From contig CALLBC010000073.1 of assembly GCA_938001965.1 (NCBI GenBank), forward strand, positions 1 through 41,471: 41,471 bases of DNA, read 5' to 3'. The notes below the pieces were generated by a model that was not told where the DNA came from, searched no databases, and was given only the letters and a program-made list of their open reading frames with translations. Below, piece by piece: positions 1 to 41,471 of the stretch (position 1 is the stretch's first letter; each line of letters starts with the position of its first letter). The translations under genes were made by a program, and so were the position numbers. The DNA is from an uncultured Bdellovibrionales bacterium (GTDB lineage Bacteria; Bdellovibrionota; Bdellovibrionia; Bdellovibrionales; UBA1609).

Positions 1-1100
1 AAAGCGGCGCCCAGGATAATTGCTAAATGGGTGGGCCTGATCCCAACTGGTATTGTGCAGTCATAATAGTAGTCTGGTAAAACACAGGGCTTATAAAATT
101 TTAAAAACAAAGCCAACCCCAAGCCTATTAAAAAACCGGCGATAACACCAATGGATGATAAAAACATTCCTATGCGAGTAAATAAATCTCGAGTTCTCCT
201 ACGGGATAACCCCATAGTCATTAAAACGCCCCACTCGCGCTTTTTTTGATTAATTAATAAAACTAATACTGTTGCAATAGAAAAGCTTGTAATTAAAGCT
301 CCTAAAGTTAAAAAGGTGTTCATAGCAATTTTTTCAAGCTTTAAAGCTAAAATTAAGGCGCTGTTTCTGTCCCCCCAGGTTTCCACTTTTAGACTTTTGC
401 TTTCTAAATCACTCTTATAATTTGTAGCTAAAAATGGATCAAAAAGCTGAACTTCTGTTTGGCTGGAGAAAGACCTAGAGTTAACTGCCCCTAATAATGT
501 GTGTTTTTTTTCATAGAGCATAATATTTTTATCTAAGTTTTCTATTTGAGTGGTAAATTTATCAGCCACTATTACTTTATCGTAAACAAAGTTTTCGCCA
601 GAGTTTTCAATTAAAGCATCTGGTGGAAGAACAATAATCTCATCTCCGTTAAGCACGCCAAGGCTTCTTGCCAAGTCCTCACCTAAAATCACTTGCCCAG
701 GCTTTAAGTTTATCTCTTTTTTATATGAACCTTTTAGCCCGGAGAAAAATTCTTCAATGGCCTCAGTGGTCATTCCTTTGGCTATGGCTCCGCCAAAATT
801 TCCATCAATTGTTTTTATAATAACATCATGCATAGCTACTTTTTGAATAGACTGCACAGACATTTCAGTAAGTAACTCATCTATTTTATCACTATTATTA
901 TTGTGAGTGATCACAAGATCTGGTTCCGCCGCAACTATATTATTTAACATACTATTATTAAAACCATTCATAACTGATGAAATTAAAATTAGAGCAGCTA
1001 AAGATAGGGCCACAGAAAATATGGATAACCAAGACATGGTTCTCACATAAGAACCTGCCCTTTTAGAAAGCATAAATCTCCACATTATATCTTTAACCAT
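1..1100 (-). CDS. LolC/LolE-type ABC transporter permease (FtsX/MacB fold), C-terminus outside window
   Basis: The reading frame is open from an ATG at 1100 to the window edge, about 366 codons, and the C-terminus is missing. The N-terminus (MVKDIMWRFMLSKRAG) leads into one long membrane segment at about residues 20-45. A large soluble periplasmic part follows to about residue 235, then hydrophobic segments including a TFLTLGALITSFSIATVLVL-type helix and an NQKKREWGVLMTMGLSRR loop. This order (one TM, periplasmic MacB-like domain, then three TMs with the QKKREWGVL-type loop) is that of LolC/LolE/FtsX permeases, which with LolD release lipoproteins from the inner membrane. It fits a genome rich in lipoproteins. 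The partner ATPase gene is not visible and may lie beyond the left edge. LolC versus LolE cannot be decided, and another MacB-like exporter remains possible. Confidence 0.85.
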   Translation of the reverse strand, partial: MVKDIMWRFMLSKRAGSYVRTMSWLSIFSVALSLAALILISSVMNGFNNSMLNNIVAAEPDLVITHNNNSDKIDELLTEMSVQSIQKVAMHDVIIKTIDGNFGGAIAKGMTTEAIEEFFSGLKGSYKKEINLKPGQVILGEDLARSLGVLNGDEIIVLPPDALIENSGENFVYDKVIVADKFTTQIENLDKNIMLYEKKHTLLGAVNSRSFSSQTEVQLFDPFLATNYKSDLESKSLKVETWGDRNSALILALKLEKIAMNTFLTLGALITSFSIATVLVLLINQKKREWGVLMTMGLSRRRTRDLFTRIGMFLSSIGVIAGFLIGLGLALFLKFYKPCVLPDYYYDCTIPVGIRPTHLAIILGAA

Positions 1101-1136
1101 AGAGGATATTCTAGACGAGTATTATGGGAAAACCTA

Positions 1137-1619
1137 CTATTTTTTAAATGATTTTTTCTTACCAAGTAAATGCTTAGTTATTAGCAAAAAGGATTGCCAA
1201 CGTGAAATGGTAGGAGACATTTCAAAGTTATTAATGACCTCTTCTTTCTCAGCTAAGGTTGTAGTAAGGCTAAGCACCTCGATGGCCTGTCTAACACTTT
1301 CCGGCTCATAAGACTTATCATAAACCACTTGGATGGCCTTTGCTTGTGAGCTGCCCTCGGGCTTATCTAAAACATAACCTGTTTTAAGCCCTTGAATATG
1401 ATTCCACTCTACAATTAAACCCAAAAATGAAAATTGCTGCCTAATAACCTTGTCTTGATTTTTATCCACCCAAACCTGCAAATCCACATAGGATGCTCGA
1501 TACCACTTGACCACGAGCTCAGTGGAAGGGGTTTTAACCATATCTGAGGACACTCTAGCAAAACCTTTGACCATTGCCTCCGGACTATAAATAAATCGCT
1601 CTTTTGCAGCACTCACCAT
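1137..1619 (-). CDS. Conserved-looking hypothetical cytoplasmic protein
   Basis: 160-residue ORF starting at an ATG (1619), 36 bases upstream of the LolC/E-type permease and on the same strand, so probably cotranscribed with it. There is no signal peptide or membrane segment. It has mixed alpha/beta composition with a Trp/Tyr-rich middle (VKWYRASYVDLQVWVDKNQD) and a basic C-terminal tail (LLGKKKSFKK). The Shine-Dalgarno is weak (GATGAG, 6 bases before the ATG). I do not recognise the family. Position upstream of an envelope transporter gene is the only functional hint. Confidence 0.7.
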   Translation of the reverse strand: MVSAAKERFIYSPEAMVKGFARVSSDMVKTPSTELVVKWYRASYVDLQVWVDKNQDKVIRQQFSFLGLIVEWNHIQGLKTGYVLDKPEGSSQAKAIQVVYDKSYEPESVRQAIEVLSLTTTLAEKEEVINNFEMSPTISRWQSFLLITKHLLGKKKSFKK

Positions 1620-1804
1620 AATTACTCATCGGAGTATTTGCGCAAAAACCCAATTAATATTCAATAATTATTATGTTACATGCCCTTCCTGCCAGACCAA
1701 AGTTTATCTCCACAACTAACCCATAACTACCTATTTCCACTGAAAATAATTCAAATCCCAAGAACTATGGTGCTCAAAACCTTAAAAGAAACTACTTTTA
1801 CCCC

Positions 1805-2509
1805 ATGAAAAACTTTAGCTTAGTGATCATAATATCAGCGATAACAGCCCTTGGTGGATACCTTTTAGGGAAATCTTCTCCTGCACAGACTCAAATTACC
1901 GCGACAGAAACAAATACGCTTCAAGATAACAGTATTAAATCCTCCATTTACCAGATGACTAAAGCTGATATGGAGGAGTACTCAAAGCTAAAAAACCAAA
2001 AAGAAAAATACAATAAAGCCAATGACATATTACAAAAAATACTCAAAATATTTTTATTAGACCTAGGGTTACGTATCAGCGATAGTAATTATGATTTACT
2101 TAAACAAAGTTTTGACGAGCCTTCTAGCCCCCCTGTAGATAGCACTGTAATTGCTAAACTAGATAGTAACTCTAGTGATAGTGAAATACTAGCAGCTGTT
2201 AAAAAGAACTTAAAAGAACAAGTGGGGTCAACTGACTGGGTGAATAAAGAAAATAAGGCGTCAGAAGTTGCAAGTGACGAAGATGCAAAGTCCTTTTTAA
2301 AATCCGTAGAAATAAAAGATTTTTTTAAAAGCTTAAAGTCTCTAAAACCTATTAATAAAACCCAAGCAAACGTAATCACTGGCTCATTCTGGGGAAAGGC
2401 TAATGTTTATGTTAAAAACCAAAATGTTGTTTGGGACGTGGAAATGGATATCATTGATACATCACAGGATGGCCAACTCACTGCCGACACAAAAATTAAA
2501 ATGTTCTAA
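1805..2509 (+). CDS. N-terminally anchored exported protein, interrupted by in-frame TAA
   Basis: 234 residues, starting at ATG 1805 with an uncleaved-looking membrane anchor (about residues 5-22, ending GGYLLGKSS). A charged, helical, Ser/Lys/Asp-rich middle follows, then a beta-rich C-terminal part from about residue 190 (ITGSFWGKANVYVKNQNVVW). The TAA at 2507-2509 falls inside this beta-rich part. The same frame continues for 73 further sensible codons to a TAG at 2729-2731, so the original protein was probably about 308 residues. There is no clear Shine-Dalgarno before the ATG. The family is not recognised. It is either a recent nonsense mutation, a read-through stop, or a sequencing error. 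Confidence 0.65.
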   Translation: MKNFSLVIIISAITALGGYLLGKSSPAQTQITATETNTLQDNSIKSSIYQMTKADMEEYSKLKNQKEKYNKANDILQKILKIFLLDLGLRISDSNYDLLKQSFDEPSSPPVDSTVIAKLDSNSSDSEILAAVKKNLKEQVGSTDWVNKENKASEVASDEDAKSFLKSVEIKDFFKSLKSLKPINKTQANVITGSFWGKANVYVKNQNVVWDVEMDIIDTSQDGQLTADTKIKMF

Positions 2510-2731
2510 GATGGAAAACGCTTTAGCAAATCCACAGGTGATGGGAAGTATAAAAACTTTAGAAGTCTCTCAGGTAGTAAGCTTGCAATTATTGTGGACA
2601 CCTATGGAGGAGATGGTTTCTTCCAGCTTTACGAAGTAGAGCGAATGAATGCTCTTATTGGTAACTACTACCATAAACAATCCATCGGCGAATTTAAAAA
2701 AGTTGGCACAGTTTACCTAGAACGCAGGTAG
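2510..2731 (+). pseudogene. In-frame continuation of the 1805 gene beyond its TAA
   Basis: Reading on in the frame of the upstream gene gives 73 codons without a stop, ending at TAG 2729-2731. The peptide begins DGKRFSKSTGDGKYKNF, continues through KLAIIVDTYGGDGFFQLYEV and ends GEFKKVGTVYLERR. The style (GKYKNF, GNYYHKQSIGEFKKVG, VYLERR) matches the beta-strand pattern just before the stop (GSFWGKANVYV). It looks like the second half of one beta-sheet domain, not a new gene. A 78-codon ORF overlapping this stretch in another frame (2403-2639) has poor protein character and is taken as a shadow. Confidence 0.6.
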
Positions 2732-2798
2732 CTTTACAATTCTTGCTTTAAGATTAAAATAGAGTATAAAATAAGAAAATAAACCAACAGGATAAATA

Positions 2799-3419
2799 TT
2801 GAACTCTGAATCTAATATAAAAAATTTCTCCCCGGCTGCCGACAGAAACAAAGAGCCTATTTTAGACCTATTAAAATTATATATCTCAAAAGGACGTTTA
2901 TTAGAGATTGGCAGTGGCACTGGTCAACATGCTGTTTTTTTTGGACAAGCCCTACCCGAACTTCAATGGATCACCTCTGATGTAAAAAGAAATCACTCCA
3001 CTATTAAAGAGTACCTTATTGAGGCTAAACTAAAAAATGTTCACGGCCCCGAAACACTAAAGGTGGGCGAGCATGACTTTCCAAAGGGGAAATTTAATTA
3101 TTTATTCACAGCCAATACATTTCATATTATGTCCTGGAAAGAGGTGAAAACTCTTATTAAGTTATTTGGCAAACGATTGCGTGAAGGTGCTTTAGTATTT
3201 ATATACGGCCCCTTCAACTATAACGGCGATTTCACCTCTGAAAGTAATAAAGCTTTTAATGATTCACTAAAAGACCGTAACACCAATTCTGGCATTAGAA
3301 ACTTTGAAGATGTTCTTTCAAATATGCAAGCCAGTGGGTTTAAAATTTTAAATGACCATGAAATGCCAGCCAACAATAGGCTTTTAGTTTTTGAGCGCCT
3401 AGCCTTCAAAGAAGATTAA
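2799..3419 (+). CDS. UPF0585/DUF938-type SAM-dependent methyltransferase
   Basis: 206 residues starting at a TTG (2799), with AACAGGATAA just upstream serving as ribosome-binding site. The N-terminus FSPAADRNKEPILDLLK and the SAM-binding motif I LEIGSGTGQHAVFF (about residues 36-49) are hallmarks of the DUF938/UPF0585 family, relatives of METTL26. These are Rossmann-fold class I methyltransferases with unknown substrate. NYLFTANTFHIMSW (about residues 100-113) is the expected post-motif. The C-terminus ends with a beta-strand NNRLLVFER, as the family does. Length is normal for the family (about 200). The stop codon abuts the ATG of the next gene, so the two are translationally linked. Confidence 0.85.
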   Translation: MNSESNIKNFSPAADRNKEPILDLLKLYISKGRLLEIGSGTGQHAVFFGQALPELQWITSDVKRNHSTIKEYLIEAKLKNVHGPETLKVGEHDFPKGKFNYLFTANTFHIMSWKEVKTLIKLFGKRLREGALVFIYGPFNYNGDFTSESNKAFNDSLKDRNTNSGIRNFEDVLSNMQASGFKILNDHEMPANNRLLVFERLAFKED

Positions 3420-3854
3420 ATGTTAAAGATTAATAAAATTTTAGATCTTCCTTTTATATCTCACCCACTTACCATCGCTACTCTTATACTTTTAATTATT
3501 AATGATAATTATTTAAAACAAATGTACGGCAATGCAATCACTGGAAAAATTAGTGATTTCTGCGGGCTTTACTTCTTTCCTTTATTTCTTTTAGCTTCGG
3601 TTACAATCATTATACGCATAGTAAGAAGTAAAAATAATTATGAACCCTCTTGGCCTCACTTACTTATTATCATAATTATTACTTACTCATTTTTTGCAGG
3701 AATTCAACTCTCAGAACATCTTGCAAGGTTTTATGAGTCTTTATTACACCCATTAGGTTTTCCTGCAAAGGTCACCCGTGACCTCACTGACCTAATAGCA
3801 TTTATTAGCATTGTCCCCTTATATATTTTTAATAGAAATCTTGGGGCAAAATAA
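3420..3854 (+). CDS. Small polytopic membrane protein
   Basis: 144 residues. The ATG follows directly on the TAA of the methyltransferase gene (TAAATG), implying coupled translation. Four hydrophobic segments are visible: about residues 17-27, 50-66, 79-93 and 124-136. The stretch NDNYLKQMYGNAITGKISDFCGLYFFP resembles a conserved pattern in small membrane proteins of unknown function that have 'LTGKLSDFAGL'-type sequence; this is from memory only. No catalytic motif is seen. It converges with the minus-strand gene ending at 3859, and no terminator hairpin is evident between them. Confidence 0.75.
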   Translation: MLKINKILDLPFISHPLTIATLILLIINDNYLKQMYGNAITGKISDFCGLYFFPLFLLASVTIIIRIVRSKNNYEPSWPHLLIIIIITYSFFAGIQLSEHLARFYESLLHPLGFPAKVTRDLTDLIAFISIVPLYIFNRNLGAK

Positions 3855-3858
3855 AGGG

Positions 3859-4242
3859 TTAAAGGTTTTCAATAGTGATTGTACAAGCATACTCACCGTT
3901 ATCCACACAGGTATAAACCCAAATATCTTCATCTAACTGGTAAGTAATCTCGCAAACTCTAGTTTTACCACCAACAGTCCCCACCTCTTTTTGAGCTGAG
4001 CTCTCCCCCACTGAAGTATCGGGAAAGCCAAAATCAGTATAATCTGTGGCTGCGGGATCAGTGATTTCATAATTATCCACTGTGATTGAGTTATCCACTC
4101 TTGCTGGTGACACACAATCGGAAGAAATAAGCAGTGAACCATTCGCTAAACTAAAAGTCCCATCAGAAGTGGCCAATGATGCATAGGCTGCAACAATTAA
4201 AATAAAAACTGTAAAACAACTTTTTAAACTATTGAAAGCCAT
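3859..4242 (-). CDS. Small exported Cys-containing protein
   Basis: 127 residues with a signal peptide (hydrophobic segment about residues 9-22, probable cleavage near AAYASLA). The mature part is acidic, beta-rich and has four cysteines (SSDC, TRVC, YTC, YAC), suggesting two disulfides in the periplasm or outside. Its ATG lies inside the end of the upstream gene (14-base overlap) behind AGGGG, so the two are cotranscribed. Family not recognised. Bdellovibrio-type genomes carry many such small exported proteins of unknown role. Confidence 0.7.
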   Translation of the reverse strand: MAFNSLKSCFTVFILIVAAYASLATSDGTFSLANGSLLISSDCVSPARVDNSITVDNYEITDPAATDYTDFGFPDTSVGESSAQKEVGTVGGKTRVCEITYQLDEDIWVYTCVDNGEYACTITIENL

Positions 4243-4969
4243 AAAATACCCCTATCATTGCTGAGTTTTGTGTATCCTCGCCAAAGCTATAACGAATATA
4301 AGGCCTAAAACTTGGAGACATATACCAATGTGCCCACAATCTAACTTCATAAGTGCCAACATCATCATCTAAGTCTTTTCTATAAGTGGCCGTCTTAAGC
4401 TGTGTTTGTGTCTCACGAATTAATGGCATTTTTAATGAGGCTGAAAAACCAAATGGCTTTAGCATCGGGTGAAAAGTAACTCCCACTTCAGGAGATATCA
4501 AAATACCTTTAGTGACTAACTTTACTTTTCCACTCGCAATTTCCTCAACGCTTTCTAAGTAAGTTAAGTCTAAACCATAAAATAAATGCAAACGACAAAA
4601 TGACCAGTGATGATGCATGTAAAAGCCTAAATCAATTACTGGTGACTTAAAGCCATTATGCCTCCAAAGATCACTTGTGGTATGATCATCATAACTATCA
4701 GTAATTAAACCCATTCCAAACTTAATAGTTATGGGATTTAGCTTCATGTAATTTAATATATGAGATTCATTAGTAGATTGTTTTGAATGACGTTTTTTTA
4801 TTTCTTCATCTTGTTTCAACTGCTCTTCAGTTAAATTTAGTTTTTTAAGCTTGGTATCAGACTTTACAATAGCTTTTTTTTCAGGCTTAGCATTAGTGGC
4901 ATAAGCTTGTGTGGTTATAAGCATACAACTCAAAATTAATTTTAATATATTTTTTATAGTTGGGCTCAA
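4229..4969 (-). CDS. Exported protein, likely outer-membrane beta-barrel; TTG start
   Basis: I place the start at TTG 4969, not at an ATG 18 codons upstream. A perfect AAGGAGG (4975-4981 on the complement) lies 5 bases before this TTG, and the product then begins with a normal signal peptide (MSPTIKNILKLILSCMLITTQAYA). That gives 246 residues. After a charged linker (about 25-60), the mature part alternates aromatic and polar residues (FGMGLITDSYDD, LGFYMHHHWSFCRLHLFYGL, VRLWAHWYMSPSFRPYIRYS) and ends in a Phe-containing strand (IGVFYGFQ). This is typical of a small outer-membrane beta-barrel. Family not identified. Confidence 0.7.
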   Translation of the reverse strand: MSPTIKNILKLILSCMLITTQAYATNAKPEKKAIVKSDTKLKKLNLTEEQLKQDEEIKKRHSKQSTNESHILNYMKLNPITIKFGMGLITDSYDDHTTSDLWRHNGFKSPVIDLGFYMHHHWSFCRLHLFYGLDLTYLESVEEIASGKVKLVTKGILISPEVGVTFHPMLKPFGFSASLKMPLIRETQTQLKTATYRKDLDDDVGTYEVRLWAHWYMSPSFRPYIRYSFGEDTQNSAMIGVFYGFQ

Positions 4970-5173
4970 ACCCGCCTCCTTGGTTTTTTTGAGGATATTT
5001 AAATAGTCTGCTCCATTTTTCAAGATTTAAAATACAGTTTTTTTGAGCCCCTCTTAAAATTGATTTGAATATTGTTTTTTTACCACATAGCACGGGACAA
5101 CATATCTAAGTCCCTCAAAATCTTAATTCTACAATACCAAGGTCCACAAGAACCCCTGAATAAAGCCTCACAA

Positions 5174-5201
5174 TTGCTACTCATCGTTACTATTGTATAA
5201 T
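5174..5201 (+). promoter_or_regulatory. Putative sigma-70-type promoter for the 5229 gene
   Basis: TTGCTA (5174-5179), a 16-base spacer and a perfect TATAAT (5196-5201) lie 27 bases before the ATG at 5229. An AAGGG ribosome-binding site sits in between. It is the best housekeeping promoter match in this 259-base divergent gap. The rest of the gap (4970-5173) shows nothing I can name. Confidence 0.4.
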
Positions 5202-5228
5202 TAAGTTATCTTCTACAAAGGGTAAGTT

Positions 5229-6350
5229 ATGACAAAAATTTTAATAATTATTTTAAGCCTAACATCCACAGTTTCTTATGCTAAAAAATCACATATTGAA
5301 CAAAACTTAAATAAAACTTTTAGCTTTGCAAAAAGCCCTGAACATGTTGCATTTTTTTTGGCTATATCATCAGCTAAGAAAGAGAGCATAAGAACCATTT
5401 ACAATGACTTAAAAAATGTTAAATATAAACCATCACAGCTTAATATTAAAAACAATAAAATTTACATAAACAAAAAGTATTCCGGCATAAAAGTAACAAC
5501 AAAAAACCCCTTTTTTGTTATTCACAAAGGTAATTACTGGCGTTATAATTATAAAAAAAGTTTAACTAGTAACTATTTCTCCTTAAAATCTTTATTATCT
5601 AAAACTAGTAGCGCCAGTCATTCACCCTATTTTTCCGCCACTGCTTTTGCGCAAAATAAAACTGAAGAAAAACTACCTGATCCAGACTCTAAACTTAATG
5701 ATATACTTGGCTTTTCGGCATTCATTGTCGGAACAGTGTATGCTGCCATAGCCAATGATCGCAAAAAAAAACCTGATGGCACTAAAAGCTTTAATATTAA
5801 TGACGCAGGAAAAGACTTTGGGAAAGTTGCAGATTTTTTTAAAATTTTCGCAAAAAAAATACCAGCTGATGAATACCATGATAAAGAACGTATTAGGCTT
5901 TTAGGTATTCTTGAACATAGAATTTTAACTTGCACAGCCCAAGAGTTTATCTTTAAAACACGCAAAGGAAAATTTGTTTTTGTAGATAAATCCGCAACCA
6001 TGAAAGATGCACGACAAATCAATCAACAAATTAATAGGAATAAAAAGCTAAGAGAGACTATGACAACTGCCCAATTTGAGGCTCATATCATTGCTGAGCA
6101 AAAAGCCAGCATGGATGCATATAATGTCTATGAATATGATGAAAACAAGAAAAAAGTCCCATCTAACAGCGAGCTTAATAACTATTTTAAACGTGTTGCT
6201 TTAGAGTGCTTTGAAAACAGGGATTTTGGTGAGTTTGATGGCTTTAGCAAGGACTACAATGATGCACTCAATACTTTTTTTGAGGCCACCAGTAAAAAAG
6301 CTAATCAACAACCAAGCACTACTCCAGGAACTAGCAAAGGAGCTTCTTAG
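5229..6350 (+). CDS. Exported protein of unknown function
   Basis: 373 residues with a clear signal peptide (MTKILIIILSLTSTVSYA, then KKSH). The N-terminal third is basic and Asn/Tyr-rich (IKNNKIYINKKYSGIKV, KGNYWRYNYKKS). A weakly hydrophobic stretch lies near residues 160-175 (LGFSAFIVGTVYAAIAND). The C-terminal half is helical and charged with two cysteines (LTCTAQEF, LECFENRD), possibly a disulfide. Ribosome-binding site AAGGG lies 7 bases before ATG. Its stop TAG overlaps by one base the GTG start of the Smr gene, making this the first gene of a four-gene run up to 8931. Family not recognised. Confidence 0.75.
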   Translation: MTKILIIILSLTSTVSYAKKSHIEQNLNKTFSFAKSPEHVAFFLAISSAKKESIRTIYNDLKNVKYKPSQLNIKNNKIYINKKYSGIKVTTKNPFFVIHKGNYWRYNYKKSLTSNYFSLKSLLSKTSSASHSPYFSATAFAQNKTEEKLPDPDSKLNDILGFSAFIVGTVYAAIANDRKKKPDGTKSFNINDAGKDFGKVADFFKIFAKKIPADEYHDKERIRLLGILEHRILTCTAQEFIFKTRKGKFVFVDKSATMKDARQINQQINRNKKLRETMTTAQFEAHIIAEQKASMDAYNVYEYDENKKKVPSNSELNNYFKRVALECFENRDFGEFDGFSKDYNDALNTFFEATSKKANQQPSTTPGTSKGAS

Positions 6351-6604
6351 TGCCTAAAAAAACAGCTAAAACCCCAATGCTTGACCTCCACGGCTTTAAA
6401 GAAGATCAAGTTTACGACGCAGTTGACCGTTTTTTGTTAAAGCACGAAAGCGCTAAAGTGGTTCATATTATGACTGGTAAAGGAAAAGGGATCGTTAAAA
6501 AGACCGTAATTCAATACCTGAAGCAAGCTGGATATCCGGCAAAGCCACTGCGCATGGCCGGTGGTAAAGTGAATGATGGTGTGTTAGTTATTTATATGAA
6601 CTAA
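6350..6604 (+). CDS. Small Smr-domain protein
   Basis: 84 residues starting at GTG, overlapping the previous stop (TAGTG). It is essentially one Smr domain: LDLHG (about residues 12-16) and the glycine loop MTGKGKGIVKKTV (about residues 41-53), followed by RMAGGKVNDGVLVIYM. Smr domains occur alone or at the end of MutS2 and act as nucleases or RNA/DNA-binding modules. This is the short stand-alone form. It sits directly before orn, so an RNA-turnover role is a reasonable inference but not shown. Confidence 0.9.
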   Translation: MPKKTAKTPMLDLHGFKEDQVYDAVDRFLLKHESAKVVHIMTGKGKGIVKKTVIQYLKQAGYPAKPLRMAGGKVNDGVLVIYMN

Positions 6605-6634
6605 CCGCTTATTTGCATAAGCATCAGGAATAAA

Positions 6635-7165
6635 ATGGACAAAATATTATGGGTCGACCTTGAAATGAGCGGCCTAGATGTAGAAAAAGAAGTTATTATT
6701 GAAGTGGCTGCCATTGTAACTGACCACAAAATGACCCCCCAAGACCAATATCACTCAGTGGTTAAACAACCACAAAAATATATTGAGAATATGGATGAAT
6801 GGAACAAAACTCATCATGGTCGATCTGGACTCATTGATAAAATTCCACGTGGCAATGACCCTGCAGATGTTGAAGAGGATCTTATCTCCTTTGTAAAAAA
6901 ACATTTCCCAAATGAAAAACCAGTGCTTGCCGGCAACTCTATTAATCAAGATCGTATTTTCATTAATAAGTATATGCCAAAGTTAGCCTCAATGCTTCAC
7001 TATAGAATGCTTGATGTTTCTTCATGGAAATTAGTTTTTAAATTCATGTATAATATGCGCTTTGAAAAGACAGAAACCCATCAAGCTATGGATGATATCA
7101 AAGAGTCCATAGCTGAAATGAAGTATTACCTGGAATTCATTAATGTTAAAAAGGGATCTAAATGA
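6635..7165 (+). CDS. orn: Oligoribonuclease
   Basis: 176 residues. DEDDh 3'-5' exonuclease that degrades 2-5-nt RNAs (and pGpG from cyclic di-GMP) to mononucleotides in the cytosol. Visible catalytic residues are D8 and E10 (WVDLEMSGL), D106 (AGNSINQDRIF), and H149 with D153 (ETHQAMDD). The HYRMLDVSS stretch is also typical of Orn. Length is slightly under the usual 180-ish. A small hairpin (GCTTAT-TTGC-ATAAGC, 6607-6622) lies in the 30-base gap after the Smr gene, without a U-tract. The stop overlaps the next start (ATGA). Confidence 0.95.
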   Translation: MDKILWVDLEMSGLDVEKEVIIEVAAIVTDHKMTPQDQYHSVVKQPQKYIENMDEWNKTHHGRSGLIDKIPRGNDPADVEEDLISFVKKHFPNEKPVLAGNSINQDRIFINKYMPKLASMLHYRMLDVSSWKLVFKFMYNMRFEKTETHQAMDDIKESIAEMKYYLEFINVKKGSK

Positions 7166-8931
7166 AATTTTTGTTAATAAGCTTAATAATATTAACTTCA
7201 ATAAATTTATACGCTACAGACTTGAAAAAAAACCTTGCCACTTTAGAGGTAAATACGCCCCTGTTAAATGAGGTTGTTAAATTGTCTCCAGTGGAAAAAC
7301 ATCATTTTAATCTTGAGGCTCCTCAAAACTGTAGTGAAACTAAAGACAGTTCATCCATAGATCCCAGCGCTAGCACTATCACCTGCCAATTCCATAAGGC
7401 TGGTAAGCACACAATCACCGTGAGTGTTTGTGATGATGAAAAAAAATATTGCAAACAAGAGTATTTTGACGTCAATGTTAGTTCCAAAAACTCTGGTGCA
7501 AAAAAAATTGCCAATTCTCCAATCTCTGTAACTCAAGAGTCGCAAACAAAACTAAAGAAAATTATTCTACCAGGCTTTCACATAGCAAACCCAAGCGAAG
7601 CTAAAAAGCTCTTAAAACCCAAACATAAAGGCGTTATTGTTTTAGCCAGTGCCGAGTGGTGCCCCCCTTGTAATAAGAATAAAGAGTTCCTATTCCCGCA
7701 AAGTGAATTTCAAGAATCAAGTAAATCATTTTTAAAAATCTATGTGGATGGCGACTCAGCGGATATGACTCAATGGAAGTCACTTATTGATTTCAAATAC
7801 TACCCAAGCTTTATATTTTTAAATCGTGACTTCAAACAAGTTGATATTAGAATCAGCGACACAGATACTTATAACTTTAACCAATGGACCAAAGCTTTTG
7901 ATAAAATTTCTGAGACTCCTATAAAAGATGTTATTAAACGATTTGAAGCTAGACAAAACGGCAGCCTATGGCAAAAGCTAAAAGATTTTATAAAAAAAAC
8001 CAATCATAACCAAGATCAAGACCGGCTAGTGAGTTGGTACGAAAATAATTATGATTTTCTTAGCATGTATAAGGTTATTGAAAATAACCAAAACAAATTC
8101 CCTAAACTCTTTCAAATGGCAGAGATTGAGCATCTAACAGACCTTATTGATAAGTCTGCTGATGGAAAACAAAAAGAGATTCTCCAAGAAAAACTTGATT
8201 TTAAAATACTTAAAATTTTTCACTCAAATCCCGCTGAGTACATTACTTATACTGATTTACTACAAGCAAAGTGCAGCACCCCTGGCAAATCTCCATTTAA
8301 CCAATCTATGTGTGGAAAGCATATCAATAATTATCTACTCGCTCTAAAAGATATACGTGACAAAAACAAAGACCAACTTACAGATACTGATATTGCAGCT
8401 CGTGCAGCCACCTATCATTCTAATAAGTTAAAGTTTACAAAACTCAAAAACTCAAATGAAGAAAAACTAACATCACTAAGGAAAAACTGCTTTGATTCAT
8501 TTGAGTTATTAAAAAACTTTACTCCGCTTAAATATAAATCTAGATACACAAAAACTAGGCAGGTTAACTGTCTATCTGAAAAGAGCCTAGAAAGCTCTGG
8601 CCTGGCCATACTTAATGACTTAATTCAAGACTACCCCCATGAAGAGATCTACTACAGAAAAAAGTCTAAAGTACTTACAAGCAAAAAAGACTACAAAGGA
8701 GCTCTAAAGTCTATTGACCAAGCCTTAAAGTACTCCTATGGAAACTTAGTTTATTACAATAGTATTTCAAAGGCTAAAATCCTGAAGAAACTTGGCGATG
8801 TTAAGTCTGGAAAATCTTTACTAACTGACTTAATCAGCAGCATCAGCCTTAAAAAAGATAGTGAGCGTGAGCAAAGGATGCTAACTATGCTCCGTAAAAC
8901 TATTAAGAACATATCTAAAGAAGGTACATAA
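7162..8931 (+). CDS. Exported thioredoxin-like/TPR protein with WCPPC active site
   Basis: 589 residues with a signal peptide (about 1-19, ending NLYA). An N-terminal beta-sandwich-like part follows (about 25-110, with Cys pairs APQNC, TITCQF, SVCDDEKKYC). A thioredoxin fold comes next at about residues 140-250: VIVLASAEWCPPCNKNKEF holds the redox pair C167/C170, and YYPSFIFLNRD gives the cis-Pro loop. The C-terminal about 330 residues are helical and end in TPR-like repeats (YRKKSKVLTSKKDYKGALKSIDQALKYS). It probably acts as a periplasmic thiol oxidoreductase or reductase of the TlpA/DsbE type with a protein-binding tail. It starts within orn's stop codon (4-base overlap), so it is cotranscribed. 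Confidence 0.85.
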   Translation: MKFLLISLIILTSINLYATDLKKNLATLEVNTPLLNEVVKLSPVEKHHFNLEAPQNCSETKDSSSIDPSASTITCQFHKAGKHTITVSVCDDEKKYCKQEYFDVNVSSKNSGAKKIANSPISVTQESQTKLKKIILPGFHIANPSEAKKLLKPKHKGVIVLASAEWCPPCNKNKEFLFPQSEFQESSKSFLKIYVDGDSADMTQWKSLIDFKYYPSFIFLNRDFKQVDIRISDTDTYNFNQWTKAFDKISETPIKDVIKRFEARQNGSLWQKLKDFIKKTNHNQDQDRLVSWYENNYDFLSMYKVIENNQNKFPKLFQMAEIEHLTDLIDKSADGKQKEILQEKLDFKILKIFHSNPAEYITYTDLLQAKCSTPGKSPFNQSMCGKHINNYLLALKDIRDKNKDQLTDTDIAARAATYHSNKLKFTKLKNSNEEKLTSLRKNCFDSFELLKNFTPLKYKSRYTKTRQVNCLSEKSLESSGLAILNDLIQDYPHEEIYYRKKSKVLTSKKDYKGALKSIDQALKYSYGNLVYYNSISKAKILKKLGDVKSGKSLLTDLISSISLKKDSEREQRMLTMLRKTIKNISKEGT

Positions 8932-8937
8932 TATAAA

Positions 8938-8970
8938 TAAAAAAAGCTCACCATCTGATGAGCTTTTTTC
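8938..8970. terminator. Bidirectional rho-independent terminator
   Basis: Stem AGCTCA (8945-8950) pairs with TGAGCT (8959-8964), flanked by an A-run on the left and a T-run on the right. It lies between convergent genes ending at 8931 (plus) and 8989 (minus) and can serve both. Confidence 0.85.
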
Positions 8971-8988
8971 TTAGTTACATTTATAAAA

Positions 8989-11934
8989 CTAATTACAGCT
9001 GGTAAATTTAAAACTATCTTCAGATGATATATAATACCTTAAAATTCTTCCACTATTAGTATCAGAAATTATTAAATTATTGTTAACCCCTTTACTCAAA
9101 TACCTTGCTCGATTCAAAAATGTTCCAGGCAAGCAAAGTGTACTAACTTGTGCAACAACCTTTTTTTGCGGATCTAAGGCATTTTTACGATTAATTTTAA
9201 AATACTTAAGTGTTTGACCACTTGATACAACTACATGGTCAATATCACCTTCGCTAAAAACCTCAAAAGCTCCGAGCACTTTTGCAAAGGGCTTATCAAA
9301 CTCAATTTTCTTAGTAGTATTTTCAACTAAATTTTGAACCGAAAACTCTCTTGCGCCCATACTGTACATTAGGCCATCCTCACTAGCTTTCATACTGTAG
9401 TTTAAGTAAAAACCCATATTTTTGCTATCTATAGCCTCTGTGCTATTCCCAATACTGGCCATGTATTCTTTACCTTTATCTAAGTCACCGGCATAATGAG
9501 ACTCTTCATCTACAACTTTAATACCGTCCACATTAGTTTTACTAATAAAACCTGAAAAACCTTTATGTTTCTCCAGCGGAGTCGCTGCCGCATAAGTTCT
9601 AGATGTATATAAAGACTTTTCATACTTATCATAGGCAAAACTGAATATTCTATAACCATAATAGTACTTATCATTACCAAAGTTGTCTGCCTCATCAATA
9701 TTTTCCATACTTCTACCGACTACAGTATTAGCTACTTTATTTTTTAAATCTAAAGCAATAACACTTCCATAAAACCCTGTGCTCATATAAAGAATTTCAT
9801 TATCACCGTCAAAATTACCTACTAAACTTTTATTATGATAGTTAGCAGTTGCATCTCGACCACTAAACGTAAAATCTTTCAGTGGTAAATTGGATGGTTC
9901 TATTCCTATAGCTACATCTTTCTTACCAGCTATGGTTGAAATTCCACCTGTTAAAGCATCAACCTTTCTTATTACATGATTAATGCTATCTATATAGTAA
10001 ATATTACCATTAGGGTCTTCTACAACTCCGTCTGATTGACCAATAATTGCTGTTAAAGCGTTACTCTCTGTTTCCTTATAAACTTCTCTACCAATACGAT
10101 ATTCTAGTTTAAAATTAGAATCATAAACACCTACTTGAGACCTATAAGATTCTGAAATGTAAAACCTTGGTTTACCATTTACCATATCCATCAATAGTCC
10201 TCGTATGTACTGCCCATTTAATTCAGGCAAAGGTGTGGATACTTTTTTAGTATTAATATCGATAACTCTCAACCCTGTACTGGTGGATATATACAATTGA
10301 CCTTCATACACTAGCATTTGGTAACTCCAACCGCCGTTACCTAAAAGCGTTTGCTCAAAACCTCCGCCATCTAAAGGCGATAACTTCCTTATCAGATGAC
10401 GGCCCCAACCTCTAGCAGCACCGTCAGCTGTCGATCCAAGATATATATTCCCCAGTGAATCAGTTGTTATAGCAGATGGTAGATCGAGTGTTAGAACCGG
10501 ATCACTAGAAATAGTATTAGCAGGTATTTTTATTTTTTCAGGAATAACAACTGATGATAATGCCACAATACCATTTCCTGCAATTCTATACTTAGCTAAA
10601 TCTTCAAGAGTTAATACTTTTGATATTTTATCTAAGTCTTCCCATGGAATTTCAAATAAATATGAGCCAGCACTAGCATCATCACCAATAATTTTTTGGA
10701 TAGTGTAAATTAGTAATGTCCTTTTACCTTTATAGTTTCTTTCTGCTAGCTTAGACCTCTTTACATTGGATATTTTCTGAATATTTGCTCGAGTTCTATT
10801 TTCATTTAATTTAGCATAAAAAATACCGTCGATTGATGATGAATATACTGCTGAATTTTTACTTTCATCAAATATCATACCATTCATATACCCTCGATAT
10901 GTATTTGCTATAGAATCGCCATTTCCAGTAGGAGCTAACTGCCCATTTCCTGCGAAGAGAGAGACTTGATTGGGAGTTTGAGACTGAGCTGAACTTATAA
11001 CCCTAATATTATTAAAGTGCTCATCTTGTATATAAATATTTCCTAGTGCATCTTTTGCTAAGTTACCAGGTTTCTTAAAACGAATATTAGGTGCAAGGTA
11101 ATCACTACCATTTCCTTGTGAATTTTCACCAACAATAACCTTCCATAAAGATGTCATTGGTTGAGACATGACATGGTTTAAATTACCAGCCCTGTCCTTA
11201 AGATAAATACAAAAGTACAAACTATCTAAAGGGCTCTTCTGCGGCCAACTCACTGTAGTCCCATTTGTATATGTTCCCCAGTCCTTAATAACACTAACTT
11301 GAGAGGTTGAACAATCACTCACTGCAGAGTAAGCCACCTTAAGCCCATTCACTTCATCTATCCCAGAATTAAAGCCTGTGGAAGACATCACATCAGTACC
11401 GCTCCAATCAATAGACACAGTCTCCTGGTGAGAATAGATAACTCCTTCTAAGCCACTTGCTAAAATACCTTCTGCATTAATTTTTGGATGAACTGTATCC
11501 AGTCCAATATTTTGATTAATTATTTTAACCGGAATACCTTCTCCAGTTAACTCTACATAAATACTTTTTATTCCATCTTTTGAACCGTCAGGAGCATAAT
11601 TATCTCCTAAATCAAATTTAAAATTTTCTTGCGTAGGTTGTGAAATTGAATTTTCAAAGTTCGGCGAATCAGATATCCTCATGGCTTTATAAATAGAGGT
11701 ATTTACTTTTAATTGAATATCAATAATTTTTTTGTTGGTATAATCAAAGCCATTTTCTAGTACTAAATCAGAACCTAGTAATTTGTTTACATGAGAAGCT
11801 TCTGTAGCAAAGTCAGCGTCGGAACAGTTTTGAAACCCCAATAAAACAGTTAATGGAAAATAAAACATAAAGAAATTTTTCCAATTTAGCAAAAATGACC
11901 TTGGCTGCAATTTAGATTTTGATCTTCTATTCAT
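8989..11934 (-). CDS. Large surface lipoprotein-like protein with Ig-like and NHL beta-propeller repeats
   Basis: 981 residues. The long basic N-terminus leads to a hydrophobic segment ending LLGFQNCSD, where C37 is the likely lipidated residue although the -1 Asn is unusual. An Ig-like region follows (about 60-265, with WSGTDVMSSTGFN and LKDRAGNLNH). A long beta-propeller region then runs from about 280, with NHL-type repeats: GNLAKDALGNIYIQDEHF, AITTDSLGNIYLGS, and VVEDPNGNIYYIDSINHVIR followed by GGISTIAGK. A GGGGG ribosome-binding site lies 8 bases before the ATG. NHL propellers usually bind proteins, carbohydrates or nucleic acid; the ligand is unknown. It is divergent from another propeller-type lipoprotein gene at 12250. 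Confidence 0.8.
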   Translation of the reverse strand: MNRRSKSKLQPRSFLLNWKNFFMFYFPLTVLLGFQNCSDADFATEASHVNKLLGSDLVLENGFDYTNKKIIDIQLKVNTSIYKAMRISDSPNFENSISQPTQENFKFDLGDNYAPDGSKDGIKSIYVELTGEGIPVKIINQNIGLDTVHPKINAEGILASGLEGVIYSHQETVSIDWSGTDVMSSTGFNSGIDEVNGLKVAYSAVSDCSTSQVSVIKDWGTYTNGTTVSWPQKSPLDSLYFCIYLKDRAGNLNHVMSQPMTSLWKVIVGENSQGNGSDYLAPNIRFKKPGNLAKDALGNIYIQDEHFNNIRVISSAQSQTPNQVSLFAGNGQLAPTGNGDSIANTYRGYMNGMIFDESKNSAVYSSSIDGIFYAKLNENRTRANIQKISNVKRSKLAERNYKGKRTLLIYTIQKIIGDDASAGSYLFEIPWEDLDKISKVLTLEDLAKYRIAGNGIVALSSVVIPEKIKIPANTISSDPVLTLDLPSAITTDSLGNIYLGSTADGAARGWGRHLIRKLSPLDGGGFEQTLLGNGGWSYQMLVYEGQLYISTSTGLRVIDINTKKVSTPLPELNGQYIRGLLMDMVNGKPRFYISESYRSQVGVYDSNFKLEYRIGREVYKETESNALTAIIGQSDGVVEDPNGNIYYIDSINHVIRKVDALTGGISTIAGKKDVAIGIEPSNLPLKDFTFSGRDATANYHNKSLVGNFDGDNEILYMSTGFYGSVIALDLKNKVANTVVGRSMENIDEADNFGNDKYYYGYRIFSFAYDKYEKSLYTSRTYAAATPLEKHKGFSGFISKTNVDGIKVVDEESHYAGDLDKGKEYMASIGNSTEAIDSKNMGFYLNYSMKASEDGLMYSMGAREFSVQNLVENTTKKIEFDKPFAKVLGAFEVFSEGDIDHVVVSSGQTLKYFKINRKNALDPQKKVVAQVSTLCLPGTFLNRARYLSKGVNNNLIISDTNSGRILRYYISSEDSFKFTSCN

Positions 11935-12249
11935 TACTGATTACCCCCAATAGATATCTATAATCCCAACTAGTCTTCGGTCATATCACTAAATAACTTT
12001 AAGTTAATTCATTGAAATATCTTTAAATTTTAAATACTTAATAAAAAAAAATCATTATTTTATCTCAATCAGAGACTTTTGTTCTAAAAAAAATATCTAT
12101 AAGTGATTCTAATCATGAAAACGAATGAGCTGAGCTTAAATTGGCTACATCATAAGGCCATAATATTATTAATTTGAAACAAATTATATAAAGTAAGTTC
12201 ATATCTATAATATTACTTTAGCTTACCGACCTTTGTCTGATAAGCCAGT
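11935..12249. promoter_or_regulatory. AT-rich divergent promoter region
   Basis: 315 bases between two divergent surface-protein genes, with no ORF. ATATCTATAA occurs three times (11954-11963, 12093-12102, 12201-12210). The first copy is part of a perfect 12-base palindrome ATAGATATCTAT (11950-11961) just upstream of the ribosome-binding site of the minus gene. Near the plus gene, TCTGATAA (12236-12243) lies 6 bases before the ATG at 12250, and no Shine-Dalgarno is present there. Confidence 0.45.
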
Positions 12250-13956
12250 ATGAAGTATGTTCTACTTATCTTAATAAGCTACTCTCTAGTATCTTGCTTA
12301 AATGAGGAAGAATCTACACTCACTATTGATTTAAATATGCATTACACGGATATGCAAAGTTATAATTCATTAACTACAGGCCAAAATACTGTTCTTAAAG
12401 CAAAAACAAACTTAAATTCAAATGTTGAAAATAAATGGTACAAGGATGGCTTAATATTACCTGAAGTGAGTAGCTTACTAACTCTCACCAGTGTTACCAC
12501 TACTGATGCCGGCATTTATATGAATGAAGTCACTTCTATGCACTCACTTTACAGCGCACAAATGAAAAGCCCACCAATTATTGTTGAAGTTGATAAGTTT
12601 GTTAAAGCCATAGACCTCGGTTCTGATTCCGATATTCAAGCGGAAAGATTAACCAAGGGCAATAATGGCGGCTACTTTTTATCAGCCTATTTAAGTGGAA
12701 CTACAACTCTAAATGGAACCACCTATAGCTCAGGTGCTAAACTTGATGGGTTAATTATTAAGTTTGATAAGTATTTAAATATTGAATGGGTTTTTCATAT
12801 ATCAGATGTGGAAGAACATATTGAGATTTGGAATTATGGCCATATAGTAGATAAAGATAATAATTTTTATTTTGGATTTGATGCTCTTTCAAACTTCACA
12901 ATCGGCACTGATACATATCTTGATATCATTAACCAAGATTCATTTATTGTTAAACTCAACACAAAGGGTGAGTTCCTGTGGTCACAAAGAGTTCGAGGTT
13001 CAACCGATGGAGATTGGAGAACCGGCATGGCCTTAGATTCCAACCAGGACTTTTACCTATATGCTGCAGTTAGAGGCCCAAGTATTGAGCTTGAAAAAAC
13101 TGGAACTCAAACTATTAGCACTGGTGCATTAGACCATAATATTATTGTTAAGTTTGATAAAAATAATGGAAATTATATTAATCATGCATTTATTGAAAAA
13201 ACAAGTGCCAGTGGCTGGGGTATGTGGGGCTTTAAAATGAAAATTGACAGCCAAGATAATATTTACATTATTAACTTTTTCGAAGGAAGCTTTAAACTAT
13301 CAGACAAAACAACTTTTACAAGCTCTGGAGTTGGTTGGTCAGATGCTAATATTATTAAGTTTAATAGTAACTTTGAGCCATTATGGAGTAAAGTTTTTGC
13401 TTCATCAGGAGATCGATCATCCTTTGAACATATGGAGTTCGATCGTAATGATAACCCTGTACTGTCAGGCAGCTTTAGCGGCACAATTGACTATGGAACA
13501 GGGCTACTGACAGGCGCTGGTGGAACTGAACAATCTCTAGTAAAGCTCTCAAAATTAGATGGATCAACAGCGTGGGCACATCATATTTCAGGTACAACAA
13601 ATAATGATAATGCAATTGAGCTTTATAACTCCCCTAGCGGTAAGACCTTTGCTATAGGCTGTTACAATAATGGTGGCGGAAACTTTACTTTTGCAGGACA
13701 AACTAAGACTGCTATTTCTGGAATTAAAACTTGTGGTTATGCCTATCTAGATTTAGATACTGGCGCACTCGAATTTATTAGATTTATAGAAGGTAACTTC
13801 AGCCATAATCCAGCACAGCGAGTTAACTTCTTCAATTCGGATGATTACCTAGTCGGCGCTTTATCGCCAGCGAATACAACCGCATTAACGAATATCTCAC
13901 TTCCAAACTCTCTTGTAACAGACCGCCTTTATATGTTTGTAATAAATAAAGATTAA
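12250..13956 (+). CDS. Surface lipoprotein with Ig-like domain and propeller-like (SBBP-type) repeats
   Basis: 568 residues. The signal peptide ends in LVSCLNEEES, so C16 is the lipidation site. An Ig-like domain spans about residues 35-115: GQNTVLKAKT, then NKWYKDG, then the classic TDAGIYMNEV ending. Blade-like repeats follow, each with a '(I/S)xxKFD/KLNxxG/F..W' strand: LIIKFDKYLNIEWVFHIS, SFIVKLNTKGEFLWSQRV, IIVKFDKNNG and NIIKFNSNFEPLWSKVF. These are interleaved with DSQDNIYIINFFEGSFKLSD and DRNDNPVLSGSFSG strands. This matches the SBBP/beta-propeller proteins common on bacterial surfaces. The role is probably binding. There is no Shine-Dalgarno before the ATG; a GATAA 6 bases upstream suggests a leaderless or near-leaderless mRNA. 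Confidence 0.8.
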   Translation: MKYVLLILISYSLVSCLNEEESTLTIDLNMHYTDMQSYNSLTTGQNTVLKAKTNLNSNVENKWYKDGLILPEVSSLLTLTSVTTTDAGIYMNEVTSMHSLYSAQMKSPPIIVEVDKFVKAIDLGSDSDIQAERLTKGNNGGYFLSAYLSGTTTLNGTTYSSGAKLDGLIIKFDKYLNIEWVFHISDVEEHIEIWNYGHIVDKDNNFYFGFDALSNFTIGTDTYLDIINQDSFIVKLNTKGEFLWSQRVRGSTDGDWRTGMALDSNQDFYLYAAVRGPSIELEKTGTQTISTGALDHNIIVKFDKNNGNYINHAFIEKTSASGWGMWGFKMKIDSQDNIYIINFFEGSFKLSDKTTFTSSGVGWSDANIIKFNSNFEPLWSKVFASSGDRSSFEHMEFDRNDNPVLSGSFSGTIDYGTGLLTGAGGTEQSLVKLSKLDGSTAWAHHISGTTNNDNAIELYNSPSGKTFAIGCYNNGGGNFTFAGQTKTAISGIKTCGYAYLDLDTGALEFIRFIEGNFSHNPAQRVNFFNSDDYLVGALSPANTTALTNISLPNSLVTDRLYMFVINKD

Positions 13957-13986
13957 AAAAAAGCCTGCTTCAAGCAGGCTTTTTAC
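13955..13986. terminator. Bidirectional rho-independent terminator
   Basis: Perfect stem AGCCTGCTT/AAGCAGGCT (13962-13980, tight loop) with an A-run before and a T-run after. It lies between the convergent genes ending at 13956 and 14011. Confidence 0.9.
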
Positions 13987-14010
13987 AAATTTATATTAAT
14001 AAATATAAGA

Positions 14011-15372
14011 CTAATACCTATAGTGCTCAGGCTTAAATGGGCCTTTTTTATCTAAACCAAGATATTCAGCTTGCTCTTGAGTTAACTCAGTTAACTCAAC
14101 ACCAATTTTACCAAGGTGTAACTTAGCAACTTTTTCATCTAACTCTTTTGGTAAAACATAAACACCCACATCTTGGTATTTACCTTTGTTCTGCCAAAGA
14201 TCTAATTGCGCCATCACTTGGTTAGTGAATGAGTTACTCATTACAAAACTTGGGTGACCTGTTCCGCAACCTAAGTTCACTAAACGGCCTTTAGCTAAAA
14301 CAATGATCTCACGACCATCTTTCATTGTGTGAATATCAACCTGTGGCTTAATTTCACGCATTTCAGAGTTTTTGTTAAGCCATGCCATATCAATTTCATT
14401 ATCAAAGTGACCAATATTACAAACAATGGCTCCTGCTTTCATATTGTTAAAGTGATCTTCATTAATAATATCAAAACAACCAGTTGCGGTAACAAAAATA
14501 TCAGCAGTTTTAGTTGCAGTTTCCATAGTTACCACTTGATAACCTTCCATTGCCGCTTGTAAGGCACAGATTGGGTCAATCTCAGTGATTAATACTCGAC
14601 AACCATAGTTTCTAAGTGAAGCAGCACTCCCCTTACCAACATCACCAAAACCGGCAACAACAGCTACTTTACCTGCAAGCATAACATCAGTGGCACGCTT
14701 AATACCATCAGCTAAAGACTCACGACAGCCATATAAGTTATCAAACTTAGATTTAGTTACAGAGTCATTTACATTAATTGCAGGAACTTTTAACTTTCCT
14801 TCTTTGTGCATTTTTACTAGGTTGTGAATTCCAGTAGTAGTTTCTTCTGATAATCCAATAATGCTTTCAAGTTCTTTTGCAAAACGAGGCTCATGCATCA
14901 TGTTTGTTAAGTCACCACCGTCATCTAAGATTAAGTTGTAACCTTGCTCTCCCCAACCAGTGATTGTTTGTTCAATACACCAGTTAAATTCTTCTTCAGT
15001 TTCACCTTTCCAAGCAAAAACAGGAATCCCAGCAGCAGCCATTGCTACAGCAGCATGGTCTTGAGTTGAATAAATATTGCAAGAGCTCCACCTGATCTCA
15101 GCACCTAGGTGAGTTAATGTTTCAATAAGTACAGCTGTTTGAATGGTCATGTGCAAACAACCAGCTATCCTAGCGCCTTTTAATGGCATTGTATCACCGT
15201 ACTCAGTACGTAAAGACATTAATCCTGGCATTTCAGTTTCAGCAATAGCAATTTCTTCACGACCCCATTTGGCTAAACGCTCAAACTCTTTTGGATCATT
15301 CATTGCTGCTTTACAAACCATAAAATCAACTTTGTTATTTTTTGTAGTTGTATTTGTAGACATAGTTTCCAT
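14011..15372 (-). CDS. sahH: Adenosylhomocysteinase
   Basis: 453 residues. NAD-dependent hydrolysis of S-adenosylhomocysteine to adenosine and homocysteine, in the cytosolic methyl cycle. Visible features are [25 protein letters not shown] near the N-terminus, [17 protein letters not shown], and LDDGGDL. The NAD-binding glycine loop [16 protein letters not shown] is at about residues 238-253, and the C-terminal ends [11 protein letters not shown] (Lys and Tyr conserved). Length is within the family range. Two start codons are possible, 15372 and 15363 (MSTN). A GAGAGAGG sits 3 bases before the first ATG, which I keep. It lies 40 bases behind map, probably in one transcript; that gap is too short for a SAH riboswitch. 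Confidence 0.97.
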
Positions 15373-15412
15373 AAACCTCTCTCTTATTTTTAAGCAAAAT
15401 GCTTAAGTTAAA

Positions 15413-16177
15413 TTAATCTTCCAATAATGTTAAAACTTCATATGAAGTATCAGTTATTAAAATTGTATGTTCAAATTGAGCAGACAAACTCTTATCATGT
15501 GTCTCATAATATTTAATACTAGAGTTTGCAATTGGCACCTCAATTATTTGAGCAGAATTTTGGTTAATCATAGGCTCAACTGTTAAACAGGTCCAGGGTT
15601 TTAAGCGCTCACCGCGACCTTTTTTTCCAAATGAAGGCACAAAGGGGTCTGTATGAAAAACATTTCCAATTCCATGACCACCAATTTCTTTAACAGCATA
15701 AAGGCCTTTTTTCTGGATATATTTGCCAATAGCAAAGCCAATATCACCCGTTGTACCAAAGGGTGCAATAGCCTCAATCCCCTTCCACATAGCTCCATGA
15801 GCTACTTCTGTGACCTTTTTAGCAGCATCAGACACATTACCAACAAAGAACATGGCTGAAGTGTCTCCATAAAACCCATCTTTTTTTGGAGTAACATCAA
15901 TATTAATTACATCGCCATCTTTTAAAACAGTCTCATCTGGTACTCCATGACAAACACAGTGATTTACAGATGTACAAACAGACTTAGGGAAGCCGTGATA
16001 GCCCAGCGGAGCAGGCTCTGCCCCATTTTCTAAGGTAAAATCATGTATAAGCTGGTTAATCTCATTAGTACTAACCCCAGGTTTCACGTAAGGCTTAATG
16101 AACTTAAGAGTTTCAGCTGCCAAACGGCAAACCACTCTCATTTTATCTATGTCAGAAGGACTCATACTCATACTCAT
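15413..16177 (-). CDS. map: Methionine aminopeptidase, type I
   Basis: About 254 residues. Removes the initiator Met from nascent proteins in the cytosol. Metal ligands are in NIDVTPKKDGFYGDTSAMF (two Asp), GGHGIGNVFHTDP (His), CLTVEPM (Glu) and SAQFEHTI (Glu). The conserved GYHGFPKSVCTSVNHCVCHG is present. The start is uncertain. Three in-frame ATGs lie in a tandem ATGAGT x3 (16177, 16171, 16165), and two more lie upstream (16198, 16204). Family alignment (MSxxxPxDIxKMR) favours the tandem. A promoter-like TTGACC/TATAGT pair at 16188-16214 would place the transcript start just before 16177, excluding the upstream ATGs. No Shine-Dalgarno is seen. Confidence 0.95.
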   Translation of the reverse strand: MSMSMSPSDIDKMRVVCRLAAETLKFIKPYVKPGVSTNEINQLIHDFTLENGAEPAPLGYHGFPKSVCTSVNHCVCHGVPDETVLKDGDVINIDVTPKKDGFYGDTSAMFFVGNVSDAAKKVTEVAHGAMWKGIEAIAPFGTTGDIGFAIGKYIQKKGLYAVKEIGGHGIGNVFHTDPFVPSFGKKGRGERLKPWTCLTVEPMINQNSAQIIEVPIANSSIKYYETHDKSLSAQFEHTILITDTSYEVLTLLED

Positions 16178-16187
16178 ACAAAAACAA

Positions 16188-16214
16188 ACTATACTCATTA
16201 TCATTTAGGGTCAA
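16188..16214 (-). promoter_or_regulatory. Putative promoter of map-sahH
   Basis: On the minus strand, TTGACC (16209-16214) and TATAGT (16188-16193) are separated by 15 bases. The -10 ends 10 bases before the first ATG of the ATGAGT triplet. Matches are 5/6 and 5/6, but the spacer is short. It would give a very short leader, in keeping with the lack of a Shine-Dalgarno. Confidence 0.35.
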
Positions 16215-16292
16215 ATCACTGTGTAAAATTAGTAATTTATCCATTATTTTAGAAGGCAAAAAGCTATTTACCCACCACAGCCTTACTGGCCA

Positions 16293-16325
16293 CAAAAAAA
16301 AAGCCTACCAAAACTGGTAGGCTTA
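16293..16325 (-). terminator. Rho-independent terminator of the Lys-rich SWIB gene
   Basis: Stem AGCCTACCA (16302-16310) with TGGTAGGCT (16315-16323). The long A-run on the left is a U-tract on the minus-strand transcript. It lies 30 bases after the stop of the gene ending at 16354. Confidence 0.85.
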
Positions 16326-16353
16326 ATCTCATTATACTCAAACTTACTTAAAT

Positions 16354-16899
16354 TTACTTTAAGTGCTTGCTTACAATTTTAGTCATTTCAAACATAGAAA
16401 CAACAGCTTTTCCGAAAATCGGCTTTAACTTTGCATCAGCAACAATGTTTCTTCTATTTTTAGGATCTTGAAGGTCATGCTTCTTGATGTACTGCCATAA
16501 TTTTTTAACAACTTGTGTTCTTGGGATTGGTTTAGCACCAACTACTGCAGCAAGTTTGTCAGAAGGCGTTAAAGGCTTCATGAAAGCAGCATTTGGCTTT
16601 CTTTTAGTCTTTTTCTTCTTCTTTTTAGCTACTTTTTTCTTAGCTTTCTTTTTAGTGGCTTTTTTCTTAGCCTTCTTTTTAGTAGCTTTTTTCTTAGCTT
16701 TCTTTTTAGTAGCTTTTTTCTTAGTGGCTTTTTTTCTTGTAGTTTTTTTCTTAGCCTTCTTCTTAGTCTTTCTCTTAGTAGTCTTTTTCTTAGCTACCTT
16801 TTTCTTTTTTTTTGTAGTTTTTCTTTTTGCTACTTTCTTTTTTTTCTTTTTTGTAGCTTTTTTTCTAGTTGCTTTTTTCTTAGCTTTTTTTCTAGCCAT
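16354..16899 (-). CDS. Histone H1-like Lys-rich tail fused to a SWIB domain
   Basis: 181 residues. Residues 1-102 are almost only Lys, Ala, Thr, Arg and Val in short repeats (KKKATKKKAKKK and similar) with no Asp or Glu, like the C-terminal tail of eukaryotic H1 and bacterial H1-like proteins. Residues about 103-181 form a SWIB/MDM2-type domain (FMKPLTPSDKLAAVVGAKPI, VVKKLWQYIKKHDLQDPKNR, LKPIFGKAVVSMFEMTKIVS). SWIB domains are known in Chlamydia and related chromatin-like proteins. The protein should bind DNA non-specifically and compact the nucleoid, with the SWIB part making protein contacts. The repeats in the DNA make the Lys-rich part prone to length changes. It has its own terminator. 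Confidence 0.9.
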   Translation of the reverse strand: MARKKAKKKATRKKATKKKKKKVAKRKTTKKKKKVAKKKTTKRKTKKKAKKKTTRKKATKKKATKKKAKKKATKKKAKKKATKKKAKKKVAKKKKKKTKRKPNAAFMKPLTPSDKLAAVVGAKPIPRTQVVKKLWQYIKKHDLQDPKNRRNIVADAKLKPIFGKAVVSMFEMTKIVSKHLK

Positions 16900-17137
16900 T
16901 ATGTATTCCCCTCTTTTTAATATTAATTATTAATAATTTAATAATAACTCTATTTTTAAAATCATACTTAAATGGAAACAGATGTCCAAAGAAAAATACA
17001 CTTTTTTAAAAAAAAATGCATTTTTTCTTAAAATCCCCCTCTCAAAAGACATTTTTTCCCACCAAAAACTAGGTCTAAAACATGTAAGAATACACGAAAA
17101 TTACGGAGAAAAATAAGTGTCAGCAAAAAGCCACAAC

Positions 17138-18814
17138 CTATTGAATGGTCTTATACTTAAGCCTTTTAGGGATTAGAGTATCCACTCCTAGCCTTTTTTT
17201 CAGGTCTTCTTCATACTCAGAGTAAGTTCCAGTGAACCAATTCACTTTACTGTCTCCTTCAAATGCTAGTGTGTGCGTCGAAACCCGGTCTAAAAACCAC
17301 CTATCATGGCTAATTATAACTGCCGAACCCCCAAAGTTTAGTAAGGCTTCCTCTAGGGCACGCATCGTATTCACATCTAGGTCGTTAGTAGGCTCATCTA
17401 AAAGAATTAAATTCGCCCCTTCTTTCAGCACTTTTGCTAGGTAAACTCGGTTCCTTTCTCCACCGGAAAGGTCCTTCATTTTCTTTTGCTGATCTCCACC
17501 ACTAAAGTTAAACTTGGAAACATAGGCTCTGGAATTAAACTCTTTGCCACCAACTAAAATTGTGTCGTTACCACCAGTGACTTCTTCCCAAATTGTTTTA
17601 TTTGGGTCTATGTCAGCCCTTTTTTGGTCAATATAAGCAAGCTTAACTGTTTTACCCACATTAAACTCACCGCTATCTGGTTTTTCTGCACCTGTGATCA
17701 TATTAAAAAGTGTGGTTTTTCCCACACCATTAGGACCAATCACACCAACAATGGCCCCTTTAGGAATACTAAAGTTAAGATCATCTATTAAAAGACGACC
17801 ATCATAGCCCTTATTAACTCCCTTGGCTTCAATAACAACATCTCCCAACCTTGGGCCGGGAGGAATATATATTTGTAACTCCTTTAATTTATCTTGGCTT
17901 GGCCCTTTAAGTAAGTCTTCATAAGCAGACACACGAGCTTTAGATTTAGCTCTTCTCCCCTTAGGGGCCATCTTTACCCACTCCAATTCCTTCTCTAGAG
18001 TTTTCATTTTTTGACTTTCCGTTTTTTGCTGTTGAGCTAAACGCTTACCCTTGGCGTCTAACCAACCTGAGTAATTACCCTTAAATGGAATACCCTCACC
18101 ACGATCCAGTTCCAAAATCCAACCAGCCACATTATCTAGAAAATAACGATCATGGGTCACAGCAATAACTGTTCCCGGAAAGGTATCCAAAAAGTGTTCA
18201 AGCCAGGCCACAGATTCTGCGTCTAAATGGTTGGTAGGCTCATCAAGCAGTAAAATATCTGGCTCTGACAATAGTAAACGACAAAGAGCCACACGTCTTT
18301 TTTCTCCACCAGACAAATGAGTTATGGCACTATCATCTGGAGGGCACCTAAGGGCCTCCATGGCACGATCAATCTTTTGGTCTACATCCCAGCCATCTAA
18401 ATCTTCAATCTTCTCTTGAACCACACCTTGGCGCTCAATGAGCTTTTCCATTTCACCTGGAGTAATGTTTTCATCACACATTTTCATGCTTAATTCTTGA
18501 AACTCAGTAAGGTAATCACTTAAAGGGCCTAAGGCTTCCATTATGTTTTCTTTAACAGTTTTGCTTTCATCTAACTTGGGCTCCTGCTCGAGGTAGCCCA
18601 CCTTAAAATCTTTAGCCGGAAAGGACTCACCTAAAAACTCATCATCCTTGCCTGCCATTATATTGAGCAAAGACGACTTCCCTGAGCCGTTAAGTCCTAA
18701 AACTCCAATTTTAGCTCCATAAAAATAAGAAAGATAAATATCTTTTAATACATACTTATTAGGAGGATAAACCTTACTCACACCCTTCATTGTATATATG
18801 ATTTCTTCAGCCAT
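17138..18814 (-). CDS. ettA: Energy-dependent translational throttle protein EttA (ABC-F)
   Basis: 558 residues. A soluble ABC-F ATPase that binds the ribosomal E site and gates early elongation according to ATP/ADP. Two ABC cassettes: Walker A GLNGSGKSS and GPNGVGKTT, signatures LSGGEKRR and LSGGERNR, Walker B LLLDEPTNHLD and LILLDEPTNDLD. The inter-cassette linker and 'arm' carry KMAPKGRRAKSKARVSAYEDL, typical of EttA. There are no membrane segments. Length matches EttA (about 555). The start ATG follows GAGAGG. Confidence 0.95.
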   Translation of the reverse strand: MAEEIIYTMKGVSKVYPPNKYVLKDIYLSYFYGAKIGVLGLNGSGKSSLLNIMAGKDDEFLGESFPAKDFKVGYLEQEPKLDESKTVKENIMEALGPLSDYLTEFQELSMKMCDENITPGEMEKLIERQGVVQEKIEDLDGWDVDQKIDRAMEALRCPPDDSAITHLSGGEKRRVALCRLLLSEPDILLLDEPTNHLDAESVAWLEHFLDTFPGTVIAVTHDRYFLDNVAGWILELDRGEGIPFKGNYSGWLDAKGKRLAQQQKTESQKMKTLEKELEWVKMAPKGRRAKSKARVSAYEDLLKGPSQDKLKELQIYIPPGPRLGDVVIEAKGVNKGYDGRLLIDDLNFSIPKGAIVGVIGPNGVGKTTLFNMITGAEKPDSGEFNVGKTVKLAYIDQKRADIDPNKTIWEEVTGGNDTILVGGKEFNSRAYVSKFNFSGGDQQKKMKDLSGGERNRVYLAKVLKEGANLILLDEPTNDLDVNTMRALEEALLNFGGSAVIISHDRWFLDRVSTHTLAFEGDSKVNWFTGTYSEYEEDLKKRLGVDTLIPKRLKYKTIQ

Positions 18815-18977
18815 AATTTACCTCTCATTGTTTAATAATTATTTACTAAGTTAAAAGAGCTTAAAAAAAGATCATCTTTAACAGGAGTGCACTTAGAATA
18901 CATCCCTAACATAGTTATTTCTTGTACATAACTCTTTTTGTCTTGTCAAAAAACTCAATTTCATCTTTAAATAGCAC

Positions 18978-19154
18978 ATGGATAAAAAAAACTTAAAAAA
19001 CTTTGACCAGATAAGCTCAAGACTCAAGGATGCTCTGCAAGAATTTGAAAGCATTAAAAAGTCTGCGCCTCAAAGTAAATCCTTCTTCAACGAAGATGTA
19101 GCTCAAAAGGAGCTCATAAAAAAAATTAAGTCCTTGATTAATGATCTTTCATAA
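18978..19154 (+). CDS. Small (58-residue) helical protein
   Basis: ATG at 18978, TAA at 19152-19154. The product begins MDKKNLKNFDQISSRLKDAL, continues QEFESIKKSAPQSKSFFNED and ends VAQKELIKKIKSLINDLS. It is charged, with two amphipathic helices. It lies 15 bases before the CAP lipoprotein gene on the same strand and fills an otherwise empty gap after ettA. No strong Shine-Dalgarno is seen, which lowers confidence. Family not recognised. Confidence 0.5.
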   Translation: MDKKNLKNFDQISSRLKDALQEFESIKKSAPQSKSFFNEDVAQKELIKKIKSLINDLS

Positions 19155-19169
19155 ATACATACTATTTAG

Positions 19170-19673
19170 ATGAAATTATGTATTACTCCCATATTAGCTT
19201 TATGCTTAACTGCTTGTAGTAGTAAAAAAATAACTGTTATAAAAGTTAAAACTCATAAAAAGCATTCATATAGCAAAATCGGTATAAATAAAAACGACTG
19301 CCTTACAATGGGCAAACAGGAGTGCGAACTGTTTAAGCTGGTTAACAACTTACGCACAAACAAAGGCATCAACCCTTTAATTGCCGTTGAAAACTGCATA
19401 ACAGCAGCCAGGCACCACTCCTTACAAATGAAAAGTAATAATAAGCTCACTCACGATGGTAAGGTGGAAACTTGGGCCAATCGGATACAACGTTTTGGAG
19501 CTATTGGTCAGCAAATGGCTGAAAATATAGCCTTAGCCTCATCAGCAGATAAGGCCGTTGAGCTACTGCTGACATCTGCCGAACATAAAGCTAACATGCT
19601 CAACCCAGTCTTTACCCATACAGGCATAGGCCATAACGCTCGTTATTGGACTCAGTGTTTTTTAGAAATTTAA
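19170..19673 (+). CDS. CAP/SCP-domain lipoprotein
   Basis: 167 residues. Signal peptide with lipobox LALCLTAC (C16), then SSKK. A CAP (cysteine-rich secretory protein, antigen 5, PR-1) domain spans about residues 53-163: LFKLVNNLRTNKGINPL, ITAARHHSLQM, LTHDGKVETWANRIQRFG, MAENIALASS, LTSAEHKANMLNPVFTHTGIG. The conserved His and Glu of the CAP cavity (ARHHS, MAEN, AEHKANML) are present. Bacterial CAP proteins are extracellular or envelope-bound and bind lipids or other ligands; the function here is unknown. It converges with bolA five bases downstream. Confidence 0.9.
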   Translation: MKLCITPILALCLTACSSKKITVIKVKTHKKHSYSKIGINKNDCLTMGKQECELFKLVNNLRTNKGINPLIAVENCITAARHHSLQMKSNNKLTHDGKVETWANRIQRFGAIGQQMAENIALASSADKAVELLLTSAEHKANMLNPVFTHTGIGHNARYWTQCFLEI

Positions 19674-19678
19674 ATTAA

Positions 19679-19987
19679 CTATTTTTTGTGGGAACAATCA
19701 GGGCTATTTAGGTTCATATTGTCTTTATTTTTTTGCCATTCATTTGTTGAGTACAACTTTAATGCTAAAGCATGTAACCCACTTTGCAACTCAGACTCTA
19801 ATAATTTATAAACAAGCTGATGGCGCTCTACCCTTGAAAGGCTATCAAATTTATCAGAAACGGCCACTAACTTAAAGTGTGTTTCACGCCCCGGAGGCCC
19901 CTGGTGCATGTCTGACTCATTAACCACCTCAAGATGGCTGGGAGCCAAACTCATATTAATAATTTCTGTAATTTTTTGTTCACGCAT
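19679..19987 (-). CDS. bolA: BolA family protein
   Basis: 102 residues. The BolA fold is recognised by VVNESDMHQGPPGRETHFKL, then AVSDKFDSLSRVERHQLVYK (the helix-turn-helix-like core with RVERH), then GLHALALKLYSTNEW. BolA proteins bind monothiol glutaredoxins with an Fe-S cluster and affect envelope and stress responses. The C-terminal tail (NLNSPDCSHKK) extends past the domain. The start ATG lies 6 bases after the stop of the upstream exported nuclease-like gene, so they are probably cotranscribed, an unusual pairing. Confidence 0.93.
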   Translation of the reverse strand: MREQKITEIINMSLAPSHLEVVNESDMHQGPPGRETHFKLVAVSDKFDSLSRVERHQLVYKLLESELQSGLHALALKLYSTNEWQKNKDNMNLNSPDCSHKK

Positions 19988-19993
19988 TTTTTT

Positions 19994-20599
19994 TTATTTT
20001 TGAACGCTCTTAACAAATCTTCTAAAACGAGATAATTGACCGCGGGCTTTACCAAGTCGTCTTGGGTTAATCTTTACTTCACCAACAGTAACTACTTTAC
20101 AGGTTTCGATCTCACCAATAACTATATCTAACTCACCAATGCGGTTTGAGCCCTTACCACCAGAATAAGCCACAGAACCTGTAATGTAATATTTTGAGGT
20201 ATCTAGGTTTTTTTTAAGTTCAAGTAAGGCTAGGATTTCTAAAACTTGTCCTTCATCATCAAAATCAAAATCCATGGCTTCATAGTTTTCTAAAATTAAA
20301 TTATAGTGATCGCTCTTAGCCCAACCACCACTAGCTCCGCCAGGAGATGAACCTTTAAATATTCCCCAAAGCTTTCTTAGTGTTTCACGAGAGATTTCAT
20401 ATTCGTAATCAAAACCTCTTTGCACACCACCTGTACGGCTGTAGGTAATGTACTGTAAGTCTTCACTAAAGAAATCTGAGATTTTATTGGTTTGGCAATG
20501 CTCTGGAACAGTTTGATCATTTCTTAGGTGTTCAACATGAGTACCAGCAAAAACAGAAGAAGATAATATAAACGACAATAATACTAGTAGATTTTTCAC
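19994..20599 (-). CDS. Exported protein with PD-(D/E)XK nuclease-like motif
   Basis: 201 residues from a GTG start at 20599 (GGGGG 6 bases upstream). Signal peptide MKNLLVLLSFILSSSVFAG. The C-terminal part has the order expected of a PD-(D/E)XK nuclease core: RIGELDIVIG (E156, D158), then a strand VVTVGEVKIN with E174 and K176, then a helix LGKARGQLSRFRRFV carrying the Q-containing motif often seen after the core. Upstream GSVAYSGGKGSN may be the preceding strand and loop. If real, it is a secreted or periplasmic DNase-like protein, plausible for a predator or DNA scavenger. This is inferred from motif order only. Disulfide partners could be C35 and C167. Confidence 0.75.
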   Translation of the reverse strand: MKNLLVLLSFILSSSVFAGTHVEHLRNDQTVPEHCQTNKISDFFSEDLQYITYSRTGGVQRGFDYEYEISRETLRKLWGIFKGSSPGGASGGWAKSDHYNLILENYEAMDFDFDDEGQVLEILALLELKKNLDTSKYYITGSVAYSGGKGSNRIGELDIVIGEIETCKVVTVGEVKINPRRLGKARGQLSRFRRFVKSVQK

Positions 20600-20635
20600 A
20601 CCACACCCCCATGCAAGTTACGAATAACTATATGC

Positions 20636-20667
20636 TTTATTCATATGATAGCAAGAGAATGAATAAA
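20636..20667. repeat. Inverted repeat between TSUP and nuclease-like genes
   Basis: Perfect 9-base arms TTTATTCAT (20636-20644) and ATGAATAAA (20659-20667) separated by 14 bases, about 40 bases before the GTG of the exported nuclease-like gene. It has no U-tract, so an operator is as likely as a weak hairpin. Confidence 0.4.
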
Positions 20668-20719
20668 ACTAATTGAATTCTATTAAAAATGTCATTTTAT
20701 TTAAGATTTATAATGTAAC

Positions 20720-21484
20720 TTATGACAAAAAAGTTTTTATAGAAAGTACAATTAATAAAACAATAAGGATCACTCCTCTAGTCTTCCTACTCAGTAAATG
20801 TTGGATTTTGCGCCCAAAAAAAGATGTGGAAACAGCACCTAAAACAAGAGGAAATGTATAATCTTGAATATGGGGCAGCACAGTATGTGCATCATTTTTT
20901 AACAAATAAGCTAAGCAAGCAAAAAAGGTGGTAAAAACCATGATCCCATTTGATGTTGGAGAAATTTTATCATCATCTACCCAAAAAATACCCACTAACA
21001 TTAAGCTTAAAATAAGCCCTGACCCGATACCTAGTAAGCCTGATAGTACACCTGCAATCAGGGATAAGAATCCATAAAAATAAAGCTTAGAAGGGCTAGT
21101 GGCTACGACAGAACCCTTTTCTTTTTTAAAGACTTTAAATATATTTAAAAGCCCCCAAAACAGTAAAACACTGGCAAGTGTTAGCCTTAAATCATCATTA
21201 CTAAAGTAAGGACTAATAAAAAATGCCGCAACACCTGAACCTACAGCTGTTAATGGGCCAAATAAAAAAACAGCTTTTAAATTAACCTTCCCACTTCTCA
21301 AAAAAGAGATGGTATTGATTGTTACTATAATTAATATGGCAGCCAGAGATACAAATACTGACTCTTTTCGACTTAAATCTGTGAACAATGGTAAAAGAGG
21401 GACTATTAAAATCCCTCCACCTAAACCTAAAATACTTGAAATTAGCCCAACGACACAGCCAAGAGCTAATGTGGCTAAAAACAT
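20720..21484 (-). CDS. TSUP (TauE/SafE) family membrane transporter
   Basis: 254 residues and about eight membrane segments. The N-terminal LGCVVGLISSILGLGGGILIVPLL and the matching second-half motif LIAGVLSGLLGIGSGLILSLML are the two glycine-rich repeats that define the TSUP family (DUF81). Members move sulfite, sulfoacetate or other organosulfur anions across the inner membrane; the substrate cannot be told here. The ATG starts three bases after the stop of the zinc-ribbon gene, so they share a transcript. Confidence 0.92.
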   Translation of the reverse strand: MFLATLALGCVVGLISSILGLGGGILIVPLLPLFTDLSRKESVFVSLAAILIIVTINTISFLRSGKVNLKAVFLFGPLTAVGSGVAAFFISPYFSNDDLRLTLASVLLFWGLLNIFKVFKKEKGSVVATSPSKLYFYGFLSLIAGVLSGLLGIGSGLILSLMLVGIFWVDDDKISPTSNGIMVFTTFFACLAYLLKNDAHTVLPHIQDYTFPLVLGAVSTSFFGRKIQHLLSRKTRGVILIVLLIVLSIKTFLS

Positions 21485-21487
21485 TAA

Positions 21488-21937
21488 TTATGTACGATTA
21501 TGAACAAGTAGACGGATGGCATCTATAAAAACAACTTCAATTTTTCCTGAAGTTACAGACTTAATAAAACCAACACCAAACTTAACATGGTCAATACAGG
21601 TGTCTGGCTCATAAGAGCTTGTCATTTTATATGCGCTCTTGCCGTCCATACCAATTTTTTCGTTAAACATATTCCATGCACTTTCTGCAGATGACCTTAA
21701 AGAGGCTTTTTTACTGCGACCACGAGTTGATAAACTTGGTAATTTATAAGTCTTTTTACTTCCACAAATTTCGCACTCAAGCTTTGCAGAATCCTCAGCT
21801 GAATGAGCAAGCACAACATGAAAAGTCTCTTTGTCACATTTTTTACAGTCGTAATAAAAGTTTGTTGCTACTTTTGGTAGTATGTAATTTTCAACAGGTT
21901 TGTCTTCTTTTGCTGCCTTAGCTGCTTTTTTGGCCAT
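21488..21937 (-). CDS. Zinc-ribbon protein with C-terminal CarD/Tudor-like segment
   Basis: 149 residues. The N-terminus is Lys/Ala-rich (MAKKAAKAAKED). A four-Cys zinc ribbon follows (YDCKKCDKETF at about 29-39 and LECEICGSKKTY at about 54-65), then a basic Ser/Arg linker. The C-terminal IDHVKFGVGFIKSVTSGKIEVVFIDAIRLLVHN has the shape of the small SH3/Tudor-like barrel seen in CarD and UvrD tails (HxKFGxGxV...KIxVxF). It is probably a nucleic-acid or RNA-polymerase-associated factor, by inference. AGGA lies 6 bases before the ATG. Confidence 0.8.
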   Translation of the reverse strand: MAKKAAKAAKEDKPVENYILPKVATNFYYDCKKCDKETFHVVLAHSAEDSAKLECEICGSKKTYKLPSLSTRGRSKKASLRSSAESAWNMFNEKIGMDGKSAYKMTSSYEPDTCIDHVKFGVGFIKSVTSGKIEVVFIDAIRLLVHNRT

Positions 21938-21988
21938 AACACGTCCTAACTGGTGGTTTTTAAAGTGTGAACATCATAACATATTGAC

Positions 21989-22876
21989 TCATCTTGGCAA
22001 GTAGATTGAAAGACTATCTTTAGTATCAGTGCTTCGCAGCTCAGATGGACGCAAATAAAATGGCCCCTCCCCCACTTCTATGAGTCTTTGTAGCAATTTT
22101 AAGCTTTCAGATTGTGTTCTCACAACTGATACTTTGCTTACTTTATACCTACTTTCAAAGTTTTCGCTCATACTCTTCTTGAAAAACACTTCCCAGTAAT
22201 GAGGATCCACAGTTAGTCGGTAAGTGAGGGTCTCTGCATAGTCATGAACTGGCGTATAGGATGTAAGAATTTCAAACTCACCATAATGGGAGTGCAGCCT
22301 CAACGCCGGGCTTGTCCACTGAGTCATCCCACAGCAAACTTCAATATTTGCATACCACAAAGCAAAGGCCTTGGTTAAAAAACCGAGTCCGTAATACTTA
22401 TTTTCCTTACTGATCATTGAATTTATAGAGCATAGATTATGAGCCACCCATTCTTTTTTTGCCATTGTGGGAATAATAATAAACAGGGATATGGGCACCC
22501 ATTCTTGCTCTGGAGTGAGTGATTTATAAACAGATCGCATCTCATCGGTCATTTTACTTTGTCTAATGGCAAAACCAGCCACATAACCTGGCATAATCGC
22601 ACAATCATAAAACACCCATCTCGGCATGGGCATTTCTGATTTTTCAAAGGCCTTATGCTCCAACTCTAATATTAAATTTGCAAAGCCCACATCCGCCATT
22701 TTAAGTGGGTTTTTCCTGATAACATCTTCTTTAAACCAATCGAGCTGAAAGCGAGACCCCGGTTGTTTAATTTTATTATCTGGGCGCACAAAAACATAGG
22801 GCTTAATATCCCCTGTGTTTAACCATTCCAGTTTAGTAGCATCATCAATAAGTTCATCAAGCGGGAGTATGGACAT
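21989..22876 (-). CDS. Hypothetical cytosolic protein, possible GNAT-like fold
   Basis: 295 residues, no signal peptide. The middle (residues about 75-215) has hydrophobic strands and a helix-plus-strand order WVPISLFIIIPTMAKKEW, YGLGFLTKAFALWYANIEVC, TSPALRLHSHYGEFEIL. This loosely recalls an acyltransferase (GNAT) core, but the usual acetyl-CoA loop is not recognisable, so I give no function. No Shine-Dalgarno is present; TAAAAT lies 6 bases before the ATG, compatible with a leaderless transcript. Confidence 0.7.
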   Translation of the reverse strand: MSILPLDELIDDATKLEWLNTGDIKPYVFVRPDNKIKQPGSRFQLDWFKEDVIRKNPLKMADVGFANLILELEHKAFEKSEMPMPRWVFYDCAIMPGYVAGFAIRQSKMTDEMRSVYKSLTPEQEWVPISLFIIIPTMAKKEWVAHNLCSINSMISKENKYYGLGFLTKAFALWYANIEVCCGMTQWTSPALRLHSHYGEFEILTSYTPVHDYAETLTYRLTVDPHYWEVFFKKSMSENFESRYKVSKVSVVRTQSESLKLLQRLIEVGEGPFYLRPSELRSTDTKDSLSIYLPR

Positions 22877-22907
22877 ACTTATATTTTAAGTGAAAATTAA
22901 AAATTTA

Positions 22908-22955
22908 TGTAGTCTAGTTAGGCCGTAATGAGCATAACGAATGTTAGGCCGATAT
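22908..22955. repeat. 48-bp direct repeat, copy 1
   Basis: Begins TGTAGTCTAGTTAGGCCG and ends ATGTTAGGCCGATAT. It is identical to the copy at 23022-23069 except for one base (A versus G in GCATARCGAA). Each copy contains GGCC-G-TAA...TTA-GGCC, which can fold into a small hairpin with GAGCATAGCGAA-like loop sequence, as in REP-type intergenic elements. Confidence 0.85.
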
Positions 22956-22964
22956 AAATAAGCT

Positions 22965-23014
22965 TTCAACTTGTAGCGCATCTGTCCCCATTGGACAGTG
23001 CGATGCCTGTTGAA
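22965..23014. repeat. Imperfect hairpin between the two 48-bp repeats
   Basis: TTCAAC (22965-22970) pairs with GTTGAA (23009-23014). Inside it, CGCA (22977-22980) pairs with TGCG (22999-23002), and CTGTCC (22982-22987) with GGACAG (22993-22998), leaving a 5-base loop. No U-tract follows, so it is not a standard terminator. Confidence 0.6.
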
Positions 23015-23021
23015 GTTCATT

Positions 23022-23069
23022 TGTAGTCTAGTTAGGCCGTAATGAGCATAGCGAATGTTAGGCCGATAT
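23022..23069. repeat. 48-bp direct repeat, copy 2
   Basis: Second copy of the 22908-22955 repeat, one mismatch. It ends 3 bases before the stop codon of the LOG-family gene (minus strand), so it lies in that gene's 3' untranslated region. Confidence 0.85.
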
Positions 23070-23072
23070 GGA

Positions 23073-23612
23073 TTATTTTTTACTTAACGAACCTAAAACT
23101 TCATTTAACTTTTCAACTGTATTCACTACAGTGTATAAATCATTTAGGTTTTGCAAAATCATTCTTTGCTCGAAAAGCAACTCAAGATACTCTAAAAAGC
23201 CCGACCAGTAATCATAGCAATTATAAATTATTATTGGCTTGTCATGCTCACCCAACTGCTTTGCAGCCAAAGCACCGACGCACTCATCTAAAGTGCCAAT
23301 ACCACCTGGCAAAACTAAAATGACTTCACCCTCATCAATTAACTTTTGTTTGCGCTCAGCCAGTGTTTCGCAAATAACCAACTCTGACAACCCCTCAGGC
23401 TTTGACTCTTTTTGGTCCAAATTTTTAGTTATAATCCCCTTAACAGTGCCACCAGCCTTAATGGCTTCGCCAGCAACAACACCCATCAAACCAAGATCTG
23501 ATCCACCAAATATTAATTTATACTTGGCTAAGGATCGACCAACTAAATTAGCCTCTGAATAAAAAACAGGGGCTAATTTATCACTGGCACTGCAAAAAAA
23601 TGAAATCTTCAT
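23073..23612 (-). CDS. LOG family protein (TIGR00730-type nucleotide phosphoribohydrolase)
   Basis: 179 residues, Rossmann-like. LIFGGSDLGLMGVVAGEAIKAGG (about 33-55) and the signature LPGGIGTLDECVGALAAKQL (about 100-119) are the LOG/lysine-decarboxylase-like motifs. ETLAERKQKLID precedes the second, as in the family. Biochemically characterised members cleave cytokinin riboside 5'-monophosphates or AMP-like nucleotides. In bacteria the role is usually unknown. It follows fumC with a 10-base gap, so it is likely cotranscribed. Its 3' end runs into the 48-bp repeat. Confidence 0.9.
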   Translation of the reverse strand: MKISFFCSASDKLAPVFYSEANLVGRSLAKYKLIFGGSDLGLMGVVAGEAIKAGGTVKGIITKNLDQKESKPEGLSELVICETLAERKQKLIDEGEVILVLPGGIGTLDECVGALAAKQLGEHDKPIIIYNCYDYWSGFLEYLELLFEQRMILQNLNDLYTVVNTVEKLNEVLGSLSKK

Positions 23613-23622
23613 ACAATAAAAC

Positions 23623-25011
23623 TTAAGCCTTTGGCCTTGTCATATCTTCAGGCTTAACTACGGCATCAAACTTAGCTTCATCAATAAGACCTAACTCACT
23701 TCCAGCTTGCTTTAAAGTTATTCCCTTTTCAAAAGCAGTTTTGGCAATTTTAGCTGCGTTATCATAACCAATATGAGGGTTTAAAGCAGTGACCAACATG
23801 AGTGAATTTTCTAAATGTGATTTTATGTTTTCTAAATTGGGCTCAATACCATCCACACATTTTTCTCGAAAACTATCACAAGAGTCACTTAATAACCTTA
23901 TGGAGTTTAAACAATTAAAAACCATCATTGGCTTATAAACATTTAATTCAAAATTCCCCTGACTACCACCAACTGAAATAGCCATATCATTACCCATCAC
24001 TTGTGCACACACCATAGTCATGGCTTCACACTGAGTTGGGTTTACCTTACCAGGCATAATTGAACTACCAGGCTCATTTGAAGGCAATTGTATTTCACCG
24101 ATCCCACATCTGGGACCACTGCCTAGCCAGCGCACATCATTGGCAATTTTCATAAGGCTACAAGCAATCACCTTAAGAGCCCCACTCACCTCAACAATGG
24201 CATCATGTGCTGATGAGGATTCAAACTTATTAGGGGCAGAGATAAAATCTAAACCCGTTTCTTTTGCAATTTGCTCAGCCACTTTAACTGCAAAATCAGG
24301 ATGTGTATTTAAACCTGTACCAACAGCTGTTCCACCAATGGATAATTGGTAAATATGGGGCAATGAATTTTTAACTCTTGTGATGCCCTTATTTAACTGC
24401 TCAACATAGCCTGAAAACTCCTGACCTAAGGTTAATGGAGTGGCATCCATTAAATGAGTCCTACCTATTTTTACAATGCTATTAAATTTTTTAGCTTTTT
24501 CATCAAAAGCACTGGATAAGTCTTCAAGGGCAGGAATCATTCTTTTGTTAAGTTGCTCCGCCACAGAAATATGCATGGCCGTTGGAAAGGTATCATTGGA
24601 GCTTTGCGCTTTATTGATGTCATCATTGGGGTGGATCGATTTATCTCCCACCGTCCCGCCATTAATTTCAATAGCGCGATTAGCGATCACTTCATTGCTA
24701 TTCATATTAGTTTGCGTTCCACTCCCTGTTTGCCAAACAACTAAAGGAAAGTGTTCATCAAGCTTGCCTTCAATCACTTCATCACAAGCACTGGCTATGG
24801 AGCTAAACTTTTTTTCATCTAATAAACCCAAGTTCTTATTTACTGTGGCTGCTGATTTTTTTAATACTCCCAATGCCCGAATCATTTCGCGTGGGAATTT
24901 ATCACCACCAATCTTAAAGTTATGTAATGACCTCTGAGTTTGAGCTCCCCAATATGCTTTTTTAGGAACTTCCATTTCTCCCATACTGTCTTTTTCTATG
25001 CGATAATCCAT
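23623..25011 (-). CDS. fumC: Class II fumarate hydratase
   Basis: 462 residues. Iron-independent fumarase of the TCA cycle converting fumarate to L-malate in the cytosol. Visible motifs are [16 protein letters not shown] near the N-terminus, [36 protein letters not shown], and the superfamily signature [20 protein letters not shown] (catalytic loop Ser). Length matches FumC (about 460). CAGGTAGGG lies 4 bases before the ATG. The gap 25012-25202 upstream holds only the promoter of the divergent lipoprotein gene. Confidence 0.97.
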
Positions 25012-25169
25012 TTTACCCTACCTGAAGTTAAATTTTAGTCTTTGTATTTTTACGGTATTTTCCCTCTTAAGCAAGCCTTTGGTAAAAACTCAGAGTTGTT
25101 TAATAAAAATTATGTTACATTTTTATCTAAAAACAGAGTCCAGTTCCGCTCAATTAGGCTTAAGTTTCT

Positions 25170-25196
25170 TATATTGAGGCATAGTTTTTCCGATAA
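25170..25196 (+). promoter_or_regulatory. Sigma-28-like promoter, possibly giving a leaderless mRNA
   Basis: TCCGATAA (25189-25196) is 7/8 to the FliA -10 consensus GCCGATAA. TATA lies 15 bases upstream (25170-25173), where TAAA is expected. The -10 ends 6 bases before the ATG at 25203, so transcription would start about at the ATG; no Shine-Dalgarno is present. Confidence 0.35.
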
Positions 25197-25202
25197 ATAT
25201 AT

Positions 25203-26321
25203 ATGGAAAATAAATTTTCATTACTGCAACTTAAAGTCCTATTTATAATTGTAATGACTATTGTTAGTTGCTCTCAAAATGCTGGCTATTATGATATTCC
25301 TTCAGAGGAAATAGTAATTCCAGCCACTCATCTAAAAATTGAATCTGCTCCAGACGGAACAGGCATAGAGATTCTTACTGCGGCATTAACTAATGGTACC
25401 CCAATTAATCTATATGCTATAGCAAGAACGGCTTCTGGGCAGTTTGTTTTTAATGCTACAGTTGATTGGACTGTTACTGGCTCTTTGGGCTATCTTACGC
25501 AAACCTCTGGATCTTTTACAACTTATACACCCAATGGTGCCTCAGGTGATGCCACGGTCAGCGCAACACATACTAACCTTAACCCTGATTCCACAGGATT
25601 ACTGACAAGCTCTTATGATGTTGAATCAATCACAGGCCTTAGCCTTTGGCTAAGAGCGGAATCAATAACCGGCTCCCTTACAGATGGTGATGATGTCACT
25701 TCATGGAATGATGTTAATGGCAGCGGCCGTTCTGTGGCTGCATTAGGCGCAGGACAAGAACCAAATTTTATATCTGATGCCATAAATGGTTTACCAGTGA
25801 TTCGTTTTAACTCGAGCAATAACGACGGGTTTATTTCCACATTTCCAATGTCAGATATTATCTCTGACTCTGAGTATACCTATTTTATTATTTTTTCAGC
25901 CACGACTATTGCCACTGATAATATAAACGCCTGGGAAAACAATGCACTAATCATGGATAATGGTGGTTTTGTTGGAGCCACTCTCCGCTCTGGCACTCCT
26001 TTGGTGCAAAGTTATAACTGGGATGGTGTAACAGCTGTTGCCCCAAAAAGTATTGCTCTTAGCAATGGCTACTTACTTACAAGCTATCATGAATCCGGAA
26101 GTATTTATTCACAACTTAATGGCGATACGGCAAGTTCATTTGCTTCAGGCAACACCACTGATTTAACGAATATGCTAACTGTGGGAGGCGGCTATGCTCC
26201 TGCGGGTTTTTATAATGGTGATATTGCAGAGATTATAGTTTTTAACACCTCTTTAAGCCTTGCCGACCGCTCTACTGTGCAAGATTACTTATGCAACAAG
26301 TATAATTTAACTTGCCCGTAG
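25203..26321 (+). CDS. Lipoprotein with Ig-like and LamG/concanavalin A-like domains
   Basis: 372 residues. Signal peptide ending VMTIVSCSQN (lipidated C23). An Ig-like segment spans about residues 45-130 (INLYAIARTASGQFVFNATV, DWTVTGSLGYL, GDATVSATH). A LamG-type jelly roll follows at about 145-372: LSLWLRAESITGSLTDGDDV, SWNDVNGSGR, LPVIRFNSSNNDGF, FIIFSATTI, NGDIAEIIVFNTSL, VQDYLCNKYNLTC. The last part is typical of concanavalin A-like lectin domains that close with 'IAEIIVYN..L...(R)..V..YL..KY'. Probably a surface carbohydrate-binding or adhesive protein. No Shine-Dalgarno. Confidence 0.8.
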   Translation: MENKFSLLQLKVLFIIVMTIVSCSQNAGYYDIPSEEIVIPATHLKIESAPDGTGIEILTAALTNGTPINLYAIARTASGQFVFNATVDWTVTGSLGYLTQTSGSFTTYTPNGASGDATVSATHTNLNPDSTGLLTSSYDVESITGLSLWLRAESITGSLTDGDDVTSWNDVNGSGRSVAALGAGQEPNFISDAINGLPVIRFNSSNNDGFISTFPMSDIISDSEYTYFIIFSATTIATDNINAWENNALIMDNGGFVGATLRSGTPLVQSYNWDGVTAVAPKSIALSNGYLLTSYHESGSIYSQLNGDTASSFASGNTTDLTNMLTVGGGYAPAGFYNGDIAEIIVFNTSLSLADRSTVQDYLCNKYNLTCP

Positions 26322-26379
26322 CAAACTGTTTTATTCTGAAACAACAAATTGAAAATATAAACAATTTGTAATTACTACT

Positions 26380-26406
26380 TTAACTCATGGACCTTAGTGC
26401 CGATAA
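26380..26406 (+). promoter_or_regulatory. Sigma-28 (FliA)-type promoter of the diheme cytochrome lipoprotein gene
   Basis: GCCGATAA (26399-26406) matches the FliA -10 consensus in all eight bases. TTAA (26380-26383) lies exactly 15 bases upstream, where TAAA is expected. The ATG with its GGGGAG ribosome-binding site follows at 26436, giving a leader of about 20 bases. Confidence 0.6.
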
Positions 26407-26435
26407 ATCTTTAAGGATTAATTTGGGGAGTCTTT

Positions 26436-28766
26436 ATGTTTAATGAACGTTATCTTTCGATAAGCTCAATTATTATTATGATTTTTGTATTAACTTTGGG
26501 TTTTAATAACTGTGGTGAAGGCTTTCAAACTATTGGTGATGGTAGCGAAGACTTCTTTTCAAATGGCTTAACCCCATTACCTGCGCCTGAGCCTGAAAGA
26601 CCTCCATTAGTTCAGCAATTAAAATATTTAAATATTTCTGATCAACCCCAAACTATAGTAATTGACAATTATGACGGCAATATTCATCTTCAAACCCTTA
26701 ATAATAATTACTTCTCATTTACTAAAAGCGCCAGTGATGTCAATGAATTAAAATTTTATTACGGAACTATGGGAGAATGGTTTACTAAAAATTATAAACT
26801 GGCGACAATACCAACTGTTACTCATTCATCAAACGATTACGAATTAACTTTTGCTAATTTTACAATTTATCATGGCATTCAATACCTTGCTATGTCCTTC
26901 AAAAAACAGAACGAAGAATTTTACAAAAGTGTTACTTATAAATACTTAAATAACAACGGTATTTTAGAACCCCAGCTCTATCATACTAGTGAAGAGTTTT
27001 CTAGTAGAAGTTTTATTACTCAAAAAATACCTTTGAGCCCTAACTGGGATTACTTTTTACATAGAGAATCCGCAAAACAGTATATTCGTCACAGCCAAAC
27101 CCAAGAGGAGATCACTGTGGACGAGCTAGTTAGTATTTCAGAAGATGAAAAATGGTTAATCTCAGACCGTAATGATAATAACTGCTATGCCGTTAACCTT
27201 GAAACTAAACAATTCACACTTCTTGGGCTAAAAACTGGAGCTCACGAAAAAGATGGCTGTAGTAGTTATAAATTCATAAACAACGAAATTATTAGGCAAA
27301 ATTATTTCAGGTCGAACTTAACAAATTCAAACTATGAAGAAAAAGATATTAAAATTATTGATTTTAAAAACTCAAAAACCTTTACTGTACCTCCAGGCTA
27401 CTTTAATTATGACGAGAAAACAACAGCTCTTACATTTCTTGGCAGTGATAATAAAATTAAAAAACAATATTTAAGTGACTTCTTAGAGGCTAAAAATCCA
27501 ACAGTATCATACAAAACTATTACTAAAGAAGGCTTTGGTATGGATAAAGCTTACCTAGTTCCTTATTTTGATCAATTTGTATCAACTTATTATAGTGAAC
27601 TTAGTCAAAGTAACTTTTTCATTAATAGCTCTACTGGAGCTTCTATTAACTTAAATGAACTTCGACCTAAACCAGAGAATGCTTTAGGAGTTAATCCTCG
27701 TACTTACTATGCTAATATAAGTAAATATGGTGACAAACTATATATGACTTATGATTCTAAAAATTATTACTTAGTTCAACTTGAAAACACTCCAAGCCAA
27801 ATAGAAGAGCTCCCTGAGTACAACTGCACAATTAGCCAAGAACCAAAAAATAAATTATCTGAAACTTGCCTATGGGATTTAGTTAATAACCCAAAGCAAT
27901 ATAAAAACTTTTTTAAATTTAATGTTAGATACCCTCTTAGCTCTGAGTCTTTAAACTCTAAAAATAGATGGGTTTATATTCCACCAGGTACTAAAATTGA
28001 CAATAGTGATGATAATAACTGGGTATACCCACAAGGAACAATATTTTTTAAAAACTTTGCCTACTCCGAAAACAAAGAAAATGTTACAACTTATACCAAT
28101 ATTGAAACTCGTATCTTAGAAAAAACAACTAGTGCTATTGGCGCAGATGCCTGGAGACCTTCAGTATATGTGTGGTCAGATGATCAAACCGATGCTGTCT
28201 ATACAACTGATGGGGCAGATATTCCTTTAAAATACAATAGCTATGATTATACATATAAAGTTCCAAGCCTTGCTTCTTGCACGCAGTGCCACAGAGGAAA
28301 CAATGATATGGCTGCTGGCTTTAACCAACTACAGCTTGATAGTGGACTTGGAGTTCATAGTGACCTTCACTCTTATTTTGATAAAGGCTTACTCTCAAAA
28401 AGACCAACAATATATAATGACATTCCAAATTTGGACCCTACAAAAGTCAGTGGATTTTCTGATTCACCTGAGCAAAAAGCCATTGGCTACTTAAGCACTA
28501 ACTGCTCTGGCTGTCATAGCCCTAAAGGAGTGGCCTCCTTTATTGGTTTAGATTTCACTTATAAACTTGGAACTACAGACCATAAACTCACTAACGCTTA
28601 TTTAACGGCTACTGAAAAGGGTTATGTTATCCCCGGTGACCACGCCAACAGTAAGGTTTATACCGCTGTGGAGTCTGGCTACATGCCTAAAGGCAGCGTC
28701 CTTAAAGACACAAAACTAACAGCTATCATTAGAAACTGGATTGATGCTCTACCTAAAGAGGAGTAA
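26436..28766 (+). CDS. Diheme c-type cytochrome lipoprotein, SO2930-like
   Basis: 776 residues. The signal peptide ends LTLGFNNCGEGF (C26, the same LGFxNC pattern as the 8989 gene), followed by a Pro-rich linker (LTPLPAPEPERPPL). The first about 500 residues are beta-rich without a recognised family, perhaps a propeller. The C-terminal about 260 residues resemble the SO2930-type diheme cytochromes: VYIPPGTKIDN, YPQGTIFFKNFAY, then SVYVWSDDQTDAVYT. Heme sites are C615-x-x-C-H619 (CTQCHRG) and C690-x-x-C-H694 (CSGCHSP), with a later SGYMPKG Met as possible axial ligand. It is a lipid-anchored electron carrier or oxidase of unknown partner. A sigma-28-like promoter lies upstream. Confidence 0.85.
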   Translation: MFNERYLSISSIIIMIFVLTLGFNNCGEGFQTIGDGSEDFFSNGLTPLPAPEPERPPLVQQLKYLNISDQPQTIVIDNYDGNIHLQTLNNNYFSFTKSASDVNELKFYYGTMGEWFTKNYKLATIPTVTHSSNDYELTFANFTIYHGIQYLAMSFKKQNEEFYKSVTYKYLNNNGILEPQLYHTSEEFSSRSFITQKIPLSPNWDYFLHRESAKQYIRHSQTQEEITVDELVSISEDEKWLISDRNDNNCYAVNLETKQFTLLGLKTGAHEKDGCSSYKFINNEIIRQNYFRSNLTNSNYEEKDIKIIDFKNSKTFTVPPGYFNYDEKTTALTFLGSDNKIKKQYLSDFLEAKNPTVSYKTITKEGFGMDKAYLVPYFDQFVSTYYSELSQSNFFINSSTGASINLNELRPKPENALGVNPRTYYANISKYGDKLYMTYDSKNYYLVQLENTPSQIEELPEYNCTISQEPKNKLSETCLWDLVNNPKQYKNFFKFNVRYPLSSESLNSKNRWVYIPPGTKIDNSDDNNWVYPQGTIFFKNFAYSENKENVTTYTNIETRILEKTTSAIGADAWRPSVYVWSDDQTDAVYTTDGADIPLKYNSYDYTYKVPSLASCTQCHRGNNDMAAGFNQLQLDSGLGVHSDLHSYFDKGLLSKRPTIYNDIPNLDPTKVSGFSDSPEQKAIGYLSTNCSGCHSPKGVASFIGLDFTYKLGTTDHKLTNAYLTATEKGYVIPGDHANSKVYTAVESGYMPKGSVLKDTKLTAIIRNWIDALPKEE

Positions 28767-28819
28767 GCATAGCTTACTTATAATACGCTTATAACTAGTG
28801 ACTCAAAATAGTTTACAGC

Positions 28820-28850
28820 AATCAAGCCATACCTAGGGTATGGCTTTTTA
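28820..28850 (+). terminator. Rho-independent terminator
   Basis: Stem AGCCATACC (28825-28833) with GGTATGGCT (28837-28845), loop TAG, followed by TTTTTATTT. It terminates the cytochrome gene. Confidence 0.88.
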
Positions 28851-29031
28851 TTTGTATTAATATAGACTGAAACAAATATAGCCTATTTTTCACCCCACTC
28901 TATTTAATATAAAACTGATGTCTTTTGTTGTGTATTTTTTTGACACATTTTATTTTTAATAATGCTCCACTAAATATTTGTATTAATTTAAATAATCTCT
29001 ATCTAATACAATCAATGACTTACCAACCATG

Positions 29032-29088
29032 TATAATGTTTAAACATGTGTTTAACCTATGACATCTAAAACCGCCTAAATTGTCATA
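29032..29088 (+). promoter_or_regulatory. Promoter/operator region upstream of the GH12-like gene
   Basis: A perfect TATAAT (29032-29037, no good -35) is followed by a 16-base perfect palindrome TTAAACA-TG-TGTTTAA (29040-29055). A second inverted repeat, TATGACA (29058-29064) with TGTCATA (29082-29088), follows. The whole lies in the 373-base gap before the start at 29140, which holds no gene besides the terminator at its left end. Confidence 0.4.
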
Positions 29089-29139
29089 AATTTGGTTCCA
29101 AGCTTGCAAATACCATTATGTCTAATTATTCGGGGGTGT

Positions 29140-31296
29140 ATGTTGGAAATGGAAAGAAACCTTAAGTTCGTTTTAGTATTATTTGTTTCTATTAATTTTT
29201 ATAGTTCCTATGCTCAGGCAAGCCTTGCTGATCAAAGGCCTAACCAGGGTTGGTTCATGGAAACTAAACAAAACAACCCACACTCAATTACTACTAGAGG
29301 GAGCACACCACAGGTCAATAATGATCGCTCTATGCATGATTCAATTAACCAAGCCTATATAGGGCCCAACGCATGGGGCTTTGGCAGCACAGGCGATACT
29401 GAGAACTTAAATGATGCTTTTGTTAAATGGGAGTACACATCGCAAGATAAATTGCGCCTAGAATGGTTTGTTGGTGGTTACCACAGAGACTACCTAGGAC
29501 TTCCTGGAGTGGGATATCATTGGAATGACAGCAAAGGTGGCAATGATGTTAAGGCTTACCCAAGAATGGGTATAGGCTCAGCCTCTGGTCAAAAAAGTGT
29601 TACTTCAGGATCACCAAATAATATTCCTAGTAAACACTATGGTGGAGGAATACAAACTGTTGATCAATATGCCATTCAAAGAAAAGTTGGCTTACCTGTA
29701 ATTGTAAACAATATTCCAGAAATTGAAATTCATGTGGATATGAAATTCAGTGGTGGCTCAAACTCAGTGGATAGCAAAGATCAATTTGGTAATTACTACT
29801 TTGCTATTGATTCCTATTTTCATGATGTTAATGATGTGGACCAAATTTATAAAAACAATATAAGTGATGAAGAAAAACTTAACCGCATCAATGACTCAAG
29901 TGGGTGGATTTACAATAGAGATATGGAGCTCAACGAGAAAACCTCTAAAAAATGGGCTATGATGATCTGGTATCATGTACCACCTTATTACAATTCTTCT
30001 GGTGGATCGGAGCTTAACAATGGACAAGCTGTAAGAATTGATGGCAAAGATTTTTTTGTAAACTATAAAAAAGAATTTGTTGGAGGAAAAGCTTTTAGGT
30101 ATGTCAATTTTGTAATGAACCGTACAACTAGCCAATTGACCAATGGCCAAAAACAACCAGTAATAAAATTTCATGAATTTGCCAGGTATATTACAGATGG
30201 ACGTCTACAAAACTTACTGGATGCCAAAGGGCCCGTGGAAGATGTTGATGGCGTACATAGAGTTGTAAGAGCTCCTACTAGTGAATATGTTTTAAGTGAT
30301 GTAAATATTGGCTTTGAAGTATCAACTAACCCTGATACTGCTCAAGACACGACTCCAAAACCAATTCATGTTGATTTTAACCAACTCTATTTTAAAGTTA
30401 GTAACAAAGGTGAATTTGGCTTTAAAAGTGCTGCTAACCAAACTAATACTAATACTAATACTAATACTAATACTAATACTAATACTAATACTAATACTAA
30501 TACTAATACTAATACATTTACTCTTTCTTCTGATAGCAATCAAAACTCTTGTGATGATGCAAACAGCCATCCAACTGCCCGCTACAATGGAACAGATGTT
30601 AATATTTCAGTTAATGGAACTTGGATTAAGTTTAACAAAGATGTTAATGGTAAATGGGGTATTGGCTGTACAAATAGCATTAGTCGAGTAAGAACTATAT
30701 CAGCTGTTAATATTTCTTCTGATTTCACTCTTTCTTCTGAAAGAAATCAAAACTCTTGTGATGAAGCTAAAAGCCATACTGCTGCAAAATACAAAGGCAC
30801 AGATGTTAATATTTCGGTTCAAGGAACTTGGGTTCAATTTAACAAAGGTGTTAATGGACAATGGGGCGTTGGCTGTTCAAACAGTACTAGCCAAACAAGA
30901 ACTATAGCAAGCGTTCCCACCCCAAATCAACTCACTCTTTCTTCTGAAAGAAGTCAAAACTCTTGTGATCAAGCCAAAAATCATACTACAGCTCAATACA
31001 CTGGGACCAGTGTTAATATTTCGGTTCAAGGAACTTGGATTCAATTTGATCAAGAAACTCATGGGTCATGGGGGATTGGCTGTTCAAATACTACGGTTCA
31101 AGAAAGAACTGTAGCAAGTGTTCCAACTCCTAATCAATTCACTCTTTCCCCACAAAGGGATCAAAACTCCTGTGATGAAGCTAAAAACTATTCACAAGCT
31201 CAATATAATGGAACTAATGTTAATATTTCTGTTCAAGGAACCTGGGTGCAATTTGACAAAGCTGTCAGTGGAAAATGGGGAGCACCTTGCCGCTAA
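29140..31296 (+). CDS. Exported GH12-like protein with Asn-Thr linker and four C-terminal repeats
   Basis: I start at ATG 29140 (GGGGG four bases upstream), giving 718 residues; an upstream TTG would add 16 residues before the signal peptide. Signal peptide MLEMERNLKFVLVLF... to YAQA. Residues about 45-430 resemble glycoside hydrolase family 12 (beta-jelly roll): VKWEYTSQDKLRLEW, NDVKAYPRMG, YYFAIDSYFHDV, AMMIWYHVPP and DVNIGFEVSTNP. GFE places E393 at the acid/base position. In the nucleophile motif E-x-M-I-W, Glu is replaced by A273 (A-M-M-I-W), so hydrolysis is doubtful. A (Thr-Asn)12 linker at 435-458 is followed by four repeats of 69 residues from F460, each with two Cys (NSCD, GxxC). 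Similarity is judged by eye. Confidence 0.75.
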   Translation: MLEMERNLKFVLVLFVSINFYSSYAQASLADQRPNQGWFMETKQNNPHSITTRGSTPQVNNDRSMHDSINQAYIGPNAWGFGSTGDTENLNDAFVKWEYTSQDKLRLEWFVGGYHRDYLGLPGVGYHWNDSKGGNDVKAYPRMGIGSASGQKSVTSGSPNNIPSKHYGGGIQTVDQYAIQRKVGLPVIVNNIPEIEIHVDMKFSGGSNSVDSKDQFGNYYFAIDSYFHDVNDVDQIYKNNISDEEKLNRINDSSGWIYNRDMELNEKTSKKWAMMIWYHVPPYYNSSGGSELNNGQAVRIDGKDFFVNYKKEFVGGKAFRYVNFVMNRTTSQLTNGQKQPVIKFHEFARYITDGRLQNLLDAKGPVEDVDGVHRVVRAPTSEYVLSDVNIGFEVSTNPDTAQDTTPKPIHVDFNQLYFKVSNKGEFGFKSAANQTNTNTNTNTNTNTNTNTNTNTNTNTFTLSSDSNQNSCDDANSHPTARYNGTDVNISVNGTWIKFNKDVNGKWGIGCTNSISRVRTISAVNISSDFTLSSERNQNSCDEAKSHTAAKYKGTDVNISVQGTWVQFNKGVNGQWGVGCSNSTSQTRTIASVPTPNQLTLSSERSQNSCDQAKNHTTAQYTGTSVNISVQGTWIQFDQETHGSWGIGCSNTTVQERTVASVPTPNQFTLSPQRDQNSCDEAKNYSQAQYNGTNVNISVQGTWVQFDKAVSGKWGAPCR
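30442..30513 (+). repeat. Hexanucleotide repeat (ACTAAT)12
   Basis: Twelve perfect copies of ACTAAT inside the GH12-like gene, coding (Thr-Asn)12. Because the unit is 6 bases, changes in copy number alter linker length without shifting frame. Confidence 0.97.
30517..31293 (+). repeat. Four tandem 207-bp coding repeats (69 residues)
   Basis: Units begin at 30517, 30724, 30931 and 31138; the fourth is cut to 52 residues by the end of the gene. Shared pattern: (F/L)TLS, QNSCD(E/D/Q)A, then Y.GT.VNISVQGTW(V/I)QF, then G.WG..C. The two Cys per unit suggest an internal disulfide, and the unit looks like a small beta-domain, perhaps carbohydrate-binding. Confidence 0.93.
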
Positions 31297-31349
31297 TTAG
31301 GATATATTTCCCTATTAAAAGTACTTAATTTAATGACTATTCATTACAA

Positions 31350-31390
31350 TTACATTAAAAGCTATATCAAGCAGATATAGCTTTTTTATT
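31350..31390 (+). terminator. Rho-independent terminator
   Basis: Twelve-base stem AAAAGCTATATC (31357-31368) and GATATAGCTTTT (31374-31385), loop AAGCA, continuing into a T-run. It closes the GH12-like gene. Confidence 0.9.
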
Positions 31391-31412
31391 TAAATCGTAA
31401 AGGTGGTCTAAA

Positions 31413-31874
31413 ATGAGTAAAGTTCGCTACTGGCTAATGAAATCTGAGCCCGACACATATCCAATTTCTCAACTTAAAAAGGAAAAAAAATCCTTATGGG
31501 ATGGCGTCCGCAGTTATCAGGCTCGTAACATTATGAAAGAAATGGAGATCGGCGACCAAGTTTTGTTTTACCATTCTAATGCTAAACCACCGGGTGTGGT
31601 TGGACTTGCCGAGGTTTCTAAAAAAGCTGTGCCCGACCCTACTCAATTTGATAAAAAATCTAAATACTACGATGCCAAATCAAACCCCGATGAGCCCCGT
31701 TGGATGTGCGTGGAAGTTAAATATAAAAAAACTTTTAAAACCCAGTTTAACCTTCAAGACATTAAATCAGCCAAACAGCTTGAAAAAATGGTATTGGTGA
31801 ATAACTCTAGACTTTCGGTTCAGCCAGTAACTACAAAAGAGTTTAACTTCATAACCAAGTACTGCGAAAAGTAA
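31413..31874 (+). CDS. EVE domain protein
   Basis: 153 residues, the usual size of a one-domain EVE (PUA-like) protein. Visible: YWLMKSEPDTYPISQLKKEK, LWDGVRSYQARNIMKEM, GDQVLFYHSNAKPPGVVGLAEV, then DPTQFDKKSKYYDAKSNPDEPRW. EVE domains bind modified bases in DNA or RNA; the bacterial role is mostly unknown. AAAGGTGG precedes the ATG. The DusC gene starts 7 bases after its stop, so the two form an operon, possibly linked through nucleic-acid modification. Confidence 0.93.
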   Translation: MSKVRYWLMKSEPDTYPISQLKKEKKSLWDGVRSYQARNIMKEMEIGDQVLFYHSNAKPPGVVGLAEVSKKAVPDPTQFDKKSKYYDAKSNPDEPRWMCVEVKYKKTFKTQFNLQDIKSAKQLEKMVLVNNSRLSVQPVTTKEFNFITKYCEK

Positions 31875-31881
31875 AAGATCA

Positions 31882-32835
31882 ATGTTTATTTCCATTGCTC
31901 CCATGGAGGGCGTTTTTGATTTTGTAACTCGTGAGCTTCTCACTTCCATTGGTGGTTACGACCAATGTGTCACCGAGTTTATTCGAGTAACTACTCAACT
32001 ACTCCCAGACAAGGTTTATTACCGCTATTGCCCCGAGCTTAAAACTGGTGGGCTCACAAAATCAGGTGTTCCTGTTTTTGTACAGCTTCTAGGTGGTGAC
32101 CCTAATTTGTTAGCTGAAAATGCACATAAAGCCCATGAACTTGGCGCCCCTGGTATAGATTTAAACTTTGGCTGCCCAGCTAAAACCGTAAACCGCCATG
32201 ATGGCGGGGCCACACTTCTTAAAAATCCGGAGCGTTTGTTTAATATTATTTCTAAAATCAAAAGTGCTTTGCCTGAGGATGCTACTGTGACCAGCAAAGT
32301 TCGCCTTGGGTTTACCGACAAGTCCTTATGCAAAGACATTGCTCAAGCCTCTTGTTCAGCAGGAGCTGCCAAACTCACCGTCCACGCACGCACAAAAGTG
32401 GAGGGATACAAGCCTCCAGCCCACTGGGAATACATTGCTTTAATGAAAGATAATGTAAAACTCCCCGTTGTTGCCAATGGAGATATTTGGTCTGTGGAAG
32501 ATTACCTTCGCTGTGTAGAAATCTCAGGCTGTAAAGACATTGCTCTTGGACGCCCAGCTTTTGCCAAGCCAGATCTGGCCTTACAAATTAAAGCAGCCAT
32601 TAACAAAACGGACAACTCCCCTTTATCCTATAAACAAATTATTGAAAAACAATTTTTACCATTCGGAAAAATGAGTGAAGATTACAAAGATGAAAAATTT
32701 GCCATTAACAGAAGTAAACAGTGGTCCAAATACTTAGGCCGAACTTACCCTGAGTTTGAGAGCCTGTTCCAAACAATAAAAACAGAACACAGCCTAGAAG
32801 CCATAAGACAACACACTTTAAATAGCCTAAATTAA
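31882..32835 (+). CDS. dusC: tRNA-dihydrouridine synthase, DusC type
   Basis: 317 residues. FMN-dependent reduction of a specific tRNA uridine to dihydrouridine. It opens MFISIAPMEGVFDFVTREL, and the catalytic Cys lies in DLNFGCPAKTVNRHDGGATLL. VHARTKVEGYKPPAHWEYI and VANGDIWSVEDYLRCVEISG follow, giving the TIM barrel with FMN loops. The APMEGV..LLT..GGYD.CVTEFIRV start and the 'ANGDIW' motif fit DusC better than DusA/B. Length is as expected. Confidence 0.93.
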   Translation: MFISIAPMEGVFDFVTRELLTSIGGYDQCVTEFIRVTTQLLPDKVYYRYCPELKTGGLTKSGVPVFVQLLGGDPNLLAENAHKAHELGAPGIDLNFGCPAKTVNRHDGGATLLKNPERLFNIISKIKSALPEDATVTSKVRLGFTDKSLCKDIAQASCSAGAAKLTVHARTKVEGYKPPAHWEYIALMKDNVKLPVVANGDIWSVEDYLRCVEISGCKDIALGRPAFAKPDLALQIKAAINKTDNSPLSYKQIIEKQFLPFGKMSEDYKDEKFAINRSKQWSKYLGRTYPEFESLFQTIKTEHSLEAIRQHTLNSLN

Positions 32836-32841
32836 AAAAAC

Positions 32842-33351
32842 TTAGTTTCTTCTTCGTCTTTGGCGGTTTAGGTTTTCATTATAAACTTGGCAAGATCTTG
32901 CATAAGACTTTAAGGACCAATGATCTATACGACCTTCATCTCTAATATAATTATTCACACATCTTTTCCCAGGGTTTTGCCTACAGGCTCTAGCAAAATC
33001 TAAAAGTGTATTTTTAGATCTAGTATGAGAGGCCTCATACAAAGCCTTTACACAAGCACTAGAGTAATTCGCCTCACAAGCCTTGGCATAGTCAGTAACG
33101 CTGTTTAAATCTGTTCTACCTAAAATAGATTGAACAAAGCTTGTACAAGATTCACCAAAGTTATTTACACAAGACCTAACAATATCTTGCATATCATTAA
33201 TGTCATCACCACGATTGGTTACATCTTTAATATAGTAAATACAGCTTAAATTATCGTTAATTGTTGGAATACATGTTCTTGGGTTTTCACAACTTGTTGC
33301 GCTGGCAGCTCCAGATAAAATTGTTGCAAATAAAACTAATAAGAACTTCAT
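32842..33351 (-). CDS. Exported Cys-rich protein with short repeats
   Basis: 169 residues with a signal peptide (MKFLLVLFATILSGAASA). Ten cysteines follow, in a repeating spacing: DIVRSCVNNFGESC, DYAKACEANYSSAC, DFARACRQNPGKRC, SYARSCQVYN. Each unit is about 35 residues and helical, reminiscent of Sel1-like repeats though not a clear match. The C-terminus is Arg-rich (NLNRQRRRRN). It begins 17 bases after scpB's stop on the same strand, so it may share the scpAB transcript although it is exported. Family unknown. Confidence 0.75.
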   Translation of the reverse strand: MKFLLVLFATILSGAASATSCENPRTCIPTINDNLSCIYYIKDVTNRGDDINDMQDIVRSCVNNFGESCTSFVQSILGRTDLNSVTDYAKACEANYSSACVKALYEASHTRSKNTLLDFARACRQNPGKRCVNNYIRDEGRIDHWSLKSYARSCQVYNENLNRQRRRRN

Positions 33352-33368
33352 AACACTACCTTTTTTGT

Positions 33369-34787
33369 TTAACCTAGAAAATCTAGGTCGTCTTTAAGAC
33401 TAGATACATCAACTTGGCCAATTTTCGTAGCCTCATCTTCTTCATTCACCATTTCAGTCACTTCTACTAACTCTTCGCCCTCAACTTCAGAAGCCTGTAC
33501 TTCTACAGTTCCATTTTCTTCAATCTCAGAAGTCTGCATTTCCACAGCTTCACTTTCAACAGCTTCAACCTCTGCAATGATTTCATCACCCATGTGTGAC
33601 GACTCTTCATCAGTTACCGGCTCTTCAACAAACACTTCTTCAGCCATTTCAAAGTCAACAGCAGCAACAACCTCTTCTTGAGAAGCTGCAACTTCCATAT
33701 TTTTATCACTAGAAATTTCTTCACTAGCTGCAGCCTCAACTTCTTCACCTTCATTAACCTCTGACTCTTCAGACGTTAAGTTTTCTGCTTCAGCAGCAAT
33801 TGCTAGTTTATATTTATCTAACCACTTAGCATCCTTTTTAGAAATTTCTTCACCAACAGTTAAGGCATCCTCTAAATCTTGTGCGCGCATAGCATCCCGT
33901 TCTTTTTTCTGACGTATCTTTTCTTGTTCGAAAAAGTCAGTGGAGGATGAAATCTCGGATAACTGATCCGTTATTTTACCTAACTCTTCTTCACTGTCAG
34001 AGTAAGAGATAATAGCCTCTTTAGATAGTTGCGTAGACAACTGATCTAAAGTTTCATTTTTCTCATGTTCTTCTTCTATACCTTCTGGCAATAATTCATC
34101 AATTTCTGATAGAGATGGTAATTCATTTAAATTTCTTAGACCAAAAATTTCTAAGAACTTACGGCTAGTGCCATACATCATTGGCTTACCTGGCAATTCA
34201 CTTTTACCGGCAAAGTTAACCATTCCACGATCCATTAAACCACGAAGAATATGCCCCGACTCAACACCACGGATCTCATCAACCTGAGACTTAATACAAG
34301 GTTGTTTATAAGCCACAATAGATAAAACTTCTAAGGCTGGTCCAGATAATTTAAACGAGCGACCTTTCACCATACGTTTAATAAATACCATATTGTCAGG
34401 CTTAGTTCGCAACTGATAACCACCAGTGGTTTCTTCTAAGGTCACACCTCTGTTACCACCAGCATATTCTATTTTTAAACTTTCTAAGTGCTTTTTAATT
34501 TTTGAGGAATCAACATTAGTGCCTTTAAAGATTTGCTTAAACACGCCAAGACCCTGTGGCTTATCAGTGGCAAATAGTACGCTCTCTAAAATAGACATCA
34601 CTTGTGTGTCATCAAGCTCTTCTAATTCTTCGACAGCTTCTGACTCAAAGTTATCTAACTCATCTGACTCAAGCTCACTGGCTTCTATAGACTCATCAGC
34701 CTCTATATCACTGCCTTCTAAAGCATCGTCCAACTCATTTCGCTCTAGTACTTCTTCACTTATGTTTTCCACTTCTGGATCCATCAT
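33369..34787 (-). CDS. scpB: Chromosome segregation protein ScpB with long acidic tails
   Basis: 472 residues, much longer than usual ScpB (about 190). The central winged-helix core at about residues 63-235 is clear: VMSILESVLFATDKPQGLGV, SGPALEVLSIVAYKQPCIKS, VDEIRGVESGHILRGLMDRG, MMYGTSRKFLEIFGLRNL. It is flanked by a 60-residue acidic N-terminus and a Glu/Ser-rich C-terminal tail of about 235 residues (EEVFVEEPVTDEESSH and similar). ScpB joins ScpA and the SMC ATPase in chromosome condensation. ATG 34787 overlaps scpA's stop (ATGA), so translation is coupled. SMC itself is not in the window. Confidence 0.93.
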   Translation of the reverse strand: MMDPEVENISEEVLERNELDDALEGSDIEADESIEASELESDELDNFESEAVEELEELDDTQVMSILESVLFATDKPQGLGVFKQIFKGTNVDSSKIKKHLESLKIEYAGGNRGVTLEETTGGYQLRTKPDNMVFIKRMVKGRSFKLSGPALEVLSIVAYKQPCIKSQVDEIRGVESGHILRGLMDRGMVNFAGKSELPGKPMMYGTSRKFLEIFGLRNLNELPSLSEIDELLPEGIEEEHEKNETLDQLSTQLSKEAIISYSDSEEELGKITDQLSEISSSTDFFEQEKIRQKKERDAMRAQDLEDALTVGEEISKKDAKWLDKYKLAIAAEAENLTSEESEVNEGEEVEAAASEEISSDKNMEVAASQEEVVAAVDFEMAEEVFVEEPVTDEESSHMGDEIIAEVEAVESEAVEMQTSEIEENGTVEVQASEVEGEELVEVTEMVNEEDEATKIGQVDVSSLKDDLDFLG

Positions 34788-35800
34788 AAAGTTTCATCCT
34801 TATTGGTCATTCTTAAAAGCTCTTCTTCTCTTTCAATATCTTCATCACTTGCAATTTCTTCTGGCATTGGCTCATCTTGTGGCTGAGCCTGAACCACTTT
34901 GACCTCATGGTTAAAACTTGGCTCTTCACTTTCAACAGCACCTGCTTCTTCATCACTTTCTTCAAAGTTAAGGCTCACTGCTTCAGTCTCGTTATTGTCA
35001 AACAAACTGGCTTGAACACCACCGGCCTCAGTGCCAGTTTCATAATCTTCAACACGCTCTAAAGCATTATCATCAATATTCTTCAAAGTGGTAACATGGA
35101 TTTCACTGAGTGCCTCAGCCTGAAAAAGGGATACGAAACCAACTTTTGCAAGCTCGAGCATGGATAAGAATGTAATTAATACTTGGTTCTGCCTATAAGT
35201 GCCTGTCACATCAATAAGCTCATAAAACTTCACAGTCCTTCCCATGACTAAGCGTTCTTTTAACTCTATTACACGCTCAGAGATAGACTGAAGTTCTTTC
35301 ATTACATTATGAACTGTTTTCTTCATGTTCTTAATACTCCAGCGATAAGCTGCGATTAATGAAAATAAAGGATTGTCTTCAATAACGATTTCTTCTTCTG
35401 GGCGATACTCATTTAAATTTTCTCTGGCTCCACGCAACCAAACATCCCTACCCACTAAAGCGCGGTCATAGAGTTTACCTGAGGCCTCTTTGTACTTTTG
35501 ATACTCTAAAAGTTTTTGCACTAACTCTTTACGTGGATCTTCAACTTCGATCTCTTCACCGTTATCATCATAGTTTGGTAAAAGCATTTTAGATTTAATA
35601 TGAATTAAAGTGGCTGCCATTGCTATAAACTCACCGGCAACCTCAAGGTCTAACTTTTTCATTACTTTAATATATGACAAGTACTGACCAGTAATATGGT
35701 GAACATTGATATCAAAGATATCCATTTCTTCTTTACGAATCAGATGAAGTAAAAGACCTAAGGGACCTTCAAATTTTTCTAGTTGTATATGTAAGCTCAA
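34784..35800 (-). CDS. scpA: Segregation and condensation protein ScpA
   Basis: 338 residues from a TTG start at 35800 preceded by AGAGGAAG (4-base spacer). Kleisin N-terminus: IQLEKFEGPLGLLLHLIRKE, then FDINVHHITGQYLSYIKV, then AGEFIAMAATLIHIKSKMLLP. A helical linker and the C-terminal winged helix follow (ITFLSMLELAKVGFVSLFQ, about 210-240). An acidic extension of about 95 residues (EESDEEAGAVESEEPSF and similar) lengthens the protein over the usual 240-260. It bridges SMC heads with ScpB. It overlaps scpB by four bases. Confidence 0.95.
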   Translation of the reverse strand: MSLHIQLEKFEGPLGLLLHLIRKEEMDIFDINVHHITGQYLSYIKVMKKLDLEVAGEFIAMAATLIHIKSKMLLPNYDDNGEEIEVEDPRKELVQKLLEYQKYKEASGKLYDRALVGRDVWLRGARENLNEYRPEEEIVIEDNPLFSLIAAYRWSIKNMKKTVHNVMKELQSISERVIELKERLVMGRTVKFYELIDVTGTYRQNQVLITFLSMLELAKVGFVSLFQAEALSEIHVTTLKNIDDNALERVEDYETGTEAGGVQASLFDNNETEAVSLNFEESDEEAGAVESEEPSFNHEVKVVQAQPQDEPMPEEIASDEDIEREEELLRMTNKDETL

Positions 35801-35969
35801 TGTTCTTCCTCTTGGCCCATATGGGCTAAGGTCTATTCAATCAAGCTGGGCCCTAATGATCAACAAAAAGCTTCCAAAAAAGAAGTCATGCGTCAAACAT
35901 TAAAAGCTCATAATCTTAGTAAGTTACAAAGCCTATATGAAGTTCATAGTAATCCTGCTTAAGGCTTAC
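35801..35969. promoter_or_regulatory. scpA upstream region with a 12-bp palindrome
   Basis: 169 bases between the M50 protease gene and scpA. A perfect palindrome GCCCATATGGGC (35815-35826) lies directly upstream of scpA's Shine-Dalgarno and could be an operator. No gene is supported here; a 24-codon plus-strand ORF at its end has no coding character. Confidence 0.4.
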
Positions 35970-36632
35970 TCAGCTAAATAAGTTTATAACCCCACGAATG
36001 AGGCTACTTTGCATATATTGAATAGGAGCGGCCAGGTATTTAAACCCACCGCCAATAAAGAAAACTAATAAAACTATCTGTAAGGTCCCTTGATTATCTT
36101 CTAGGGCTCTATTCCAAGATTCCGGTATAAAGCGCTGTAAAACCTTACCCCCGTCTAAAGGGTGCAATGGAATCATATTAAAAATAGCTAATAGGATATT
36201 AAAAAATATAAATATATCAAAGAACCTCATGAAGGTTTGTTGAGTAGTTGGGTCCTTAATGTAACTCACTCCCACAACCATAATAACAGCACCGACCACA
36301 GCTAATAAAACATTTGATAAGGGCCCAGCAAAAGCCACCCAAAACATGTCAGTTCTTGGATTTTTTAAATTTCTTGGGTTCACAGGAACTGGCTTTGCCC
36401 AACCAAAAAGAGGAGCACCAGTAACAATAGCAAAAATTGGAAGTACAATTGTTCCAATTAAATCAGCATGAGCAATGGGGTTCATTGTTAAACGCCCCAT
36501 ATGTTCAGCAGTGTCATCGCCAAATTTTTTAGCCATCCAACCATGGGCATACTCATGAAAACAAAGGGCAAATAAAAAGGCGGGAAAAAACATGGCCAAC
36601 TTAGGAATGGCGGTAGCAATATCAAAACTCAT
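35970..36632 (-). CDS. Site-2 protease family (M50) membrane metalloprotease
   Basis: 220 residues with about six membrane segments. The zinc-binding HEYAH (H26, E27, H30) lies in the first helix region (FALCFHEYAHGWMAKKFGD), and the third metal ligand comes in MIPLHPLDGGKVLQRF. GRLTMNPIAHADLIGT is typical of the short S2P-like (YwhC/RseP-like minimal) group. It cuts transmembrane segments of regulatory proteins; the substrate is unknown. The gene follows the B12-binding gene by three bases, so the two are cotranscribed. Confidence 0.93.
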   Translation of the reverse strand: MSFDIATAIPKLAMFFPAFLFALCFHEYAHGWMAKKFGDDTAEHMGRLTMNPIAHADLIGTIVLPIFAIVTGAPLFGWAKPVPVNPRNLKNPRTDMFWVAFAGPLSNVLLAVVGAVIMVVGVSYIKDPTTQQTFMRFFDIFIFFNILLAIFNMIPLHPLDGGKVLQRFIPESWNRALEDNQGTLQIVLLVFFIGGGFKYLAAPIQYMQSSLIRGVINLFS

Positions 36633-36635
36633 TAA

Positions 36636-37034
36636 CTAACCCCCTGCTTGAAGTATTTCTTTAACTTTAGAAACAATGGACGATAACTCAGAACCAGGCC
36701 CAAAAACAGCAGCCACGCCGTCCTTAATTAGCTGTTCGCCATCATCATCAGGAATAATTCCGCCCACAAAAATTGGAGAATCCATATCCTTAGTTTTCAT
36801 AATTTTTTGAACTTCTTTAACTAATGGCAAATGAGCCCCTGACAGCACAGATAAACCAATTATATCCACATCTTCTTGAAGGGCCGCCTGCACAATCATT
36901 TCTGGGGTTTGATGAAGGCCTGTATATATGACCTCAAACCCTGCATCACGAAGACCACGGGCAACTACCTTGGCTCCACGATCGTGACCATCCAAACCTG
37001 GCTTTGCAACTAATACTCTATAAATTTCACTCAT
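36636..37034 (-). CDS. Stand-alone cobalamin-binding domain (methylmalonyl-CoA mutase small subunit type)
   Basis: 132 residues, nothing but the B12-binding Rossmann domain. The base-off signature D-x-H-x-x-G is at D15/H17/G20 ([20 protein letters not shown]). [18 protein letters not shown] and [14 protein letters not shown] give the SxL and GG loops. This matches the separate small subunit of acyl-CoA mutases, which pairs with a catalytic alpha subunit carried elsewhere. No large subunit is in the window. It is divergent from the acyl-CoA dehydrogenase gene, consistent with branched-chain amino acid breakdown feeding propionyl/methylmalonyl-CoA. Confidence 0.93.
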
Positions 37035-37174
37035 AAAGCAGAGATTAACACTATTAAACTCTTTAAGCCTAGCCTCTTTTTAGATGCAGCATATTAATTA
37101 GGCAGTAAAGATTTTTTTTAGGTCTAGACCTACTTGAGGTTTTTACTTCAAAAAGGTAATTAGTACTGAACCAG

Positions 37175-37287
37175 TCATATTTTAGATTAATTCTTTATAC
37201 ATCTAAAACGAGTTCGGAGCGGAAGGCGAAGCCTGAGCACCGTATGTCTGAGCTTTTAGATGTATAAAGAATTAATCTAAAATATGA
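37175..37287. repeat. 113-bp long palindrome with perfect 34-bp arms
   Basis: Left arm 37175-37208 (starts TCATATTTTAGATTAATTCT) is the exact reverse complement of the right arm 37254-37287 over all 34 bases. The 45-base centre is much GC-richer and can fold again (CGG.GC...AGGC-GAA-GCCT..GC.CCG). It lies in the 294-base divergent gap, with its right edge 41 bases before the acyl-CoA dehydrogenase start. There is no U-tract on either side and no obvious target duplication. The rest of the gap shows nothing else. Confidence 0.95.
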
Positions 37288-37328
37288 CGGCCTTCAAACT
37301 ATCTTAACTCAATTTTTAAGGAGACTGT

Positions 37329-38480
37329 ATGTCTATCCCCGCACTGACACAACTAACTGAAGATGAACTGGCATTTAAAGAGGCCGTTAGACAATTTGCT
37401 GAAGGTGAAATTAAACCTTTAGTTACAAAAATGGATGAAGATGCAAAGTTAGATTCTGAGCTTGTTAAAAAACTATTTGAGATGGGCTTAATGGGCATTG
37501 AAACTCCTGAAGAATACGGTGGCGTTGGTAGTACTTTTACAATGGCTTGCTTAGCTGTTGAAGAACTGGGCCGCGTTGATGGATCAGTTAGTGTTATGGT
37601 GGACGTGCAAAACACACTAGTAACTAACGCCTTTATTCGCTGGGGCACAGAAGAACAAAAAAAGAAATACTTATCACAAATGGCCACAAGTAAAGTTGGT
37701 GCTTATGCATTAAGTGAAAGTGTAAGTGGTAGTGACGCTTTTGCACTTAAGCTTCGCGGTGAAGAAAAGGATGATCACTATGTATTAAACGGCCACAAGC
37801 TTTGGATCACAAATGCTGGAGAGGCTGAAATCTTTTTAGTTTTTGCAAATATTAACCCTGAGCTTGGCTATAAAGGTATTACTGCCTTTATTGTAGACCG
37901 TGACACTGAAGGTTTTAGCATTGGAAAAAAAGAAGACAAACTAGGAATTCGTGCAAGCTCCACTTGTGAGTTAATATTTGAAAACTGTAAAGTCCCTAAA
38001 GAAAATGTTATTGGCGAAGTTGGAAAAGGTTATAAAATTGCCATTGAAACTTTAAATGAAGGCCGTATTGGTATTGGTGCACAAATGCTAGGAATTGCTC
38101 AAGGCGCTTACGAGGCAACTCTTGAGTACATCAAAACTCGTGAGCAGTTTGGCAAACCAATTGGCAAATTCCAAGGGGTGCAGTTTCAGTTAGCTGAAAT
38201 GCGCACAATGCTTGAGGCATCAAGATTAATGGTTTACAACTCAGCAAGATTAAAAGACTCTGGCAAAGACTTTGTTGAAGAAGCCGCCATGGCAAAACTT
38301 TATTCGTCTCGAGTGGCCGAAAAAATCACATCTTTAGCCATTGATTTGTTTGGTGGAAATGGTTTTACCAAAGAATATCCAGTTGAAAAATTTTGGCGTG
38401 ACGCAAAGATTGGTCAAATTTACGAAGGAACATCGAATATGCAACTTCAAACAATTGCCAAATACGAAATGAGCAAATAG
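37329..38480 (+). CDS. Acyl-CoA dehydrogenase, short/branched-chain (ACADSB-like)
   Basis: 383 residues, the usual length. FAD enzyme that forms the alpha-beta double bond of acyl-CoA and passes electrons to ETF. YALSESVSGSDAFALKLRGE and HKLWITNAGEAEIFLVFANI are the FAD/substrate signatures. GIRASSTCELIFENCKVP and LNEGRIGIGAQMLGIAQGAYE follow. The catalytic base is E366 in IYEGTSNMQLQTIAKYEM, the C-terminal place used by short- and medium-chain enzymes. The whole sequence is close to mammalian 2-methyl branched-chain dehydrogenases (VDRDTEGFSIGK, PVEKFWRDAKIG). Isoleucine/valine breakdown is likely, butyryl-CoA possible. The AAGGAG ribosome-binding site is 7 bases before the ATG. Confidence 0.95.
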   Translation: MSIPALTQLTEDELAFKEAVRQFAEGEIKPLVTKMDEDAKLDSELVKKLFEMGLMGIETPEEYGGVGSTFTMACLAVEELGRVDGSVSVMVDVQNTLVTNAFIRWGTEEQKKKYLSQMATSKVGAYALSESVSGSDAFALKLRGEEKDDHYVLNGHKLWITNAGEAEIFLVFANINPELGYKGITAFIVDRDTEGFSIGKKEDKLGIRASSTCELIFENCKVPKENVIGEVGKGYKIAIETLNEGRIGIGAQMLGIAQGAYEATLEYIKTREQFGKPIGKFQGVQFQLAEMRTMLEASRLMVYNSARLKDSGKDFVEEAAMAKLYSSRVAEKITSLAIDLFGGNGFTKEYPVEKFWRDAKIGQIYEGTSNMQLQTIAKYEMSK

Positions 38481-38499
38481 TTATTTAGGATTAGTTTAA

Positions 38500-38535
38500 A
38501 ACTAAAAAAGCGGACTTAAAGTCCGCTTTTTTTAT
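38500..38535. terminator. Bidirectional rho-independent terminator
   Basis: Stem AAAAAGCGGAC (38505-38515) with GTCCGCTTTTT (38521-38531) and a short TTAAA loop, flanked by A- and T-runs. It separates convergent genes ending at 38480 and 38556. Confidence 0.92.
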
Positions 38536-38555
38536 TAAAATTCAATTTTTATAAT

Positions 38556-39341
38556 TTAGGCTGCATCTTCTTGTGGGTATGCCACTACGTCCTCTCCTTT
38601 TTCTTCTCTCTCTTCCTTTTTTTCCACTTCTTTAATGTTTCTTTTACATGGTCCTAAGTAAGTTGATACACTACTATTTGTTTTCAAACTAATGTTTTGT
38701 AGATGACGATCTATAAGACCTTGTTTCATACAAATAGTTCTTCCTTTATCAGGTGCACTAGATAATACACATAACATTACTCTTTTTTCTGCGGCTTCCT
38801 CTGACAATCCATTACGTAGATACTCAGCAACCATTTCCTGCTCTTCTGCATTAGAGCTTGCTTCTTTAGCTATGTCGCTATTTTGCTTAGCTAAACGTCT
38901 TTCTAATCTATTGCGCTTAGATCTTTTCTTTTTTCTTAACTTTTTCTTATCTTCTGAGGCAACTAAGTCTTGAGTATCAGGCTCTTCCATAATATCAAGC
39001 TCGCCATCCATTCCTTTTTTAGCATGCTTTTTCTTATTACACTTTTTCTTCTTTTTAATCTTCTTGGGCTTCTTTAAGCAGGCATACTTACTTGCCATAA
39101 CTTCATCACTAACAGCTTCTGCAATTGGCTCTTTTTCCTCAAGAACTTCATCAGCTTCCATCACTTCCATAACTGCTATTACTTCTTCTTCTGATGGCGT
39201 AGCATCTGCAACTTCTTGCTCTGTAACTTCTCCACTTTCAATTTTAGACAGTAAATCTTTACCACTACTAAAATCATTTTCATTACATGAAATAGTTAAC
39301 ATGCTCATTGCAATTATACTTACGATCAGAATCTTACTCAT
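38556..39341 (-). CDS. Lipoprotein with acidic and polybasic segments, paralogue of 40302
   Basis: 261 residues. Signal peptide ends LTISC (C19), then NENDFSSGKDLLSKIESGEV, an acidic helix to about residue 80. A Cys-Lys-rich block (YACLKKPKKIKKKKKCNKKK) and a second basic stretch (KKKLRKKKRSKRNRLERR) follow. A C-terminal module reads VMLCVLSSAPDKGRTICMKQ, LIDRHLQN, then YLGPCK. The N-terminal acidic helix and the C-terminal GR.xC...GPCK module match the 40302 gene, so the two arose by duplication. GGGAG precedes the ATG. Family not recognised. Confidence 0.75.
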   Translation of the reverse strand: MSKILIVSIIAMSMLTISCNENDFSSGKDLLSKIESGEVTEQEVADATPSEEEVIAVMEVMEADEVLEEKEPIAEAVSDEVMASKYACLKKPKKIKKKKKCNKKKHAKKGMDGELDIMEEPDTQDLVASEDKKKLRKKKRSKRNRLERRLAKQNSDIAKEASSNAEEQEMVAEYLRNGLSEEAAEKRVMLCVLSSAPDKGRTICMKQGLIDRHLQNISLKTNSSVSTYLGPCKRNIKEVEKKEEREEKGEDVVAYPQEDAA

Positions 39342-39640
39342 TTAAACTCCCAAGTTTAGTTACCATGAAGTATTGCAACAGCTGGGCCAGCTTAAAACAA
39401 AATAAACGGGGCTAAAGTAATGTTGTGTAAAGTCATTGAACAGTTCTGCTCAATAAATTTCCGCCTCACTTTGAGACTGACTTAAAGTGAAACAAAATCA
39501 CTAAAATAAGCAGGAATGCTGTAGATAAAGTCGACAGTACCAAAGACCTTACATCTATATATATAGGTATAGACTAATAGAGTTTCTTTAAGGCACCACA
39601 TTTAAATACCGATAAGAAATCACAATATAATGAGGTATTT
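39342..39640. promoter_or_regulatory. Divergent intergenic region with a sigma-28-like element
   Basis: 299 bases, no gene. TAAG (39589-39592), 15 bases, then ACCGATAA (39608-39615) is a 7/8 FliA-like -10 with an acceptable -35, placed about 25 bases before ATG 39641 with its GAGG ribosome-binding site. A 12-base palindrome CTATATATATAG lies at 39555-39566. Confidence 0.4.
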
Positions 39641-39889
39641 ATGAAACATATTCTACAAATTCTGGCTATTACCATTTCTGCAATCATTTTGGTTGCCTGC
39701 TCTGGTAAAGAAAAAAAGAAAATCTATCACCATAGCGAAGCCAATTATAAACGCATTGATCGCTACCCATCATCTGGTGAGCATGCACCACTTATGAAAA
39801 ACGTACTGGATCAAAACTTATATGATGCTTGCCGTAGAGAGCGCAGCGAACGCTATTGCAAAAGACGATTGGGCACCTGGAGACAATAA
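39641..39889 (+). CDS. Small lipoprotein
   Basis: 82 residues. Signal peptide with lipobox IILVACSG (C20), then a short, strongly basic mature part (KEKKKIYHHSEANYKRIDRY, then CRRERSERYCKRRLGTWRQ) with two cysteines that can form a disulfide. Ribosome-binding site GAGG lies 6 bases before the ATG. The stop is directly followed by the next lipoprotein gene (two bases). Family unknown. Confidence 0.75.
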   Translation: MKHILQILAITISAIILVACSGKEKKKIYHHSEANYKRIDRYPSSGEHAPLMKNVLDQNLYDACRRERSERYCKRRLGTWRQ

Positions 39890-39891
39890 CT

Positions 39892-40299
39892 ATGAAGTTT
39901 TTGTTAATACTAACTTTCCTATTTCTGACTATTTCTTGTAAAAATGAAACTGCATCGGTAGTTGCAAGCGAAAATAATCCTTTAAGAAAACCAACCTCAG
40001 ATTCAATGACAACCGAAATAATTGAGGGCGTGCTAGTTATAGATAGCTCAGGTAACCCTGAGCAATTGCGCCCTAGAATAGTGGAAGTTTTTTGTACTGA
40101 CGAACGATTATTAAACTTTATAGAAAAATCTATCGATACTTACAATAGCGATACAAATGCATTTATTGAAAGTGTTGAATCCTCAGAAAGTAATTTTGTG
40201 ATTAAACTTAGCGACAAAAAGAATAAGACCACTCAAGATATTAATATCCCTCAGCAAAGTTTATGCATTACAACTGTAATGAAAATTAAGAAGAGATAA
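39892..40299 (+). CDS. Lipoprotein of unknown function
   Basis: 135 residues from ATG 39892, preferred over an upstream ATG (39856) because GGAG lies 9 bases before it and the product then begins with a clean signal peptide MKFLLILTFLFLTISC (C16). The mature part is small and acidic, with two cysteines (EVFCTDERLLNFIE, QSLCITTVMKIKK). It starts two bases after the previous lipoprotein gene, so they form a pair. Family unknown. Confidence 0.7.
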   Translation: MKFLLILTFLFLTISCKNETASVVASENNPLRKPTSDSMTTEIIEGVLVIDSSGNPEQLRPRIVEVFCTDERLLNFIEKSIDTYNSDTNAFIESVESSESNFVIKLSDKKNKTTQDINIPQQSLCITTVMKIKKR

Positions 40300-40301
40300 C
40301 A

Positions 40302-40892
40302 CTACTTACATGGGCCCATATAACTAGTTCCACCTTCGGCTCTAGCATTATTAATATAATCTTCAAGCTCTGCTCTTGGTAAACACAGGCTTCTGCCATT
40401 GTTTTGCATACCCTTTTCAGCATGACAAACCATAAATTTATCAATTTTGTTATCTGGGTTTTCAACAATCACTTCTTCTTTATAAGTTCCACAATAGCCC
40501 ACTCTTATTTTGCCACCAAATTTATCTCGCACATACCCACCATAACTATCTCTTAAGTAGCAAGAATCACTTTCTTTAATAATAACTTTTTTTATTGGTG
40601 GTTTTTTTGCACATAAGTACATTTTAACTCTATCTATACTATTTCGTTTATCTGGGCTCATAACTTCTTCCACAGACTCTTTAACTTCAGGATCCATCAC
40701 TTCTGACATAACCTCTTCCATCTCTTCAACCTGCTCTTCGCTTGCCTCTACAGCTTCTATTTCTTCAACTGATAAATCGCCATTTTCTATTTTTTCAAGC
40801 ACAGACCCTGTACTAAACTCGGTTTCTTCACAGGCAGTGATTAAAGTGCTTAAACATATAATTAGAATTGTTATTAGAAAATTTGACCTCAT
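40302..40892 (-). CDS. Lipoprotein, paralogue of 38556
   Basis: 196 residues. Signal peptide ending TLITAC (C21), then EETEFSTGSVLEKIENGDLS, an acidic helix, and a Cys-rich module: MYLCAKKPPIKKV, DSCYLRDSYGG, VGYCGTYKEE, FMVCHAEKGMQNNGRSLCLP and GTSYMGPCK. The N-terminus (xFS(S/T)Gx2LxKIExGx(V/L)) and the C-terminus (GR(S/T)xC...Y(L/M)GPCK) repeat those of the 38556 gene, while the middle differs. AAGGGAT lies before the ATG. Confidence 0.75.
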   Translation of the reverse strand: MRSNFLITILIICLSTLITACEETEFSTGSVLEKIENGDLSVEEIEAVEASEEQVEEMEEVMSEVMDPEVKESVEEVMSPDKRNSIDRVKMYLCAKKPPIKKVIIKESDSCYLRDSYGGYVRDKFGGKIRVGYCGTYKEEVIVENPDNKIDKFMVCHAEKGMQNNGRSLCLPRAELEDYINNARAEGGTSYMGPCK

Positions 40893-41239
40893 AGTTTATC
40901 CCTTTTACTAAAATAGCTAATATGCTTAATTAATGTGCAACATTAAAGCCAAGCCTAACCTCTTTAAATTGGAGGAAAGTTTAATAGTGCACAGTTTTTT
41001 TACACTACTTTTATTTAGTAAACAGAATTTAAAAGATTAAGAACGAACAGGTGGCCGACAGGAAATCCTTTGCTATGGCCAAAACCAACAGAGCTGATCT
41101 GTTGGTTAAAATTGATTGCTAGCTATTAATAAAGTTCTTTAAAGTGAAAATATTTTTTACAGGACCTTGCAATGGTATTTAAATATAAAAAAAGCCAGTG
41201 TAGACACTGGCTTTTTTTATAATAAGTCTGTTTAAAAAA
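40893..41239. other. Intergenic region with hairpins, no gene
   Basis: 347 bases. It contains a perfect 10-base stem AACCAACAGA (41083-41092) and TCTGTTGGTT (41098-41107) with a GCTGA loop. Just upstream, TGGCC and GGCCA can enclose a second stem. Neither has a U-tract. It could be a leader or small RNA, but nothing shows transcription. Confidence 0.4.
41188..41218. terminator. Bidirectional rho-independent terminator
   Basis: AGCCAGTG (41193-41200) pairs with CACTGGCT (41205-41212), loop TAGA, with A-run on the left and T-run on the right. It ends the minus-strand gene at 41240. Confidence 0.9.
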
Positions 41240-41471
41240 TTATTCGCAAATAACTTCGTATTCAGCAGTGCCACCACCGTACCAAGAATTTGTATGACGG
41301 TATAACTTTCCTGTAAGACCAGATGCAGAGACAGATAAGTTCATTCTCCAACTTTGACTTCCGCCACCAGCAAAAGCAAGTCCTGAAACAACACCATTAA
41401 TAGTGGTTCCACCAACTCTTTGAATTGTCTCAGCTACATGAAGTTTAACACCGTTACCAATTGAATACGCT
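41240..41471 (-). CDS. 3' end of a Gly/Ser-rich protein (partial)
   Basis: Open from the window edge to TAA (complement of 41240-41242): 76 codons plus stop, reading AYSIGNGVKLHVAETIQRVG, then GSQSWRMNLSVSASGL and YGGGTAEYEVICE at the end. Beta-rich, Gly-rich, one Cys; probably the C-terminal part of an exported protein. It has its own terminator. Family not recognisable from this piece. Confidence 0.6.
   Translation of the reverse strand, partial: AYSIGNGVKLHVAETIQRVGGTTINGVVSGLAFAGGGSQSWRMNLSVSASGLTGKLYRHTNSWYGGGTAEYEVICE

Follow-up and report, generated by a model that had tools for sequence, protein, structure and literature searches.

Bacteria are expected to lose long, perfect palindromes quickly. 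MITEs and palindromic elements, for example ERIC, YPAL and the Rickettsia palindromic elements, are non-coding, dispersed and self-complementary, with unrelated flanks, and what MITEs conserve is their terminal inverted repeats. REP and BIME sequences, which form the GTAG and CGTC superfamilies, are small intergenic hairpin repeats that number in the tens and lie mostly downstream of coding regions and between genes in tandem or convergent orientation, with complementary stem changes; REPs measure 20–40 bp and have a GTAG or CGTC foot (PMC3733652). Concerted evolution of long palindrome arms has been established in Nematomorpha mitochondria, where long, perfect palindromes in coding sequence have arms that change together, and template switching was suggested as the mechanism (PMC6649704). 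Template switching is an established creator and maintainer of perfect hairpins (PMC8794818).

The window analyzed here, a stretch of 41,471 nucleotides from an uncultured Bdellovibrionales bacterium, contains a palindrome that is real and far beyond chance. Its longest perfect inverted repeat (loop ≤130 nt) is 35 bp, compared to a maximum of 16 bp and a mean of 11.8 in 30 first-order Markov copies of the window, and no second inverted repeat of comparable size is present. A preliminary description had reported a perfect inverted repeat of 34 bp; the repeat is indeed perfect, but its arms are 35 bp, complementary at 35 of 35 positions. The same description noted a GC-rich 45-base centre between AT-rich arms, and we find a GC content of 62% in the core and 17% in the arms. 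Folded as RNA, this copy reaches −64.4 kcal/mol (z = −12.7 against shuffles). Its parts are listed here.

37174..37208, + strand: left arm, 35 nt, in perfect pairing with the right arm; its inner part, CATCTAAAA, is similar to other copies in the same genome, and its outer part is private to the window copy, with no other good match in a search of its own genome.
37209..37253, + strand: conserved core, 45 nt between the arms, C-GAGTTCGGAGC-GGAAGGC-GAA-GCCT-GAGCACCG-TATGTCTGAG-C, defined by an alignment of 31 copies (A1), by pair counts and by a covariance model of the element (R1).
37210..37215, + strand: 5′ motif half GAGTTC, near-invariant columns in A1.
37245..37252, + strand: 3′ motif half TGTCTGAG, near-invariant columns in A1.
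37254..37288, + strand: right arm, 35 nt; after it comes GGC, which many copies in the same genome group also have.

Just upstream, 37104–37147 holds a weaker palindrome, overlapping and centred on TAGGTCTAGACCTA. Downstream, neighbouring lipoprotein-like genes at 38556–39341 and 40302–40892 look like diverged paralogues, based on a similar acidic N-terminal region past the signal peptide.

This palindrome belongs to a small hairpin repeat, unnamed until now, whose copies are scattered through the intergenic regions of Bdellovibrio-like bacteria. A mobile miniature element was among the options first raised, with a search of the genome and its relatives for arms and core as the check; the search returned many copies with varied flanks, which marks a repeat family. 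In the window's own genome (G000; 3.55 Mb in 266 contigs), a search with the 115-nt element matched many further places, over the core plus the innermost arm only; there were 17 core matches at E ≤ 0.001, in unrelated flanks. The related MAGs G001, G010, G015 and G028 had 2–11 core matches each, with the same pattern of constant core and variable arms. Using R1, we found that 40 of the 141 genomes of the order were positive at E ≤ 1e-3, while across the phylum 32 of 369 genomes were positive at E ≤ 1e-5, of which 30 belong to the order and 2 do not. Detected copies reach ∼35 per genome, all copy numbers being derived from searches with score thresholds. An exact core pattern occurred, among 84,980 species genomes, in Bdellovibrionales only (15 named stretches, all from MAGs), and had no match in viral contigs. 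No Rfam 15 family matched at its gathering score, the best weak match having 31 bits against a threshold of 119; at a permissive threshold there were sub-threshold miRNA-like matches of the kind typical of long hairpins. We found no described family of such repeats in Bdellovibrio in a literature search that covered few subscription journals.

Conservation in the family is concentrated near the tip of the hairpin. In A1, the near-invariant halves C-GAGTTC and TGTYTGAG stand opposite each other and form an internal loop, the inner stem CGG-A-GC/GC-A-CCG is conserved, and the small apical hairpin varies in sequence, frequently with a C(GAA)G loop; in the window core the motif halves GAGTTC and TGTYTGAG enclose an apical hairpin whose loop is C(GAA)G. 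Tandem sheared G-A pairs may form where a G-A opposition adjoins a C-G pair (C-GA-G / CT-GA-G). Standard pairs make up 93% of the pair counts in A1, double-sided changes are found at 17 of the 22 pairs, and the covariation score is 0.55 compared to 0.16 when shuffled, a signal that is lost when the partners are slid. Among the R1 matches read, apical hairpins range from ∼10 to >50 nt with the same motif halves throughout. The arms measure 24–71 bp in 87 of 88 elements; those of the remaining element, 133 bp, reach the contig end. In nearly every G000 copy an inverted repeat encloses the core, and the sequence of that repeat differs between copies. One element in G107 is nested in the apical stem of another (L232). 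Tandem arrays of three core units with a period of 104–117 nt were seen at L054 5007–5343 (G000:C229) and L056 5032–5330 (G000:C117); there only the first unit has a left arm, and the sequence past the right arm is common to both (GGCGGGTTC...TTGCAAGCA).

The elements have a preferred orientation relative to genes. With the core read in its sense orientation, a gene 3′ end lies at the right side of 61 of the 88 elements, and the right arm boundary is often 0–30 nt past the stop codon. Only 8 of the 88 lie between divergent genes. The window copy belongs to this minority, based on the reading frames of its neighbours, a B12-binding-domain gene (36636–37034, − strand) and an acyl-CoA dehydrogenase gene (37329–38480, + strand). 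All 12 sites tested were empty in syntenic relatives: L001, L002, L005, L007/L009, L010 and L014 in comparisons with G001–G003; three in genus g33, with one G099 comparison resting on one flank plus a terminator; and three in g14/g15. The window copy is absent from the orthologous intergenic region of the congener G002, in which both flanking genes are conserved. Since flanks are unrelated and sites are empty in relatives, the copies are dispersed insertions. No clean insertion junction or target duplication was readable, including in the intergenic alignment of G000 with its congeners, the relatives being too diverged. We found no copy of this family at an orthologous site in two species, which argues for turnover rather than long conservation in place. 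At two g33 loci the apical hairpin has its counterpart in a terminator-like hairpin that stands by itself in this intergenic region of relatives, and thus the motif halves and arms appear to surround a resident hairpin. The outer 250-nt left flank in g14/g15 was considered as part of the element and rejected, as flanks are not consistently shared.

Two further loci deserve description. At L061 5325–6843 (G010:C24), two copies in opposite orientation flank genes for an HTH protein and a Fic-domain-like protein, a pair that looks like ‘mobile mystery protein A/B’; the insertion separates an mglA-like gene from nadA, two genes that adjoin each other in G000 C243. At L298 (G016:C11), ∼1700–2215, an element lies between two 128-nt direct repeats that are 95% identical (ATACCACTTAGGGTATTAT...GATCGGTATA) and belong to another repeat family; the flanking genes are directly adjacent in G031.

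To follow the arms we compared 25 copies in G028. Where the 43-nt cores are identical, the arms of two copies are 60–65% identical, compared to ∼30% for the outer flanks. Of the positions that pair in both copies, 847 were the same and 767 were changed on both sides, while 136 were unpaired; counts of this kind, made pair by pair, are descriptive and not independent. In moderately similar copies, coordinated changes exceed one-sided changes ∼5- to 10-fold. G028 arms at unrelated sites share a weak consensus over ∼45 nt that is absent from the outer flanks, and therefore the arms travel with the element. In these comparisons the arms are part of the element, and they change quickly but remain paired. 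Recent formation, suggested at first to account for the perfect palindrome, is not required, as the palindrome stays perfect although the arms diverge. The coordinated changes in G028 comprise 596 transitions and 1000 transversions, and transversion-type changes were the commoner in two of three sets; transitions would be expected from stepwise compensation through G-U pairs, but not from copying one arm off the other. Two time scales are possible: the copies may be old, with the core selected while the arms drift, or recent, with arms that change unusually fast.

A second palindrome family behaves similarly. It has a different, 80-nt GC-rich core (GCTTACGGCAGCATCGCG...) and arms of 42–68 bp that are variable but paired and share a consensus, with at least 15 scored copies in G000 and 12 in G001.

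L010 ∼1250–1450 (G000:C62 ∼25870–26070), and loci L099–L125: second palindrome family.

One copy of this family is orthologous in G000 and G001, and 21 of its 43 jointly paired positions have changed on both sides, in place. A third palindrome family was seen at the same locus in two species, L247 1080–1332 (G109:C118) and L253 1237–1405 (G106:C56), with arms of 72 bp and 32 bp and a shared core, ACAGGCATCCATGCCTTCGCCGAAACTCAGG...CCTGAGACGCGTCACGCTTTTCGGAG.

The residual mismatches in the arms differ between strands. Read on the core-sense strand of 87 elements, G-T mismatches number 89 and A-C mismatches 11; much of this excess is a fixed inner pair in G028, and outside the inner 12 bp the counts are 23 versus 7 (p = 0.005). 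A set without G000, G001 and G028 gives 23 versus 4, and the second family has the same bias on the opposite strand (7 versus 32). Therefore, either the core-sense strand folds, as RNA or as single-stranded DNA, or it undergoes biased C-to-T change. This strand is antisense to the usual right-hand gene, and so is not the 3′ UTR of that gene.

We favour, with a probability of about 0.62, a reading in which the element is a miniature hairpin repeat of Bdellovibrionales, dispersed and similar to REPs and MITEs, and in which template switching within the hairpin, together with selection for folding, re-matches its arms; its mobility and function are inferred. Some trans-acting activity would recognize the folded core and spread copies. 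Once inserted, the core-sense strand would extrude as a hairpin in single-stranded DNA or fold as RNA, and mismatches between the arms would be removed when one arm is copied from the other by template switching within the hairpin. Selection for folding could assist this re-matching and add the strand bias. The arm sequence would thereby drift freely, with the palindrome near-perfect throughout. Plain template-switch rectification predicts unbiased mismatches, yet a bias is seen, so selection or strand-biased mutation must also act; moreover, rectification alone does not explain arms that diverge much faster than the core.

If the core-sense strand were instead transcribed, the element could be a functional RNA with arms kept paired by compensatory evolution and a core that serves as a protein-binding internal loop. 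The excess of G-T (that is, G-U) over A-C mismatches on this strand, the strong covariation around a conserved internal loop and the very stable fold are all consistent with such an RNA. However, near-perfect, sequence-free pairing over 24–71 bp exceeds the requirement of known RNA stems, coordinated changes of the transversion type are common, and the strand is antisense to the most frequent right-end gene (61 of 88). The only two promoter-like sites at the window copy are mirror images inside the arms, a number within chance, and Rfam offers no family at gathering score. In the two copies, from other genomes, with a terminator-like apex, the apical hairpin should end the RNA ahead of the second arm. 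We thus consider an RNA role rather unlikely.

In a bolder reading, the element would be a new class of mobile hairpin that inherits only its tip faithfully, with arms rewritten rapidly and in concert either during each transposition or after it. An enzyme that folds one arm back and copies it into the other with errors could, for example, do this. Each new copy would then be a long, perfect palindrome with a new sequence. This is a tentative proposal that we judge unlikely.

Alternatively, each insertion could have duplicated its local flank in inverted orientation, by snap-back synthesis at a hairpin, such that one arm is native and the other copied. The outer arms do look unrelated between most G000 copies, right arm boundaries cluster 0–30 nt past stop codons, and the apex at the two g33 loci resembles the terminator hairpin found by itself in relatives. 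Against flank duplication, arms share a consensus in G028, where the outer flanks do not, and also in the second family, so that arms are inherited with the element; in addition, the orthologous second-family copy changed both arms in place. Overlaps with reading frames were tried as a way to recognize a native arm and rejected as ambiguous, since gene ends overlap arms on both sides; both consensus sequences then spoke against a native arm. We regard flank duplication as improbable.

A classical REP, or an element derived from IS200/IS605, moved by a Y1 (RAYT) transposase is very improbable. The element is REP-like in its size class, in lying between genes with a preference for their 3′ ends, and in folding as a single strand (PMC3733652), but a Y1 transposase (PF01797) was not detected in the copy-rich genomes G004, G016 and G031, which have 13–19 element matches each, while Y1 genes occur in many genomes without copies. 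None of the cores lay beside the Y1 genes examined, and no GTAG or CGTC foot occurs in the boundaries, cores or arm-end consensus of the 88 elements. Neither co-occurrence nor flanks thus link Y1 transposases to the copies. A retron or other element borne by reverse transcriptase was rejected, because RVT_1 was not detected in G000, G001, G010, G021, G131 or G136. An integron attC R box pair (GTTRRRY/RYYYAAC) was not noticed by eye in cores or arm ends.

The position of the window copy between divergent genes had suggested a cruciform operator, an attenuator or a replication or recombination site, and a locus-specific control element (operator, attenuator or terminator) of either neighbour, the acyl-CoA dehydrogenase gene or the B12-binding gene, would fit that position. 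However, other copies adjoin unrelated genes, more often at gene 3′ ends, the orthologous region of G002 has both genes without the element, and no intrinsic terminator (a GC-rich hairpin with a T run) is found within 37000–37400 of the window; a gene-specific role is hardly credible. An inverted duplication at a read end, conceivable for a contig of a fragmented assembly, can be dismissed for the family because the core with its long arms lies within contigs of independent MAGs and R1 matches include the single-contig genomes G042 and G099; as an account of the feature it is most improbable.

Against the expected loss of such sequences, one bacterial order thus keeps many long palindromes with arms that change yet remain matched. 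The set of copies provides natural data for weighing template-switch rectification against selection for folding, and a conserved core with sequence-free arms points to a structure-specific binding or mobilizing factor, as yet unrecognized, in relatives of predatory bacteria. Relative to described systems, the element resembles REPs in size class, in intergenic placement (mostly with a gene 3′ end at right), in folding and in complementary stem changes. It differs in that its arms alone span 24–71 bp and are largely private to each copy, and in its conserved internal loop near the tip; two defining REP features, the foot motif and the Y1 link, are missing. As MITEs, ERIC, YPAL and the Rickettsia palindromic elements are generally described, it is like them in being non-coding, dispersed and self-complementary, with sites that are empty in relatives. 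Its arms, however, diverge between copies far more than its core, and it turns the MITE pattern inside out, with conservation at the centre and not at the ends. The Nematomorpha palindromes differ in that they are not a dispersed family with a common core. Hairpins maintained by template switching (PMC8794818) share the mechanism proposed here for making and re-matching perfect stems, but those are RNA genes with short stems, whereas the element is a dispersed intergenic repeat with long stems. The element is best classed as a dispersed palindromic repeat outside the named families.
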